Position numbers and translations under genes: made by a program
The notes under the pieces: model-generated
Database searches by the model: none
What the model saw: the letters and a program-made list of their open reading frames with translations, nothing else
What the model was told of the DNA's origin: nothing
Shown: positions 1 to 64,000 of the stretch, one piece after another
How the letters are laid out: every line of letters starts with the position of its first letter
Position numbering within the stretch: position 1 is the first letter of the stretch
Assembly (NCBI RefSeq): GCF_000227745.2
Contig: NC_018012.1
Coordinates: 4,692,501 to 4,756,500 of the forward strand
Origin: Thiocystis violascens DSM 198
GTDB lineage: Bacteria > Pseudomonadota > Gammaproteobacteria > Chromatiales > Chromatiaceae
DNA length: 64,000 nucleotides
Reading direction: 5' to 3'

Positions 1-190
1 AGCCTGCACCGGCGAAGATCGCGGCGTTGAGGATGACCGCCAGACACCATGCCTGAACGATGGCGAGTAGGCCGTTTGCCGTATTCAGCCAGATGGTGAA
101 TGCGAGTGCGTTTCCGGCCAGTGGCCGTTGGGATTTGAGCCAGCTATTGACGGACATGTACGGTGGTTCCGAGGATGACTCCGGCGACAT
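1..190 (-). CDS. cydD: CydD, N-terminal part of the cytochrome bd assembly ABC exporter (partial)
   Basis: The reverse strand reads out of the window and gives only about the first 60 residues. The stretch WLKSQ, then a segment containing WLNTANGLLAIVQAW and LAVILNAAIF, matches the N-terminal region and first membrane helix of CydD. CydD is half of the CydDC ABC exporter, which moves cysteine/glutathione to the periplasm and is needed to assemble cytochrome bd oxidase. Two ATG starts are possible, at 190 (MSPESSS) and 157 (MSVNSWLK); neither has a clear ribosome binding site. The ATPase domain lies outside the window, so the call rests on N-terminal similarity only. Confidence 0.7.
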   Translation of the reverse strand, partial: MSPESSSEPPYMSVNSWLKSQRPLAGNALAFTIWLNTANGLLAIVQAWCLAVILNAAIFAGAG

Positions 191-328
191 CGGAACGGCG
201 AGGATACGGAACCCGTCGATGCTGGGCAATGCCGATTCGTCAAACGCGACCCGCGAGGAATCCGGGTTCGCATCGGGCTATACTCGGTTGAGTTAAGTCA
301 ACGTTGACTGAATCGATGGAGTCACTGG

Positions 329-931
329 ATGTCGCTGCAACCGAAAGCCGCTTACAACTTTGATGACTACCTCGCGGTCGAGCGCGAGGCCATCGACGAG
401 AAACACGAATATGTCGCGGGCCATGTCTATGCGATGACTGGCGCGAGCTACAACCATAATCTGATCACCGCCAACCTGGTTCGACGGCTGGGCAATCAAC
501 TTGACGCCGGTCCCTGCACGGTGCTCTCCAACGACATGCGCGTTCGCGTCGAGACCGCCGATGCCAGCACCTATCCGGATATCGTCGCGCTCTGCGACGA
601 ACCGGCCTTCCACGACGAGCGCAGCGACGTTCTGACCAATCCGATCCTGCTGATCGAGGTGCTGTCGCCGTCGACCGAGGGCTATGACCGTGGCGGCAAG
701 TTCGCCATCTATCGCGCGCTGCCGAGTCTGCGGCAATATGTTCTTGTCGCCCAGGATCGCTATTCGGTCGACGTGTTCACCCGTCGGGACGATGATCGCT
801 GGGTATTGACCGCCTATTCCGACCCGGACGATCTGATCCGCTTCGACGCCATCGAGTGCGCCGTGCCGATGGCGGAGATCTACGCCAGGGTGCGGTTCGA
901 GCCAGAGGAGACGCGCGGCCATGCCGGATGA
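329..931 (+). CDS. Uma2-family PD-(D/E)XK nuclease-like protein
   Basis: A 200-residue protein of the Uma2 (DUF820) family, common as scattered single genes in cyanobacteria and purple sulfur bacteria. Family hallmarks visible are the YLAVEREAIDEKHEYV opening, the H-N segment YNHNLITANL, the strand YPDIVALCDE with the metal-binding D, and LLIEVLSPSTEGYDRGGKF with the E and downstream K of a PD-(D/E)XK fold. The active-site pattern looks complete, so the protein could be a nuclease, but the biological role of the family is not settled. It stands alone between cydD (opposite strand) and a two-gene XpaC/TelA unit. Confidence 0.85.
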   Translation: MSLQPKAAYNFDDYLAVEREAIDEKHEYVAGHVYAMTGASYNHNLITANLVRRLGNQLDAGPCTVLSNDMRVRVETADASTYPDIVALCDEPAFHDERSDVLTNPILLIEVLSPSTEGYDRGGKFAIYRALPSLRQYVLVAQDRYSVDVFTRRDDDRWVLTAYSDPDDLIRFDAIECAVPMAEIYARVRFEPEETRGHAG

Positions 932-1052
932 TCTGACGCCGCACCGCCCAACCCCGCCCGCTCGGCCACCCCTGGGCGCGCGGATTCTTGGCGTCGTGCT
1001 TCTCCTGTCCAGCGTCGGACTGGTCTCCTGTCAGGCGCTGTTTACATGGTGA
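921..1052 (+). CDS. Small lipoprotein-like ORF of 43 residues (doubtful)
   Basis: A short frame starts with ATG inside the last codons of the Uma2 gene and encodes a proline-rich start followed by one hydrophobic stretch (ILGVVLLLSSVGLVSC), which resembles a lipoprotein signal with Cys after LVS. It is followed by only six residues. It may be a small translationally coupled protein upstream of the XpaC-like gene, or chance coding in GC-rich DNA. No homology was recognised. Confidence 0.25.
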   Translation: MPDDLTPHRPTPPARPPLGARILGVVLLLSSVGLVSCQALFTW

Positions 1053-1110
1053 ACGCATCGCCCCGGCGCGCGTGCCGGCCCTGCTCGCGGACTGGATTCC
1101 CGGAGCGAGG

Positions 1111-1902
1111 ATGTCCCGGTTGAAAGGCGCGCTCCTGTTTCTGCTGCCGCTGCCGCTCTTGTTCGGCGCGCTGATCGGGCTGGGTGCCGGTCGGCTCGAC
1201 GCTTTTCTGGGCGATGGCGCCGGATTCGTGCTCTTCATGGTCGCCGCCTCTCTGACCCGTCGCGGTATCCTGTCCGCCCAGTCGCGGCAGACCCCGCGTT
1301 TCGCCCGTTTGGAGCGGTTTCCGCTCAAAACCATCGGCGGACTGCTCACGGGTTTCGCCACGGGCCTGACCGCCTTCGTCGCGGTCGGTCATGGGCTTGC
1401 GCTCAGTCTGACTTTCGCGGCGTTGGCGCTGCTCGGGTTTCATCTGGTCTATGGGCTCGAACCGCTGGGCCGGCCGCGCCCCTTCGATCTTGGCGACGAG
1501 CGGGCCAGAAAGGTTGCCGACGCGCTCGCCGAGGCGGAACGCAAACTCATCGAACTGGAGCGCGCGGCGACGACCATCGCCAATCCCGAATTGAAACTTC
1601 GGTTGCAACGCATTGGCCGTCAGGGGCGCGTCATCCTCAACCAGATCGCGGATCGCCCGACCGATCTGTTTCGGGCGCGCAAGTTTCTGAACGTCTATCT
1701 GGAGGGGGTGCAGCAGGTCGCCGACGGCTATGCCCGCACGCACCGTCTGGCCGATTCGCGCGAACTGGAGCAGAATTTCCGCACGGTCCTGGCGACGGTC
1801 GAGGAGGTCTTCGACGAACAGCATCGGCGTCTGCTGAAAACCGACTTGATGGATCTCGACGTTCAGATCGAGGTGTTGAAGAAGCAATTGACGCAACTTT
1901 AA
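1111..1902 (+). CDS. XpaC-like 5-bromo-4-chloroindolyl phosphate hydrolysis family protein
   Basis: A 263-residue membrane protein. The start at 1111 is chosen because GGAG/GAGG sits directly upstream; longer frames begin in unlikely sequence. Three or so hydrophobic segments lie in the first 120 residues (LLFLLPLPLLFGALIGLG, then FVLFMVAAS, then a helix around FAALALLGFHLVYG). They are followed by a soluble helical domain rich in charged residues with the ARKFLNVYLEGVQQVADGYA motif seen in XpaC-family proteins. Together with the TelA gene three bases downstream it forms the familiar XpaC-TelA pair linked to tellurite/toxic anion and envelope stress tolerance. Its biochemical activity is unknown. 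Confidence 0.75.
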   Translation: MSRLKGALLFLLPLPLLFGALIGLGAGRLDAFLGDGAGFVLFMVAASLTRRGILSAQSRQTPRFARLERFPLKTIGGLLTGFATGLTAFVAVGHGLALSLTFAALALLGFHLVYGLEPLGRPRPFDLGDERARKVADALAEAERKLIELERAATTIANPELKLRLQRIGRQGRVILNQIADRPTDLFRARKFLNVYLEGVQQVADGYARTHRLADSRELEQNFRTVLATVEEVFDEQHRRLLKTDLMDLDVQIEVLKKQLTQL

Positions 1903-1922
1903 GAATGGCTTGGAGGATCGCG

Positions 1923-3119
1923 ATGGCGGATGAACATGAGAGTCGGAAAGACGTTTCCCGCGACACGCCCGAGGCGTCCGCATCGGCGCCTGACATGGAT
2001 TTAACCGCAGTGGCTCCAGCCAGCATCCAGGCGCCGATGACCCTCGACGCGCACCCCGTGGCGCCCGTCGAGGATCCCGAGGTCGCGGGCCTGCTTCAGG
2101 AACTGAATCTGGCCGATTCGCACTCGATCCTCTTCTTCGGCGCCAAGGCGCAGGAACGGCTCACCGAAATCTCGGACCAGATGCTGGAGGGCGTGCGGGC
2201 AAAGGATGTCGGCCCGGCGGGCGCGGCGCTGAGCGAGATGGTCACGACCCTCAAGGGGTTCGATGTCGAGGACCTCGATCCCAATCGCAAGCCGGGGTTT
2301 CTGTCCCGACTGATGGGCAAGGGCCGGCCCGTGGTCAGGTTCCTGCAGGAATACGAGGTGGTGCGCGATCAGATCGAGGACATCTCCAGGGCGCTGGAGC
2401 GTCATCAGACCAAGCTGCTGACGGACGTGACCGCGCTCGATCGGCTCTATGCCGCCAATCTCGATTATTTCCGCGCACTGGAGCGCTATATCGCCGCCGG
2501 CGAACGGAAGCTGACGGAACTCGACGAGACGACGATCCCAGCCCTGGCCGCCCAGGTCGAGGCGGGCAAGGACATGGTCGAAGTCCAGAAACTCAAGGAT
2601 CTGCGCGGTGCCCGCGATGAACTGGAGCGCCGGATCCATGATCTGAAACTAACCCGGCAGGTTTCGATGCAGGGTCTGCCGAGCATCCGACTGGTGCAGG
2701 AGAACGACAAGGGACTGATCAACAAGATCAATTCGACCCTCGTCAATACGGTTCCGCTGTGGCGCCAGCAACTGGCCCAGGCGGTGACCATCTATCGCTC
2801 CGCCGAGGCCGCCGACACCCTCAAGGCGGCGACCGATCTGACCAACGATCTGTTGCGCGCCAATGCCGGGAATCTCAAGTCGGCCAATGCCGAGGCGCGG
2901 CGTCAGATCGAGCGCGGTGTTTTCGATATCGAGGTGGTCAAGCAGGCCAACCGGACCCTGATCGAGACCATCGAGGAAAGCCTCGCGATCGCCGACGAGG
3001 GCAAGCGCGCCCGTGCCGCCGCCAGCCGCGAGCTGGAGCAGTTGGAAGCGGATTTGCGCCGGACGCTCACGTCGGCCAGCGCACGCGGCGGGGCGGCGAG
3101 CGCTGGTCAGTCATCCTGA
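1923..3119 (+). CDS. telA: TelA-family toxic anion resistance protein
   Basis: A 398-residue, almost wholly helical soluble protein of the TelA/KlaA family. Start 1923 follows a GGAGG at 1912-1916 with good spacing; an ATG at 1905 lies upstream of that site and is unlikely. Family features include the segment RFLQEYEVVRDQIEDISRAL, LDRLYAANLDYFRALERYI, the VQENDKGLINKINSTLVNT block and LLRANAGNLKSANAEARRQIERG. Such proteins are found with tellurite resistance and phage/colicin protection clusters, but here only the XpaC-like partner is present. The two genes are separated by 20 bases and are probably one transcript. Confidence 0.85.
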   Translation: MADEHESRKDVSRDTPEASASAPDMDLTAVAPASIQAPMTLDAHPVAPVEDPEVAGLLQELNLADSHSILFFGAKAQERLTEISDQMLEGVRAKDVGPAGAALSEMVTTLKGFDVEDLDPNRKPGFLSRLMGKGRPVVRFLQEYEVVRDQIEDISRALERHQTKLLTDVTALDRLYAANLDYFRALERYIAAGERKLTELDETTIPALAAQVEAGKDMVEVQKLKDLRGARDELERRIHDLKLTRQVSMQGLPSIRLVQENDKGLINKINSTLVNTVPLWRQQLAQAVTIYRSAEAADTLKAATDLTNDLLRANAGNLKSANAEARRQIERGVFDIEVVKQANRTLIETIEESLAIADEGKRARAAASRELEQLEADLRRTLTSASARGGAASAGQSS

Positions 3120-3218
3120 GACGATTCCACGCTTCCATTTTTCGTCAGATTCTGTATATTTGCGCGTTTACCTGCGGGGCTATCCCGCAACGCCCACACG
3201 TCTGAGCCAGGACTGCAC

Positions 3219-3482
3219 ATGGTCACGATTCGCCTATCTCGGGGTGGTTCCAAGAAGAACCCCTTTTATCAGATTGTTGTCGCCGACATCCGCGCCAAGC
3301 GCGACGGCCGTTATATCGAGCGGCTTGGATTCTTTAATCCCAACGCCAGGGGCGGCGAGATTCCGCTGCGCGTCGATCGCGAACGCGCCGATTATTGGAT
3401 CCGTCAGGGCGCCCAGCCGACCGACCGCGCCAAGCAGTTGCTGAAGCAGGCGGCACGCGAGGCGGCGGCAGTCGCGGCCTGA
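3219..3482 (+). CDS. rpsP: 30S ribosomal protein S16
   Basis: An 87-residue protein with the S16 signature [20 protein letters not shown], then [11 protein letters not shown] and [17 protein letters not shown]16 is an early-binding small-subunit protein needed for 30S assembly. It opens the conserved rpsP-rimM-trmD-rplS operon. A -10-like TATATT at 3155-3160 precedes it, though no convincing -35 is visible. Confidence 0.98.
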
Positions 3483-3501
3483 GCCTTTACGCGTCATCTC
3501 G

Positions 3502-4020
3502 ATGACCGTCACGGCTACACGAACTGATCCGTCGCGCATCGTCGTTGGACGCATTGCGGGCGTTTACGGGCTCAAGGGCTGGGTGAAAGTCGTCTCGGAA
3601 ACCGATCCGCGCGACGGCATTCTCGGCTACGCGCCCTGGCTGATTGGCCCGGAAGCGACGCCGCGCAGGCTCTCCGAGCGTAAGCTGCATGGGAAGGGCA
3701 TGATCGTCAGGCTCGATGGCTGCGAGGATCGCGACGCCGCCGCGCAATTGGTCGGTCAGGAGATCGCGGTGACCCGCGAGCAATTGCCCCCGCCGCGTCC
3801 GGACGAGTTTTACTGGTTTGACCTGGAAGGGCTCGCGGTCGTCACCGTCGCCGGTGTCGATCTCGGTCGGGTGAACCATCTTTTTTCGACCGGCGTCAAC
3901 GACGTGCTGGTGGTCAAGGGCGAGCGCGAGCGTCTGCTGCCGTTTGCCTGGGGCGACGTGGTGAAGGATGTCGATTTCGAACGTCGCCGGATCGAAGTCG
4001 ATTGGGATCCTGACTTTTAA
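3502..4020 (+). CDS. rimM: Ribosome maturation factor RimM
   Basis: A 172-residue protein with the two-domain RimM layout: an N-terminal RimM barrel (IVVGRIAGVYGLKGWVKV, residues about 12-30) and a C-terminal PRC-barrel (FYWFDLEGLAVV to LLPFAWGDVVKDVDFERRRI). RimM binds S19 in the 30S head and helps 16S processing. It sits 19 bases after rpsP and 36 before trmD, the standard order in gammaproteobacteria. The start ATG follows a weak ribosome site, consistent with coupling to rpsP. Confidence 0.97.
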   Translation: MTVTATRTDPSRIVVGRIAGVYGLKGWVKVVSETDPRDGILGYAPWLIGPEATPRRLSERKLHGKGMIVRLDGCEDRDAAAQLVGQEIAVTREQLPPPRPDEFYWFDLEGLAVVTVAGVDLGRVNHLFSTGVNDVLVVKGERERLLPFAWGDVVKDVDFERRRIEVDWDPDF

Positions 4021-4056
4021 ACCGCAACGTCTTTCGGGCGGCTAACGCTTTCAGCC

Positions 4057-4806
4057 ATGCGCTTCGATGTCGTCACCCTGTTTCCGGATCTGTTCCGCAT
4101 TCTGTCGGATCAGGGCGTCACCGGACGGGCCATGACCCGCGGTCTGGCCGAACTGCATCTCTGGAATCCGCGGGATTACACCCAGGATGTCCATCGCACC
4201 GTCGATGACCGACCCTATGGCGGCGGTCCCGGCATGGTGATGAAGGTCGAGCCGCTCCGCGATGCCATTGCCGACGCGCGCGCGGCGGCCCCGACAAGCC
4301 GGGTCGCCTATCTGTCCCCCCAGGGGCGGTTGCTCGATCAGGCCGCCATCGGCGAGATTGCCGCCCAACCCGGCTGGATTCTGGTGGCCGGTCGCTACGA
4401 AGGGATCGACGAACGCCTGATCGCGGCGCAGGTGGACGAGGAATGGTCGATCGGCGACTACGTCCTGAGCGGCGGCGAACTGCCGGCCATGGTCGTGATG
4501 GACGCCGCGATCCGGCTCTTGCCCGGCGCGCTCGGACATGCCGATTCGGCCCGTCAGGACTCCTATATGGACGGGCTGCTGGATTGCCCGCATTACACCC
4601 GCCCGGAACGGATCGACGGCTGTTCGGTTCCGTCCGTGCTGATCGGCGGCGATCATGCCGCGATCGAACGTTGGCGGCTACGTCAGGCGCTGGGCCGGAC
4701 TTGGCTGCGGCGCCCGGAATTGCTGAAGCGGCGCGGGCTGAACCCGGCCGAGCAGGCGTTACTCGATGAATTTGTCCTGGCCCATCATCAAGATGACGCC
4801 GGCTGA
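4057..4806 (+). CDS. trmD: tRNA (guanine-N1-)-methyltransferase TrmD
   Basis: A 249-residue SPOUT-family methyltransferase that makes m1G37 in tRNAs reading CNN codons, preventing +1 frameshifts. Visible motifs are [13 protein letters not shown] at the start, [14 protein letters not shown], the trefoil-knot SAM site with [11 protein letters not shown] and [19 protein letters not shown], and the catalytic Asp region [15 protein letters not shown]. Length and order within the rpsP operon are normal. Confidence 0.98.
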
Positions 4807-4827
4807 GAACAGGAGCGAAGGAAAACC

Positions 4828-5172
<345 letters not shown>

Positions 5173-5174
5173 GC

Positions 5175-6614
5175 TTGTCGCCAACCTTCTACTGGCACGA
5201 TTACGAAACCTGGGGCGCCGACCCCCGTCGTGATCGTGCCTGTCAGTTCGCCGGTCTACGCACCGATACCGATCTGAACGAGGTCGGCGATCCGCTGGTG
5301 CTGTTCTGTCGCCCCGCGACGGATCTGCTGCCCCAGCCGGAGGCCTGTCTCATCACCGGCATCACGCCGCAACTTGCCGAGCGCGAGGGTCTGGTCGAGG
5401 CCGAATTCGCCGCACGCATCCATGCCGCGCTGAGCGAACCCGGCACCTGCGGGGTCGGCTACAACAGTCTCCGCTTCGACGACGAAGTCACCCGCCATCT
5501 GCTATACCGCAATCTCTACGACCCCTACGCGCGCGAATGGCGCAATGGCAATTCGCGCTGGGATCTCATCGATACCCTGCGACTGGCCCATGCCTTGCGC
5601 CCCGACGGTCTGGAGTGGCCGACCCACGAGGATGGCACCGTCTCGTTCAAGCTGGAGCAACTGACCGCCGCCAACGCCATCGGTCATGCTCAGGCGCACG
5701 ACGCGCTCGCTGACGTGCGCGCCACGCTCGCGCTCGCGCGCCGGCTGCGTCAGGCCCAGCCCCGGTTGTTCGACTATACGCTGACCCTGCGCGACAAGCG
5801 GCGTGGGCGCGATCTGCTCGCCAAGGGCGAGCCGCTGCTGCATGTCTCCGCCCGCTATCCCGCCGCCCTGGGGTGTCTCGCGCCGGTGTTCCCGGTGGCG
5901 CAACACCCGACGAACGGCAATGGCGTGATCTGCTTCGATCTGCGCGCCGATCCGGCCCAACTCCTCGACCTGTCCGTCGAGGAACTCCGCGCCCGACTCT
6001 TCACTCCGAGCGCGCATTTGCCCGAGGGCGTGGAGCGCGTCCCGCTGAAGACCGTTCATGTCAATCGCGCCCCGGTGCTGGCCACGCTGAAAACCCTGAC
6101 CGCCCAGACCGCCGAGCGCTGGCGGATCGATCCCGATCAGGTCGTTGAACGGGCGCGATGGATCGCGGCATCCGCCGCCGACATCCAGCGCCGCGTCCAG
6201 GCCGCGCATCAACTGCCGGAGGGTCCGGCCGAGACCGACCCTGATCTGATGCTCTACTCCGGCGGCTTTTTCTCCGACCAGGACCGGCGGATCCTGGATG
6301 GGATGCACCGTCTCTCGCCGGCTGAACTGGCGCAAGCGTCGCCGGTTTTCGAGGATGCGCGTCTGCCCCGCATGCTGTTTCGCTATCGCGCCCGCAATTG
6401 GCCCGAGAGTCTAACCCCGGAGGAACGAGAGGATTGGGACGCCGAGCGTCTGACCCGTCTCACCGACCCGGACGGCGGCGGGAGCATCCAGATTGACCCC
6501 TATGAACAGCGTCTGATGGAATTGGCCGAGATCCATGCCGCCGATCCGGGGAAACTCCAGATCCTGGAGGCGCTCTCGGGCTGGGCCGAACAGGTGCTTG
6601 ACGCCGCGATCTAG
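5175..6614 (+). CDS. sbcB: Exodeoxyribonuclease I
   Basis: A 479-residue DnaQ-like 3'-5' exonuclease that degrades single-stranded DNA, with roles in mismatch repair and recombination. The start is a TTG two bases after rplS. The exonuclease motifs are WHDYETWGADP (metal-binding D and E, residues 8-18), VGYNSLRFDDEVTRHLLYRNLYDPY, and AHDALADVRATLALARRL with the conserved H and D. The C-terminal part carries the SH3-like and helical domains of ExoI, ending with LEALSGWAEQVL. It is convergent with trmO; nothing resembling a strong terminator lies between them. Confidence 0.95.
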   Translation: MSPTFYWHDYETWGADPRRDRACQFAGLRTDTDLNEVGDPLVLFCRPATDLLPQPEACLITGITPQLAEREGLVEAEFAARIHAALSEPGTCGVGYNSLRFDDEVTRHLLYRNLYDPYAREWRNGNSRWDLIDTLRLAHALRPDGLEWPTHEDGTVSFKLEQLTAANAIGHAQAHDALADVRATLALARRLRQAQPRLFDYTLTLRDKRRGRDLLAKGEPLLHVSARYPAALGCLAPVFPVAQHPTNGNGVICFDLRADPAQLLDLSVEELRARLFTPSAHLPEGVERVPLKTVHVNRAPVLATLKTLTAQTAERWRIDPDQVVERARWIAASAADIQRRVQAAHQLPEGPAETDPDLMLYSGGFFSDQDRRILDGMHRLSPAELAQASPVFEDARLPRMLFRYRARNWPESLTPEEREDWDAERLTRLTDPDGGGSIQIDPYEQRLMELAEIHAADPGKLQILEALSGWAEQVLDAAI

Positions 6615-6640
6615 AGCATCGTCAGGAAACTCTCGGAAAG

Positions 6641-7366
6641 TCACCGCGCGAGTTCCAACGCCGCGACCGGGTCAACGCCGATCACATTGATCTCGCGGTC
6701 ATCGATACACCAGCGAATATTGAGATCGTAAAGCTGGATTCCGAATTCGCGGCGCTCCGGGTAACGGTCCATGTAGCCGGGGCGGGGATCCTGGGCCAGA
6801 ATCTGTGCGATCAACTCGAACAGTTTGCGTTGGCCGTTGGGATCCGCCAACTCCACGTCCCGGCGAGCGCTTTCCGAAAACGCGACGGGCAGCGCGGTGA
6901 CCCGAGGCGGTGTTGCGAATCCGCTCGATGCCTGGGGGAGCGCATCGGCGTAAGGCACATAGGGTTTGATGTCGAGCACGGGCGTGCCGTCGAGCAGATC
7001 GACCCCGCGCAGTTTGAGCGCCAGCCCCCGCGTATCGCGCTCCACTCCCAGATGCTCCACCGCCGAGATTCCGATGGGGTTGGGCCGATAGGGAGCCCGG
7101 CTGGCGAAAACCCCAACCGTCTCGCGGCCGCCCAGGCGCGGCGGCCGCACGGTCGGGTGCCAGCCGGCATGCAGGCAATCCTGATGGAAAACAAAGAGAA
7201 TCCACACATGAGAGAAACCGTCGATCCCCTTGAATGCCTCCTCGCGCGCGAAAGGCGGCAGGAGTTCCAGTCGCGCCTCCGCGGCTGTCACCAGTCCGGG
7301 TTGGCGCGGGATGCCGAACTTGTCGGTATAGGGCGAGCGGATGAAGCCGATGGGCTCGAAGTTCAT
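6641..7366 (-). CDS. trmO: tRNA (N6-threonylcarbamoyladenosine(37)-N6)-methyltransferase TrmO
   Basis: A 241-residue TsaA/YaeB-family protein that methylates t6A37 in tRNA-Thr. Start 7366 is chosen because MNFEPIGFIRSPYTDKFGIPRQ is the conserved N-terminus of the family; a longer frame would overlap the divergent rlmD start. Key segments are FSHVWILFVFHQ, the PYRPNPIGISAVEHLGV SAM-binding motif, LDGTPVLDIKPYVPYADA and YDLNIRWCIDDREINVIGVDPV at the C-terminus. It is transcribed divergently from rlmD, another RNA methyltransferase, with about 90 bp between starts. Confidence 0.93.
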   Translation of the reverse strand: MNFEPIGFIRSPYTDKFGIPRQPGLVTAAEARLELLPPFAREEAFKGIDGFSHVWILFVFHQDCLHAGWHPTVRPPRLGGRETVGVFASRAPYRPNPIGISAVEHLGVERDTRGLALKLRGVDLLDGTPVLDIKPYVPYADALPQASSGFATPPRVTALPVAFSESARRDVELADPNGQRKLFELIAQILAQDPRPGYMDRYPERREFGIQLYDLNIRWCIDDREINVIGVDPVAALELAR

Positions 7367-7457
7367 GGGTAAAGGGATCCGGTGGAGATTCGGTGCGCGG
7401 CGCCGATGATCGTATCGTAACGGCTCGACCATCTTCCAATCCGAATGAAGGACATCT

Positions 7458-8786
7458 GTGTCAAGAAAACGCAAACCACTTCCTCAGGAGCCCGTCGAGG
7501 CCGATATCGAATCGCTGACCCACGAGGGCAGGGGACTCGCTCACATCGACGGCAAGGCGGTCTTCGTCGATGGCGCGCTTGCGGGCGAGCGGGTGCGCTT
7601 CCGCTACACCCGTCTGCAACGCCGCTTCGATGAGGGAACGGTCGTCGAGGTGCTGCGCGCGGCCCCCGAACGTGTCGAACCGAAGTGCCCGCATTTTGGC
7701 GTCTGCGGCGGTTGCAGTCTGCAACACATGGACACGACGGCCCAGATCCGGATGAAACAGGCGAGTCTGGCGGATGTCTTCGCACGCATCGGCAAGGTCG
7801 CCCCGGAGCGCTGGCTGGATCCCCTGGTCGCCGGTCATTGGGGCTACCGGCGCAAGGCGCGCCTCGGGGTGCGTCATGTCCTCAAGAAAGGGCGGACCCT
7901 GGTCGGCTTTCGTGAGCGCGGCAATGCCTATCTCGCCGATCTGACCCGCTGCGAGGTGCTGCATCCGGCGGTCGGCGAGCGCCTCCGGATCCTCGCCGAG
8001 ACGGTCGACAGCTTGAGCATCCGCGATCAGGTGCCGCAGATCGAGGTCTCGATGGGCGACGGACCTTGCGTGCTGGTGTTCCGAGCGATGCAGACGCCGA
8101 GCGCGGCGGATGTCGAGGCGCTCCTGTCGCTGGCCGGGCGTGAGGGCTTTCATGTCTATCTTCAGGAAGGCGGCGTCGAGACCATCCGTCCTCTGCCGGG
8201 CCAAGGCATTGACCTTCACTACAAGCTGCCGCGCCATGAGATCCGGATCGAGTTCCAGCCAAACGATTTCACCCAGGTCAATCTGGAACTGAATCGGCTG
8301 ATGGTGGATCGCGCGCTCGAACTGCTGGACGTGCAACCGGACGACGCCGTGCTGGATCTGTTCTGCGGACTGGGGAATTTCACCCTGCCGCTGGCGCGTC
8401 AGGCAACGTCAGTGGTCGGTGTCGAGGGCGAGGCCGGACTGGTGGCGCGGGCGGAGTCCAACGCGGCGCGCAACGGGATCGGCAACGCGCGGTTTTATAC
8501 CGCCAATCTCGATGGCGAACTGGATCTTCAGCCCTGGATGCGCGAACGTTTTACCCGCGCGCTGCTGGATCCCCCGCGCAGCGGCGCCTTGCAAGTGCTG
8601 GACTGTCTGCCGCGCCTGGGCGTCGAGCGGATTCTCTATGTCTCCTGTAACCCCGCGACCCTGGCGCGGGATGCCGATCGGCTGGTCAATGGACTTGGCT
8701 ACAAGCTGCGAGCGGCGGGCGTGATGGATATGTTTCCGCATACCGCGCATGTCGAATCCATGGCGCTGTTCGAACGTGAAACCTAA
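7458..8786 (+). CDS. rlmD: 23S rRNA (uracil(1939)-C5)-methyltransferase RlmD
   Basis: A 442-residue iron-sulfur, SAM-dependent RNA methyltransferase. The start is GTG at 7458 with AAGGA five bases upstream. Domains: an N-terminal TRAM (residues about 10-65), the [4Fe-4S] Cys set CPHFGVCGGCSLQH plus a later Cys in TRCEVLHP, a SAM fold with VLDLFCGLGNFTLPLA, LLDPPRSGA, and YVSCNPATLARD containing the catalytic Cys. It acts on U1939 of 23S rRNA. A hairpin-T6 terminator follows at once. Confidence 0.96.
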   Translation: MSRKRKPLPQEPVEADIESLTHEGRGLAHIDGKAVFVDGALAGERVRFRYTRLQRRFDEGTVVEVLRAAPERVEPKCPHFGVCGGCSLQHMDTTAQIRMKQASLADVFARIGKVAPERWLDPLVAGHWGYRRKARLGVRHVLKKGRTLVGFRERGNAYLADLTRCEVLHPAVGERLRILAETVDSLSIRDQVPQIEVSMGDGPCVLVFRAMQTPSAADVEALLSLAGREGFHVYLQEGGVETIRPLPGQGIDLHYKLPRHEIRIEFQPNDFTQVNLELNRLMVDRALELLDVQPDDAVLDLFCGLGNFTLPLARQATSVVGVEGEAGLVARAESNAARNGIGNARFYTANLDGELDLQPWMRERFTRALLDPPRSGALQVLDCLPRLGVERILYVSCNPATLARDADRLVNGLGYKLRAAGVMDMFPHTAHVESMALFERET

Positions 8787-8820
8787 AAAGAGCTGCCAGC
8801 TTCCAGCAGCCAGCTTTTTT
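8785..8820 (+). terminator. Rho-independent terminator of rlmD
   Basis: Directly behind the rlmD stop, AAAAAG and GCTGC pair with GCAGC and CTTTTT around a short loop, with a small bulge, and the right arm runs into six T residues. The bidirectional A/T arms could also stop transcription coming from the right. Confidence 0.6.
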
Positions 8821-8883
8821 GAATCAGCAACTTGGCCAATGATTGTCGAATGGGGTGAACGGAAAAATCGCACTCCGTGGCTG

Positions 8884-9055
8884 ACATTGAAGCCGTTCAT
8901 GGTTCGACAAGCTCACCACGAACGGCTTCAATGTCACCACGAACGGCTTCAATGTCACCACGAACGGTTTCAATGTCACCACGAACGGCTTCAATGTCAC
9001 CACGAACGGCTTCAATGTCACCACGAACGGCTTCAATGTCACCACGAACGGATGA
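8884..9055. repeat. Hairpin element followed by six 21-bp tandem repeats
   Basis: A near-perfect inverted repeat (arms 8884-8903 and 8915-8934, 19 of 20 bases pairing) encloses an 11-nt loop TCGACAAGCTC. The right arm then continues as contiguous 21-bp units from 8930 to 9055; each contains CACCACGAACGGCTTC plus AATGT, with one variant (GGTTTC) and a last unit that decays to GGATGA. The 386 bases between rlmD and the CYTH gene hold this array, the terminator and the inverted-repeat element at 9087, and no gene. Confidence 0.9.
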
Positions 9056-9086
9056 AACCTGGGTATGAGCTTTTCCGGAAATCGCC

Positions 9087-9172
9087 TTAAACCGCGCCAC
9101 CTCCGACAGTTGTATATGCTGCCGAGATTGATCCAATCCAATAACATCGCAAACACGCTGGGCGCGGTTTAA
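9087..9172. repeat. 86-bp inverted-repeat element (copy A)
   Basis: TTAAACCGCGCC at 9087-9098 is mirrored exactly by GGCGCGGTTTAA at 9161-9172. The right end shares 18 identical bases with a second copy at 29198-29215, and the overall size (86 versus 84 bp) also matches, while the interiors differ. The right end abuts the ATG of the CYTH gene, leaving that gene without a visible ribosome binding site. Confidence 0.65.
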
Positions 9173-9640
9173 ATGGGCACTGAAATCGAACGCAAATTTC
9201 TGGTGAAGGACGATTCCTGGCGGGCCAGCGCGGCCGCCGGAACACGTATCCTCCAAGGCTACCTGGCCAGCGACGCAAAAATCACGGTTCGGGTACGCAT
9301 CCGGGGCGACGCGGCCTTTCTGACCATCAAAGGCGCCACCGCCGGGATCCGGCGATCCGAATTCGAGTATCCGATCCCCGTCGACGACGCCGAGTCCATG
9401 CTGTGCGAGATGGCCATCTCGCCGGTGATCGAGAAAATTCGTTACCAGGTTCCGTGCGGGGCGCATGTCTGGGATCTGGACGTCTTCGCTGGCGACAATG
9501 CCGGGCTGGTGCTGGCCGAGGTGGAACTGGATACCGAGGAGTCGGTTTTCGAGATGCCGGACTGGGCAGGACAAGAGGTCTCGGACGATCCGCGTTATTA
9601 CAATGTCAACCTTGCCCGATCCCCCTTCCGTCACTGGTAA
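9173..9640 (+). CDS. CYTH-domain phosphohydrolase-like protein
   Basis: A 155-residue single CYTH domain protein. The defining EXEXK motif is EIERKFLV at residues 4-11, followed by RILQGYLASD, the basic strand TVRVRIRGDAAFLTIKG, an acidic strand EFEYPIP and VLAEVELD near the C-terminus. CYTH proteins form an eight-stranded tunnel and in bacteria act mostly as inorganic triphosphatases, with some class IV adenylate cyclases; the single-domain size fits the triphosphatase type. It has no Shine-Dalgarno sequence because a repeat element touches its start. The L,D-transpeptidase gene begins four bases after its stop. Confidence 0.88.
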   Translation: MGTEIERKFLVKDDSWRASAAAGTRILQGYLASDAKITVRVRIRGDAAFLTIKGATAGIRRSEFEYPIPVDDAESMLCEMAISPVIEKIRYQVPCGAHVWDLDVFAGDNAGLVLAEVELDTEESVFEMPDWAGQEVSDDPRYYNVNLARSPFRHW

Positions 9641-9644
9641 GGCG

Positions 9645-10127
9645 ATGGATGGACGCATCCTCGTCGAGCTTGCCCGCCAAACCCTGACGCGATGGGAGGG
9701 CGGGCGTGCCGTGGCCCGCTACGCGGTCTCGACTGGGCGCAATGGCGCGGGCGAACGGAACGGCAGCGGCTGTACCCCGCGCGGTCTGCATCGGGTGCGG
9801 ATGCGCATCGGCGAGGGTTGTCCGGTCGGGACCGTCTTCCGGGGGCGTCGTCCGACGGGCGAGATCCTCGATGACGAACTGGCCGCAGCCTACCCGGAGC
9901 GCGACTGGATCCTGACCCGCATCCTCTGGCTCACGGGCTGCGAACCGGGTATCAATCGGGGCGGTTGCGTGGATACGCTGCGCCGCTATATCTACATCCA
10001 TGGCTGCCCGGATGCGGCGCCGATGGGCGAGCCCTGTTCGCACGGCTGTATCCGGATGCGCAATCGGGATCTGATCGAACTGTTCGATCAGACCCCGATC
10101 GGGATGCTGGTGGAGATTCGCAACTGA
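9645..10127 (+). CDS. L,D-transpeptidase (YkuD-type) family protein
   Basis: A 160-residue catalytic domain without an obvious signal peptide. The active-site motif is HGCPDAAPMGEPCSHGCIRM, with the nucleophilic Cys in SHGCIRM and the partner His. Other conserved parts are RYAVSTGRNGAGE, CTPRGLHRVRMRIGEG and DWILTRILWLTGCEPG. Such enzymes make 3-3 crosslinks in peptidoglycan or attach proteins, but cytosolic-looking short forms like this are not well characterised. A start at 9603 in the same frame is possible; 9645 is preferred because family members begin near MDGRILVELA. Confidence 0.85.
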   Translation: MDGRILVELARQTLTRWEGGRAVARYAVSTGRNGAGERNGSGCTPRGLHRVRMRIGEGCPVGTVFRGRRPTGEILDDELAAAYPERDWILTRILWLTGCEPGINRGGCVDTLRRYIYIHGCPDAAPMGEPCSHGCIRMRNRDLIELFDQTPIGMLVEIRN

Positions 10128-10137
10128 AGCGAAGGGG

Positions 10138-11397
10138 TTATTCGGCGTAGCCTCCGCGGCCCGATCCCCGGTTGTCGCGCGCGAAATAGCTGACGCTCCC
10201 CATGGGAATGACGGTCACGCCGCCCTCGCTGACATGGAAACGCTGACGATCCCTGGCGGTATCGAACCCGATCCGGTCGCCGGCCTCGATGATGTTGTGG
10301 CGGTCCACGATCACCCGGCGCAGCCGCGCCCCGCGGCCGATGCGCACATAGTCCATGACGACGCAATCCTCCAGCACCACGTCCTCCTCGATCACCGTCT
10401 CGCGGCGGATGATCGAATTGCTGATTTTGGCGCCCTCGTGGATCATGGTTGCCGCGCCTAGCAGGCTGTTGCGAATCTCGCCGCCGAGAACGCGCGCCAC
10501 CGGACCCTGATAGCCGCTGGAGTAGACCGGCCAGTCGGGATTGAACATATCGAAGACGGGCTCGTATCCCAGCACATCCTGGTGGGCCTCGAAATAGGCG
10601 TCGATGGTTCCCAAATCGCGCCAATAGACCTGCGTCTCGTAGGGCAAGATACCCGGCACCCGGTTGGTGGCGAAGTCGTAGGCGTACAGCCGGTGGGTGC
10701 GCAGCAGCCGGGGCAGCACATGCTGACCGAAATCCGTTTCGCCCGCCTCTTGGGTCTCCTTGAGCGCTTTGAGCAGCACATTGGCATCGAAGATGTAGTT
10801 CCCCATGGAGGCGAACGCCTGGGTCGGGTCCGCGGGGAGTGGCGTCGGATGGGCCGGTTTTTCCTCGAAAGCCCGCACGCGCCCTTCGGCGTCGGCCGCG
10901 ATCACGCCAAAGCTCGATGCCTCGCGCAAGGGGACTGGCAGGGCGGCGATGGTGACATCGGCCTTGCGCTCCCGGTGAAACGCGACCATCTGACGAATAT
11001 CCATCCGGTAGATATGATCCGCGCCAAATACCGCGACCAGATCGGGGCGATGTTCCTCGATCAGATTGATGTTTTGGTTGACCGCGTCCGCCGTGCCCTG
11101 GAACCAATGCTCGCCGGTCATCATCTGCGGCGGCACGACCGTGACGAATTGGCTCTGGAGCAGGGGCGAGATGGTCCAGGCCTTGCGGACATGCTCGATC
11201 AGCGATTGCGATTTGTACTGCACGAGCAGATAAATGGTCTGAATCTGCGAATTGACCAGATTGCTCAGGACGAAATCGACGATTCGATAGCGGGCGCCGA
11301 AGGGAACCGAAGGCTTGGAACGTCCGGTCGTCAGGGGTTGCAGCCTTGAGCCTTGGCCGCCGGCCATGACGAAGGCAATGATTCGTTCGTTTTGCAT
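10138..11397 (-). CDS. glgC: Glucose-1-phosphate adenylyltransferase
   Basis: A 419-residue ADP-glucose pyrophosphorylase, the committed step of bacterial glycogen synthesis. N-terminal nucleotidyltransferase motifs are AGGQGSRLQPLTTGRSKPSVPFG and RIVDFVLSNLVNS, then the catalytic GADHIYRMD and the sugar-binding FEEKP. The C-terminal left-handed beta helix begins near GGEIRNSLLGAATMIHEGAKISNSII. Purple sulfur bacteria store glycogen, which fits the inferred host. It is convergent with the L,D-transpeptidase gene and divergent from gpmI; a TACAAT -10-like box lies at 11599-11604 in the gap of about 230 bp, without a clear -35. Confidence 0.96.
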   Translation of the reverse strand: MQNERIIAFVMAGGQGSRLQPLTTGRSKPSVPFGARYRIVDFVLSNLVNSQIQTIYLLVQYKSQSLIEHVRKAWTISPLLQSQFVTVVPPQMMTGEHWFQGTADAVNQNINLIEEHRPDLVAVFGADHIYRMDIRQMVAFHRERKADVTIAALPVPLREASSFGVIAADAEGRVRAFEEKPAHPTPLPADPTQAFASMGNYIFDANVLLKALKETQEAGETDFGQHVLPRLLRTHRLYAYDFATNRVPGILPYETQVYWRDLGTIDAYFEAHQDVLGYEPVFDMFNPDWPVYSSGYQGPVARVLGGEIRNSLLGAATMIHEGAKISNSIIRRETVIEEDVVLEDCVVMDYVRIGRGARLRRVIVDRHNIIEAGDRIGFDTARDRQRFHVSEGGVTVIPMGSVSYFARDNRGSGRGGYAE

Positions 11398-11629
11398 GAG
11401 TCCTCCGCAGGCCCGTCATGAGGGCATTTTCTGTTGTTTGCCTCGATTCCGGCCGACAATCATAAACCTGTCGCCAGAAGGTTTCCCGATTATCGGCGCC
11501 TCCTGGAACGCCTCACTCCCAAGAAGTCAAACGATACGACTCCCATTGGCTCCGAGGCACGGCACGGAGAACGGGGATATTTGTTTGCTTCATGCGTCTA
11601 CAATAGACCCTTTTTCGAGGACGACCGCG

Positions 11630-13177
11630 ATGAGCGACCCCATGAAAAACCTCCCCCGCCGACCGGTGATCCTGATGATTCTGGACGGCTTCGGCGTCAA
11701 TCCCGCCAAGGCCAACAACGCCGTCGCGCTGGCCAATACACCAAATCTGGATCGCTATTTTTCGAACCACCCGCATACCACCATCCAGGCCTCGGGTCTG
11801 GCGGTCGGTCTGCCGGACGGTCAGATGGGCAATTCCGAGGTCGGCCACATGTCGCTCGGCTCCGGCTGCGTGGTGCGTCAGGATCTGGTGTTGATCGACC
11901 AGGCAATTACCGATCACAGCTTTTACGAGAACCGCGTGCTGGTCGCCGCCGCCAAGGCCGCCGCGGCCGCTGGCCGGCCGATTCATCTGATGGGTCTGGT
12001 GTCGGACGGCGGCGTGCACAGTCATGTCAGCCATCTGGTCGCGCTGATCAAACTCTGTAAGTTCCAGGGCGCGCGTCCCATGGTCCACCTGTTCACCGAC
12101 GGTCGCGATACCGCCCCGCGTTCGGCGCTCAATTATCTGAACGCCGTCGAAGGCGCGCTGGAGGTTGCGGGCGGCAAGGTTGCCACCGTCTCCGGGCGCT
12201 ATTACGCCATGGATCGGGACAATCGCTGGGACCGCACCGAATTGGCCTGGCGGGCCATGGTGGATGGCGAGGGAGAGCAGGCAGGCAGCGCGCGCGAGGC
12301 GATCCAGGCATCCTATGCCGCCGGGCAGGACGACGAGTTCATCCGTCCCACCATCGTTGCGGGCGGCGAACCGATCCAGGACGGCGATCAAGTGGTTCAC
12401 ATCAATTTCCGCAAGGATCGCCCGCGCCAGTTGGTCATGGCCTTTTTCAAGCCCGATTTCGACCACTTCGACCGGCGTGGCGTGACCGGCGTCAAGGTCA
12501 CCTGCATGATGGAATATGACGAATGGTTCGGACTGCCCTTCGCCTTCGACCACGACATGCCCAAGACCACGCTCGGACAGATCCTGAGCGACGACGGTCT
12601 ACCGCAGTTCCACTGCGCCGAGACCGAGAAATACGCCCATGTCACCTTCTTCTTCAACGGCGGGCGCAGCGATCCCTTTCCGGGCGAGGAACGGGCGCTG
12701 ATCCCCTCGCCCAAGGTCGCCACCTACGATCTGCAACCCGAGATGAGCGCCCCGGCGGTCGCCGATGCCGTGATCGAGGCGCTCTCGCGGCGCACGTTTC
12801 CCTTCATCGTGGTCAACTTCGCCAACGGCGACATGGTCGGTCACACCGCCGTGCGCGCGGCGGTCATCGCGGCGGTCGAGACGCTGGATCGGGAGGCCGG
12901 ACGGGTCATGGATGCGGCGGTAGAAGCCGGTTACTCGGTGATCCTCACCGCCGATCACGGCAACTGCGACGAGATGGTCGATCCGGTCACCGGCGAGCCG
13001 CACACCCAGCACACGCTCTATCCGGTGCCCTGTCTGATCGTCGACGAAACGCCCTGGCGTCTCTCGATCGGCGGCGGACTTCAGGACATCGCGCCCACGG
13101 TGCTGAACCTGATGGGCATTCCGGTGCCGGAGCGGATGGACGGCCACTCGCTCCTGCTCGGCCCGGTCACGGTCTGA
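11630..13177 (+). CDS. gpmI: 2,3-bisphosphoglycerate-independent phosphoglycerate mutase
   Basis: A 515-residue Mn-dependent glycolytic/gluconeogenic enzyme converting 3-PG and 2-PG. Start 11630 follows GAGGA with eight bases spacing; a longer in-frame extension upstream is not family-like. Motifs: LMILDGFGVN (metal D), the phosphoserine site GQMGNSEVGHMSLGSG, FTDGRDTAP, VSGRYYAMDRDNRWDR, VVNFANGDMVGHTA and TADHGNCDEM with PHTQHT. thyA starts four bases after its stop. Confidence 0.97.
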   Translation: MSDPMKNLPRRPVILMILDGFGVNPAKANNAVALANTPNLDRYFSNHPHTTIQASGLAVGLPDGQMGNSEVGHMSLGSGCVVRQDLVLIDQAITDHSFYENRVLVAAAKAAAAAGRPIHLMGLVSDGGVHSHVSHLVALIKLCKFQGARPMVHLFTDGRDTAPRSALNYLNAVEGALEVAGGKVATVSGRYYAMDRDNRWDRTELAWRAMVDGEGEQAGSAREAIQASYAAGQDDEFIRPTIVAGGEPIQDGDQVVHINFRKDRPRQLVMAFFKPDFDHFDRRGVTGVKVTCMMEYDEWFGLPFAFDHDMPKTTLGQILSDDGLPQFHCAETEKYAHVTFFFNGGRSDPFPGEERALIPSPKVATYDLQPEMSAPAVADAVIEALSRRTFPFIVVNFANGDMVGHTAVRAAVIAAVETLDREAGRVMDAAVEAGYSVILTADHGNCDEMVDPVTGEPHTQHTLYPVPCLIVDETPWRLSIGGGLQDIAPTVLNLMGIPVPERMDGHSLLLGPVTV

Positions 13178-13180
13178 CCG

Positions 13181-14020
13181 ATGCGGGTCTATCTGGATCT
13201 GCTGCGCGATGTCGTCGAGAACGGACTCGATAAATCCGACCGAACCGGGGTTGGCACCCGTTCGGTATTCGGACGGCAGGTCCGTTTCGATCTGCGCGAA
13301 GGTTTCCCGCTGCTCACCACCAAGCGCGTGCACACCAAGAGCGTGATTCACGAGCTGCTGTGGTTTCTCTCCGGCTCGACCGACAACCGGCGGTTAAACG
13401 CGCAGGGCGTCAGCATCTGGGACGAATGGGCCGCCGAGGACGGCAGCCTGGGGCCGATCTATGGCGCCCAATGGCGCAGTTGGGCCTGTCCCGATGGCCG
13501 GGTCATCGACCAGCTTGCCGAACTGGTCGCCACCATCCGCGCCCGTCCCGATTCGCGCCGGCTGGTGGTCTCCGCCTGGAATCTGGCGGACCTGCCGGAC
13601 GAGTCCATCGGTCCGCGGGACAACGTCCGTGCCGGGCGCATGGCGCTCGCCCCCTGTCACTGTCTGTTCCAGTTCTACGTCGCCGGGGGGCGTCTGTCCT
13701 GCCAGCTCTATCAACGCAGCGCCGATCTCTTCATCGGGGTGCCCTTCAACATCGCCAGCTATGCCCTGCTGACACACTTGATCGCCCAGCAATGCGACCT
13801 GGAGGTCGGCGAGTTCATCCACAGCTTCGGCGATCTGCATCTCTATCGCAATCATCTGACCGACGCCATCGTCTTCGAGCAACTCGCCCGCGAGCCCCGG
13901 CCACTGCCGACCTTGCGTTTATCGCAGCGTCCAGCCAGTTTGTTCGACTATCGTTTCGAGGAGATCGAGATCGTTGGCTACGATCCGCATCCGGCGATCC
14001 GCGCGCCAATTGCCGTTTAA
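13181..14020 (+). CDS. thyA: Thymidylate synthase
   Basis: A 279-residue ThyA that methylates dUMP to dTMP with methylene-tetrahydrofolate. Seen are the N-terminal Arg motif [12 protein letters not shown], the nucleophile [11 protein letters not shown], the substrate-binding [17 protein letters not shown] and the C-terminal [13 protein letters not shown] tail that closes the active site. Start ATG is four bases after gpmI, so the two are probably cotranscribed. Confidence 0.97.
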
Positions 14021-14137
14021 GACGGTTTCCCGAGAAGATCAACGCAAGCCAGTCGCCGCATCGTCTGTCGCGATCCAACGCGGCGGTAGCGTGCCCGCGC
14101 CCCTGGGAGCGCCGGCTTGCTCGCGGTGTCCCTGAAA

Positions 14138-14257
14138 CCGTTCGTGGTGTGCCAGAAGGCGTTCGTGGTGTGCCAGAAGCCGTTCGTGGTGTGCCAGAAG
14201 CCGTTCGTGGTGTGCCAGAAGCCGTTCGTGGTGAGGCCCTCGAACCACGAACGGCTT
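14138..14257. repeat. 21-bp tandem repeats ending in a hairpin (second copy of the 8.9-kb array type)
   Basis: Four contiguous 21-bp units (CCGTTCGTGGTG plus TGCCAGAAG, the second unit starting GCG) run from 14138 to 14221. They end in an inverted repeat with perfect 14-bp arms (14219-14232 and 14244-14257) around an 11-nt loop. The core GTTCGTGGTG is the complement of the CACCACGAAC core at 8.9 kb, and the loop complement TCGAGGGCCTC resembles TCGACAAGCTC there. The gap of 386 bp between thyA and the sulfatase gene holds nothing else that I can support. Confidence 0.9.
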
Positions 14258-14406
14258 CACGCGCCAAGGCTCCGGATTTCCCGTCCGTCCCATTCGACCT
14301 GAATCATGACGGTTTAAAGACATTTTCGTGACAATCGGCTAGGCTCTTCGGACCGACCACCCGGTCTAACAGGTTCTCGCGAGCGCCTCGTCTCGATTCG
14401 TCACCC

Positions 14407-16308
14407 GTGAAACATCCTTTCGCCTTGCCCGACACGCTTCACCCGCGCCTTGCCTGGGGCACTGCGCTGCTGTTCATCGCTCTCTGGTATGTTCTTGCCC
14501 AAACGGCCATGAACCAATGGTTCCAGATCAACCCCTGGTCCTCGACCTATCCGCGCGATTTGACCGCTCACCTTTTGCTTGGCGCACTGCTTTTTGGAAT
14601 GGCGCGCTCGCTGCCCCGCTTCATGCTCGCCACGGCGGTTCTGTTCACCTCGCTGACCCTCGGCAATGCACTGAAGCTCGCGATTCTTGGCGCCCCGGTG
14701 ACGCCGGACGATTTCGTCGCGGCGCGGCATCTGTTTCTGCTGTTCGGCGGCTGGCAGTTCGCGGGCGCGGTCCTGATGGTCGCCGCGCCGCTGGTTCTGC
14801 TCGGCTGGATGATCGCCTGGCGCCAGCGCCGGACCTGGATCAATCTGGGTGTCCTGGGTTTTGGCGTCGGTCTGCTTGTCGCCTTCCCCGCGTCGCTCAC
14901 CCAGGCCATGGACGCCCGTTTCGGCCACTCGGTCTGGAATCAGCCCGCCAATTTTCAGATGCGCGGTCTGCCGATTCATCTGCTCCAGGAAACCGCGCGC
15001 AATCTGTCGCGGCGCGAGACGCCACCGACACGCGCAGAGGTCACCGCGGCGTTGACCTCGCTCGCGGATGTTGAAGGACGCGACCTGCTTAAGGTCGCCG
15101 GCGCTCCCGATCTTCCACGACGCAATCTGCACATGATCGTCCTGGAATCCTTCTGGGATCCGCTTGCGCTGACCGCGTCCGAGCTGTCCGCCGATCCGCT
15201 CGATCCCGAGTTCCGCGCGTTGTGGACCGCCGCCGGCCATTCGCACGCGCTCGCGCCGGTGTTCGGCGGCTATACCGCCAATACCGAATTCGAGGTGCTG
15301 TGCGGCTTCCCCGTCACCCGCGACAACGTCTTTTTCGAGGGCGGTTTGCGCCGCGACGTCCCCTGTCTGCCGCGCCATCTGGTGGACGCCGGTTATCGCA
15401 CCTTTGCCTCGCACCCCAATTCGGCGCCCTTCTGGAACCGGGTCAATGCCTATCGGCGAATCGGTTTCGAGACCTATTGGTCTGACCGGGATTTCGTCCT
15501 CGATGACATGAACCGCGAGTTTCTCAGCGACGCGTCGCTGTACCGTCAGGTGCTGGAACGCCTGGAACCGACGTTGCGTCAGTCGCAACCCGTCTTCAAT
15601 TACGTGTTGACCTATTTTGGCCATCTGGATTACCCGCTGAACGAGCGCCGCCCGGCGACGATCACCGCGGCGCAAGGGCATGACATGGTCGCGGCCTACG
15701 CCAACACGCTCTCTTACAAATCGCGCGAACTCATGGCCTTTCTGCGCGAACTGCGGCGACGCGATCCGGACGGGCTGATCGTGCTGTTCGGCGATCACCT
15801 GCCTTTTCTTGGCCCCAACTTCGGTGGCTACACCGAATCCGGATTGCTCGCCAGCCAGCGCAGCGACTTCACGGATAGAATGTTTCGCACCCTGGTGGAG
15901 ACGCCGCTGGTGGTGATCGATGGCCGGCGCGGTCCCGTGGCGGTCGGCGATCTGTCGTTCTATCAATTGCCCGCGCGCTTGCTCGCGCTGCTGGGCGATC
16001 AGCGCCCCTCCATCATGGCGTTGACGCTTCGGCCACCAAGGGCGGCTCACCTCCGGCCGCTACCCGGTCTGTCGGTTTTGATCGAGGGCGACAGTGTTAG
16101 TACCTGTCGGGGCGCGGAACTGGCGCCCGGCGACACCGAGGCCAGTCACGCCAGCGCCTGCGGCGCGTCGTCGGACTGGCTCAAGGCGGTGGAGCGACTG
16201 AGGGCGGATCTGTTCAGCGGGGCACAACATGCGCTGCTGGATCTTCACGCGCCACGGGCGGAGTTCCGGGAAGCGGCACTGACGCCAAGGGTCAAACCGC
16301 GCGATTAA
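14407..16308 (+). CDS. LTA synthase-family membrane sulfatase/phosphoglycerol transferase-like protein
   Basis: A 633-residue protein. GTG start; about five membrane helices in the first 170 residues (e.g. TALLFIALWYVLAQ, LLLGALLFGMA, LVLLGWMIAW) then a periplasmic alkaline-phosphatase-fold domain. Metal/catalytic features of the LtaS/MdoB group are IVLESFWDP (metal E), FGGYTANTEFEVLCG with a candidate catalytic Thr at about 290, and LFGDHLPFLG with the D-H metal pair. Gram-negative relatives modify membrane-derived glucans or polysaccharides with phosphoglycerol or phosphoethanolamine; the exact substrate cannot be read here. It stands alone, flanked by repeat elements, convergent with bioA. 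Confidence 0.85.
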   Translation: MKHPFALPDTLHPRLAWGTALLFIALWYVLAQTAMNQWFQINPWSSTYPRDLTAHLLLGALLFGMARSLPRFMLATAVLFTSLTLGNALKLAILGAPVTPDDFVAARHLFLLFGGWQFAGAVLMVAAPLVLLGWMIAWRQRRTWINLGVLGFGVGLLVAFPASLTQAMDARFGHSVWNQPANFQMRGLPIHLLQETARNLSRRETPPTRAEVTAALTSLADVEGRDLLKVAGAPDLPRRNLHMIVLESFWDPLALTASELSADPLDPEFRALWTAAGHSHALAPVFGGYTANTEFEVLCGFPVTRDNVFFEGGLRRDVPCLPRHLVDAGYRTFASHPNSAPFWNRVNAYRRIGFETYWSDRDFVLDDMNREFLSDASLYRQVLERLEPTLRQSQPVFNYVLTYFGHLDYPLNERRPATITAAQGHDMVAAYANTLSYKSRELMAFLRELRRRDPDGLIVLFGDHLPFLGPNFGGYTESGLLASQRSDFTDRMFRTLVETPLVVIDGRRGPVAVGDLSFYQLPARLLALLGDQRPSIMALTLRPPRAAHLRPLPGLSVLIEGDSVSTCRGAELAPGDTEASHASACGASSDWLKAVERLRADLFSGAQHALLDLHAPRAEFREAALTPRVKPRD

Positions 16309-16355
16309 GAAACCGTCCAGCAATGATTTCCCGAATCGTTGAAACCGATGGCCAA

Positions 16356-16375
16356 GTCGCCCGCTTGCGGGCGAC
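16356..16375. repeat. REP-like palindrome between convergent genes
   Basis: GTCGCCCGC-TT-GCGGGCGAC is a perfect palindrome with 9-bp arms. The same core occurs at 43269-43382 (twice) and 46138-46160 with a GTAGGAnCC extension. Placed between the ends of the sulfatase gene and bioA, it may act as a terminator for both. Confidence 0.75.
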
Positions 16376-16393
16376 GCCGATATTTCGCTCGGA

Positions 16394-17668
16394 TCAGGCC
16401 AACACCTGTCCGACCGCCTCGCAGAGCAGCCCGAGTTCGACATCCGAAATGAGATAGGGCGGCATCAGATACACCAGCCGCCCGAACGGACGCACCCAGA
16501 CGCCCTGCTCGACGAATCGGCGCTGGATCTCGCGCATCGCCACCGGCTGCTCCATCTCCACCACGCCGATGGCGCCCAGCACGCGTACCTCCGCCACGCC
16601 AGGCAGTCCGCGACAGGGTTCCAGTCCTTCCGTCAGACCAGCCTCGATCCGGCGGATGTTCGCCTGCCAGTCGTCCGCCAGCAGCAGTTCGAGACTGGCA
16701 TTGGCGATGGCGCAGGCGAGCGGATTGCCCATGAAGGTCGGACCGTGCATGAAGACGCCCGGCGTGCCGGACGAAATGGTGCGCGCGACCCGCTCGGTCG
16801 CCAGCGTCGCGGCCAGGGTCAGATAGCCGCCGGTCAGCGCCTTGCCGACCGTCATGATGTCGGGCGAAATGCGGGCATGCTCGCAGGCGAACAGCCGGCC
16901 GGTCCGCCCAAAACCGGTGGCGATCTCGTCGGCGATCAGGAGCACCTCGAAGCGGTCGCAGAGCGCGCGGACCTGTGCCAGATAGTCCGCGCTGTAGAAC
17001 CGCATCCCGCCCGCGCCCTGGACGATGGGCTCCAGGATGACGGCGGCCAGTGCGTCATGATGACGCTCGATCAGCTCGGCGAAGGGCGCGATGTCTTCCG
17101 GTTGGCAGGGTTCGCCAAACCGGCTGCTCGGCGCGGGCGCGAAGAGCTGTTGAGGCAGGACGCGACCGAACAGATGGTGCATCCCGGTCACCGGATCGCA
17201 CACCGACATCGCATTGAAGGTGTCCCCATGGTAGCCGGAACGAATGGTCATGAGCCGATGCTTGTCCGGGCGTCCCGAGGCGATCCAGAACTGGAGCGCC
17301 ATTTTGATCGCGACCTCCACCGCGACCGAGCCCGAGTCGCAGAGAAAAACCTGCTGGAGCGGCTCCGGTGTCAGTTCGACCAGCGAGCGCACCAGACGCA
17401 TCGCCGGCTCGTGGGTCAGCCCGCCGAACATGACATGCGCCATCCGGTCGAGCTGATCGCGCGCGGCCTGGTTCAGTGCCGGATGATTGTAGCCATGGAT
17501 GGCGCACCACCAGGATGACATGCCATCGAGCAGCACCCGGCCGTCCAGGAGTTCCAGATAACAGCCATACGCCGCGCGCACCGGATAGACCGGATCGCGG
17601 TCGAGGGTCGAGGTATAGGGATGCCAGGCATGGGCCTGGTCGATGGCAAGGATGTCGGCGCTCTCCAC
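16394..17668 (-). CDS. bioA: Adenosylmethionine-8-amino-7-oxononanoate aminotransferase
   Basis: A 424-residue class III PLP aminotransferase of biotin synthesis, turning KAPA into DAPA with SAM as amino donor. Features: HAWHPYTS near the N-terminus, [48 protein letters not shown], the PLP-binding [11 protein letters not shown], Schiff-base lysine in [10 protein letters not shown], and [22 protein letters not shown]. No other bio genes are adjacent. Confidence 0.96.
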
Positions 17669-17771
17669 GAAACTGGGGTCTCCGGTTCAGGATCGGTTCA
17701 GGGTGTGTTGGATAGGATGTGCTCAACGACGGGAGATTGGGCTCCCGCCGCATCCACCGAGGATTTCAACG

Positions 17772-18095
17772 ATGCAACGTCAACGTCTGCTTCTTTCGCT
17801 GGCCACCGCCTTCCTGACTGGTTCGCTGCTGCTACCGACCCTGGCGGCGGCCGATGGACCCCGCTATCGCGGGGACGATGACCGGCATGAACGGTATGAC
17901 CAATATGACCGATATGATCGCTGGGAGCCGCCAAGACACGCGAAACGGCATGACCGGCACGATCACGACCGTCGTTATAGCAAGATCTATATCCAGAGCC
18001 CGCCTCCCCGGCCACGGGTGATCTATCGGGATCCTCCTCCCCGGTATCGCGCGGACAATGGACTCACCATCATCTATCGCGGCGTGTTTGACTGA
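17772..18095 (+). CDS. Small secreted His/Arg/Tyr-rich hypothetical protein
   Basis: A 107-residue protein beginning with a signal peptide (LLLSLATAFLTGSLLLPTLAAA, cleavage after AAA). The mature part is very rich in D, R, H and Y (for example RHERYDQYDRYDRW and KRHDRHDHDRR) and ends with a proline/arginine stretch and GLTIIYRGVFD. A GAGGA lies nine bases before the ATG. The composition suggests a periplasmic, possibly metal- or polyanion-binding protein, but I do not recognise a family. Confidence 0.7.
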   Translation: MQRQRLLLSLATAFLTGSLLLPTLAAADGPRYRGDDDRHERYDQYDRYDRWEPPRHAKRHDRHDHDRRYSKIYIQSPPPRPRVIYRDPPPRYRADNGLTIIYRGVFD

Positions 18096-18238
18096 TCGGC
18101 GCGACCGCCTGGCGTCGGCGCGGGCGCGGTTTCAATCCGGCGCGAAGCGTTTCGCTAGGCCGGAGCGCCTGCACCAGCCGCGACTGTGCTAGATTCGCGC
18201 CTACCGTCACCGGCAGGAGAACCGGGAGCCCGTTCGCC

Positions 18239-18466
18239 ATGCGCCTCGCCAGACTTGTTTTCGCCGCACTCATTCTACTCTCTCAGCCCCTGGCCTGGGC
18301 CGGTCGCGGCCAGGACGGACAACGCTCGCCGAGCGAAGCCGGCGAGATTGCCAGCCGGCAGACCGGCGGCCGGGTACTGGCGGTCAAACCGGCCGACGGC
18401 GGCTATCGGGTGAAGGTACTGACGCCCGATGGTCAGGTGCGTTACGTTTTTGTGCCAGGCCGCTAA
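18239..18466 (+). CDS. Small periplasmic PepSY-like protein upstream of a two-component system
   Basis: A 75-residue protein with a signal peptide ending around WAGRG and a mature part of about 50 residues: EAGEIASRQTGGRVLAV, then GYRVKVLTPDGQVRYVFVPG. This helix-then-strands pattern is that of a half PepSY domain. Many gammaproteobacteria encode such a small protein right before a PhoP/PhoQ-like pair, and here the response regulator starts 22 bases later. A sensing or signal-modulating role is inference from position. Confidence 0.7.
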   Translation: MRLARLVFAALILLSQPLAWAGRGQDGQRSPSEAGEIASRQTGGRVLAVKPADGGYRVKVLTPDGQVRYVFVPGR

Positions 18467-18487
18467 CAGCGCGTCGCGCCGCGCATC

Positions 18488-19186
18488 ATGCATCTCCTGA
18501 TCGTCGAGGACGAACCCGAACTGCGCCGTCAGATCGTCGCGCGTCTGACGCGCGACGGCTGCATCGCCGAGGGTACCGGCGACGGTCAGGAGGGGCTCTA
18601 TCTGGCCAGCGAATACAGCTTCGACGCGGCGGTCATCGACCTGGGGCTTCCCGGACTCTCCGGCCTGGAGATCATCCGTCAACTGCGCGTGCGCGAAAGC
18701 CTGCTGCCCATCCTCATCCTGACCGCCCGCGACCGCTGGCAGGATAAGGTGGAAGGTCTGGAGGCCGGCGCGGACGATTATCTGGTCAAACCCTTCCAGT
18801 CCGAAGAACTCCTCGCCCGTCTGCGCGCGCTGGTCCGGCGCGCCGCTGGGACCGCCTCGCGCGCGCTGCGCCGGGGTCCGTTGCGCCTGGATCTGACGAC
18901 CGAGAAGGCATGGATCCACGACCGTCCGCTGGATCTGACCGCCTACGAATACCGTCTGCTCGAACAGCTCGCGGCCAGCCAGGGCAAGGTGCTCTCCAAA
19001 CAGGCGCTGGCCGACCGGCTCTATCCGCATGACGAGGACCGCGAGAGCAATGTCATCGAGGTGTTGGTCGGGCGGCTGCGACGCAAACTCGATCCGGACG
19101 GCTCGCTTGCCCCCATCGAAACCCTGCGCGGACGCGGGTATCGCCTGACCCTGACCGATGCACCCACCAAGGGCGGCGCGGGATGA
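18488..19186 (+). CDS. OmpR/PhoP-family response regulator
   Basis: A 232-residue regulator. The receiver domain has the acidic pair VEDEPEL, phospho-acceptor Asp51 in AVIDLGLPGLSG, Thr in LILTARD and Lys in DYLVKPFQ. The winged-helix DNA-binding domain runs from about residue 130 (LDLTTEKAWIHDRPLDLTAYEYRLLEQLA) to RLRRKLDPDGSLAPIETLRGRGYRL. Its stop overlaps the histidine kinase start, the usual sign of a cotranslated pair. The target genes cannot be read from the window; the upstream PepSY-like gene is likely in the same transcript. Confidence 0.93.
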   Translation: MHLLIVEDEPELRRQIVARLTRDGCIAEGTGDGQEGLYLASEYSFDAAVIDLGLPGLSGLEIIRQLRVRESLLPILILTARDRWQDKVEGLEAGADDYLVKPFQSEELLARLRALVRRAAGTASRALRRGPLRLDLTTEKAWIHDRPLDLTAYEYRLLEQLAASQGKVLSKQALADRLYPHDEDRESNVIEVLVGRLRRKLDPDGSLAPIETLRGRGYRLTLTDAPTKGGAG

Positions 19187-20520
19187 TGTCGCTGCGCACG
19201 CGCGTGGTGCTGTCCGCCGCCGCCGTGCTGACCGTCTTCATCCTCCTGACTAGCCTCGCCTTGGAGCGCGCGGTGCGCGAGACCGCCGAATCCGCGCGCG
19301 AGGAGCGCTTGCAGGCGCAGATCTTTCTGCTGATGGCGGCGGGCGAGGAGGAATCGTCGGGGTTGGTGTTTCCCAATGCGCTCGCCGAATCCCGGCTCAC
19401 CCTGCCGGGCTCCGGGCTGTACGCACTGGTCCTAAACGCGCTGGGCGATCCGATCTGGCAATCCCCGTCCGCCGTGGGCGTGGACATCCCGCTGCCCCAG
19501 CCGCTCGCCCCCGGACAGCGGCGCTTCGAGCGCCGGCAGGGAAGCGACGGACAAGAAGACTATCTAGTGCTCGGGTTCGGCGTGTCCTGGGCCACCGGCC
19601 CGGTCCCGCAGGACTACAGCTTCGTCGTCGCCGAGGATGCGTCCGCGTTCGAGTCCGAGGTGAGCCAGTTTCGCGCCAGTCTCGCCGGTTGGCTGGGCGC
19701 CATGGCGCTGCTGATGCTGGTGGCGCTGGTGCTGATTTTACGTTGGGGACTGACGCCTCTACGTCGGGTCGCGGCGGAGGTGGCAGCCATCGAGTCCGGT
19801 GATCGGACGCAGATCCAGGGCCGCTATCCCGCCGAGATCCGCGCCCTGACCGGCAATCTGAACGCCCTGCTCGCCCATGAGCGGGCGCGTCAACGGCGTC
19901 TCGACAATACGCTCGGCGACCTTGCCCACAGTCTCAAGACACCGCTCGCGGTCATGCGCGGCGCGCTCGACGAAGAGGACTCTCCAACCGCTGACCTGTT
20001 GCGGGAACAACTGGCGCGCATGGGGACGATCGTCGAGTACCAGTTACAACGGGCGCGTGCCAGCGGCCAGCCGTTGGCGACACTGGCCCCTCCGATCCCC
20101 GTGCGGCGGGTCGCGGAACGCCTGTCGGCGTCCCTGGCCAAAGTTCACCGCGACAAATCGGTGGCGGTCACGCTAGACATTGATCCGACGGCCGATTTTC
20201 GTGGCGTCGAGGGAGATCTATTCGAGATGCTCGGCAATCTGCTGGAAAACGCCTTCAAGTGGTGCGGACAGCGGATCCGCGTCTCCGGCGCATCCAGTCG
20301 GGGCGTCCTGACCATCACGGTCGAGGACGACGGCCCCGGCATCCCGCCCGACCAGGCGATCCGACTTCTCGAACGTGGGGCGCGCGCGGACGAGGCAACG
20401 CCTGGACATGGCATCGGACTCGCCGTGGTGCGCGAGCTGTGCGAGGCGTATGGCGGCGACATTCGGGTCGAACGCGGTGCGCTGGGCGGGGCGCGAATTC
20501 GACTGCGCTTACCGCATTAA
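19183..20520 (+). CDS. PhoQ-like sensor histidine kinase
   Basis: A 445-residue inner-membrane kinase with one N-terminal helix (VVLSAAAVLTVFILLTSL), a periplasmic domain of about 140 residues, a second helix (LGAMALLMLVALVLILRWGL, near 170-190), a HAMP-like linker, then the H box GDLAHSLKTPLAVM (His about 248). The ATPase domain shows the N box ENAFKWC, G1 VEDDGPGIPP and G2 GHGIGLAVVRELCEAYGG. It overlaps the regulator gene by four bases. The ligand is unknown; Mg or envelope stress sensing would be typical of the PhoQ group. Confidence 0.93.
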   Translation: MMSLRTRVVLSAAAVLTVFILLTSLALERAVRETAESAREERLQAQIFLLMAAGEEESSGLVFPNALAESRLTLPGSGLYALVLNALGDPIWQSPSAVGVDIPLPQPLAPGQRRFERRQGSDGQEDYLVLGFGVSWATGPVPQDYSFVVAEDASAFESEVSQFRASLAGWLGAMALLMLVALVLILRWGLTPLRRVAAEVAAIESGDRTQIQGRYPAEIRALTGNLNALLAHERARQRRLDNTLGDLAHSLKTPLAVMRGALDEEDSPTADLLREQLARMGTIVEYQLQRARASGQPLATLAPPIPVRRVAERLSASLAKVHRDKSVAVTLDIDPTADFRGVEGDLFEMLGNLLENAFKWCGQRIRVSGASSRGVLTITVEDDGPGIPPDQAIRLLERGARADEATPGHGIGLAVVRELCEAYGGDIRVERGALGGARIRLRLPH

Positions 20521-20674
20521 TCCGCGTCCCGAGAGGGTTGGCGCATGCGTCCGCCGCCGACCATGCTGCATCGGAAGAACTGCCCTACGGTCGTGTGCGA
20601 AAACCGATTCGTTGGATGGTCGCGGCTTTTGGTATAACTTGCAGGCCGCCGCCATGATTGTCTCGGAACGCCGC

Positions 20675-22726
20675 ATGACCGATCGCATCCCCGCTCTCGC
20701 CGCCTCGCCCAACCCCGCCGAGGCGTTGCGCGCGCAACTCGCCGCCCTGATCCCGGACGCCTTCTCCGAGGGACGACTCGATCCGGCCGCGCTCAAGCGT
20801 GCCCTGGGCGAGGAGGCGTTCGTCGCGGGCGAGGAGCGCTATGCGCTGACCTGGGCGGGGAAGAGCGGAGCCTACAAGGTGCTGCAAACGCCCTCGACCG
20901 CCACGCTACGTCCAGAGCGCGACCAGTCGGTGAATTTCGACACGGCGCAACACGTCTTCATCGAGGGCGAAAATCTTGAGGTGCTGAAGGTCTTGCAGAA
21001 GGCGTATTTCGGCAAGGTCAAGTTGATCTACATCGATCCGCCCTACAACACCGGCTCCGACAGCTTCATCTATCCCGACCGCTTTCAGGAGAGCAAGGAG
21101 GACTATCTCAAGCGCATCAATGACCTGGATGACGATGGGAGCCTGATGCGGGAAGGCTTCTTCCGCAGGAACAGCAAGGAGAACGGCCACTATCACAGCA
21201 ATTGGCTGTCGATGATGCTGCCGCGTCTCTATATCGCGCGGAATTTGTTGCGGGAGGATGGGGCGATCCTGGTATCTATCGACGACCACGAGGCGGCCAA
21301 TCTGAAGCTGTTGATGGACGAGGTATTCGGTCCGGAAAATCTGGTTGCTCAATTGGTCTGGGAGAAAGGGAGAAAAAACGACGCCAAGCTGTTCTCCGTA
21401 GGCCACGAATACATGCTTCTTTACACGCGTAGCATGGTTAAGCTCAAGGAAAATAAGACGGTTTGGCGTGAGCCAAAGCCGGGAGCCAAGGCGATTGTTG
21501 CCAGATGGCGCGAGTTGAAACGCGACTGTGGCGAGACCGACTACGCGGCGCAACAGACAGCATTGCGCGATTGGTACAGATCGCTACCGGACGCGCATCC
21601 ATCCAAAAAACTCAGCCGTCATAAATGGGTCGATCAATGGGGGCCGTGGCGGGACCGGGATATTTCCTGGCCGGGTGGTGGCGGTCCGCGCTATGACGTG
21701 CCGCATCCGGTGACGAAGAAGCCGTGCAAAGTACCAGAGCGGGGCTGGATTTATTCGTCGCCCGAAGAAATGCAGCGTCAGATCAAGCTGGGGCTAGTGC
21801 AGTTTCGCGCCGACCACACTGAGCCGCCGTTCCGCAAGGCACATCTTCTGCCAGTACCCGATGAACTGCCCGATGATGAGGAAACGGAATTCGACGATGA
21901 GGACATTTCGGATGACGAGATTGGACTTCAGGTTATCGGTAGCGTGCTTTACAAGCAGTCCCAGGTTTCGGTGAAGTACCTGCGCGAACTGATCGGCGGC
22001 AAGCTCTTCAATAACCCGAAGGACCATGAAGTGCTTGCCCGCTTGATTCGCTATTGCATGGGCGACGACGACAGCGGTTTGGTGATGGATTTCTTTGCCG
22101 GTTCCGCCAGTACCGTAGAGGCCGTGCTGACCCTCAATGCGAAGGAAGGCGGAAATCGGCGCGTGCTCGCCGTCCAGCTTCCAGAGCCATGCGATGAGAA
22201 AAGCGCGGCGTTCAAGGCTGGCTATTCAACCATTGCGGCCTTGAGCCGGGAGCGTATTCGCCGCGTCATCGAACGGCTCAACGCCGAGGCGGATCTGTTG
22301 AATCCAATCGCCAGCGATCTTGGCTTCAAATCCTTCCGGCTCACCCCATCCAACTTCAAGCAATGGCGCGGCGACGACATCGACACGCCCGAGCAGTTGG
22401 CCGAGCAGATCGAGCTGTTCACTAAGTCTGAAAAAGACGACGCACAGGTCGAGAACATGCTTTACGAACTGCTGCTGAAATTCGGGCAGGAGCTGACCAC
22501 GCGTATCGAGACGCTGAAGATCGAGGACGGCGGGGTGTTCGCCATCCACCAGCGCCAGATGCTCTTCATCCTGGACGGCTTCAGCGCCGCCATGAACCAG
22601 CCGCTGATGGATCTCAAGCCGCGCGAGATCATCGCCATCGACAGCGTCTTCCAGGATTCGGACACGCTCAAGACCAATCTGGACCTGCAATGCCGCGACG
22701 CGGGCATCAAGTTCACCTGTTTGTGA
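20675..22726 (+). CDS. mod: Type III restriction-modification system, Mod DNA methyltransferase
   Basis: A 683-residue beta-class N6-adenine methyltransferase. Start 20675 (MTDRIPALAA) is preferred; ATG 20654 is the alternative. Motif IV is YIDPPYNTGSDSF (about residue 120) and precedes motif I, VMDFFAGSAST (about 470), the beta order of Mod proteins. Between them lies the target recognition region (about 225-440), which is less GC-rich and has an odd acidic run DDEETEFDDEDISDDE. The C-terminal domain resembles Mod dimerisation/Res-contact regions. Mod methylates one strand of an asymmetric site and supplies specificity to the Res subunit encoded at 25207. The two are separated by four other genes, unlike the usual adjacent pair. 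Confidence 0.93.
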   Translation: MTDRIPALAASPNPAEALRAQLAALIPDAFSEGRLDPAALKRALGEEAFVAGEERYALTWAGKSGAYKVLQTPSTATLRPERDQSVNFDTAQHVFIEGENLEVLKVLQKAYFGKVKLIYIDPPYNTGSDSFIYPDRFQESKEDYLKRINDLDDDGSLMREGFFRRNSKENGHYHSNWLSMMLPRLYIARNLLREDGAILVSIDDHEAANLKLLMDEVFGPENLVAQLVWEKGRKNDAKLFSVGHEYMLLYTRSMVKLKENKTVWREPKPGAKAIVARWRELKRDCGETDYAAQQTALRDWYRSLPDAHPSKKLSRHKWVDQWGPWRDRDISWPGGGGPRYDVPHPVTKKPCKVPERGWIYSSPEEMQRQIKLGLVQFRADHTEPPFRKAHLLPVPDELPDDEETEFDDEDISDDEIGLQVIGSVLYKQSQVSVKYLRELIGGKLFNNPKDHEVLARLIRYCMGDDDSGLVMDFFAGSASTVEAVLTLNAKEGGNRRVLAVQLPEPCDEKSAAFKAGYSTIAALSRERIRRVIERLNAEADLLNPIASDLGFKSFRLTPSNFKQWRGDDIDTPEQLAEQIELFTKSEKDDAQVENMLYELLLKFGQELTTRIETLKIEDGGVFAIHQRQMLFILDGFSAAMNQPLMDLKPREIIAIDSVFQDSDTLKTNLDLQCRDAGIKFTCL

Positions 22727-22735
22727 GGCGACGAG

Positions 22736-23818
22736 ATGTCTGGCGTTCGATCGCTGACCATCACGGGTTATAAATCCATTCGCGAGCTGCGCGACTTTCC
22801 CCTGCGCGACTTGAATGTGCTCATCGGGGCCAATGGCGCGGGCAAGAGCAATTTCATCGGTCTGTTTCGCTTGCTCAATGAGATGTACGAGCAACGATTA
22901 CAGCTCTATATCCAGACCCAGGGCGGTCCGGATGCCATGTTGCATTTCGGGCGCGGCGTAACGGACCGACTTCATGCCGAGTTCTATTTCGCCAACAATG
23001 GATACAAATTCGACTTGCTTCCAACCAGCGATAACCGCTTGGTGTTCGAGCGTGAGGTGAGCTGGTTTGGCGGGGTCTATTACAAATCGACTTCCAGCAT
23101 CACACTCGGCACCGGACATGATGAATCCAAGCTGAAGACCGCTCCGGACGGATATTCGCCCTATGTGCGTCAGTCGGTGAGCAACTGGCGCGTCTATCAT
23201 TTTCACGACACCAGCGAACGGGCCAGGGTCAAGCAGAAGCTGCCAACCAACGACAATCTGCGCCTGAAACCCGACGCGGCAAATCTCGCCGCTTATCTGC
23301 GCCTGTTACGCGAAAGACATGTTGGAGAATACGAGCGCATCGTCGCCACCATTCGGTTGGTGGCGCCCTTCTTCGACGATTTCGTGCATCGCGAAGGCGA
23401 TCCCGAGACCGTCGAGCTTGAATGGACACAGCGGGGCAATCCGGATACGCCGTTCAAGGCGCACATGCTCTCGGATGGCACCTTGCGGTTCATCTGTCTC
23501 GCCACCCTGCTGTTGCAACCGGTGCGTCTGATACCAGACACGCTCTTGATCGACGAGCCCGAATTGGGCCTGCATCCCTACGCCATTACCGTGTTGGCCG
23601 ATATCTTCAAGCAGGTGGCGGAGCAGCGTCAGTTGATCGTCTCCACGCAGTCGGTGGAATTGGTCAACGAGCTGGTGCCCGAGGATGTGATCGTGGTCGA
23701 TCAGGAAGAGGGTACATCGATCTTCCGCCGCTTCACCGCCGAGGAACTCTCCGGCTGGCTGGAACAATATGCCTTGGGCGAGTTGTGGAAGCGCAACGTG
23801 CTGGGCGGGCGACCCTGA
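22736..23818 (+). CDS. ABC-type AAA ATPase (AAA_21/OLD-like) of a defence-type pair
   Basis: A 360-residue SMC/ABC-like ATPase without membrane parts. Walker A is LIGANGAGKSNF (residues 28-39), signature region MLSDGTLRFICLATLLL, Walker B TLLIDEPELGLHPYA and the switch STQSVELVNEL. The middle region 70-200 is variable. It starts ten bases after mod and its stop overlaps the start of the DUF4276 gene (TGATG), so the two products are very likely partners. Comparable ATPase/TOPRIM-like pairs (RloA/RloB, OLD/Gabija-like) sit in R-M loci and act in phage defence; the function here is inference. Confidence 0.85.
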   Translation: MSGVRSLTITGYKSIRELRDFPLRDLNVLIGANGAGKSNFIGLFRLLNEMYEQRLQLYIQTQGGPDAMLHFGRGVTDRLHAEFYFANNGYKFDLLPTSDNRLVFEREVSWFGGVYYKSTSSITLGTGHDESKLKTAPDGYSPYVRQSVSNWRVYHFHDTSERARVKQKLPTNDNLRLKPDAANLAAYLRLLRERHVGEYERIVATIRLVAPFFDDFVHREGDPETVELEWTQRGNPDTPFKAHMLSDGTLRFICLATLLLQPVRLIPDTLLIDEPELGLHPYAITVLADIFKQVAEQRQLIVSTQSVELVNELVPEDVIVVDQEEGTSIFRRFTAEELSGWLEQYALGELWKRNVLGGRP

Positions 23819-24492
23819 TGGTCGAGGTGATCGTCTTCGCCGAGGGGCCGACCGAGGAGCAGTTCATCAAGCGACTCGTCGCGCCAGCCTTGCGTCACCT
23901 GGAGGTCTTCGTCAAACCCCGGATGCTCAAGACTTCCGCCGAGGCGCGCGGCGGTGCGGTTAGTTTCGAGCGGTTGATGTTCAATGCGCGCAATACACTG
24001 CGCCAGAACCCCGACGTGATCCTGACCACTCTGCTCGATCTCTATGGTCTGGAGACATCCTTTCCAGCCTTCGCGGAAGCGAGGATGAAGCAAGACGTGT
24101 TCGACCGTCTCGCCTGTCTGGAATCCGCGATGGCGGACGCCATCGTGGCCCATGTCGGCTGCCGCCCTGAGCGATTCATTCCTTACATTCAGCCCCATGA
24201 GTTCGAGGGTCTGTTGTTCTCGGATGTCCAGGCCCTGGTGCGAACCGAGCCATCATGGATCGCTCATGAATCGTGCCTCGCTGCGATCCGAACGGCATTC
24301 GAGTCGCCCGAGCACATCAACGACAGTTATGAGACCAAACCCTCCCGACGGCTCGAAGCCTTGCTGCGACCTGGCTACAAAAAAACACGCCACGGTCCAT
24401 TGGCGGCCGAGCGGATCGGCCTGCCACGCATGGAACAGGAATGCCCGCACTTTCGCGGGTGGATGGACAGATTACGTAGCTTGGGGGTCTGA
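23818..24492 (+). CDS. DUF4276-family protein, partner of the ABC ATPase
   Basis: A 224-residue protein. The start MVEVIVFAEGPTEEQFIKRLVAP carries the family's EGPTE motif, which resembles the glutamate of TOPRIM domains. Later come DVILTTLLDLYGL with an Asp, and FIPYIQPHEFEGLLFSD, also conserved in DUF4276. The C-terminal part (YETKPSRRLEALLRPGYKKTRHG) is typical of the family. DUF4276 proteins occur next to AAA ATPases and probably supply a nuclease or TOPRIM-like activity. The start overlaps the ATPase stop, implying fixed stoichiometry. Confidence 0.82.
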   Translation: MVEVIVFAEGPTEEQFIKRLVAPALRHLEVFVKPRMLKTSAEARGGAVSFERLMFNARNTLRQNPDVILTTLLDLYGLETSFPAFAEARMKQDVFDRLACLESAMADAIVAHVGCRPERFIPYIQPHEFEGLLFSDVQALVRTEPSWIAHESCLAAIRTAFESPEHINDSYETKPSRRLEALLRPGYKKTRHGPLAAERIGLPRMEQECPHFRGWMDRLRSLGV

Positions 24493-24540
24493 TAGCCCGT
24501 TAGACTCCAGTTCTAGGCGAACCAGGATGGCCGGCTCCCG

Positions 24541-24861
24541 CTATTCCTCGAACAAATCCGAATGCGTGCCGGCGCGCACGAAATTGATCCGGTTGCCCGC
24601 GACCTGATAAATCAGCAGGAAGTCTCCACCGACATGACATTCACGATGATCGGCCCATTCGCCCTTGAGGGGGTGATCTAGCCACTCGGGACCAATCGGG
24701 GCCTCGTTGGCGATGAGCAGGAGCATCACCTCCTTCAGCCGCCGCAGGTCGAAGCGTCCGGAGCGCGACAGCCGTTCCCAGTCTTTCGCGAAAGGCTTGG
24801 CATAGTCGGATGCCCTGGGTAGGGCCGCGCGTTTAACGCTGGCCGGTCTTTTCAAAGTCAT
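24541..24861 (-). CDS. yafQ: YafQ-family toxin (mRNA interferase)
   Basis: A 106-residue RelE-superfamily toxin. Family features are the FAKDWERLSRSGRFDLRRLKEVMLLL helix pair, LDHPLKGEWADHRECHVGGDFLLIYQV, and the C-terminal VRAGTHSDLF, in which the H residues are the catalytic His set of YafQ. It would cleave mRNA on the ribosome. The N-terminus overlaps the antitoxin gene by about 29 bases, so a later start (after RAALPRASDYAKPF) is possible. The pair is inserted opposite to the R-M genes. Confidence 0.88.
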   Translation of the reverse strand: MTLKRPASVKRAALPRASDYAKPFAKDWERLSRSGRFDLRRLKEVMLLLIANEAPIGPEWLDHPLKGEWADHRECHVGGDFLLIYQVAGNRINFVRAGTHSDLFEE

Positions 24862-25111
24862 CGAAGAGGGCTTCAGCGGTCTCGAAGCGGGCGCGGTCCG
24901 CCTTCATCATGGCGCGCGACTCGTCGATCGCGGCACGGGTCAGGGCATTGGGCACCTTGAGTTCCAGTGGAAAGGCTTGGTCATGGGCCACGCGCTTGAG
25001 CAGAATTCGCACGGCATCCGAAACGGATAGCCCCATGGCCGCCAGGGCCGCGCTGGCCTCGGCCTTCACGTCATCGTCGATACGAACATGCAGCATCGAG
25101 GTATGGGCCAT
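24833..25111 (-). CDS. dinJ: RelB/DinJ-family antitoxin
   Basis: A 92-residue ribbon-helix-helix antitoxin: SMLHVRIDDDVKAEASAALAAMGLSVSDAVRILLKRVA is the DNA-binding half and also the dimer interface, and the rest (FPLELKVPNALTRAAIDES) neutralises the YafQ-type toxin encoded directly downstream. As in other relBE-type loci, the antitoxin comes first and likely autorepresses. Within an R-M island it would favour retention of the island. Confidence 0.9.
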   Translation of the reverse strand: MAHTSMLHVRIDDDVKAEASAALAAMGLSVSDAVRILLKRVAHDQAFPLELKVPNALTRAAIDESRAMMKADRARFETAEALFDDFEKTGQR

Positions 25112-25206
25112 CGGGATGTCCTCCTCAGTGGGTTGTCAGGGGTCAGTGGCCGGTCTCGCCGCTGGCCGTGATGGAAACTATGTCTCTCTCATGCGATACA
25201 ATCAAG

Positions 25207-27993
25207 ATGAAACTCCAATTCGACGCCAACCAGGATTATCAACTCACTGCCATCCGCGCCGTGGTGGATCTGTTCAAGGGGCAGCCGGATGCCTCGCAGA
25301 CCGCCGTGACGCGGGATGACGCGCTCTCCAGTCTGAATCTGACCGAGACCGGCGTGGCGAACCGCCGTGTCATCGACGCGGCGCAGTGGCTGAAGAATCT
25401 GCGCGCCGTCCAGAACGCGCACGACATCGAGCCTTCGCCGACCCTGGAGCCGATGCGCTTGGACGACGGTACGCCAGTCGGCACGTTTCCTAACTTCACC
25501 GTCGAGATGGAGACCGGCACCGGCAAGACCTACGTCTATCTGCGTACGATCCACGAATTGGCGAAGACCTACGGGTTTCGGAAGTTCGTCATCGTGGTGC
25601 CCTCGGTGGCGATCCGCGAGGGGGTGCTGAAGAGCCTCAAGATCACCAGTGACCATTTCCAGATGCTGTACGACTATGCGCGAGCCGAGTTCATGGTCTA
25701 CGACTCGACCAAGGTCAACCAGCTCCGCCATTTCGCCCTGTCGGACGCGATCCAGATCCTGGTGATCAACATCGACGCCTTCGCCAAGGACTCGACCCCG
25801 GCGGAGCGTCCGCAACCGGCCGGCAAGTCGCGCAAGAAGCCGTCAAAGGGCAACGTCATCAACCAGGTGCGCGAGACTGGGATCGCGCCGATCCAATTCA
25901 TCCAGGACAGCCATCCGATCCTGATCCTGGACGAGCCGCAGAATCTGGAGACCGATCTGCGCAAGCAGGCCATTACGCGGCTCAATCCACTCTGCGCGTT
26001 GCGCTACTCGGCCACCCATCGCAACACTTACAACCTGATCCATTCGCTCGATCCGGTGCGTGCCTACGAACTGGGGCTGGTCAAGCAGATCGGCGTGGAT
26101 TCGGTGATCGCGCTCAAGGATGCCAATCAGGCGTTGGTCGAGATCGCGGGCTTCAACACCGGCAAGCGCAGCGTCTCGGCCAAGCTGACGATCTGGGTCA
26201 ATCAGGCTCAGGGACCGACGAAGAAGACCGTGACGGTCAGAAACGGCGACGATCTTTACAGCGTGAAGTTCTCCAACCAGCGCGAAATCTATCGAGACGG
26301 TTTTATCGTCAACGAGATCGACGTCGGCGAGGGTGTCATCACCTTCGCCAACGACGTGCGGGTGCGTCTTGGGCAGCCGCATGGCGCCCTCACCGATACC
26401 ATTCTGCGTCTACAGATCGAGACGACCGTGCGTCGTCATTTCGAGAAGGCGCGACGGCTGCATCCGCTGGGCATCAAGGTGCTCTCGGTCTTCTTCATCG
26501 ACCGAGTGGCCAACTATCGCGCCCATGGCGAGGATGGCGCGACATCCAAGGGCAAGTTCGCAGTCTGGTTCGAGGACATCTACGCGCAGTTCCGCGCGGA
26601 CCCCGACTATCTCGGATTGATGCCGCACGCGCCGGAGCGGGTACATAATGGCTATTTTTCGCAGGACAAGCGCGCCGTCTCGCCCTTCGAGACCCTGACC
26701 GGCAAGAGCAACGCCGACGCGGAGGCCAGCGCCTTCGAGCTGATCATGCGCGACAAGGAGCGCCTGCTGGATCTGGATGAGCCGCTCGCCTTCATCTTCA
26801 GCCATTCCGCGCTGCGCGAGGGTTGGGACAATCCCAATGTCTTCCAGATCTGCACCCTGGCCGAGTCCAGTTCGGACCTCAAGAAGCGGCAGGAGATCGG
26901 GCGCGGGCTGCGGCTGTGCGTGAATCAGGAGGGCGAACGGGTCCGCGACCGAGGCGTGAATCGTTTGACGGTCATCGCCAACGAGAGCTATGAGGACTTC
27001 GCCAACCAGTTACAGGCGGAGATGACCGAGGCCGGCGTGCGATTCAAGCCCGAGATGGTCCAGAACGAGCGCGATAAAGTCGCCGTGCGGCTCAAGAAAG
27101 GCTACGACACCGACCGCCGTTTTCTGGATCTTTGGGAGCGGATCCGGGCGTGCACCCGGTACCAGGTCCAGTACAGCACTGCCGAGCTGACGGCCAAGGC
27201 CGCGCGACGGATCAGGGACAAGCTGCCCATGATCGAGCGGCCCCGAGTGGCGGTCATCCGTGCCGACATGGCCATCGGCGCCTCGGGGGTGAGCGGAACG
27301 GAAACCGGCCGTCGCACCCAGACCCTGGAGGCAAAATACGTCATGCCCGATCTGGTCGGCCAGATCCAGACCAAGACCGGGCTGGCGAAATCGACCGTGG
27401 CGCGCATCCTGCTCGACAGCGGGCGGCTCGGCGAGGCGCTCAATAACCCGCAAGCCTTCGTCGATCTGGCGGCGGAGATCGTCAACGTGGTCAAGCGCGA
27501 GTTCCTGGTCTATGGCGATGGCTCGGAGGGCAGCGGGGTGCGATACCTGAAGCTGGAGGGCGATGTCTACGCAATGCGACGCTTCGAGAACGACGACCTG
27601 ATGGGCGTGTTCGCGTCCAATGTCGTCGCGGTCGGAAAGCAGGAGAAGACGCTCTTCTCGCACATCGTCATCGACTCCAATTCGAGCCCCGAGCGGCTGT
27701 TCGCGCAAGCCTGCGAGGACAATGACGACGTGCTCTTCTACATCAAGCTGCCGCGCTGGTTTCAGATCGAAACGCCCGTCGGACCCTACAACCCGGATTG
27801 GGCGCTGGCCTACCGCAACGACCAGATCCTGTACTTCGTCGCCGAGACCAAGAAGACCGGCGGCGACCGTGTCCAGCTCGATCTGCTGCGACCCATCGAG
27901 GATCTGCATATCGAATGCGGCAAGCGACACTTCAGGAACTTCGAGGAAGTCCGCTTCCGGGTTGTCGCGTCGCTGGCCGAGTTGGTGGGTTGA
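25207..27993 (+). CDS. res: Type III restriction-modification system, Res helicase-nuclease subunit
   Basis: A 928-residue SF2 translocase plus nuclease. Start 25207 (MKLQFDANQDYQLTAIRAVVDLF) matches Res N-termini; an ATG at 25168 would add 13 odd residues. Motifs: Walker A EMETGTGKTYVYLR (about 103-108), DEAD-like ILDEPQNLE, SATH-like SATHRNTYN, EGWDNPNVFQICTL and QEIGRGLRLCVNQ (motif VI). The C-terminal PD-(D/E)XK nuclease is YNPDWALAYRNDQ with YFVAETKK. All parts look intact, so the island may be active with Mod. Two methyltransferase-dependent subunits separated by 2.5 kb suggests insertion of the ATPase/TA genes between mod and res. Confidence 0.94.
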   Translation: MKLQFDANQDYQLTAIRAVVDLFKGQPDASQTAVTRDDALSSLNLTETGVANRRVIDAAQWLKNLRAVQNAHDIEPSPTLEPMRLDDGTPVGTFPNFTVEMETGTGKTYVYLRTIHELAKTYGFRKFVIVVPSVAIREGVLKSLKITSDHFQMLYDYARAEFMVYDSTKVNQLRHFALSDAIQILVINIDAFAKDSTPAERPQPAGKSRKKPSKGNVINQVRETGIAPIQFIQDSHPILILDEPQNLETDLRKQAITRLNPLCALRYSATHRNTYNLIHSLDPVRAYELGLVKQIGVDSVIALKDANQALVEIAGFNTGKRSVSAKLTIWVNQAQGPTKKTVTVRNGDDLYSVKFSNQREIYRDGFIVNEIDVGEGVITFANDVRVRLGQPHGALTDTILRLQIETTVRRHFEKARRLHPLGIKVLSVFFIDRVANYRAHGEDGATSKGKFAVWFEDIYAQFRADPDYLGLMPHAPERVHNGYFSQDKRAVSPFETLTGKSNADAEASAFELIMRDKERLLDLDEPLAFIFSHSALREGWDNPNVFQICTLAESSSDLKKRQEIGRGLRLCVNQEGERVRDRGVNRLTVIANESYEDFANQLQAEMTEAGVRFKPEMVQNERDKVAVRLKKGYDTDRRFLDLWERIRACTRYQVQYSTAELTAKAARRIRDKLPMIERPRVAVIRADMAIGASGVSGTETGRRTQTLEAKYVMPDLVGQIQTKTGLAKSTVARILLDSGRLGEALNNPQAFVDLAAEIVNVVKREFLVYGDGSEGSGVRYLKLEGDVYAMRRFENDDLMGVFASNVVAVGKQEKTLFSHIVIDSNSSPERLFAQACEDNDDVLFYIKLPRWFQIETPVGPYNPDWALAYRNDQILYFVAETKKTGGDRVQLDLLRPIEDLHIECGKRHFRNFEEVRFRVVASLAELVG

Positions 27994-28085
27994 CGCCAGC
28001 CGCGCCATTGCCCGTGAAAACCGCGGAAGGTGTGACGGGGCTCGATGCGCCAGTCTCCCCGCGGGTCAACTCGACCCTCGCCGAG

Positions 28086-29093
28086 TCAATAGCCGTTCGG
28101 ATTCCCCGACTGCCAGCGCCAGGCGTCGGTCACCATGTCGTCGATCCCATGCTCGGCCTGCCATCCCAACTCATCCCGAGCGAGAGTCGGATCGGCGTAA
28201 CAGACGGCGATATCGCCCGCGCGGCGCGCGACGATGTCATAGGGAACCGGCCGACCGCTCATCCGCTCAAAGGCGGCGACCATTTCCAGCACGCTGTATC
28301 CCCGCCCGGTTCCCAGGTTGTGCACCATCACGCCGGGATTCGACTGGAGCTTGCGCAGGGCCGCGAGATGACCGCGTGCCAGGTCGACGACATGGATATA
28401 GTCGCGCACGCCGGTGCCATCGGCGGTCGGATAGTCGTTGCCGAAAACCCGCAGCCGGGGCAGCTTACCCACCGCGACCTGGGCGACATAGGGCATCAGA
28501 TTGTTCGGAATGCCGTTGGGATCCTCGCCGATACACCCGCTCGGATGGGCACCGACCGGATTGAAATAGCGTAGCAGTGAGACATTCCAGGCGCTGTCCG
28601 ACACCCACAGATCGCGCAGGATCTCTTCGATGAAGAGTTTCGAGCGGCCATAAGGATTGGTCGCGGAGAGCGGAAAATCCTCGCGGATCGGTACGCTGAC
28701 CGGATCGCCGTAGACGGTCGCGGAGGAGCTGAAGACGATATTTTTCACGCCCGCCGCGGCCATGGCTTGACAGAGCGCGAGAGTGCCGCCGAGATTGTTG
28801 TCGTAGTAGTGCAGCGGCATCTCGACCGATTCGCCGACCGCCTTGAGTCCGGCGAAGTGGATCACGGCGTCGAATCGACCCTCGCGCAGGATGGCGTCCA
28901 GGGTTGGACGATCCCGCAGATCGGCCTGCACGAATCCCAGATCCTTGCCGGCGATCCCGCGTACCCGATGCAGCGATTCCTCCTTGCTGTTGCTGAGGTT
29001 GTCGACAACGACGACCCGCATGCCCGCCGCCAGCAGTTCCACGCAGGTGTGGCTACCGATATACCCCGCCCCGCCCGTCACCAGAATCCGCAT
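28086..29093 (-). CDS. galE: UDP-glucose 4-epimerase
   Basis: A 335-residue extended SDR epimerase interconverting UDP-glucose and UDP-galactose. Start 29093 is set by an excellent AAGGAG ribosome site and the conserved [21 protein letters not shown] (NAD Rossmann motif GxxGxxG). Catalytic residues are the Ser in SSSATVYG and the YGRSK Tyr-Lys pair ([14 protein letters not shown]). The ending [20 protein letters not shown] is typical of GalE. A longer frame toward 29306 reads through the repeat element and is not real. Confidence 0.96.
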
Positions 29094-29127
29094 CGCGCCT
29101 CTCCTTATTCTTTGGAATGGAGTTGCC

Positions 29128-29211
29128 AAACCGCGCCCAGAGCGAGAAACGTCGTTTCGTGGCTCTTCAACTCGCTTTGCGTCACCATGGACGGTCGGCT
29201 GGGCGCGGTTT
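29128..29211. repeat. 84-bp inverted-repeat element (copy B)
   Basis: AAACCGCGCCCAG at 29128-29140 is the exact reverse complement of CTGGGCGCGGTTT at 29199-29211. GCTGGGCGCGGTTTAAAT (29198-29215) is identical to 9157-9174 of copy A. It lies upstream of galE between that gene and ygfX. The remaining bases to 29330 are AT-rich and hold no gene I can support. Confidence 0.65.
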
Positions 29212-29330
29212 AAATATTTGAAAATTAATAATTTAAGCCGCGTCGACTCGGATCCTACAGATGAGTGTAAACACGGCTGACGACTCAAAACGATGCATGC
29301 CGTCATGGACGCGGTGTTAGTGTAGCCGAA

Positions 29331-29795
29331 TCAGGCGTCCGTCAAGTCTGGCCCGCGAGCCCCTCCGTCCATCCGCAGACGCTGACGCAGCCGCCTCAGT
29401 TGCTCGGGATCGAGCGCGTCGGCGAACAAGGGCAGCGCATGGCGGCGCAGCCGCCCAGAGCGAAAATTGAGCACCACCAGGGGCAGGCTCACGAAAGTCG
29501 CCGGAGACAGGCTCGCCTCGATTTCGGCGCCGGAGTTCAGGGTGAGGAGCCAATCCCCGTCTGGCTGCCACAGCGCCGTCCGAATCGACCAGGGCGCCCG
29601 TCTCAGCACATGGACAGCAAAGGCATGAAAGGCGCCGGTGCCTACCAGCAACCACAACGGATAACGATAGAGTCCGATCGGCAGGACGAAAACGACTGCC
29701 CCGGCCAGGCCATGCGTCAAACCCGCGAAGACCGCCAGTCGCCAGGTGCGTCGGGGTCGGATCAATAGCGGCGGACGTTCGCGGTGAGACGCCAC
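29331..29795 (-). CDS. ygfX: YgfX/CptA-like inner membrane protein
   Basis: A 154-residue protein with two adjacent membrane helices (LAVFAGLTHGLAGAVVFVLPIG and YPLWLLVGTGAFHAF) followed by a soluble beta-rich part (WQPDGDWLLTLNSGAEIEASL, FRSGRLRRHALPLFADAL). The fold and the position directly behind sdhE identify it as YgfX, reported in E. coli as an inhibitor of MreB/FtsZ polymerisation paired with SdhE. Sequence conservation is weak, so identification leans on context. Confidence 0.8.
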   Translation of the reverse strand: MASHRERPPLLIRPRRTWRLAVFAGLTHGLAGAVVFVLPIGLYRYPLWLLVGTGAFHAFAVHVLRRAPWSIRTALWQPDGDWLLTLNSGAEIEASLSPATFVSLPLVVLNFRSGRLRRHALPLFADALDPEQLRRLRQRLRMDGGARGPDLTDA

Positions 29796-29801
29796 GCCGG
29801 A

Positions 29802-30125
29802 TTAATGTTCGGTCCGCGTCCGCTGGCCGGGCGGCGTTGCGTTGAACGAAGTCGGCCGCTCCCGCGCGACCTCGATAATCCGCCGGATCAGTTCGCTCAG
29901 TTCCAGATCCGGCGGCTCCACGCGCGCCATGAACCAATCGCTCAGACAGGTATCCTGCTCGCCGAGCAGTCTCAGAAAAGTCAAACGCTCCGGCTCGCTC
30001 AGATCGCTGTAGCCAAGATCGAGAAAGCGATCCAGCAGATGATCGAGTTCCAGCATCCCGCGCCGGCACTGCCAGCGCAGACGGCGGATTTGCTGATTCG
30101 TGGACAGCGAGGAAAGATCCTGCAT
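29802..30125 (-). CDS. sdhE: FAD assembly factor SdhE
   Basis: A 107-residue SdhE-family protein. Start 30125 has GGAG eight bases upstream. The hallmark RGxxE motif is present as CRRGMLELDHLLDRF, followed by LSEPERLTFLRLLGEQDTCLSDWFM. SdhE helps covalent attachment of FAD to the succinate dehydrogenase flavoprotein, and here it lies in the sdh cluster. The C-terminal tail from about residue 80 is longer than in E. coli. It precedes ygfX by six bases. Confidence 0.9.
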   Translation of the reverse strand: MQDLSSLSTNQQIRRLRWQCRRGMLELDHLLDRFLDLGYSDLSEPERLTFLRLLGEQDTCLSDWFMARVEPPDLELSELIRRIIEVARERPTSFNATPPGQRTRTEH

Positions 30126-30187
30126 CTCAGACTCCGTGATGGCGGCGATCCGGTTGGAATCCGCCACTGAAAACCGCGTCCGCCGTG

Positions 30188-30467
30188 TCACAGGGTTTCG
30201 ACCTCGAACCCCACTAGGGTCCAGCGTTCGCGGCTGAATTCGATACCGATGGCATGGATTGGCTGACCCAGTGCGTGGTATTTGTCCGCATACCCCCGAT
30301 CCTTGGTTTGCTGCAAGGCACGCCCCTCGGGCACCAGCTCCACCACCTTGAACTCGAACAGCCAGACCGCGCCGTTAAAGTGCAGCGTCAGATCGAGACG
30401 CCCGCGCGAGGTTGCATCCTCGGGCGTCAGATCCAAGCCCAAGCGCGGCGAGATGGCTGTAAAACGT
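30188..30467 (-). pseudogene. C-terminal remnant of a DUF1703/PD-(D/E)XK ATPase-associated nuclease
   Basis: Reading on from the sdhB stop, one frame gives FYSHLAALGL and the next gives DLTPEDATSRGRLDLTLHF, GAVWLFEFKVVEL, ALQQTKDRGYADKYHALGQPIHAIGIEFS. Together these are the C-terminal nuclease domain of AAA-ATPase-like/DUF1703 proteins, with the frame changing by one base near 30440. The N-terminal ATPase part is missing because the remnant starts right at the sdhB end. The catalytic GRLDLTL and FEFK are visible, but without the rest it is surely dead. Confidence 0.75.
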
Positions 30468-31159
30468 CACAGCCCCTTCTCGAGCATCAACTCCTTGATC
30501 TGCCCGATGGCGCGGGTTGGATTCAGCCCTTTGGGACAGACCTCGACGCAGTTCATGATGCTGTGACAGCGGAACAGTTTGTACGGTCCTTCGAGCGCGT
30601 CCAACCGCTCCTCGGTCGCCTGATCGCGGCTGTCGGCCAGAAAGCGCCAGGATTGCAGCAGCGCGGCGGGTCCGTGAAACTTCTCGGGATTCCACCAGAA
30701 CGACGGACAGGCGGTGGAGCAACAGCCGCACAGGATGCATTCGTAAAGCCCATCGAGCTTGTCGCGATCCGCCGGGGTTTGCGGAATCTCTTGCTCCGGC
30801 AGCGGATCCTTGCGCACCAGATAGGGTTCGACGGCCCGATATTGCTCATAGAACTGGGTCATGTCGACCACTAGATCGCGGATCACCGGCCGCCCCGGCA
30901 GCGGACGGACCGCGATCGGCTGCTTCAGCTCGGCGATGGGCGTGATGCAGGCCAGCACATTCCGGCCATTCGCATTGACCGCGTCGGATCCGCACACGCC
31001 CTCGCCGCAGGAATGTCTGAAGCTAAAACTCTCGTCTTGCTTTTTTACCTCCAGCAGGGCGTCGCGCAGCATCATGCCCTGGAAGGTCTTGACCTCGTAG
31101 TCCCGCATCCGGGGCTTGTGGTCGGTGTCCGGATTGTAGCGATAGATGCTGATGATCAT
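30467..31159 (-). CDS. sdhB: Succinate dehydrogenase iron-sulfur subunit
   Basis: A 230-residue subunit carrying three Fe-S clusters. Start 31159 has GGGAG six bases upstream. The [2Fe-2S] ligands are SCGEGVCGSD and the later C in VLAC; the C-terminal clusters use CILCGCCSTACP and CHSIMNCVEVCPKG. It passes electrons from the SdhA flavin to quinone at SdhCD. In this genome it is separated from sdhA by an Rpn-family gene. An Rpn gene in the operon would be cotranscribed unless sdhB has its own promoter. Confidence 0.97.
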   Translation of the reverse strand: MIISIYRYNPDTDHKPRMRDYEVKTFQGMMLRDALLEVKKQDESFSFRHSCGEGVCGSDAVNANGRNVLACITPIAELKQPIAVRPLPGRPVIRDLVVDMTQFYEQYRAVEPYLVRKDPLPEQEIPQTPADRDKLDGLYECILCGCCSTACPSFWWNPEKFHGPAALLQSWRFLADSRDQATEERLDALEGPYKLFRCHSIMNCVEVCPKGLNPTRAIGQIKELMLEKGL

Positions 31160-31298
31160 GCCGTCTCCCAAGTGACGAGATGAAAGTTGAAAAAGAATGC
31201 GATGTTGGCGTTGCTTTGCCATTCTCGTCAGATTGGCGTGAAGTGGCGTTTCCCAGCGATTCGGTTCGCACAAGGCTCCCGCATCATACCGGCCCGCG

Positions 31299-32354
31299 TC
31301 AGTGCGATTCGCCAAAGATCCGTTCAAGACTGTCGCAGTCGAGCACCCGATCGGTCCAACACTCGATTTCGCTTTCCTCGGCCTGCTCCAGACGCTCGCC
31401 GACCCAGGCTGGCAGCGTACCGAAGCGACGCATCAACAAGCGGCGCAAGATTTTGGTTTCGCCCCGATGGATGCCCTGCTCGATGCCCTGCTCGATGCCT
31501 CGCTCGATGCCTCGCTCGATGCCTTGCTCGATGCCTCGCTCAATGCCCTGCTCGATCCCCTGCTTCCAACCCAACTCCTTCCATTCCTCGACCCAGGTTT
31601 TCACAGTTTCAGCCAACATGCTGTGTAGCTCCTCAAGTTCGATGACATTCGGGATGACCACGCCCGGCACCCTTGACGGGAGTAGCACCCGCTTAAGCCA
31701 GACCACGAAGGCACGGCGCAGTTCGGTCTGTTCCGGGGCGGCGAGCCAGTCAAGCAGACTGGCCACCACCCGTTGGATATCCGCCGGCGCGCGACTGTTT
31801 TCCAAGCGGAACAAAGCCGCCGCGACATTTTGCAGACCGGCCAGATCGGCTTCGGCGTAGCGGCGTTCTTCGAGCAAAAGATAGCGGATTTGCGGTTGCC
31901 AGGCGCGCAGTTGCGGTGGCAAATCGGGGTCGATCAGGTCGGACAGGCTGGTCTTCGCGGTCCAGGAATCGCGGCCATTGTAGAGGACGATGGGCAAGAC
32001 CGCCGGCAGCGGTTCGCCCGCGCGAATGGCGTCGGCCTTGCGCAGATCCTCATAGAGCAGGCCCACATAGGTGAGCAAACGCACGGCCATGTACGGATCG
32101 ACGCTGGATTGGAATTCCAGCAGCAGATAGACATAGAGCCAGTGTTCGCGCCCATCCTTGATCAGGCGCAGACGCCAGAGGATATCGTCCTCGCGTTCGC
32201 GCAGGTCGTGGCTGACGCCGATCTCGCGCACTCGTTCCAGGGTGTCGAAATCCAGCGACTGCGTCCAATCCTCGTTGACGAAACCACGAATCAGGTCGGC
32301 GACCAGTTCGCGGTGAGAGAACAGCAGTTTATAAGATGAGTCGTGTTCGGCCAT
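31299..32354 (-). CDS. Rpn-family recombination-promoting nuclease (transposase_31 type) with tetrapeptide repeats
   Basis: A 351-residue protein. The N-terminal domain (MAEHDSSYKLLFSHRELVADLIRGF, then SHDLREREDDILWRL and YVYLLLEFQSSVDPYMAVRLLTYVGLLYEDL) is the PD-(D/E)XK-type Rpn fold; the catalytic E-x-Q is EFQS. A low-complexity block at about 260-300 repeats GIEQ/GIER eight times. The C-terminus ends with ILRRLLMRRFGTLPAWVGERLEQA, a DUF4351-like tail. Rpn proteins cut DNA and promote RecA-independent recombination and are often mobile. Location inside the sdh operon, same strand, argues for recent insertion. Confidence 0.85.
   Translation of the reverse strand: MAEHDSSYKLLFSHRELVADLIRGFVNEDWTQSLDFDTLERVREIGVSHDLREREDDILWRLRLIKDGREHWLYVYLLLEFQSSVDPYMAVRLLTYVGLLYEDLRKADAIRAGEPLPAVLPIVLYNGRDSWTAKTSLSDLIDPDLPPQLRAWQPQIRYLLLEERRYAEADLAGLQNVAAALFRLENSRAPADIQRVVASLLDWLAAPEQTELRRAFVVWLKRVLLPSRVPGVVIPNVIELEELHSMLAETVKTWVEEWKELGWKQGIEQGIERGIEQGIERGIERGIEQGIEQGIHRGETKILRRLLMRRFGTLPAWVGERLEQAEESEIECWTDRVLDCDSLERIFGESH
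31470..31565 (-). repeat. Eight 12-bp tandem repeats coding for [E/K][Q/R]GI
   Basis: Contiguous units of the form GATGCCnnGCTC fill 96 bp inside the Rpn gene. On the coding strand each encodes one tetrapeptide such as EQGI or ERGI. Such arrays change length by slippage in units that preserve the frame, which makes this a potential in-frame length polymorphism. Confidence 0.9.
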
Positions 32355-32375
32355 GAGGCGTGGGGGCGCCGCGAC

Positions 32376-34139
32376 TCAATACACCCGCTCTTTCGGCGGG
32401 AAAGACTCGACTGTCAGCGGCTTGGTCCGCACCGGCTTGTAATCCATGCGGTCGCCGTCCTTGTAGTAGAGACTGTGTTTCAGCCAGACCTGATCGTCGC
32501 GCTCGGGATAATCCGGCCGCGAATGGGCGCCGCGGCTTTCCCGACGATGCAGCGCCGAAACCGCAATGGACATCCCGACATCCATCATATTTTCAAGCTC
32601 CAGCGCCTCGATGCGCGCGGTATTGAAAACCTTGGAGTGGTCGGTCAGACGCACCTCGGGTAACCGGTCGCGCAGTTCGCATAGCTTTTGGTAGCCCTCG
32701 GTCATGATCTCTTCGGTGCGAAAGACGCCAGCATGATCTTCCATGCACTTGCGGAAATCGGCGCGCATTTTCTGGACCGGGATGCCTTCGTCTTTCTGAT
32801 CCCAGCGTGTGAGGCGCGACATCGCCTGGTCCAGGCTCGCCGGATCGGCGGCGCGCTGGTAGGGATTCTCGCGCACGAAGTCGATGATGTCCTTGCCCGC
32901 CAGACGCCCGAACACCAGTATATCCAGCAGCGAATTACCGCCGAGCCGATTAGCCCCGTGGACCGAGGCGCAGGCGCACTCGCCCGCCGCGTAGAGTCCG
33001 GCCACAACCTCTTCCGAGCCATGACCGGCGGGCACGGCGACCCGTCCGAAACGGTCGGTCGGAATCCCGCCCATGGCGTAATGCGCGGTCGGGAAAACCG
33101 GGATGGGCTCGATGACAGGATCGACGCCGGCAAAAATTTTGCTGGATTCGCGAATCCCCGGCAGCCGCTTGGAGATCACCACCTCGCTCAGATGATCGAG
33201 CTTGAGCATGACATGATCGCCGTGCTCGCCGCAGCCACGACCTTCCTTGACCTCGGTGACAATGGCGCGCGAGACCACGTCGCGGCTGGCCAGATCCTTG
33301 GCGCGCGGGGCGTAGCGTTCCATGAAACGTTCGCCGTCCCGGTTGATCAGATAACCGCCCTCGCCGCGCGTCCCTTCGGTGATCAGCATGCCCTTGCCGG
33401 CGATGCCGGTCGGATGGAACTGGAAGAATTCCATGTCCATCAGCGGAATCCCGGCGCGCAGCGCCATCGCCGCGCCGTCGCCGGTATTGATGTGGGCGTT
33501 GGAGGTGGTGCGGAAAACTTGACCCCAGCCGCCGGTCGCCAGGAGCGTCGCCTTGGACTCGATCAGCAGCGGCTCGCCGGTTTCGATCTCCAGCACCAGC
33601 GCGCCGCAGATGACGCCCTCGGCGTCGCGCACCAGATCGAGCGCGAAAAACTCGTCGAAGAAGTGGGTGCGGGCGCGGATGTTCTGCTGATACAGCGTGT
33701 GCAGGATGGCATGCCCGGTGCGGTCGGCCGCCGCGCAGGTGCGCGCAGCCTGGTCGCCGCCGAAGTTCTGGCTCTGGCCGCCGAACGCGCGTTGGTAGAT
33801 CTTGCCGTTGTCCAGACGCGAGAAGGGCACGCCGGCGTGTTCCAGCTCGTAGACGGTCGGGATCGCCTCCCGGCACATAAATTCGATGGCGTCCTGATCG
33901 CCCAGATAGTCCGACCCCTTGACCGTATCGAACATGTGCCAGTGCCAGGAATCGGGCATGACATTGGCGAGCGCCGCGTTGACGCCGCCCTGCGCGGCCA
34001 CGGTATGCGAACGGGTCGGAAAGACCTTGGAGACGACGGCGACGCGCAGATCCGCGCTCGCCAGTTGCAGCGCGGCGTTCAGCCCCGCGCCGCCGGCACC
34101 GATGATCAGGGCATCGAAATGACGTGTTGGCAGACTCAT
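32376..34139 (-). CDS. sdhA: Succinate dehydrogenase flavoprotein subunit
   Basis: A 587-residue flavoprotein. Start 34139 gives [26 protein letters not shown] with the FAD dinucleotide motif; [14 protein letters not shown] contains the His that binds FAD covalently. Substrate and catalytic residues lie in [21 protein letters not shown] and [13 protein letters not shown]. Its start overlaps the sdhD stop. It oxidises succinate to fumarate in the TCA cycle and respiratory chain. Confidence 0.98.
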
Positions 34140-34486
34140 GCGTAACCCCTCAGACCCGCGGTGACGATCGCCTTGAAGACCCAGAGTCCGGAGGCAATAA
34201 AAACGAAGCCAAACAGCATCATCAAGCCGATGCGCAAACCGAGCGCGTGCACATAGTCGATCAGCACGTCGCGAATGCCGACCCAGGCATGCGCCAGCAG
34301 CAGCGGTACGCACAGCAGCAGACCGATGGCGACCGGCGCTTGATTGACCCAGGCCAACAGCGCCGCATGGTCCGCCGGTGCGTTGAAGGTAAAATGAAGC
34401 AGCAGATAGCCCAGGAAGAGCGCGAGATAGACGGCCGTGGTGCGTTGAATCAACCAGGCCATGAGTCCGGAGGCTTGTCGGCTCAT
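34136..34486 (-). CDS. sdhD: Succinate dehydrogenase membrane anchor SdhD
   Basis: A 116-residue protein with three membrane helices: [35 protein letters not shown] and [19 protein letters not shown]. The R-D-V-L-I-D-Y segment ([16 protein letters not shown]) matches the heme/quinone region of SdhD, with His of LLAHAW as a likely heme ligand. It overlaps both sdhC and sdhA by four bases, indicating strict coupling. Confidence 0.92.
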
Positions 34487-34866
34487 CGCGTCAGCCCTCC
34501 GAGCGCGAGCAGCAGGACCGGCAGCGCCAGCGCCGCGATCAGGACGATCCAGGAATTGCGTCGCGCGACCGGCCGGTCGAGTCCGATATCCAGATCCATC
34601 AACAGGTGCCGGAGCCCCGCGAGCAGATGGTGCAGCAGACTCCAGAGAAGCAGCAGCAAAACCAGTCTGACCGGCCAGGCATCCAGGACCGCCGCAGTCG
34701 CGGCGAACCCTTCCGGCCCGGACAGCGCCTGCTCGAACAGGACGGCGGCGACCGGGATGGTAAGCACCATCAGAATCCCGCTGAGACGATGAAGGATAGA
34801 GACAAAGCCTGGAATGGGCAGATGGATCCGCCACAATTCCAGGAAGACGGGTCTGGTGGTTTGCAT
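34483..34866 (-). CDS. sdhC: Succinate dehydrogenase cytochrome b556 subunit SdhC
   Basis: A 127-residue anchor subunit. Start 34866 ([30 protein letters not shown]) has AAGGAAA upstream and the conserved [11 protein letters not shown] motif, whose Ser/Arg contribute to the quinone site. The His in [17 protein letters not shown] is a probable heme b ligand. Three helices are visible. It opens the sdhCDA(Rpn)B cluster; about 240 bp without an obvious gene precede it. Confidence 0.93.
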
Positions 34867-35104
34867 GCGTTTTCCTTTGGTGATGCGCGGGCGAGCGGTT
34901 AGCGCGGTCAGAGTTTCGGACGTATTCCTTTGACACTGGAGCGATCCCGCGATTTTAGACGAAGGCGCGACTTTACCCCCAGCGATCACAGCCATCGGCG
35001 CCGAGCGACGCCTTTTTGTGCAGCGCAACAGAATAGCGTTATTCTCTGGCGGCGATCAATTGGTTTTGTCGAGAATCGCGAGGCCAACCAAGACGATGTC
35101 TCGT

Positions 35105-36226
35105 TTATTCGGTGAACAAGATCAAGACGCCCGTATACCCATACAAGCGATCTTGCGAAATCTCGCCATTGGCATAAAAACCGACCAGCGGGAAGTCCCC
35201 GAGCGCGGCCTGAATCTGCTTGAGTTCGGCGGAGTCGGGGCCGAATAGATTGACACCGCGCCCCAAGCAGGAAATATAAATACCGCCCCTCGGCGGATGG
35301 GACAGACGCTGTTGGATGGCCCGCAGCATGCGATCCAGGTCTTCCCGGGCCGTTTCGGCGTCGCGCCGGCAGAACATGATCTCGCGTCCGGATTCGACCT
35401 TGTCCCCGATGGCCAGCAGGCCGTGTTCAGGGTCGATGCCGAGCAGATTGCGGACCAGATAATCGCCGGTGTCCGAACCTTTGATCGGCAGACCGGCGAA
35501 AATGTAACCGCCGAGACTCCCCAGATCCTGGGCCAGAGTCTCGCCGATGTCCTCCTTGAAAACGTCCAGCGCGGGCTGTCCGTCGAGCTTAACCAGGATA
35601 TTGCGCTGGGCCTCGGTGATGGTGCGATGCGGACCGATCGGCGAACAGCCCTGACTCAGACGGGTCATCAGCGCGACCCGCTCGGAAAAGAGCACGCCCG
35701 ACAGCCCGCCCTCGTTGAGGGTATTGGCGATACCGACCGCCGAGCCGCGTGAACTGGTCAGGCCGCCCACCAGGAAGCCGGACGTGGTGCGCTGGGCGAG
35801 TTGCCGGATCAATGACTCGATGTCTTCGTTCGCTGGATCGCCGTGCACCAGACCCAGATAGGGCGGATGGGTCTGGATCCAATCGCGATCACTGACATCG
35901 AACGCGCCGAAATCCTGGCTCAGGTTCGGGAAGACGCGGAAGGCATCCGCCGGAAACTCCCCCAACATGACGGCGATCGCTGGTCGCTCATAATATTCAA
36001 CCCCCGTCGCGCAGATGCCGATGCCAACGCTGCCGACCCACTGTTGCACGCCGGTGGCGTCGCGCAGCCAGTCCAGCAGATCGCCGAGTTCGTCGGCGAA
36101 CTCGTCGGACGCATAGAGAAAGCCAAGATTCGCCTGCTCCGGCACCTGGCCGATCTGGGCCAGACAGGCTGCGGCGGCCAGGGGCCAGTCAGCGGCCGCC
36201 GCGTGTCCGTAACGGAATGGGGACAT
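35105..36226 (-). CDS. FIST domain sensory protein
   Basis: A 373-residue protein with a FIST N domain (about 20-215) and FIST C domain (about 225-360). Typical parts are FLVGGLTSSRGSAVGIANTL, GGLSGVLFSERVALMTRLSQGCSPIGP and the C-terminal GIYISCLGRGVNLFGPDSAELKQIQAALGDFPLVGFYANGEI. FIST domains are thought to bind small ligands such as amino acids and couple to signalling, but this gene is not fused to a kinase or cyclase. It lies upstream on the same strand from parE, with its start about 35 bp from the parE stop. Confidence 0.88.
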   Translation of the reverse strand: MSPFRYGHAAAADWPLAAAACLAQIGQVPEQANLGFLYASDEFADELGDLLDWLRDATGVQQWVGSVGIGICATGVEYYERPAIAVMLGEFPADAFRVFPNLSQDFGAFDVSDRDWIQTHPPYLGLVHGDPANEDIESLIRQLAQRTTSGFLVGGLTSSRGSAVGIANTLNEGGLSGVLFSERVALMTRLSQGCSPIGPHRTITEAQRNILVKLDGQPALDVFKEDIGETLAQDLGSLGGYIFAGLPIKGSDTGDYLVRNLLGIDPEHGLLAIGDKVESGREIMFCRRDAETAREDLDRMLRAIQQRLSHPPRGGIYISCLGRGVNLFGPDSAELKQIQAALGDFPLVGFYANGEISQDRLYGYTGVLILFTE

Positions 36227-36261
36227 CGTTGTTCGCTCCAGTCATGTTGGATCCTTGCGGT

Positions 36262-38278
<2,017 letters not shown>

Positions 38279-38332
38279 TACGAACGCAGGCAGTTTGACG
38301 CCCGCGTCCCCTCGCAACCGCGCCGCTGGGCG

Positions 38333-38377
38333 CGGATTTGCGGGATTCACCGGCCCTTCGGTGTTGAAAAAACGCAT
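38333..38377 (-). pseudogene. Possible N-terminal fragment of an AAA-ATPase-like protein
   Basis: A short frame starting with ATG at 38377 encodes MRFFNTEGPVNPANP, resembling the conserved opening (FNTxGPxxPxxH) of the AAA ATPases associated with DUF1703-type nucleases. After about 15 residues the similarity stops. The fragment is too short for certainty, but the C-terminal remnant of the same class lies at 30188. Confidence 0.35.
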
Positions 38378-38732
38378 CGGCGGCTCTCCGGGCGGGTGGG
38401 CGGCGCGGTCGCCACGATAGCAGACCGACCGTGACGGCAACACCGCCCGCGGCCTCGTCGTTCGCCCGACGCGCTTGACGAGCGTGGCGACAACGATCCG
38501 TTCCGCTCGATCCTGAGCGATCCGGTAAAACAAAAATCAAGAGAGCCTCGCCAGGAACGGCTTCAGGGGATGGCTGGCGGCCGCCGGGAGGCGGATGGCT
38601 CCGGGGAGTGGCAAACGCTACGACGGGCTCGGGATTCGCCACGCGCGGTGGCGGGTTGCGGATTCGTTTCGCCCCAACCGGCGCTGGCTCAAGTATCATG
38701 CGGAGACCCTCAAGCAGCCAGAGTAAACGCCG

Positions 38733-41700
38733 ATGCTGGTCCTTCGCGGCGCGCCCGCCATGTCCGAGTTCCGTCTGCGCAAACTGGCCGACCGTTTGCG
38801 CGAGCACATCGGGACGCCGATCCAGCCCTATGCCGAATATGTGCATTTCGCCCAGTTGGCGGACGCACCGGCGGACGCTTTGAGCCCGGATGGGCGCGCG
38901 GTGCTGGAGCGTTTACTGCGCTACGGTCCGCGTCTTTCCGGCCATGAACCCGAGGGCGCGCTGGTGCTGGCGGTGCCGCGGCCGGGGACGATTTCTCCCT
39001 GGTCCTCGAAGGCGACCGATATCGCGCGCAACTGCGGTCTGACCGCGATCCGGCGGCTTGAACGCGGGACTGCCTATTATTTGACCCTCGCGACGGGCAC
39101 GCTCGATCCCGAGATGCGGCGGGCGGCATCGGCCTTCCTGCATGACCGTATGACCGAGCTGGCGCTGTTCGATCTGGAATCGGCGCGCTGCCTGTTCGAG
39201 TCGGCCGAGCCGCGTCCGTCCCAACGCATCGATCTGCTGGGCGCCGGTCGGCCGGCGCTGGCCGCGGCGAATGTCGAACTGGGTCTGGCCCTGTCGGACG
39301 ACGAAATCGACTATCTGGCCGCGAGCTTCACCGCGCTGGGCCGCAACCCGACCGATGTCGAGCTAATGATGTTCGCGCAGGCCAACTCGGAGCACTGCCG
39401 GCACAAGATCTTCAACGCTGACTGGATCCTCGATGGCGAGGCGCAAACGCGCTCCCTGTTCGGCATGATCCGCCACACCACCGAGCAGTCGCCCGAGGGC
39501 GTGCTGTCGGCCTATAAGGACAACGCGGCGGTTATCGAAGGCTTTGAAGGTCGGCGCTTCCTGCCCGATCCGGCGAGCGGGATCTACGGCGAGCACGAGG
39601 AAGAGATCCATCTTCTGATGAAGGTGGAGACGCACAACCATCCGACCGCGATCGCGCCGCACCCCGGCGCGGCGACCGGTTCGGGCGGCGAGATCCGCGA
39701 CGAGGGGGCGACCGGGCAGGGCGCCAAGCCCAAGGCCGGTCTGTGCGGGTTTTCGGTCTCGAATCTGCGCATCCCCGGTTTCGAGCAGCCCTGGGAGGTC
39801 GATCACGGCAAGCCGGGGCGCATCGTCTCCGCGCTCGACATCATGCTCGACGGGCCGATTGGCGCGGCGGCTTTCAACAACGAGTTCGGGCGTCCGAATC
39901 TGACGGGTTATTTCCGCACCTACGAGCAGTCGGTGCCGGGGCCGGACGGCGCGCCCGAGCTGCGCGGCTATCATAAGCCGATCATGTTAGCGGGCGGTCT
40001 CGGCAATATCCGCACCGAGCATGTCGCCAAGCAACCCTTCCCGCCGGGGACGCCGCTGATCGTCCTGGGCGGTCCGGCGATGCTGATCGGACTCGGCGGC
40101 GGCGCGGCCTCCAGCATGGCGTCGGGAAGTTCGGCGGAGGATCTGGATTTCGCCTCGGTGCAGCGCGCCAATCCCGAAATGGAGCGCCGCTGTCAGGAAG
40201 TCATCGACCGCTGCTGGGCGCTGGGCGAGGAGACCCCCATCCTCTTCATCCATGACGTGGGCGCGGGCGGGCTCTCGAACGCGCTGCCCGAACTGGTGCA
40301 TGACGGCGGGCGGGGCGGGCGCTTCGAACTGCGCGCGGTGCCGAACGACGATCCCGGCATGTCGCCGATGGAAATCTGGTGCAACGAGGCGCAGGAGCGC
40401 TATGTCATGGCCATCGCGGCGGAACGGCTGGAGACCTTCCAGGCGATCTGCGCGCGCGAGCGTTGTCCCTATGCGGTCGTCGGCGAGGCGTCCGAGAGCG
40501 AGCATCTGTGTCTCGACGACCGTCATTTCGGCGACCGGCCGATCGACATGCCGCTGCCGCTGCTGTTCGGCAAGCCGCCCAGGATGCTGCGTGACGTGGT
40601 CCGTGTTGATCCGCCGAAGACAGCCTTCGCGACTGCGGATATCGATCTGGGCGAGGCGATCTTCCGGGTTCTGCGTCTGCCCACGGTGGCGGACAAGAGC
40701 TTTCTGATCACCATCGGCGACCGCAGCATCACCGGACAGGTGGCGCGCGATCAGATGGTTGGTCCCTGGCAGGTGCCGGTCGCCGACTGTGCCGTGACGC
40801 TGGCGGATTATCGCGGCTATACCGGCGAGGCGATGGCGATCGGCGAGCGCACCCCGCTGGCCCTGCTCGACGCGCCCGCCTCGGGACGCATGGCGGTCGG
40901 CGAGGCGCTGACCAACCTGGCCGCGACCTACATCGACCGTCTCGGCGACATCAAGCTGTCGGCCAACTGGATGGCCGCCGCCGGACATCCGGGCGAGGAT
41001 GCGCGGCTCTACGAGACGGTCGCGGCGGTGTCCGAGTTGTGCGCCGAGTTAGGCATCGCGATCCCGGTCGGCAAGGATTCGATGAGCATGAAAACCGTGT
41101 GGCCGGATGCGGCCGGCGAGCGCCGCGAGATGACCGCGCCGCTGTCGCTGATCGTCTCCGCCTTCATGCCCGTCGCGGACGCGCGCCAGACCCTGACCCC
41201 GGGACTGCGCACCGATCAGGGCGATACCGATCTGATCCTGATCGATCTGGGGCGCGGCAGGAATCGGCTCGGTGGCTCCTGTCTGGCGCAGGTCTATGGT
41301 CAGCTTGGCGACCTTGGGCCGGATCTCGACCGTCCCGATCTGCTCAAGCATTTCCTGGCCGCGATCGAGGATCTGTTCGTCGAGATGATGATCCTCGCCT
41401 ATCACGACCGCTCCGATGGCGGTCTGATCGCGACACTCTGCGAAATGGCCTTTGCCGGACGCTGCGGGATCGATGTCGATCTGGCCGCGCTCGGTCCCGA
41501 CGATTGCGCCGCGCTGTTCAGCGAGGAACTCGGTGCGGTGCTCCAGGTGCCGCACACCGAGACCGACTGCGTGCTGCAAATCCTCAAATTTCACGGTTTG
41601 GGCGAATGCAGCGCGGTGATCGGAACGCTCAACGATGACGACCGGATCCGTCTCCGTCGTCATGGGCGGATGTTGTTCGAGGCCGCTCGGGCCGATCTGC

Positions 41701-42635
41701 AACAGGCGTGGTCCGAGACCAGCTACCGGATGCAGTCGCTGCGCGATCATCCCGACTGCGCGGACGAAGCCTTTGCGCGGATTGCCGCCGAGGATCCCGG
41801 GCTGCATGCCGAGCTGACCTTCGACCCTGACGACGACATCGCCGCCCCCTACATCGAGCGCGGCGTCCGCCCGCCCATCGCCATCCTGCGCGATCAGGGC
41901 GTTAACGGCCAGCAGGAGATGGCGGCGGCCTTCCATGCCGCCGGTTTCGCGTGCGTCGACGTTCATCTGTCGGACATCATCGCCGGTCGGGTCGATCTGG
42001 CGCGCTTCCGGGGGTTGGCGGCCTGCGGCGGTTTTTCCTATGGCGACGTGCTGGGCGCGGGCGAGGGCTGGGCCAAGACCATCCTATTCAACGCACGGGC
42101 GCGCGATCAGTTCGAGGGCTTTTTCGCACGCTCCGACACCTTCGCGCTCGGCATTTGCAACGGCTGTCAGATGCTCTCAAACCTGCGCGAGCTGATCCCC
42201 GGCGCCGACCATTGGCCGCATTTCGTGCGCAACCGTTCGGAGCAGTTCGAGGCGCGCACCCTGATGCTGGAGGTCGCCGACACGCCATCGGTGCTGCTGG
42301 CCGATATGGCCGGCTCGCGGATGCCGATCGCGGTCGCGCATGGCGAGGGTCGCGCCGAGTTTCGCGACGCAGCCCATCTGGCCGCCGCGCAGGCGCATGT
42401 CGTGACGCGCTATGTGGAAAATGATGGGCGGGTCGCCGAACGCTATCCGGCCAACCCGAATGGTTCGCCGGACGGCATCGCCGGGCTGACGACGACGGAT
42501 GGACGGGTCACTATCATGATGCCGCACCCCGAGCGCGTCTTCCGCACCGTGCAGAATTCCTGGTCTCCCGACGACTGGGAGCAGGACGGAGCCTGGATGC
42601 GGTTATTCAGAAACGCGCGCGCCTGGGTGGATTAA
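38733..42635 (+). CDS. purL: Phosphoribosylformylglycinamidine synthase, single-chain
   Basis: A 1300-residue enzyme of purine synthesis that converts FGAR to FGAM using glutamine and ATP. Start 38733 gives [18 protein letters not shown], the family N-terminus. Parts: N-terminal domain with [21 protein letters not shown], linker, two AIRS-like domains with [39 protein letters not shown] and [10 protein letters not shown], and a C-terminal class I glutamine amidotransferase with [18 protein letters not shown], nucleophile Cys in GICNGCQML and a His-Glu pair in PHPERVF. Length matches the gammaproteobacterial large form. Confidence 0.98.
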
Positions 42636-42716
42636 CAAAGAACGGAAGCCGGATTGAGGCTAGTCGATTTTCCTGGAAAACGAACCGCTTCAATCCGGCT
42701 TGCCAACCTCGGATGT

Positions 42717-43076
42717 CTATTGAACGCTACCGAAGGAAGGGTTGGCGGCGCCGGCTGGGGGCTGGAGTCCGGCGAATTTGCACCCTTGCGCCACCGGTCC
42801 GCCGGGGAACATCGCGTAGAGATATTTGATGCCGCCCTTGGCGTGGAAGGCCTCGTCGAGTGCGTCATGCAATTCCCGCACGTTTGGCCTTTGATGCTGT
42901 TGGAAGTAGCCCTGTAACGCCTTGATGGTGATCCAATGGTCCTCGCCGAGTTCGATGCCGTCCGCCTCGGCGGCGCGCGCCGCGTCTTCTCGTGTCCAAT
43001 CGGCCGGCGCGGAGGGGAATGCGTCGTCGCGGGTCGTTGCGCCCGGATTCATGATGTCGCTCATCGTCGTCGCCAC
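42717..43076 (-). CDS. DsrC/TusE-family sulfur-transfer protein with one cysteine
   Basis: A 119-residue protein starting with GTG (GAGAGG upstream). The family core is DWTREDAARAAEADGIELGEDHWITIKALQGYF, RELHDALDEAF and the C-terminal segment LYAMFPGGPVAQGCKFAGLQPP. The upstream cysteine of the DsrC carboxy-terminal arm is present, but the essential penultimate Cys is absent and the tail is AANPSFGSVQ. So it cannot form the DsrC trisulfide pair and is a paralogue, perhaps regulatory. Purple sulfur bacteria carry several such DsrC-like proteins. It stands alone between purL and REP repeats. Confidence 0.85.
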   Translation of the reverse strand: MATTMSDIMNPGATTRDDAFPSAPADWTREDAARAAEADGIELGEDHWITIKALQGYFQQHQRPNVRELHDALDEAFHAKGGIKYLYAMFPGGPVAQGCKFAGLQPPAGAANPSFGSVQ

Positions 43077-43268
43077 GATACTGACCTCTCGAATACTCTG
43101 ATTGATGGTAGTTGCGGTTAGGCGAATCCCGTCCTCCCGGGATGAATGCCAAGAGCGCCGGCATTCGTCGCGGATGATCGGTCGCTCCGAGTGTCGATTT
43201 TGCGGGGGTTTACGTCAAGGGGGGATCGATGCTTCGCAGCAGTTCTCGTTTTGAAGTCATCCGCCATC

Positions 43269-43382
43269 GTAGGAGCCCGCTTGCGGGCGACATGACCTGT
43301 CAGTCGCCTTTGGATCTGCCAAACTCTGTCGCCCGGAAGCAAACTCGCAGGCCCACAAATCGCCCGCAAGCGGGCTCCTACG
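43269..43382. repeat. Pair of inverted REP-like palindromes
   Basis: GTAGGAGCCCGCTTGCGG plus GCGAC at 43269-43291 is repeated in inverse orientation at 43360-43382 (TCGCCCGCAAGCGGGCTCC plus TACG). The pair fills most of the 327-bp gap between the DsrC-like gene and the response regulator; no coding sequence is supported there. The arrangement resembles a bacterial interspersed mosaic element. Confidence 0.8.
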
Positions 43383-43403
43383 TCAAACCAAGCGCGCCGG
43401 GGA

Positions 43404-44435
43404 TCAGGCGCTCAGGAGGAAATACACCGCCGCCGCGGCACCGACACCAAGGATGGCCGCCCCGGCAATCAGCCCATAAAGTCTGCCGATGGCCGAACCG
43501 AGCGACTGCTCCAGGGCTTGAGTCGACTGCTGGGCGCCCATGAGCGCGGCATCGATGACCTCCTTCGCTTCGCGGCGGGCCAGGGTCGCGGCTTTGAGCG
43601 CGACGGACTCTTCAATGGCGTGCAACTGCTCGTGCGCGGGCTGATCGCCGCCCGCCGGTTTGGGCTGGAAGGCGCGCAGTTGTTTCTCGACCGACTCCAT
43701 GACCCGCGCCCGCTCGGCCTCGATTTCGCGCTTGAGCAGATCCGGCAGGGTCTCGGTTGCCAGACGGGTCGAAATGGCCTGAAAGTCCGCCATGGTGGGT
43801 GTCGGCGACGCGGTTCGGCGTGCGGCCTGTTCCGCAGCGAAGCGTTCATCCACGATGTGTCGGGATTCGCTCAACAGGCTTTCCGTCAGATCGCGCCGCA
43901 GATCTTCGAGCATGGGGGTCAACAGTCTGGCGAGTCTTGCCTCCAGGCGCGCATCGACCAGTTTCGCGATGGCCTCCTCGGACGGCTCCGGGGTTGGTGC
44001 CGGAGTCGGTTGCACGGCGCGTTCGATGGTTTCCACGACGGGTTGTGGCGCGACGCCGGTCGCGAGCTTGTTGCGCAGTTTTTCGAGGATCCCGGGCAGG
44101 AGTTCGGCCGCGGCCGATTTCGGCAGGATGCCGAAGACCCCTTTTTTGTTCGCGGTCGCGACGAATTCGGGCTCTTCGTGCGAGGTACACATCACAATGG
44201 GTATCGACGCGGTGCGCGGATCTTCCCGGATCACCTCCAGCGCCTCGAAACCGTTCAGCCCCGGCATCATATGGTCCATCAGGATGGCGTCGGGCAGTAA
44301 TGTCTTGAGGATCGCGAAGGCGGACTCGGCGGAGTCCGCCGTCTCGACTTCGACGCCATGACGCTGAAGCTGCAGCCGCAGTGCATAGCGCGCGGATTTT
44401 GAATCGTCGACCAGGAGTATCTTCATCGGGTCCAT
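43404..44435 (-). CDS. Response regulator with long coiled-coil and C-terminal membrane anchor
   Basis: A 343-residue protein. Receiver domain: MKILLVDDSKSARYAL, phospho-acceptor in AILMDHMMPGLNG, Ser/Thr in VMCTSHEE and Lys in GILPKS. After a proline linker (about 150-170) comes a long helical, charged region (170-310). It ends with a single hydrophobic helix, LYGLIAGAAILGVGAAAAVYFLL, at the extreme C-terminus. There is no DNA-binding domain. A tail-anchored receiver suggests signalling at the inner membrane or in cell organisation, but no partner kinase is nearby. Start 44426 is an alternative. Confidence 0.8.
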   Translation of the reverse strand: MDPMKILLVDDSKSARYALRLQLQRHGVEVETADSAESAFAILKTLLPDAILMDHMMPGLNGFEALEVIREDPRTASIPIVMCTSHEEPEFVATANKKGVFGILPKSAAAELLPGILEKLRNKLATGVAPQPVVETIERAVQPTPAPTPEPSEEAIAKLVDARLEARLARLLTPMLEDLRRDLTESLLSESRHIVDERFAAEQAARRTASPTPTMADFQAISTRLATETLPDLLKREIEAERARVMESVEKQLRAFQPKPAGGDQPAHEQLHAIEESVALKAATLARREAKEVIDAALMGAQQSTQALEQSLGSAIGRLYGLIAGAAILGVGAAAAVYFLLSA

Positions 44436-44523
44436 GACTTCCACTGATGGAGTTGAATGGTTGACGCGGGCCAGTCCGCCGGACGCCAGGTTTCGGGTCA
44501 ATTAATGGTAGGTGAATCGCACC

Positions 44524-45213
44524 ATGGCTGATAGCAGGATCGCCTTTCGTCTGTATGAGTCCGCCGAACAGGTGGCCGCCGACACGGCTTGGCGTGTTCT
44601 GGCGGCGGCCCGGCAGTCAATCGCGGCGCGCGGGCGATTTCAGTTGGTGTTGGCCGGAGGGTGCACCCCCCAGGCGGCCTATACTGTACTCGCCGATCAG
44701 GTCGCGGACTGGGACCGCTGGCACATTTTTTTCGGCGACGAGCGCTGTCTGGCATCGGACGATCCGGAACGCAACAGTCTTGCGGCCGCCCGCATTCTGT
44801 TGGATCAGGGGCCAATCCCGGCCGCGAATTGGCATCCCATCCTGGCGGAGCAGGGCGCCGAGCTGGCGGCCACTCGCTATGAGGCAATGATCCGGCCCCG
44901 GCTGCCCTTCGATCTGGTGCTGCTTGGGATGGGCGAGGATGGACATACAGCCAGCCTCTTTCCCGGCCATGCGATCGCACCCGGGGCGCTCGTCATACCC
45001 GTCCAGCAGGCCCCGAAGCCGCCGCCCGAGCGCGTCTCGCTAACCCCGAGCGCGCTGGTGTCCAGCCGCGCTATTTTGATCCTGGTCACCGGTGTCGGCA
45101 AGCGGGAAGCCCTGGCGGATTGGCGCCGGGGCGCCGACCTGCCGGTCGCGCGGGTCGCGTCCGCCGGGCTGCGGGTCGAGGTACTGGTGGATCGCGAGGC
45201 CGCGGGCGAGTGA
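44524..45213 (+). CDS. pgl: 6-phosphogluconolactonase
   Basis: A 229-residue DevB/SOL-type enzyme of the oxidative pentose phosphate pathway, hydrolysing 6-phosphogluconolactone. Motifs: FQLVLAGGCTPQAAYTVLA, WHIFFGDERCLASDDPERNS, FDLVLLGMGEDGHTASLFPGH and LTPSALVSSRAILILVTG. A GTG at 44512 in frame is an alternative start. No zwf or gnd is adjacent. It is divergent from the response regulator gene. Confidence 0.94.
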   Translation: MADSRIAFRLYESAEQVAADTAWRVLAAARQSIAARGRFQLVLAGGCTPQAAYTVLADQVADWDRWHIFFGDERCLASDDPERNSLAAARILLDQGPIPAANWHPILAEQGAELAATRYEAMIRPRLPFDLVLLGMGEDGHTASLFPGHAIAPGALVIPVQQAPKPPPERVSLTPSALVSSRAILILVTGVGKREALADWRRGADLPVARVASAGLRVEVLVDREAAGE

Positions 45214-45259
45214 TCCGGGATGTCGAGTGCCCGCCGGAAGCGGGCCAAGCAATTGCCGC

Positions 45260-45748
45260 CTACCCAGCGCTGACGGACGCGGCGTCCCAACCGGTCAGCA
45301 GTGCGCGGATGTTTGCGATCGCCAGCGGAACGGCCGCCTCGACCGCGGGCGTCAGCCGCTCGCCCCAGCCGATGAACTCGGGCTCGATGCCGACCAGCGC
45401 GCGTCGGGCGGGCAGGGTGTCTGTGAGCCGTGCCATATCCATCAGGTCCGAGAGGCTGACCTCATGCACGCTCTTGGCGTGGGCGCGAAGCTGGCGGTCC
45501 ATGGCCTCGCCCTCGAAGACGCGCACGCTGCCGGGGGCGTCGCCCATGGCGGCGGCATCCACGACGATCAGGCGCGGGCAGTCGCCGATGGGCGCGGCGA
45601 GCGTGAAGCTCAAGGTGCCGCCATCGATGAATCGCAGCGGGGCGGCGGGATCCGTCTCCGCCTCAAGCCGGCGGATCACCTCGGCGCCGACGGCCTCGTC
45701 GGTCATGAGGATATTGCCGAGACCGAGGATCAATGTGGTTGGGTTCAA
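45260..45748 (-). CDS. hupD: [NiFe] hydrogenase maturation protease (HyaD/HupD type)
   Basis: A 162-residue endopeptidase that clips the C-terminus of the hydrogenase large subunit after nickel insertion. A TTG start at 45748 (NPTTLILGLGNILMTDEAVG) is chosen because AGGAG lies about nine bases upstream; a TTG at 45787 would add 13 residues. Metal-binding signals are the first E of TDEAVGAEV, FIDGGTLSFTLAA, and VHEVSLSDLM with its His. Divergent from a HypC-type gene, so the two together serve hydrogenase assembly; the structural genes are not in the window. Confidence 0.9.
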   Translation of the reverse strand: MNPTTLILGLGNILMTDEAVGAEVIRRLEAETDPAAPLRFIDGGTLSFTLAAPIGDCPRLIVVDAAAMGDAPGSVRVFEGEAMDRQLRAHAKSVHEVSLSDLMDMARLTDTLPARRALVGIEPEFIGWGERLTPAVEAAVPLAIANIRALLTGWDAASVSAG

Positions 45749-45871
45749 AGGCGGTGTCTCCTGGGATGCGTGGGGCGGGCGGCTCAAAGGATTGATCTGG
45801 ATCCTTGCGGCGTCGACCTCCGCCGCTTAGCCTCGTGCGTCAAGCCCAGAGTGTAAACGGAGACCCTGTTC

Positions 45872-46141
45872 ATGTGTTTTGGAATTCCCATGCAAGTGCG
45901 GTCCATCAATGGCTTCATCGCCCACTGCGAGGCCAAGGGCGTGACGCGCGAAGCCAGCCTTTTCATGCTCCAGTACGAAGACATCGCGGTTGGCGATTAC
46001 ATCGTCGTCCATCTTGGCAATGCCATCGACAAGGTCAGCGCCGAGCAGGCCGCCGCGGCTTGGGAAATCTATGATTCCATGCTCGCGGGCGAGGATGCAG
46101 GCGCGGGCGAAGGCGATTTTCGTGGAAGATCCTACCCGTAG
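45872..46141 (+). CDS. hupF: HypC/HupF hydrogenase assembly chaperone
   Basis: An 89-residue protein with the N-terminal MCFGIPMQV, whose Cys2 binds the Fe(CN)2CO group and the large subunit precursor, and LQYEDIAVGDYIVVHLGNAIDKVS typical of HypC. GGAG precedes the start by about ten bases. The C-terminal extension (LAGEDAGAGEGDF) fits the HupF subgroup better than HypC. The stop codon lies inside a REP-like repeat, which has therefore set the end of the protein. Confidence 0.88.
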   Translation: MCFGIPMQVRSINGFIAHCEAKGVTREASLFMLQYEDIAVGDYIVVHLGNAIDKVSAEQAAAAWEIYDSMLAGEDAGAGEGDFRGRSYP

Positions 46142-46160
46142 GAACCCGCTTGCGGGCGAC
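46138..46160. repeat. REP-like palindrome overlapping the hupF stop
   Basis: GTAGGAACCCGCTTGCGG followed by GCGAC, the same family as 43269 and 43360. The TAG within GTAG is the stop codon of the hupF-like gene, so the element provides the end of that frame. Confidence 0.75.
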
Positions 46161-46196
46161 GTGACCCGCTAAGATGCCTTCCGTGCGCCCCACGGC

Positions 46197-46850
46197 TTAG
46201 GGCTTGTCGGGATTGGCGGATTCGCCCAAGCCGCTGGACGGGCTGGGTTCATTCGGTTTCTGTGTCTCGTCGGCCTTGCCGGCATTGCCTGTTCCCAGCA
46301 TTCCGAACCTGGGGTTTCCGCCCGGTACCTCGAAACGCATCTCCGGCCAGATCGCCAGACCCTTGGCTGCGGACACGGTGCCGCCACTCGCCTGATCGAT
46401 ACTCGTGCCGCTTAGCGCGGTGCGCACGATCATCGCGCTTTCGCCGGTCATCCCAGTCAGCTTGCCGGTGCCGCCGGTCAGCGTGAACGTGCCTTTACAG
46501 GAGCCCGGCTGGCCATTGCAGTTGAACTCGGCATAGACATAATCGCCCGTGGGACTCTCGATCGTGCAGTAGCCGTGGCCCTGCATCTCGTTACTGAGGA
46601 TATGGATGATCTGAGTGGAGGGGCAGGTGAAGAGCGCCGCATCGAGCAGACCGTCGCCATTCTCGATGTACATGATGCCCTCGAAGGTGCCGATGAACTG
46701 GAGTTTGTCCACGGCAACCTGAAATAATTGGCCATTCGCCTCCCAGGGGGCAAGTATTTTGGCGATACCGACCTCGGCGGCGAGCGGCTGGGCCAGAATC
46801 GAGAGAATAAACGGCAACGCTAAGACCAGACCGCGCATTGGATGCTTCAT
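46197..46850 (-). CDS. Secreted hypothetical protein, cysteine-containing
   Basis: A 217-residue protein with a clear signal peptide (LVLALPFILSILAQPLAAEV). The mature part has KLQFIGTFEGIMYIENGDG, four cysteines (FTCPSTQ, GYCTIES, FNCNGQPGSCKG) and GTFTLTGGTGKLTGMTGES, a pattern of a small beta-rich periplasmic domain. The C-terminal tail is rich in P, S and G. I do not recognise a family. It is divergent from the zinc-protease-like gene with about 120 bp between. Confidence 0.75.
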   Translation of the reverse strand: MKHPMRGLVLALPFILSILAQPLAAEVGIAKILAPWEANGQLFQVAVDKLQFIGTFEGIMYIENGDGLLDAALFTCPSTQIIHILSNEMQGHGYCTIESPTGDYVYAEFNCNGQPGSCKGTFTLTGGTGKLTGMTGESAMIVRTALSGTSIDQASGGTVSAAKGLAIWPEMRFEVPGGNPRFGMLGTGNAGKADETQKPNEPSPSSGLGESANPDKP

Positions 46851-46974
46851 AAAGTCGTTCGGTTCAAGAATGTTACACTGACGCCAATTGTAGGCAGCCG
46901 ATATCGTGGCGTCGAACGATTGCCGCGCGAGAACCTTTACTTCTTATTCCGACGGATCCAGCGTGAGCAGCGGC

Positions 46975-47481
46975 ATGACGCATCCCGAGAACGAATCAGA
47001 ACCCTTGATGCTGGGCTGGCGCGAATGGCTGTCCCTGCCGGATCTGGGCCTGGGGCCGATCAAGGCGAAGGTCGATACCGGCGCCCGGACCTCCACTCTG
47101 CACGCCTTTTATGTCGACACCTTCCAGCGTCGCGGTAAGCTCCACGTCCGTTTTGGCGTGCATCCCTTGCAGCATCGCGCCGATGTCGTCGTGCATGGCG
47201 AGGCGCCCGTTCTCGACCGGCGGAATGTCTCCGATTCCGGCGGACATCGCGAGGAGCGTTACGTGATTTTGACCCGCCTGGCGCTGTCCGGCCGCGCGTG
47301 GCCGATCGAGCTGACCCTCGCCAACCGCGAGACCATGTTGTTTCGCATGCTTCTGGGGCGCACCGCGCTCGTCGGTCGGGCGCTGGTCGATCCGTCGCGC
47401 TCTTTCGTGACGGGACGGATCAAAGATCCCTGGACGCACTATCTTCCGCTGGAGCCGCCGGCGCATGCGCCGACAGAATGA
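46975..47481 (+). CDS. Retropepsin-like ATP-dependent zinc protease family protein (RimK-associated)
   Basis: A 168-residue protein of the DUF785 group. The conserved core is GWREWLSLPDLGLGPIKAKVDTGARTSTLHA, containing the aspartic DTGA motif, followed by YVILTRLALSGRAWPIELTLANRETMLFRMLLGRTALVG. Proteins of this family accompany RimK/LysX ligases in other genomes, but no such ligase is nearby. Start 46975 (MTHPENESEP) fits the family; upstream in-frame starts are not supported. Its 3' end overlaps the opposite tetR gene by 62 bp. Confidence 0.85.
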   Translation: MTHPENESEPLMLGWREWLSLPDLGLGPIKAKVDTGARTSTLHAFYVDTFQRRGKLHVRFGVHPLQHRADVVVHGEAPVLDRRNVSDSGGHREERYVILTRLALSGRAWPIELTLANRETMLFRMLLGRTALVGRALVDPSRSFVTGRIKDPWTHYLPLEPPAHAPTE

Positions 47482-48118
47482 GGTCGACGCCGCACTCGAT
47501 GCGTCGGCGCAGAACCTCGGGTGTCGGCGGCGGACAGCCGCCGATCAACAGCCCGGTCGTCTGAATGCCCTGCCACATCCCTAGAAGCTGTTCCGCCGCC
47601 TGAAGGCTGTCATGGGGGCGCAGATCGCCGCGTTCCACCGATGCCTCCAGCAGCCGGGCCAGTTTCGCGCGGGTGGCCTCGGCGCCTTCCCGATAGATCA
47701 GCGGTCCGAGCCAGGGTTGCTGGCCGGCCTGGGTCGCCAGCATGCGTTGCAGGGTGAGAAATTCGTCACCGGTCAGGAAGTCCATCAGACAAAGACCGAA
47801 CTCGATCAGCGCCTGACGCAGTCCGCCGCGCGTTTTGGGCAAGCCTTCCAGGGCAGCGGTCATGTCGGTGCGCTGGGCCAGGATGACCTTGCGGATCAGT
47901 CCCGGCAGATCGGTGAAATGCGCGTAGACGGTGACCTTGGAGACGTGCGCGGCGCGCGCGACCGCCTCGATGCTCAGACTCTGAAGCCCCCCGGAAAAGA
48001 ACAGGGTACGCGCCGCGGCGAGGATGGCCGCGTGCTTGGTCTCGTCGGGCGGACGGCCGCGGGCGCGGCGCGGCGGGTCGGATGCGGCGGGCATGCCGTT
48101 AGGGTTCGGGTTGCTCAT
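47420..48118 (-). CDS. TetR-family repressor of the adjacent RND efflux genes
   Basis: A 232-residue regulator: the HTH is TKHAAILAAARTLFFSGGLQSLSIEAVARAAHVSKVTVYAHF, and the C-terminal region resembles AefR-like TetR proteins (AEQLLGMWQGIQTTGLLIGG). It is transcribed away from the efflux operon at 48253, with an imperfect palindrome (48191-48214) between, the classical repressor arrangement. The ligand is unknown. Its 3' end overlaps the convergent zinc-protease-like gene. Confidence 0.92.
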   Translation of the reverse strand: MSNPNPNGMPAASDPPRRARGRPPDETKHAAILAAARTLFFSGGLQSLSIEAVARAAHVSKVTVYAHFTDLPGLIRKVILAQRTDMTAALEGLPKTRGGLRQALIEFGLCLMDFLTGDEFLTLQRMLATQAGQQPWLGPLIYREGAEATRAKLARLLEASVERGDLRPHDSLQAAEQLLGMWQGIQTTGLLIGGCPPPTPEVLRRRIECGVDLILSAHAPAAPAEDSASRDL

Positions 48119-48190
48119 GGTTTGGGATCAGCGGATCGTCGGGTTGATGGCGGTGGCGCGGTTGATGTCGAATGGACGCGAGATTAGCAT

Positions 48191-48214
48191 TTACTAAACG
48201 CTTACGTACAGTAA
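48191..48214. promoter_or_regulatory. Candidate TetR operator
   Basis: TTACTAAACG plus CTTACGTACAGTAA is an imperfect 24-bp dyad with outer arms TTACT and AGTAA and inner ACG/CGT matches. It lies in the short gap between the divergent tetR and RND genes, where a repressor of both would bind. Confidence 0.45.
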
Positions 48215-48252
48215 TAATGAATGGGTTCGTCGATCCTTAGGAGACCAACCCC

Positions 48253-49329
48253 GTGCGGCCTTTCACCCTGCCGATGTTCCTGACGCTGGCCAGTCCGATC
48301 CTGCTGTTGCTGTCCGCCTGCCAGCCGGGCGTCGAGGAAATGCCGGACGCGTTGCCGCCCTGGGTGCTGACGGTTCCCCTCGAAGTGTCCTCCGTCGCGA
48401 CCTGGAGCCTGACCGGCGCCGTGCAGGCTCGCCATGAGATCCCGCTATCCTTTCGGATCGGCGGGGAAATCCTGGAGCGCCACATCGATGCGGGCGACCG
48501 GGTCGCGGCGGGGCAGTTACTCTTCCGACTCGATCCCCGCGATGTGATTCAACAGCGTATTGCCGCCGAGGCGGCCGAGGCGAGCGCCCGCGCCGAGACC
48601 GAGAACGCGGAGCGCGAACGCGACCGCCTGGCCGATCTGCTGAAAAAACGGCTCGCCAGTCAGCAGGATTTCGAGCGCGCGGCCACCGCCGCGCGCGCGG
48701 CCAGCGAACGTCTGAGAGCCGCCCAGGCAACCCTGGCACAGGCGCTGAACGCGATCGGCTATGCCTCATTGACGGCCCCGGCGGCCGGTGTCGTTCTGGA
48801 GGCGAACGGTCAGGTCGGGCAGGTGGTAACCGCCGGTCAGACGCTCGCCATGCTGGCGGAAGACGGCCCGCGTGAGGTGGAGGTCCATGTTCCCGAGGAT
48901 CGGCGCGACCGCTTACCGAGCCAGGCCATCGCGGAGCCGTTCGGAACCGGGCCGGCGCTGACGGCAACCCTGCGGGAGATCGCCGGGACCGCCGATCCGG
49001 TTGCCCGCACCTGGCGCGCGCGTTATCGGTTGAGCGAGACGCCCTCCGATCTGGCGTTGGGGACGACCGTGACCCTGCATTTCGAGCCCGACCCCGATTC
49101 CGAGCTGCTGGCGCTGCGAGTGCCCTTGGGGGCCGTGCTGGAACGCGCCGAGGGACCGCTGGTGTGGCGTCTGGCGGATGGTCATGTCCAGCCCGAGCCG
49201 GTCACTCTGCTTGGTCTTGACGGCGAGTACGCAAGGATCCAGACCGCTCTGGCACCGGGCACGCCCGTGGTGGCGCTGGGCGTGAACCGACTCCAACCGG
49301 GGCAGGCGGTCCGGGTGCGTCAGCCATGA
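48253..49329 (+). CDS. RND efflux periplasmic adaptor (lipoprotein)
   Basis: A 358-residue MexA/AcrA-family membrane fusion protein starting with GTG, with AGGAG nine bases upstream. It has a lipoprotein signal (LASPILLLLSACQPG, Cys at about 23), barrel-sandwich lipoyl parts (RIGGEILERHIDAGDRVAAGQLLFRLDP and LTAPAAGVVLEANGQVGQVVTAGQ) either side of a coiled hairpin (about 95-165), and a beta-barrel domain (VEVHVPEDRR). It overlaps the permease start by four bases. No outer-membrane TolC partner is in the cluster. Confidence 0.93.
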   Translation: MRPFTLPMFLTLASPILLLLSACQPGVEEMPDALPPWVLTVPLEVSSVATWSLTGAVQARHEIPLSFRIGGEILERHIDAGDRVAAGQLLFRLDPRDVIQQRIAAEAAEASARAETENAERERDRLADLLKKRLASQQDFERAATAARAASERLRAAQATLAQALNAIGYASLTAPAAGVVLEANGQVGQVVTAGQTLAMLAEDGPREVEVHVPEDRRDRLPSQAIAEPFGTGPALTATLREIAGTADPVARTWRARYRLSETPSDLALGTTVTLHFEPDPDSELLALRVPLGAVLERAEGPLVWRLADGHVQPEPVTLLGLDGEYARIQTALAPGTPVVALGVNRLQPGQAVRVRQP

Positions 49330-52300
49330 GCGAGCATCCGCGTCCCGCCGAATCCCGCTTCAACCTCTCGGCGCTCGCCGTGCGCGAGCGCTCCGTGACG
49401 CTGTTTTTCATCCTGCTGACGGCCGCCGCCGGTCTCATGGCCTTTCTGCAACTGGGACGGGCGGAAGATCCGGCCTTTACCATGCGGGTCATGGTCGTGT
49501 CGGCGGTCTGGCCGGGGGCGAGCGCGCGGCAGATGCAGGATCTGGTCGCCGATCCGCTGGAGAAGCGCATCTCCGAGGTGGACTATTTTTATCGGGTCGA
49601 GACTACCGCGCGTCCGGGACGGGTGGATATGCTGGTGGAGTTCCAGGATTACACGCCCTCTCCGCTGGTGCCCGAATTGTTCTACCAGGTGCGCAAGCGC
49701 ATGCTGGACGAGACGCCAAAGCTGCCGATCGGCGTTCAAGGTCCATTTGTCAACGACGAATTCTCCGATGTCTATTTCGCGCTCTATGCCCTGTCCGCGC
49801 CGGATCTGCCGCCCCGTCTGCTGGTGCGCGAGGCCGAACGCATCCGCGATCGGTTTGCCCGCATCGAAGGGGTACAGAAGGTCCGGGTGCTCGGCGAGCG
49901 CCCGCAACGGATCTTCGTCGAATTCGATCCGGCCCGCCTGGCCAATCTGGGTCTGACCCCGGACGCGGTGCGGGAGGCGCTGGATGCGCAGAACCGGCTG
50001 CTTCCAGCCGGTCTGGTCGAGACTCAGGGGCCGCGTCTCTATCTGCGTCTGGACAGCGAACTCGACGATCTGGACGCCATCCGGGCGGTACCGATCCGCG
50101 CGGGCGATCCCTTCGATTTGACTTCCTTCGACCCTGCTCAGGACAGGCTGTTGATTCGACTTGGCGAGATCGCCGAGGTCAAGCGCGGCTACGAAGATCC
50201 GCCCGGTTATCTGATCCGCGCCGGCGGCGAGGAGTCGGTGCTGCTTGGCGTGGTCATGCGGCGCGGCGAAAATGGCCTGGCTCTGGGCGCGCGACTGGCC
50301 GAGTTCACGGCCAGCCTGGAGACCGATCTGCCGCTGGGGATGCGGTTCTCGCCGATCACCAATCAGGCCGACGCCATTTCGCACGCCGTGGAGTTGTTTC
50401 AGCTCAAATTTCTGGTCGCCGTCGTCGTGGTGATGCTGGTGAGTTTCGTGGCACTGGGCTGGCGCGCGGGTCTGATCGTCGGCATTGCCATTCCGCTGAC
50501 CCTGGGCCTGACCTTCCTGCTGATGTTGATCCGTGGCGTCAATCTGGACCGGGTCACGCTCGGAGCGCTGATCATCGCGCTGGGTCTGCTGGTGGATGAC
50601 GCCATCATCGCCATCGAAATGATGCTGGTGAAGATGGCGGAGGGCTGGGACCGGCTGCGCGCCGCCGCCCATGCCTGGACGGTCACCGCCACGCCCATGT
50701 TGAGCGGCACGCTGGTCACGGTCGTTGGTTTCGTCCCTATCGGTTTCGCGCGCTCTGGCGTGGGCGAATATGCCGGCAATATTTTCTGGGTGCTGGCCTT
50801 CGCGCTGCTGGTCTCCTGGCTGGTGGCCGTCACCTTCACGCCCTATCTGGGCACGGTTCTTCTCTCCCCGCCCAAGCCGACGGACGCTGTCCATGAAGCG
50901 CTCTACGATTCGCGTCTCTACCGGCGGTTGCGCGCGCTGATTCGCGGCTGCGTGCGTCACAAACGGCTGGTGGTAGCGGCGACCTTCGGTCTGCTGGCGC
51001 TCTCCATCGCCGGTCTGGTCGGCCCGGTGCAGAAACAATTCTTTCCGAGTTCGGACCGCCCCGAGGTGCTGGTCGACATCTCTCTGCCGGAGGGCAGCGG
51101 AATCCGCGCCACCGCGGTGGTGGCCGAGCGCGTTGAGGCGACCCTCAAGAATGCGCCCGGCGTGCGCTCGCTCTCCAGCTATCTTGGCGCCGGCGCGCCG
51201 CGCTTTTTTCTCGCGCTCAATCCCGAGCTGTCCAATCCGGCCTTTGCCAAGCTGATCGCGGTGGCCGAGAGTCCGGCCGCGCGCGATACGCTCATCGCCC
51301 GACTCCAGGACCAGGTGGACGCGGGCGAGTTTCCCGAGGCGCGGGTGCGGGTCCACAAGCTGCTCTATGGACCGCCGGTCATCTGGCCGGTGAGCTTCCG
51401 GGTGGTGGGGCCGGATCCAGTGACCCTGCGCCGGATCGCCGATCAGGTGCGCGACCGGGTCGCCGCCCATCCCAACGCGCTGGATGCTCATCTGGACTGG
51501 GGCGAGCGAGTGCCGGTGGCGCGGCTCGCGCTCGATCCGGACCGTCTGCGTCTGATCGGTCTGACGCCCCGCGAACTCGCCCAGCAATTGAACGATGAGC
51601 TGTCGGGTCTGGTCGCGACCGAGATTCGCGAGGATGTGCGCCATGTTCAGCTCGTGCTGCGCGGTCAGACGGGCGCGGCGGTTCGCCCCGGCGCCCTGGC
51701 GGACATCAACCTCAAGACCCAGGACGGGCGCAATGTCCCCCTGGCCCAGGCCGGTATCCTCTCCATCGAGTTCGAGGATCCGGTACTCAAGCGTTACAAC
51801 CGCGACCCCTTCATCGCCGTGCATGCCGAGGTCGCGGGCGCACAGCCGCCGGATGTGACCCTGGCGATCTGGAACCAGCTCGAACCGCTGCGGGCACAAC
51901 TGCCGGACGGCTACCGCATCGACATCGGCGGCGCGGTCGAGCAGTCCGGCAAGGCCGATGCCTCCATCCAGCGGGTGCAGCCAATCATGCTGGTGCTGAT
52001 GCTGACGGTCATCATGCTCCAGATGCGCAGCTTTTCCGGCACCGTGATGGTGGTCGCCACCGCCCCGCTGGGCGTCATCGGCGCGACCCTGGCCCTGTTG
52101 ATCGCGGACAAGCCCTTCGGATTTGTCGCCCTGCTGGGGCTGATCGGTCTGGCCGGCATCCTGATGCGCAACACCCTGATCCTGGCCAAGCAGATCGAAG
52201 ACAATCTGGGGCAGGGCATGGAGTCGTCCGCAGCTGTGGTGGAAGCGACGGTCCGGCGGGCGCGGCCGGTGATTCTGACCGCCGCCGCCGCCGTCTTCGC

Positions 52301-52475
52301 CTTCACGCCGCTGACCACCGATACCTTCTGGGGGCCGCTCGCCTATGTGCTGATTGGCGGGATCATCGTCGGAACCGGCATCACGCTGCTTTTTCTGCCG
52401 GCGCTTTATGCGCTGTGGTTTCGGGTACGGTTGGCCGGCACTGAAGACATGGCATCTCCAAACCCGCTAAAGTAA
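49326..52475 (+). CDS. RND efflux pump permease
   Basis: A 1049-residue HAE-1/AcrB-like transporter: first helix SVTLFFILLTAAAGLMAFLQLG, the QMQDLVADPLEKRISEV signature, and a helix bundle (VVVVMLVSFVALGWRAGLIVGIAIPLTLGLTF) with LLVDDAIIAIEMM carrying the proton-relay Asp pair. The second half is a repeat of the first (VLMLTVIMLQMRSFSG to LIGLAGILMRNTLILAKQIED, and VILTAAAAVFAFTPLT). A short insert SFDPAQDRL at about 265-275 comes from a dispersed repeat. Substrates are unknown; a TetR neighbour suggests drug or envelope-compound efflux. Confidence 0.94.
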   Translation: MSEHPRPAESRFNLSALAVRERSVTLFFILLTAAAGLMAFLQLGRAEDPAFTMRVMVVSAVWPGASARQMQDLVADPLEKRISEVDYFYRVETTARPGRVDMLVEFQDYTPSPLVPELFYQVRKRMLDETPKLPIGVQGPFVNDEFSDVYFALYALSAPDLPPRLLVREAERIRDRFARIEGVQKVRVLGERPQRIFVEFDPARLANLGLTPDAVREALDAQNRLLPAGLVETQGPRLYLRLDSELDDLDAIRAVPIRAGDPFDLTSFDPAQDRLLIRLGEIAEVKRGYEDPPGYLIRAGGEESVLLGVVMRRGENGLALGARLAEFTASLETDLPLGMRFSPITNQADAISHAVELFQLKFLVAVVVVMLVSFVALGWRAGLIVGIAIPLTLGLTFLLMLIRGVNLDRVTLGALIIALGLLVDDAIIAIEMMLVKMAEGWDRLRAAAHAWTVTATPMLSGTLVTVVGFVPIGFARSGVGEYAGNIFWVLAFALLVSWLVAVTFTPYLGTVLLSPPKPTDAVHEALYDSRLYRRLRALIRGCVRHKRLVVAATFGLLALSIAGLVGPVQKQFFPSSDRPEVLVDISLPEGSGIRATAVVAERVEATLKNAPGVRSLSSYLGAGAPRFFLALNPELSNPAFAKLIAVAESPAARDTLIARLQDQVDAGEFPEARVRVHKLLYGPPVIWPVSFRVVGPDPVTLRRIADQVRDRVAAHPNALDAHLDWGERVPVARLALDPDRLRLIGLTPRELAQQLNDELSGLVATEIREDVRHVQLVLRGQTGAAVRPGALADINLKTQDGRNVPLAQAGILSIEFEDPVLKRYNRDPFIAVHAEVAGAQPPDVTLAIWNQLEPLRAQLPDGYRIDIGGAVEQSGKADASIQRVQPIMLVLMLTVIMLQMRSFSGTVMVVATAPLGVIGATLALLIADKPFGFVALLGLIGLAGILMRNTLILAKQIEDNLGQGMESSAAVVEATVRRARPVILTAAAAVFAFTPLTTDTFWGPLAYVLIGGIIVGTGITLLFLPALYALWFRVRLAGTEDMASPNPLK
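50125..50150 (+). repeat. Dispersed repeat in frame in the RND permease gene
   Basis: CCTTCGACC plus CTGCTCAGGACAGGCTG, of the same family as in parE (37374-37400) and the IS3 orfB (57657-57680). It encodes SFDPAQDRL between FDLT and LIRLGEIA without breaking the frame. Confidence 0.7.
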
Positions 52476-52518
52476 AGCCTCTTCATTCAGTAATCGAAAA
52501 CCCAATGGCGCCGTGGCG

Positions 52519-54360
52519 ATGAGCGTTGACCAGAAAACGGACGCATCCGACCTGCGTCTTCTGCTCAAGGGAATCCCCGAAAATCCCGGCGTCTACCGCA
52601 TGCTGGATGCGATCGGGACGGTGCTCTATGTCGGTAAGGCCAAAAACCTGAAACGCCGGGTCGGCAGCTATTTCGGGCACGTGCCGACCCGGCGCATTCA
52701 GCGCATGGTGAGCCTGATCGTCGACATTGAGGTGACGGTCACCCGCACCGAGGCCGAGGCGCTGCTGCTGGAGAGCAATCTCATCAAGGCGCTTCAGCCG
52801 CGCTTCAATGTCCTGCTGCGCGACGACAAGAGTTATCCCTATATCCACCTCACCACCCAGGACGAATTTCCGCGGCTGGCCTTCTATCGCGGATCGCGCA
52901 AGGGGGAAGGGCGTTTCTTTGGGCCCTATCCCAGCGCCGGGGCGGTGCGCGAGACCCTGCAACTGCTTCAGAAGCTGTTTCCGGTCCGCCAGTGCGAGGA
53001 CAGCGTGTTTCGCCATCGCTCGCGCCCCTGTCTCCAGTATCAGATCAAACGCTGTGGCGGTCCCTGCGTCGGGCTGATTGGCGCGGCGGACTATGCCGAG
53101 GATGTGGCGAGCACCGTCAAGTTTCTTGAAGGCCGCGCCGACGAGGTGGTGAGCGATCTGGTCGCCGCCATGGAACGCGCCGCCGCCGCGCTGGAGTTCG
53201 AGCGCGCGGCCATTCTGCGGGACCGGATCGCGACCCTTCGTCAGATCCAGCAGCGCCAGTACGTGCACGGGGAAGGCGGCGATCTGGACATCGTCGCCTG
53301 CGCCCTGGAAGGCGGTCTGCACTGCGTTCAGGTCTTTTTCATCCGCGGCGGGCGCAATCTCGGCAACCGTGGATTTTTCCCCCAGGCACCGGAGGACACG
53401 GATCTGGCGACCGTCATGTCCTGTTTTCTGGCGCAGTTTTACACCGATAAAAACGTCCCGCCAGAACTCATCCTGAACGTCGAGCCCGATGATCGCGACT
53501 TGCTCGAACAGGTCTTCTCCGAACGCGCCGGGCACCGGGTCCAGATCAAATCGAAGGTGCGGACCGAGCGCGCGCGCTGGCTGGAGATGGCGCGCGGCAA
53601 TGCCGAGGTTGCGCTCAAGTCGCGCCTGAGCAGCCGGGCCGGCTATGCGCGCCGACTGGACGCGCTGCGCGACGCGCTGGAACTGGAGACGCCGCCGGCC
53701 CGCATGGAGTGTTTCGACATCAGTCACACCCAGGGCGAACGCACGGTCGCGTCCTGCGTGGTCTTCGATGGGGAGGGGCCGCGCAAGTCGGATTATCGGC
53801 GTTTCAACATCGAGGACATCACGCCCGGCGACGACTATGCCGCGCTGTCCCAGGCCCTGACCCGCCGCTATACCCGCATCAAGGATGGCGAGTATCCGCT
53901 TCCCGATCTGCTCTTCATCGACGGCGGGCGCGGACAACTTGGCGCCGTGGCTCAGGTCTTGCGGGAGCTTGGTATCGAGGGTTTGCCACTGGTCGGTATA
54001 TCGAAAGGGCCTGACCGAAAACCCGGCACCGAACAGCTCTGGTTGTTGGGGCGCGGGGTGCCCGTTATACTGCCCAGCCATTCCCCGGCCATGCATCTGA
54101 TCGAGCAGATCCGCGACGAGGCCCATCGTTTTGCGATCACCGGCCATCGTCAGCGTCGCGCCAAGGCGCGGACCACGTCGTCGCTCGAAGGCATTCGCGG
54201 GATCGGCCCCAAGCGCCGGCAGGAACTCCTGAAACAATTCGGCGGCCTGCGCGGTCTGGCGCGCGCGCGGGTCGAGGACATCGCCGGGGTGGATGGCATC
54301 AGCCGGCAATTGGCGCAACAGATTTACGATGCCTTTCATCAAGAAATCCCGGGATATTGA
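52519..54360 (+). CDS. uvrC: UvrABC system protein C
   Basis: A 613-residue nuclease of nucleotide excision repair. Domains: GIY-YIG N-terminal nuclease (GVYRMLDAIGTVLYVGKAKNLKRRV), the Cys-rich part FRHRSRPCLQYQIKRCGGPC, UVR domain (SDLVAAMERAAAALEFERAAILRDRI), the RNase H-like second nuclease (ECFDISHTQGERTVASCVVFDGEGPRKSDYRRFNI) and tandem HhH domains (LEGIRGIGPKRRQELLKQFGGLRGL). A GTG at 52513 is an alternative start. pgsA begins four bases after the stop. Confidence 0.97.
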   Translation: MSVDQKTDASDLRLLLKGIPENPGVYRMLDAIGTVLYVGKAKNLKRRVGSYFGHVPTRRIQRMVSLIVDIEVTVTRTEAEALLLESNLIKALQPRFNVLLRDDKSYPYIHLTTQDEFPRLAFYRGSRKGEGRFFGPYPSAGAVRETLQLLQKLFPVRQCEDSVFRHRSRPCLQYQIKRCGGPCVGLIGAADYAEDVASTVKFLEGRADEVVSDLVAAMERAAAALEFERAAILRDRIATLRQIQQRQYVHGEGGDLDIVACALEGGLHCVQVFFIRGGRNLGNRGFFPQAPEDTDLATVMSCFLAQFYTDKNVPPELILNVEPDDRDLLEQVFSERAGHRVQIKSKVRTERARWLEMARGNAEVALKSRLSSRAGYARRLDALRDALELETPPARMECFDISHTQGERTVASCVVFDGEGPRKSDYRRFNIEDITPGDDYAALSQALTRRYTRIKDGEYPLPDLLFIDGGRGQLGAVAQVLRELGIEGLPLVGISKGPDRKPGTEQLWLLGRGVPVILPSHSPAMHLIEQIRDEAHRFAITGHRQRRAKARTTSSLEGIRGIGPKRRQELLKQFGGLRGLARARVEDIAGVDGISRQLAQQIYDAFHQEIPGY

Positions 54361-54363
54361 TCG

Positions 54364-54945
54364 ATGTGGAATTTACCTAACCTGTTGACGATGCTGCGGA
54401 TCGTCCTGATTCCAGTCTTTGTCGTGGTGTTCTATATCGAGGCTCCCTGGGCACCCTATGCCGCCGCCAGCGTGTTCGGCGCCGCCGCGCTGACCGACTG
54501 GCTCGACGGTTATCTGGCGCGGCGCTGGTCCCAGACCTCGCCGCTGGGCGCCTTTCTGGATCCGGTCGCCGACAAGCTCATGGTGGCCGTGGCCCTGGTG
54601 GTGCTGCTCCAGGCCGATCCGCGGATTCTGCTGGCGCTGCCCGTCATGGTGATCATCGGTCGCGAGATCACGGTCTCGGCGCTTCGTGAGTGGATGGCGG
54701 AGGTGGGCGCGCGTGCGGCGGTGGCGGTGTCCGGGCTCGGCAAGATCAAAACCACGGCGCAGATGATCTCGATCGCGCTGCTGATTCTGCGCGACTCGGT
54801 GTTCGGACCCTCGGTGTATGACTTGGGCGTGGTGCTCGTCTATGTCGCGGCCATCCTGACCCTGTGGTCGATGGCGCTCTATCTGATCGCCGCCTGGCCG
54901 AGCCTGTCGGGCAAGACGATCTCGGGCGCTGGCGAAAAAAATTGA
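54364..54945 (+). CDS. pgsA: CDP-diacylglycerol-glycerol-3-phosphate 3-phosphatidyltransferase
   Basis: A 193-residue membrane enzyme making phosphatidylglycerol phosphate. The CDP-alcohol phosphotransferase signature is D-W-L-D-G-Y-L-A-R-R, then GAFLDPVADKLMV. Four or five helices are visible, e.g. IVLIPVFVVVFYIEA and LVYVAAILTLWSMALYLIA. Order uvrC-pgsA-tRNA-Gly is common in gammaproteobacteria. Confidence 0.95.
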   Translation: MWNLPNLLTMLRIVLIPVFVVVFYIEAPWAPYAAASVFGAAALTDWLDGYLARRWSQTSPLGAFLDPVADKLMVAVALVVLLQADPRILLALPVMVIIGREITVSALREWMAEVGARAAVAVSGLGKIKTTAQMISIALLILRDSVFGPSVYDLGVVLVYVAAILTLWSMALYLIAAWPSLSGKTISGAGEKN

Positions 54946-54953
54946 CGATGGGG

Positions 54954-54981
54954 TTGACAGGGTTTTAAAACCCCTTAAAAT
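54954..54981 (+). promoter_or_regulatory. Sigma70 promoter of tRNA-Gly
   Basis: A consensus -35 TTGACA (54954-54959) and a -10 TAAAAT (54976-54981) are spaced by 16 bp. The intervening palindrome GGGTTTTAAAACCC overlaps them. A GC-rich CCGGCTCG follows the -10, as in stringently controlled stable-RNA promoters. Confidence 0.7.
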
Positions 54982-54994
54982 AACCGGCTCGTAA

Positions 54995-55069
54995 GCGGGA
55001 ATAGCTCAGTGGTAGAGCACAACCTTGCCAAGGTTGGGGTCGCGAGTTCGAGCCTCGTTTCCCGCTCCA
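54995..55069 (+). tRNA. glyV: tRNA-Gly (anticodon GCC)
   Basis: The 75-nt cloverleaf has acceptor GCGGGAA pairing with TTCCCGC, D-arm GCTC-AGTGGTA-GAGC, anticodon stem CAACC/GGTTG with GCC at 55027-55029, T arm GCGAGTTCGAGCCTCGT, and encoded CCA. It serves as the putative attachment site of the element whose integrase follows (55172); no direct repeat of its 3' end is seen elsewhere in the window. Confidence 0.95.
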
Positions 55070-55171
55070 GTTTCTCTGTAAGGCATTGATTCGCTTACAG
55101 TCGTGCGCCGCCACGGCGATCAACAATCCTACTTTTAGGGTTCTGATCGTTTTGCACCGATGGAGCGCGGT

Positions 55172-55713
55172 ATGCCGACACTCAATGACACCATCGACGC
55201 CTTCCTGGCGTCGCGCGAATTCGACCGCGCCACCCTGGCGCGGTTGGCCTTCTGGTCCGACGCACTGGGTGCCCATGACCTCCTCGCCATCACTCCCGAT
55301 CAAGTGGATGACGCGCTGACCAGCCTGGCCGAACGTGGGCGCCTCAAACCGCTTCGGGGCGATACCGCCCGACCGGCCGGGGTTCCGCTGGCTGGATCCA
55401 CCTTCAATCCCTACATTTCCCAACTCCAATCCGTCTACAAGTTCGCCCGGCGCCTGCGTTTGCTCCCGCGTGGGCACACGCCGCCCACCAAGGGCGTCGA
55501 AAAGAGTTCCGAGCGTTACCTGCGTCCCGAGGAGGTGGAGCGTCTGCTGAAGGTTGCGCGCGGGGAACCTGATGGCCTTGCGTTGGCGGGATGTCGACCT
55601 GAAGCAGCGAACCGTGACGGTCGCCAAGACCAAAAACGGGCAACCGCTCATCGGCGCCCTGTCCGCGCGCGCCGCGTCCGAACTCGCCAAGCTGGCGGGG
55701 CAGGAACCGGATT
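55172..55713 (+). pseudogene. Tyrosine site-specific integrase, internally deleted and truncated
   Basis: An integrase N-terminal part (MPTLNDTIDAFLASREFDR, VYKFARRLRLLPRGH) reads to ERYLRPEEVERLLKVARG. The next conserved block, LRAGNLMALRWRDVDLKQRTVTVAKTKNGQPL, is in a different frame with the residues that normally lie between missing, so a deletion with frame change happened at about 55555. The gene then stops at EPD, where the IS3 left inverted repeat begins. The catalytic C-terminal half (R-H-R-Y) is lost. Position just behind tRNA-Gly fits an integrative element. Confidence 0.85.
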
Positions 55714-55778
55714 TGAGGTTCCCCCGAAATTTCGTCTTCCAAGGGTGACGTCAACTGACGTTCGCCCTGGAGACGCTG

Positions 55779-56069
55779 ATGCAGAAGATCCCGAAGCCGG
55801 AATACGCCGCCGAGTTCAAGTCTCAGGCGGTCAAGCGCGTCAAGGATGGCAAAACCGTTGGCACCGTGGCCAAGGAGCTGGGTTTGGTCGAGCAGACCTT
55901 GCGCAACTGGGTCAAGGCGTCCGATGCTGGCATGCTCGATGGCGCGGGTACCCGGAAGGTCACGCCGGAGGAGATGGAGGTGTCGCGTCCGCGCGCGGAG
56001 GCGATCCGCCTCAAACGCGAGGTCGAGATCCTAAAAAACCCTTCCCCGGGGCGCGCCCCGCTCCTGTAG
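55779..56069 (+). CDS. IS3-family transposase orfA (HTH protein)
   Basis: A 96-residue frame; the first 84 residues are native OrfA (YAAEFKSQAVKRVKDGKTVGTVAKELGLVEQTLRNWVK, a helix-turn-helix, ending with LKREVEILKN). The remaining residues PSPGRAPLL come from the IS110 insertion. In an intact IS3 a -1 shift on a run of A residues here would produce the OrfAB fusion; the run at 56033-56038 is where the IS110 sits. Confidence 0.85.
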   Translation: MQKIPKPEYAAEFKSQAVKRVKDGKTVGTVAKELGLVEQTLRNWVKASDAGMLDGAGTRKVTPEEMEVSRPRAEAIRLKREVEILKNPSPGRAPLL

Positions 56070-56276
56070 GCGCACAAACTCTTTTCAGAGTAGAGTCGGG
56101 GCGCCTTCGAGAGCAGAGGCCGTCTGCTTTTTGGTGGTGCCAACCCCGTCAAAAAACCTGGCCCGGGGACTGTTGCGAGTCTGCGTGTGGTGACGCCGTT
56201 GGGCGATCCCGAATAGGACGGTGATTGATCTCGCTGTCCCTGCTCTCGATTCACGTCTACCCCCGAGAGCGATTCC
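56039..56276 (+). ncRNA. Non-coding left end of IS110, candidate bridge RNA region
   Basis: The 238 bp upstream of the transposase hold no gene but contain hairpins such as AGCAGA-GGCCG-TCTGCT at 56112-56128 and CCCCGGGGCGCGCCCCG. IS110-group elements are known to encode a bridge RNA in this position that binds target and donor DNA. Whether this sequence folds so is not tested here. Confidence 0.35.
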
Positions 56277-57639
56277 ATGAAGCCATTTCCATCCCCGAAG
56301 CGCCCTCGCCCCCAGGCGCTGTCGACGTTCAATGCACAGGCGGCGGGCATCGACGTTGGCGCCCAGTTCCATGTCGTGGCCGTCCCGCCGGAGCGGGATC
56401 CCGAGCCGGTGCGGACCTTCCAGAGCTTTACGGGCGATTTGCATCGCCTCGCCGAGTGGCTGGTGGCCTGCCGTATCGACACCGTGGCGATGGAGTCGAC
56501 CAGGGTCTATTGGATCCCCCTCGACGAGATCCTCGAGGCCCGTGGCATCCGCGTGGTCGTGGCCAACGCGCGCGACGTCAAACACGTCCCCGGGCGCAAG
56601 ACCGACGTCAACGATGCCCAATGGCTCCAGCCGTTGCATGCCTACGGCCTGCTGCGGGGCAGCTTTCATCCCCCGGGCGACATCGCCGCGTTGCGCGCCG
56701 ACCTGCGCCAGCGTGAGCGCCTGCTCGATGACGCCGCCTCCCCTATCCAGCACATGCAGAAGGCGCTGACGCCGATGAACCTGCAACTGCACCATGCGGT
56801 CTCCGACATCGCCGGCAAGACCGGGATGGGGATTATCCGCGCCATCCTGGCCGGAACGCGCGATCCGCGGGAACTGGCCAACGATCGCGATGTCCGCGGC
56901 AAAGCCTCGCTGGAGACCATTGCCCGCGCCCTGGCGGGGAATGACCGCCCCGAGCACCTCTTTGCCCTGGAGCAGGCCGTCGCGCTCGATGACGCGTATC
57001 AGGAACGGGTCGCCGCCTGTGATCAGCGCATCGAGGCCGCCCTGGCGCAACTGACGCCCCCCGAGCCCCCCCGAGCCGTTACCCGCCCCCCGGCACAAGA
57101 CCCGCCAGCCCAATGCCCTCAATGTCGAGGTGCGCAAGGCGCTCCATACCATCATTGGTGTGGACCTCACCCAGATTCACGGCCTCGGACCCTATCTGGC
57201 GCTCAAACTGGTCAGCGAATGCGGAACCGACCTGTCGGCTTGGCCGACCGCCAAGCACGTCACCTCCTGGCTGTGCCTTTCGCCCGGCAACAAGATCTCG
57301 GGGGGCAAGGTGCTCTCGGCACGCACTCGTCGCTCGCACAATCGCGCCAGTGCTTTGCTGCGCCTGGCGGCGGTCAACGTCGGCAAGACCGACAGCGCGC
57401 TGGGGGCCTTCTATCGCCGCTTGGCCATGCGCGTGGGCAAAGCCAAGGCGGTGACGGCCACCGCGCGCAAGCTCGCCGTCCTGTTCTACAACACCCTGCG
57501 CCATAGCCTGGATGACAGTGATCCCGGAGCCTCCTACTCTGAAGAGCGCCATCGCCAGCGGGTCGTACAAAACCTGGAGCGTCGTGCCAAACAGCTTGGC
57601 TTCACGCTCGAACCGGCCGGCGCGGCAGGAGTTTCTTAG
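56277..57639 (+). pseudogene. IS110-family transposase, frameshifted
   Basis: The first frame (56277 to about 57070) carries the DEDD RuvC-like domain: AGIDVGAQFHVVAV, AMESTRVYW and GRKTDVNDAQWL. Conserved sequence then moves to the next frame: ALNVEVRKALHTIIGVDLTQIHGLGPYLALKLVSECG, ISGGKVLSARTRRSHNRASALLRLAA, which is the C-terminal Tnp domain with its catalytic Ser. The shift falls near a run of seven C at 57066-57072. Either a mutation or sequence error, or programmed shifting, could explain it. Confidence 0.8.
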
Positions 57640-57640
57640 G

Positions 57641-58581
57641 AAAAGCGACGGCAGACCCTTCGGCTTCGCTCAGGACAGGCTTCGCGAGAGAGGCGCTGTT
57701 CAGTCTGCCTGGATCGATGCGCAACGCTCGACCTTCGATCTGACCGCGATGCGTGCCGTGCTGGCCGTCAGCATCAGCGGCGATCGCGCTTGGAAACGTG
57801 GTGGTCACCCGGAACGCCGATGGCTCACGGATCCCCAGATGAGCGTTCTGATTCAATCCATCCATGCGGAATTCACGGGTGCCGACGGCAGCCCGCGCAG
57901 GGTGCGCGAGCGGCGCGCACGGGGCTTTCCAGCCAGCAAGGTACGCGTGGAGCGACGGATGCGCGAGCACGGCATCCGTGCCCGCCACCAACGCCGTGAC
58001 AAGGTCACGACCGACTACGCCTTGCCAGTGGCGGAGAACCGGCTGAAGCGCGATGTCGCCCCGGTCGCCCCGCATCCGGTCTGGACGGCCGATATCGCCG
58101 ATCTGTGGACCGATGAAGGCTGGCTATCTCTGGCCATCGTGCTGGATCTGTTCAACCGGGAAGTGGTCGGCTGGTCGCTCAAGCCGCGCATGACCGCCGA
58201 TCGCGTCACCGATGCGCTCACCATGGCCTGGTTCCGCCGCAAGCCAGCACCCGGCCTGATGCACCACTCTGACCGGGGCAGCCAGTCCGCCGCCATCTGT
58301 TCCAGGACACGCTGACCCAATACGGGATGATCTGCTCCATGAGCCGCAAGGGAAACTGCTGGGACAATGCCCCCACCGAGAGCGGGTTCGACAGCGTCAA
58401 GAACGAGCGGGTCTTCGATGAGCGCTTCGCCACGCGGGAAGCGATGAAGGCCACGGCTTTCGCGTACATTGAGGTGTTTTACAATCGCAAGCGGCGGCAC
58501 TCGACCCTCGGTGACCACTCGCCGGTCCAGTTTCTTAACGACTGGATCAACGCTCAGCAGAGAGAAAAACGGGTCGCATGA
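57641..58581 (+). pseudogene. IS3-family transposase orfB, disrupted
   Basis: The DDE integrase reading frame is clear: WTADIADLWTDEGWLSLAIVLDLFNREVVGWSLKPRMTADRVTDAL with the first D, GLMHHSDRGSQ with the second D, and MSRKGNCWDNAPTESGFDSVKNERVF with the E, then YIEVFYNRKRRHSTLG. The frame shifts after SDRGSQSA at about 58290 and its 5' end is interrupted by a 24-bp dispersed repeat (57657-57680). TESGFDS in place of the usual TESFFNS or TESWFNS is another decay sign. Confidence 0.85.
57657..57680 (+). repeat. Dispersed repeat within IS3 orfB
   Basis: CCTTCGGCTTCGCTC plus AGGACAGGC sits between GCGACGGCA and CTTCGCGAGAGAG; in related IS3 elements these would be nearly adjacent. It matches the repeats in parE and the RND gene and encodes PFGFAQDRL. 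Confidence 0.7.
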
Positions 58582-58746
58582 GCACACTTCCTTGGAAGAC
58601 GAAAAACCGAGGGAACCTCATAACTTGCTTCCTGTTGAGGAATGATCGCGGGAGGCGAGACGGAGCGCGCGAAGATCGGGGCGCGGGGATGATTTCAGCA
58701 TCCCCGCGCCCCTAACCACCACCCAACCTAAGAGAGAGGTTCGGCT

Positions 58747-59259
58747 ATGGCTAACGCCAGTATAGCAACCAACGTCATTCCCTTTCCGCAACAACAGCCG
58801 GAGCCGATTCAGGAAGCCCCGAAACGTAAGCGGCGCTGTCGCTGCGGCTACTGCGGCGAACTCTACCCGACCAATCCCGAGACTCACCCAATATCGGGTT
58901 GCTGTCCGTCTTGCTGGGGGGTGTTGGAGCGTGTCCAAAGGGTTTATTGGACGGTTTCGGGGCGCTATGACTGCGATCAAATCGCCCGTGCCATTCTTGC
59001 CGATCCCGAAGGAAAGGAAGCCGACGACCTGCGTTTTATGGAGGCTTTTCATGATGCTTTCCGTGAGGCGACGCCTTACGGAAAAGCATTGATCTTGCAA
59101 ATGCTTCGGCGCGCTACCGACGAAAACCGACGCGCCGAGATCAAACTCGTTTCTCAGCGAAAGGAAGTAGAGCCGTGTTCGGGGAACGCGCCATGTTTGA
59201 GGATGGTTAAACCTGCTCCTGGTCGCGCGGCATCCATCCATGAGGCATCCGAGTTTTAA
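58747..59259 (+). CDS. Hypothetical protein with a CxxC zinc ribbon
   Basis: A 170-residue protein with GAGAGAGG 8-15 bases before the ATG. Residues 33-62 hold CRCGYCGELYP and CCPSCWGVL, two CxxC knuckles spaced like a zinc ribbon, preceded by a basic stretch KRKRRCR. The rest is helical without recognisable family features. It lies just beyond the IS3 right end and probably belongs to the integrative element associated with tRNA-Gly. Confidence 0.65.
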   Translation: MANASIATNVIPFPQQQPEPIQEAPKRKRRCRCGYCGELYPTNPETHPISGCCPSCWGVLERVQRVYWTVSGRYDCDQIARAILADPEGKEADDLRFMEAFHDAFREATPYGKALILQMLRRATDENRRAEIKLVSQRKEVEPCSGNAPCLRMVKPAPGRAASIHEASEF

Positions 59260-59357
59260 GCACTGAGTTAAGCCGGGTCTAGGCTGATCCCCGAAAAGGC
59301 AGACCCTTCACCGCCCTGGCCCGGCACCTTTTTGAAGGTTCGCGTGAAGGTCGCGTT

Positions 59358-59915
59358 ATGAATTTCCCGGATTGGGCACCGCCTAGCGTCATTGAACGCT
59401 GGCAGGAATGTATGCAAGAAAATGAAGAAGAGTTAGCCCGTAGTATTGCCTTTTATCGCGACTTGCAAGAAAAAGGCGAGCTATCAAAAGACTATGACGC
59501 GGAAACGATTGCACGGGAAGACCGAAAAGACGCTTTAGATTTTCCGGGAATGATTGGCCGTCTCTTGACGGATGAAAAAATGGAATGGGCATGGAAACGA
59601 CTCCCGAAACTGAAAGAGCGGAATCAGCGACATCACAGCGCGCTAATCGAGGCGATATTTATTCGCGTTGTGGAGCGTGGATTTTATGGCTCAGTCACCC
59701 GTATAGAACGAATGCCAACCGCTGAATTTTTAAAATGGATTGCGGATGTTCAGGCGACGGCGGCGAAGCTGGCGGGATTAGTCGAGGATACCGGGTTGGA
59801 TTATTATCTTTGGCGTGACTTCAAGAAAGCCCAGGTCCAGGCGGCTGTTAGGTGTAGCGGCCTGCAAACATCCGCGGCCCGACCTGCAAACATCGCAATT
59901 TTCGACCCGAATTAA
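59358..59915 (+). CDS. Hypothetical protein with a transposon-derived C-terminus
   Basis: A 185-residue, less GC-rich helical protein (IERWQECMQENEEELARSIAFYRDL, HHSALIEAIFIRVVERGFYGSVTRIERMPTAEFLKWIADVQ). From about residue 166 the frame runs into the left 165-bp inverted repeat of the transposon (RCSGLQTSAARPANIAIF), so the native C-terminus is lost; what follows is shared with the right end of the transposon. No family was recognised. Confidence 0.65.
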   Translation: MNFPDWAPPSVIERWQECMQENEEELARSIAFYRDLQEKGELSKDYDAETIAREDRKDALDFPGMIGRLLTDEKMEWAWKRLPKLKERNQRHHSALIEAIFIRVVERGFYGSVTRIERMPTAEFLKWIADVQATAAKLAGLVEDTGLDYYLWRDFKKAQVQAAVRCSGLQTSAARPANIAIFDPN

Positions 59916-60017
59916 CTGCAAATATCGGGGGTCCAGGACCCGGATTATTTGCAAATGAGCCGACATTAACTGCAAACAGCCTGCAAACATCCGCGCCGGC
60001 CCAGATTATCTGCAAAC
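59853..60017 (+). repeat. Left terminal inverted repeat with seven YTGCAAA sites
   Basis: Identical in inverse orientation to 63621-63785 apart from one base (GATTATCTGC versus GATTAACTGC). YTGCAAA begins at 59862, 59884, 59916, 59949, 59970, 59981 and 60010; these are probably transposase binding sites. Confidence 0.85.
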
Positions 60018-60362
60018 GACGCCCGCGCCTTTCTTGACCAACGGGTTGGCGCTGATCGGCCGCCGTCGCTGGAGGATCAGTCGCCGCCGCACGGTCATCC
60101 AGGATCCAGGTGAAACCGTCTGGCCGCCGGCGCGGCGGGCGGGCGCAGTCCTGCCGCCCCTGCATTGAGCCGCACTCGCCGGCCACTATCGGTTCGGCAA
60201 AACGAGGGTTTTTCCGGACCGTCAGCAGACCGCCAGTGCCACCCGACTGCACCGCCTGAAACCCCGGTCTCACGGTCCGGATAACCGGTTGTGGAAATCT
60301 GCGACCGCTTTTCCTAAGCTACGACGAGTAAATCAAACCACCAGCCCCTCGCGGAGCGGCAG
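60018..60362. other. 345-bp region before the resolvase, no gene seen
   Basis: Between the left inverted repeat and the resolvase start there is no frame I can support. The region holds short dyads (for example CGGACCGTCAGC and CACGGTCCG) and could contain the resolution (res) site, which for serine resolvases is usually just upstream of the gene. This is position-based inference. Confidence 0.4.
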
Positions 60363-60965
60363 ATGGACATCGGCTATGCCCGTGTCAGCACCAAAGACCA
60401 GAGCCTGGACCTGCAGGTCGACGCCTTGCGCCGCGCCGGGTGCGCGAAGGTCTACCAGGAGGTCGTCAGCGGCGCCAAGGTCCCGCGTCCGGTCCTCGAT
60501 ACCCTGCTGGGCGAGCTGCGCCCGGGCGACGTGCTGGTGATCTGGAAACTCGACCGTCTCGGGCGTTCCCTGCGTCACTTGGTCGAACTGGCTGGCGTAC
60601 TGCTGGAACAGCAGGTCGGGCTCAAGAGCCTCAACGATCCACTGGACACCACCACCTCCCAGGGTCGGTTGGTGTTCAATTTGTTCGCCGCGCTGGCTGA
60701 ATTTGAAAAGGATCTGATCCGCGAACGCACCCAGGCCGGGTTGGTCGCTGCGCGTGCTCGCGGTCGCCTGGGCGGGCGCCCCAAGGGCCTACCGCCCGAG
60801 GCTGAGAAAACCGCCTGCGCCGCCGAGACCCTCTACCGCGAGCGGCGCCTATCGGTGCGCGAGATCGCCGCCCAGCTTGGCATCGCCAAAAGTACCCTCT
60901 ACGACTACCTGCGCCACCGCGGGGTGCCGATCGGCACCCCGGGCCCGGCCGCGCAGGGCCGTTAG
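60363..60965 (+). CDS. Serine recombinase (resolvase/invertase family)
   Basis: A 200-residue small serine recombinase. Nucleophile Ser9 is in YARVSTKDQSLDLQ; VIWKLDRLGRSLRHLVEL and FNLFAALAEFEKDLIRERTQAGL are the conserved catalytic and dimer helices. The C-terminal HTH (SVREIAAQLGIAKSTLYDYLRHRG) follows GGRPKGL. In a transposon of this type it resolves cointegrates. It sits 25 bases upstream of the transposase gene. Confidence 0.93.
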   Translation: MDIGYARVSTKDQSLDLQVDALRRAGCAKVYQEVVSGAKVPRPVLDTLLGELRPGDVLVIWKLDRLGRSLRHLVELAGVLLEQQVGLKSLNDPLDTTTSQGRLVFNLFAALAEFEKDLIRERTQAGLVAARARGRLGGRPKGLPPEAEKTACAAETLYRERRLSVREIAAQLGIAKSTLYDYLRHRGVPIGTPGPAAQGR

Positions 60966-60990
60966 GGCGTCGCCCGGGAGTGGTGCGTCC

Positions 60991-62628
60991 ATGACGCGTC
61001 ACCAACTCCCGCCGGAAGCCCTGCTGGACCTGTGCCGTCGGCGCGCCGCATTGGCGCCGCGCAGCCCGGAGCGCCGGGCGCTGATCCAGCAGACGGCCGC
61101 TCTGTACGGGGTCTCGGAGGACGCGCTCTATCGGGCACTGCGCGCACGCGCCCGGCCCAAGGCCCTGAACCGCGCCGACCGCGGGGTGCCGCGGGTCCTG
61201 CCCCCGGCGGAGCTTGAGCACGACTGCGAGGTGATTGCGGCGCTGAAGATCCGCACCAGCAACAAGAAGGGGCGCCACCTCTCCACCGTCCAGGCCATCC
61301 GCTTGCTCGAAGAGCATGGTGTGGAGACCCCCGCGGGGCTGCTGCGTGCCCCGGCCGCGGTGCTGACCCGTAGCACCGTGAATCACTACCTCAAGCAGTG
61401 GGGCTTCGACGACCGGACCCTGACCCGGGTCCCGCCGGCGGTGCGCTTCGAGGCCCGCCACAGCAACGACTGCTGGCAGTTCGATCTGAGCCCGTCGGAT
61501 CTGAAACAGGTCGCGCGCCCGGCCTGGTTCGAGGAGGGCCGCGGGCATCCGCTGCTGATGCTCTACAGCGTGGTCGATGACCGCAGCGGGGTCGCCTACC
61601 AGGAGTACCACGGCGTCTATGGCGAGGATGTGGAGGCGGCGCTGCGCTTCCTGTTCAACGCGATGGCCCCGAAGTCCGACCCCGAGTTGCCATTCCAGGG
61701 ACGCCCGGCCATGCTCTACATGGACTCTGGGCCGATCGGCAAGAGCCTGATCTTCCACCGCGTCATGGACTACCTCGGGATCGAGGTGCGCACCCACATG
61801 CCCAAGGACAGCGACGGGCGGCGTCCGACGGCCCGGGCCAAGGGGAAGGTCGAGCGGCCCTTTCGCAGCGTCAAGGAGATGCATGAGACCCTCTACCACC
61901 TGCACGCGCCGGAGACGGAGGCCGAGGCGAACGCCTGGCTGCTGCGCTTCCTGATCCACTACAACCGCATGCCCCACCGCCGCGAGCCCCATGCGCGGAT
62001 CGATGACTGGCTGGCCAACCTGCCCCCGGATGGGGTGCGCGCCATGTGCAGTTGGGAGCGCTTCGGCACCTTCGCCCGCGAGCCCGAGCGGCGCAAGGTC
62101 GGGGTCGACGCCCGGGCCTCCCTAGAGGGGACCCTCTACCAGGTCGACCCTGATCTGGCCGGCGAGGACGTGATTCTGTGGTGGGGACTGTTCGACAACG
62201 CCCTCTATGTCGAGCACGGTGAGCGGCGCTTTGGCCCCTACGACCCGGTCGGCGGGCCGATTCCCCTGCATCGCTACCGCTCGTTCAAAAAGACCAAGAC
62301 CCAGCAACGCGCTGAGCGCATCGCAGCCTTGGCTGAACAACTGGCCCTGCCAGGGTCCGTGTGGGGCGGTCCAGCCGCCTCGGTAGGACTGGCGCCAGGG
62401 CCCGTCGTCGCGCAGACGCCCTTCGTCGATCCGGACCCGTTCCAAGATCTGGCCTTTCCTACGGCGGTCGCGGCAAAACGCGCCATCGCTGAGTACCTGG
62501 GCACCCCCTTGGCCAAGCTGCCGGCAGAGGCGCTGGCCGCGCTTGATGTCGCCTTGGCCGAGTCACTGCGTAAGGTCGACGTCATCGACGACGCGCGGAC
62601 CCATCTGAAACCCCTGCGCGGAGGCTGA
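60991..62628 (+). CDS. DDE transposase with Mu/TniA-like C-terminal domain
   Basis: A 545-residue transposase starting at ATG 60991 with GGGAG about ten bases upstream. The N-terminal part has HTH-like segments (LYGVSEDALYRALRARARP and HLSTVQAIRLLEEHGVETPAG). The rve catalytic triad is D165 (CWQFDLSP), D245 (MLYMDSGP) and E288 (AKGKVERPF). The region from 380 to 470 looks like the Mu transposase beta-barrel (GVDARASLEGTLYQVDPDLAGEDVILWWGL). Its overall plan matches TniA/TnsB-like transposases that use multiple end sites. Confidence 0.9.
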   Translation: MTRHQLPPEALLDLCRRRAALAPRSPERRALIQQTAALYGVSEDALYRALRARARPKALNRADRGVPRVLPPAELEHDCEVIAALKIRTSNKKGRHLSTVQAIRLLEEHGVETPAGLLRAPAAVLTRSTVNHYLKQWGFDDRTLTRVPPAVRFEARHSNDCWQFDLSPSDLKQVARPAWFEEGRGHPLLMLYSVVDDRSGVAYQEYHGVYGEDVEAALRFLFNAMAPKSDPELPFQGRPAMLYMDSGPIGKSLIFHRVMDYLGIEVRTHMPKDSDGRRPTARAKGKVERPFRSVKEMHETLYHLHAPETEAEANAWLLRFLIHYNRMPHRREPHARIDDWLANLPPDGVRAMCSWERFGTFAREPERRKVGVDARASLEGTLYQVDPDLAGEDVILWWGLFDNALYVEHGERRFGPYDPVGGPIPLHRYRSFKKTKTQQRAERIAALAEQLALPGSVWGGPAASVGLAPGPVVAQTPFVDPDPFQDLAFPTAVAAKRAIAEYLGTPLAKLPAEALAALDVALAESLRKVDVIDDARTHLKPLRGG

Positions 62629-62633
62629 CCGGC

Positions 62634-63599
62634 ATGCAGAGCGAGGTGATGAAGCACTTTGGGCTAACCCGCGGACTGCCGCGCGCCGGCTATTTCGAAA
62701 CCGCCCAGCAACGCCGGGTCTTCGACGATATCAAGATCGCCATCCATGGCGGTCAACTCCTGGCCCTGGTCGGACTGGTCGGCTGCGGCAAGACCACCAC
62801 GCTGCACCGGCTGACCGAGGCCCTCAAGGACGAGCGCGAGATCCTGGTCTCCCAGTCGCTCGCGGTGGACAAACATCGGATCAACCTTGGCACCCTGATG
62901 CTGGCCCTGTTCTACGACCTGTTGACCGAGAAGGACTTCAAGGTCCCCACCCAGCCGGAGAAGCGCGAGCGCAAGCTCATCGAGGTCATCGCCAAGCGCA
63001 AGAAGCCGGTCGCCCTGTTCGTCGATGAGGCGCACGACCTGCACCCCAAGACCCTGGTCGGGCTGAAGCGCCTGATCGAACTGGTCCAGAACAACGGCGG
63101 CACCCTGTCCGTGGTCCTGGTGGGTCACCCCAAGCTCAGGAACGATCTGCGCCGGCCAGCCCTGGAGGAGATCGGCGCCCGGACCACCCTGTTCTGGCTG
63201 GACGGGATCAAAGGGCAGGAGTTGGCCTATCTGGACTGGTTGCTGGAGCAATGCGCCCCCGCAACGGCGGCCGATCTGCTGACCGCGGAGGCCCGCGAGC
63301 GCCTGGCCGCAGCACTGTCCACCCCGTTGCAGATCGAGCAGTACCTGACGCTCGCGCTGGAGGCGGCCTATCAGGTCGGGCAGAAGCCGGTGACCTTGGA
63401 GGTCATCGAAGCCGTCCTGGCGGCCGACATTGATGCCCTGGAGGCGACCCTGACCCGCTACGGCTACAACACCCGGGCGTTGGCCGATCTACTCAACGTC
63501 CGCCCGGCGGAGATTCGCTCCTTTCTGCACGGCCAGTTGGCACCGGGGCGGACCCAGGAACTGCATGGCCAGTTACTGGCTGCGGGGCTGCCGGTGTGA
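62634..63599 (+). CDS. AAA ATPase, TniB/ExeA-like transposition helper
   Basis: A 321-residue ATPase starting six bases after the transposase. Walker A is LVGLVGCGKTTTL (about 44-56), Walker B PVALFVDEAHDL, sensor region VVLVGHPKLRNDL. The C-terminal part ends with a small helical domain (YNTRALADLLNVRPAEIRSFLHGQL). Such ATPases (MuB/TniB/TnsC) choose targets and activate the transposase. Here it would be the only target-selection factor because no TniQ/TnsD-like gene is present in the unit. Confidence 0.9.
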   Translation: MQSEVMKHFGLTRGLPRAGYFETAQQRRVFDDIKIAIHGGQLLALVGLVGCGKTTTLHRLTEALKDEREILVSQSLAVDKHRINLGTLMLALFYDLLTEKDFKVPTQPEKRERKLIEVIAKRKKPVALFVDEAHDLHPKTLVGLKRLIELVQNNGGTLSVVLVGHPKLRNDLRRPALEEIGARTTLFWLDGIKGQELAYLDWLLEQCAPATAADLLTAEARERLAAALSTPLQIEQYLTLALEAAYQVGQKPVTLEVIEAVLAADIDALEATLTRYGYNTRALADLLNVRPAEIRSFLHGQLAPGRTQELHGQLLAAGLPV

Positions 63600-63620
63600 G
63601 TGTGGCCGGCTCATTCAGCC

Positions 63621-63785
63621 GTTTGCAGTTAATCTGGGCCGGCGCGGATGTTTGCAGGCTGTTTGCAGTTAATGTCGGCTCATTTGCAAATAATCCGGGT
63701 CCTGGACCCCCGATATTTGCAGTTAATTCGGGTCGAAAATTGCGATGTTTGCAGGTCGGGCCGCGGATGTTTGCAGGCCGCTACA
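63621..63785 (-). repeat. Right terminal inverted repeat
   Basis: Reverse complement of 59853-60017 with one mismatch, including all seven YTGCAAA sites. The transposon ends at CCGCTACA; beyond it GCTAATATG leads into the AlpA-like gene. Confidence 0.85.
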
Positions 63786-63791
63786 GCTAAT

Positions 63792-64000
63792 ATGCGGGTC
63801 AGCAAAGAAAACAGTCGCCTTGTCGCCATTCAAAGACGGCGGCGCCTAGATGAAAAGGAAGCCGCATCGTCATTAGGGCTTTCGGTGAGAACGCTACAGC
63901 AATGGCGATTGAAAGGCGGCGGCCCGCCTTTCCTGAAGCTGGGCGCGGCCGTGCGCTATGACGAGGAGGTTTTAGAATGCTGGGCAACGAGTCGGACGCG
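63792..64000 (+). CDS. AlpA/excisionase-like helix-turn-helix protein (partial)
   Basis: The frame beginning ATG 63792 continues to the window end: MRVSKENSRLVAIQRRRRLDEKEAASSLGL, SVRTLQQWRLKGGGPPFLKLG and AVRYDEEVLECWATSRT. DEKEAASSLGLSVRTLQQW is an MerR/AlpA-type HTH, and KGGGPPFLKLGAAVRYD is the wing typical of small phage excisionases. Such a protein is expected in an integrative element bearing a tyrosine integrase. Its stop is not in the window. Confidence 0.8.
   Translation, partial: MRVSKENSRLVAIQRRRRLDEKEAASSLGLSVRTLQQWRLKGGGPPFLKLGAAVRYDEEVLECWATSRT

Follow-up and report, generated by a model that had tools for sequence, protein, structure and literature searches.

Why does a type III restriction-modification (R-M) operon hold two further pairs of genes between its methylase gene and its restriction gene? 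The operon lies in a 64,000-nucleotide stretch (the window) of the genome of Thiocystis violascens DSM 198, which is a single 5.02 Mb contig. The first-pass annotation had described complete mod and res genes that are split by an ABC-type ATPase gene and a DUF4276 gene and then by a reversed DinJ/YafQ pair, and the gene coordinates, the Pfam matches and the matches to EcoP15I bear this description out. We consider it probable that a mod-HEC01A-HEC01B-res operon was acquired horizontally, that the ATPase/DUF4276 pair, HEC-01, is a separate backup system in the slot between mod and res, and that DinJ/YafQ is a later passenger. The features of the locus, in window positions, are as follows.

19183-20520: histidine-kinase-like flanking gene, named by eye
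20535-28084, no strand: block inserted relative to the same-genus genome G004, where the flanking genes are adjacent
20675-22726, plus strand: mod, 683 amino acids (PF01555, PADLOC, motif and EcoP15I matches)
22736-23818, plus strand: HEC-01A, ABC ATPase of the OLD/SMC type, 360 amino acids (Pfam, PADLOC and structure matches)
23818-24492, plus strand: HEC-01B, DUF4276 protein, predicted Toprim/OLD-like nuclease, 224 amino acids (Pfam, PADLOC, model)
24499-24528, plus strand: apparent decayed duplicate of the first 30 nucleotides of res (insertion scar), 23 of 30 identical
24541-24861, minus strand: yafQ, mRNA interferase toxin of the RelE/YafQ family, 106 amino acids (Pfam, alignment with solved toxins)
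24833-25111, minus strand: dinJ, antitoxin of the RelB/DinJ family, 92 amino acids (Pfam)
25207-27993, plus strand: res, type III restriction subunit, 928 amino acids (SF2 helicase and C-terminal endonuclease domain)
28086-29306 as listed, minus strand: galE-like flanking gene, named by eye

The limits of the block of six genes are exact, with the ATG of mod at 20675 and the stop codon of res ending at 27993. Pfam names domains in all six genes and PADLOC matches four of them (mod, res, the ATPase gene and the DUF4276 gene); judged by such models, all components belong to catalogued families. The ATPase gene starts 9 bp past the end of mod, and its TGA and the ATG of the DUF4276 gene have one base in common, at 23818. 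The open reading frame of res opens at a GTG at 25168, and its homology to the res gene of the closest relative, a locus in a Comamonadaceae MAG (L062), begins at the ATG at 25207, which is the likely start. Genes were found by simple open reading frame picking, by which small genes can be missed. A promoter scan gave zero sigma-70-like sites (shuffle mean, 1.9) and a terminator scan seven sites (shuffle mean, 5.7); the scan is thus uninformative on the transcription of res.

The R-M system looks intact because both EcoP15I subunits are matched and the motifs are kept. Mod matches the N6_N4_Mtase domain (PF01555) with an E-value of 4e-25, the PADLOC model MTase_III with 4e-170 and the EcoP15I Mod subunit of 4zcf with 3e-73, and it has the methylase motif DPPY at residue 121. 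Res matches Pfam ResIII and RE_endonuc, PADLOC REase_III (1e-265) and the EcoP15I Res subunit of 4zcf (2e-47), and has the helicase motif GTGKT at residue 104 and the C-terminal endonuclease motif PD...ETK at 863. The two genes thus appear to encode an EcoP15I-type type III enzyme, which differs from EcoP15I in the two foreign gene pairs between mod and res. Residues 287 to 428 of Mod were left unaligned by blastp with its closest relative in L062 and probably form the target recognition domain; the recognition sequences of the two enzymes therefore likely differ.

Relative to G004, the block is an insertion, because the same two flanking genes adjoin there. Flank homology to this genome runs up to window position 20534 and resumes at 28085, and the spacer is 72 bp in G004 versus 7,550 bp in the window. 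A full-length copy of the window ATPase is absent from all six other genomes that were searched in the genus; G004 has, elsewhere, a 51% identical piece of such an ATPase near a contig end. In another genome of the genus, G001, the two flanks are on different contigs and both break off at nearly the same bases, and the kinase-galE junction is a possible hotspot of insertion or rearrangement. At the G001 breaks (L241 and L242), kdp genes were seen on one side and CoiA-like and phage-replication-like genes on the other.

What is the gene pair that follows mod? HEC-01A matches its PADLOC model with an E-value of 6e-146 and Pfam AAA_21 with 7e-27, and HEC-01B matches PADLOC and DUF4276 (PF14103) with 1e-73 and 8e-55, respectively. 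Both proteins match their models nearly end to end and the genes are adjacent; on these matches the pair is HEC-01, a candidate defence system catalogued in PADLOC, which is reportedly credited to a 2024 preprint by Payne et al. Literature searches returned no paper on DUF4276 and none that combined HEC-01 with PADLOC, and a mod-HEC-01-res arrangement was not found by titles and abstracts, which is no proof of its absence from print. HEC is described as an Hma-embedded candidate, and several HECs, including HEC-06, are described in a 2026 paper as active in assays (PMC12988326). The window pair differs from this description in that its host is a type III mod-res operon instead of a helicase-methylase-ATPase (Hma) operon, and in that a toxin-antitoxin pair is inserted behind it.

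The two genes of HEC-01 form a fixed, portable unit. A DUF4276 profile scan of genome contigs gave at least 496 confirmed relatives, of which the best 80 were used. An ATPase gene lies directly upstream of DUF4276 in 78 of these best 80 of at least 496; the remaining two loci (L132 and L135) both begin at a contig end. The distance from the ATPase stop to DUF4276, measured to the start of the tblastn match, ranges from -8 to +14 bp and is -4 bp in 36 of the 78 loci, again among the best 80 of at least 496. Moreover, the two genes diverge together, with a correlation of 0.78 between HEC-01A and HEC-01B distances over 4278 pairs. The pair is rare and patchy: DUF4276 was found in 7 of 369 genomes of the class, the window genome included, at an E-value of 1e-15, and in 12 of 72,556 plasmid records at 1e-10. 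A tblastn search of 50,697 phage records with HEC-01B gave no match, nor did a search of E. coli genomes with the DNA of the pair, and two of five loci on viral contigs (L142 and L143) have both genes. One of the plasmid loci is on a mobilizable plasmid of 11 kb (L049; plasmid pTR11_2 of Acinetobacter sp. TR11), where genes annotated as VapBC and tet(39) are close to HEC-01.

HEC-01A is an ATPase with an SMC/OLD head fold. It has Walker A (GANGAGKS, residue 31), signature (LSDG, 245) and Walker B (LLIDEPE, 270) motifs, its profile matches the OLD protein of T. scotoductus (6p74) with an E-value of 1.5e-11, and comparison by VIA gives Z 18.3 with OLD and up to 21.2 with the heads of SMC and Rad50. 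Among the defence ATPases, its profile matches OLD, PtuA, GajA and AriA, and the PADLOC model of AriA matches it weakly (2e-25).

The fold of DUF4276 was approached with an AlphaFold2 model made from 68 window and genome-contig sequences, which has a pLDDT of 95. The top four rows of VIA-align for this model come from the C-terminal parts of class 2 OLD proteins, with Z 9.4 to 8.5; the tool gives Z 7 to 8 as a typical best where a model has no clear match in Foldseek. One of these rows is from B. pseudomallei and three are from one X. campestris protein, covering 171 to 182 residues with an rmsd of 4.3 to 4.7, and the next row is a glutaminase-asparaginase with Z 6.9. Foldseek found nothing below an E-value of 0.025 for the model in the PDB and nothing below 0.001 among viral models, where one RloB-like protein was listed with a probability of 0.96, a TM score of 0.44 and an E-value of 0.041; a sequence search of DUF4276 against solved structures gave four rows with E-values of 0.29 or worse, none of them credible.

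The class 2 OLD protein of B. pseudomallei has the catalytic residues E400, E404, D455, D457, T506, E508 and K562 (PMC6755086). Paired by sequence spacing and not by superposed coordinates, the counterparts in HEC-01B would be E9/E13, D74/Y76, E128/E130 and K189, with agreement in all within-pair spacings (4, 2 and 2). The VIA alignment opens with residue 1 at chain residue 392, which, if gapless, would place E9 on E400. The first-pass annotation had staked its claim in part on nuclease-like residues in DUF4276 proteins, and E9, D74, E128, E130 and K189 are indeed invariant in 68 of 68 sequences, with E13 kept in at least 90%. Against an OLD-type assignment count the Glu that HEC-01B has at the position of T506 of OLD, the Tyr at position 76 and the matching of residues by spacing.

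Because of the fold match and the residue spacing, the best reading of HEC-01 is a split OLD system, like PARIS, with HEC-01B read as an OLD-type Toprim nuclease in a gene of its own. The analysis contributes this structural guess for DUF4276, together with the scar of the insertion and the counts of slot contents described below. HEC-01 resembles OLD (class 1 and class 2/Gabija GajA) in its ABC ATPase, in the Toprim-like domain predicted here and in the class 2 residue spacing. It differs from OLD in consisting of two separate genes, in the window and in 78 relatives (among the best 80 of at least 496), and in the DxD motif, which is D74-x-Y76 in HEC-01B, the first Asp being invariant and the second position a Tyr in at least 90% of the 68 sequences. 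The earlier suggestion of a two-gene anti-phage system of the OLD or Gabija kind is therefore only partly retained: the pairing in 78 of the best 80 of at least 496 relatives, the catalogue entry for HEC-01 and the OLD-type fold and residues speak for it, whereas Gabija was rejected, as no GajB UvrD-like helicase is among the genes found in 20675-27993. PARIS (AriA/AriB, a proposed class 4 OLD) likewise has an ABC ATPase and a Toprim effector in separate genes of one operon. Membership in PARIS itself was rejected, with no match to AriB and with HEC-01B matching only HEC-01B models (PADLOC, E-value of 0.01).

Does the order mod-ATPase-DUF4276-res recur elsewhere? The search that the first-pass annotation had proposed found it in L062 and, outside the best 80, in a plasmid of Aeromonas veronii (pHX3; L051). 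The spacing is similarly tight at both loci, with 9 to 10 bp after mod (9 bp in L062), an overlap between the ATPase and DUF4276 genes and either a 4-base overlap with res (ATGA in L062) or 2 bp before it. Window and L062 proteins are 79% (ATPase), 73% (DUF4276) and 79% (Res) identical, and those of Mod 68% over residues 11 to 286 and 58% over 429 to 683; identities to L051 are 32 to 43%. Gene order and similarity thus identify the unit that moved here as four genes, mod-HEC01A-HEC01B-res.

HEC-01 is also found in other R-M operons. At least 12 of the best 80 of at least 496 relatives are inside R-M-type operons, with contexts assigned by phmmer from a small query set and loci cut by contig ends scored as misses, so that embedded counts are lower bounds. 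Within the best 80, mod-[HEC-01]-res occurs in L062, hsdS-[HEC-01]-hsdR in L074, L088, L096 and L100 (2.8 kb after hsdS in L100) and helicase-[HEC-01]-mod-res in L105, L114, L119 and L131 (with longer gaps in L131), and HEC-01 follows a mod-like methylase gene in L099, L109 and L137. Orders related to that of the window occur in L046, L047, L054 and L057, outside the 80. A tree made by a quick method from 93 pairs of 97 loci, including the window, requires 11 changes among five context labels versus 17.8 in shuffles, with at least two changes for the mod-[HEC-01]-res label and at least three for the type I label; it omits L056 and L075 (too short) and L132 and L135 (no ATPase), and L051 is a long branch. 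These repeated changes of context indicate that HEC-01 probably entered R-M operons more than once. The other 68 of the best 80 of at least 496 relatives were not recognised as R-M-embedded, so the link to restriction is not obligatory; among the neighbours scanned, L087 has metH and L092 a squalene-synthase-like gene, while in L052, outside the 80, FtsH is beside HEC-01. In three Burkholderiales loci (L078, L080 and L087), a 905-residue protein of one cluster is encoded directly downstream of HEC-01; in L087 it is the B12-dependent methionine synthase, not a usual neighbour for a defence candidate.

How special is HEC-01 as an occupant of the gap between mod and res? A res search was positive in 24 of 146 genomes of the family, and mod and res were recognised in order in 19 of 23 loci examined, the window included. 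The gap is at most 17 bp in 3 of these 19 loci and at least 773 bp in 16. Besides HEC-01 and DinJ/YafQ in the window, the 16 filled gaps hold Fic, a YhcG nuclease, RhuM (twice), an AAA_21 ATPase, DarT, a RecG-C-like open reading frame, an HTH_37 gene, a DUF4258 gene, a Phd/YefM match just under the Pfam cut-off and a Schlafen AlbA_2 gene in L161, with an open reading frame of equal length in L162. No cargo was recognised in the family gaps of L150, L157 and L158, and mod itself is in pieces in L158. In the class, a mod search was positive in 17 of 369 genomes; of 16 further loci taken, 12 could be assessed, with gaps of at most 154 bp in four and at least 942 bp in eight. These eight gaps contain RhuM (three times), GmrSD, an AAA_21 ATPase, a HAD gene with DinJ/YafQ, and one open reading frame each in L189 and L194, that in L194 without a Pfam match. 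Nine of 34 plasmid records were examined, and seven have gaps of at most 14 bp (one of these with an insertion sequence inside mod), one contains DUF262 and one RhuM (the L149 locus). The name RhuM was given for resemblance to a single plasmid gene with that annotation. Filled gaps are thus common in the family and class sets, and most gaps of the plasmid set are empty.

The recognised cargo consists, by family assignment, of known effector types, and HEC-01 appears as one cargo among many. HEC-01 occupies the gap at just one of the type III loci examined (23 from the family, counting the window, and 16 from the class), namely in the window, and the gaps of L151 and L196 contain a related ATPase without a DUF4276 match. 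The first-pass annotation had linked its proposal to a conserved pairing and to a gap content that does not vary freely: the pairing does not break among the best 80 of at least 496 relatives, but what fills the gap does vary freely from one type III locus to another. A broader reading, which we advance only tentatively, is that the mod-res junction is a general slot for backup effectors and that HEC-01 acts as a mobile split-OLD guard, set off when phage anti-restriction proteins block restriction. If it were true, HEC-01, Schlafen, GmrSD, YhcG, Fic, DarT, RhuM and toxin-antitoxins would be interchangeable second layers, and a general slot would be a place to seek new defence genes. The large gaps or inserts of L150, L157, L158 and L194, without Pfam matches in the open reading frames scanned, hold candidate new effectors.

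How might HEC-01 work as a separate backup system? Mod-Res would mark the host DNA and cut unmodified DNA. HEC-01A would sense infection or the loss of restriction and then license the putative Toprim-type nuclease DUF4276, making HEC-01 a second, independent layer and a backup effector like split OLD or PARIS. Its target may be phage DNA or tRNA, and the outcome would be abortive. PARIS has its ATPase and its Toprim protein in separate genes (PMC10568477); its ATPase responds to the anti-restriction protein Ocr and its Toprim subunit acts by cleaving tRNA, and BREX loci carry OLD-ABC/Toprim pairs as backup effectors (PMC12839542). The two-gene system tgvAB is nested in a type I R-M operon and protects without the R-M nuclease of its host operon (PMC11411939). 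The BREX effectors and tgvAB resemble HEC-01 here as second defence modules inside a DNA-modification operon, and differ from it in the host operon and the effector family. The nesting of HEC-01 by R-M genes suits a PARIS- or BREX-like backup role, although its trigger and target are inferred. The layered defence unit of the first-pass annotation largely holds for R-M plus HEC-01, as a layered function suggested by gene order and families. The locus offers a specific, testable example of an operon with two stacked defences, and its arrangement shows how bacteria may pile up backup defences within a single operon.

Alternatively, HEC-01 could be an accessory of the restriction enzyme that is triggered by the activity or failure of Mod-Res, so that the four genes would be one machine. 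The tight packing of the four genes in L062 and L051, the comparable identities of all four between the window and the Comamonadaceae MAG and the precedent of PARIS, which guards against an anti-restriction protein (PMC12839542), are consistent with this idea. However, 68 of the best 80 of at least 496 relatives were not recognised as R-M-embedded, no R-M gene is annotated in the displayed stretch of three plasmid loci (where the gene table is incomplete), and many mod-res pairs are without HEC-01, which together make a single machine unlikely.

Is DinJ/YafQ part of the backup arrangement or, as we favour, a late passenger? The reading frames of both genes are intact, YafQ aligns well with solved toxins (Pfam E-value, 1e-27; RelB in DinJ, 6e-20), and dinJ overlaps yafQ in the arrangement of a RelB/DinJ antitoxin with a YafQ toxin. 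Right after the DUF4276 stop, positions 24499-24528 copy the start of res (25207-25236), and their translation reads VRLQF*ANQD versus MKLQFDANQD in Res. The scar agrees with the first 30 nucleotides of res at 23 positions, and the second-best site, with both strands of the window considered, at 21; for a 25-nucleotide core the values are 21 versus 18, and none of about 20,000 random 60-nucleotide stretches of the window scored above 18 for this core. The scar lies, within a few bases, where res starts in L062. The plain reading of these sequences is that dinJ-yafQ entered an overlapping DUF4276/res junction, duplicating the start of res, of which the left copy decayed. Because of this decayed start we regard the insertion of dinJ-yafQ as late and the pair as outside the conserved unit, and the scar shows a route by which a toxin-antitoxin pair entered such an operon.

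L062 and L051, the two other loci that share the gene order, both lack the pair. DNA related to dinJ-yafQ is present in 26 of 210 Chromatiaceae genomes, the window genome included, and HEC-01 is beside none of the related copies at 11 other Chromatiaceae loci (L211 to L221, with flanks of 1.5 kb). On this evidence the toxin-antitoxin layer, which the first-pass annotation had counted as an addiction module of the unit, is not supported, and a single conserved unit that includes it was rejected on the same absence and the scarred junction. Two of five related copies with longer flanks are near type I R-M genes (L230 and L232), and an unrelated type III locus (L199 in G244, 5450-5998) has DinJ/YafQ between mod and res, in the same direction as mod; dinJ-yafQ may thus favour R-M surroundings even if it is outside the unit. 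Could the whole block, DinJ/YafQ included, still be one selected unit, with the toxin-antitoxin as an addiction lock or trigger layer? The gap of L199, the antitoxin-like genes in other mod-res slots, the two copies near type I R-M genes and the intact frames of a well-aligned toxin would fit, but the lack of DinJ/YafQ in L062 and L051, the late insertion to which the decayed res start points and the 0 of 11 related Chromatiaceae copies (1.5 kb flanks) by HEC-01 make this quite improbable. Just as doubtful is a DNA repair or housekeeping module that has no defence role and hitchhikes in operons, for which the SMC/Rad50-like head fold of HEC-01A and the several loci beside metabolic genes, such as metH in Burkholderiales, would speak, but against which stand the patchy distribution (7 of 369 class genomes), the recurrent embedding in unrelated R-M types with 11 context changes on the tree, the presence on plasmids and the profile matches to the OLD, PtuA, GajA and AriA defence ATPases.

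Two further observations concern the window away from the operon. At 59272-59338 there is a match to the Rfam int-alpA RNA (52.6 bits, E-value of 5e-8), which falls in 59001-60000, the 1-kb bin of the window with the lowest GC content (52%); this dip with int-alpA is possibly the edge of a prophage or an integrative element. Two arrays of 21-nucleotide tandem repeats lie 5 kb apart at 8913-9051 (6.6 copies) and 14121-14233 (5.4 copies), and their units, judged by eye, are related in opposite orientation.
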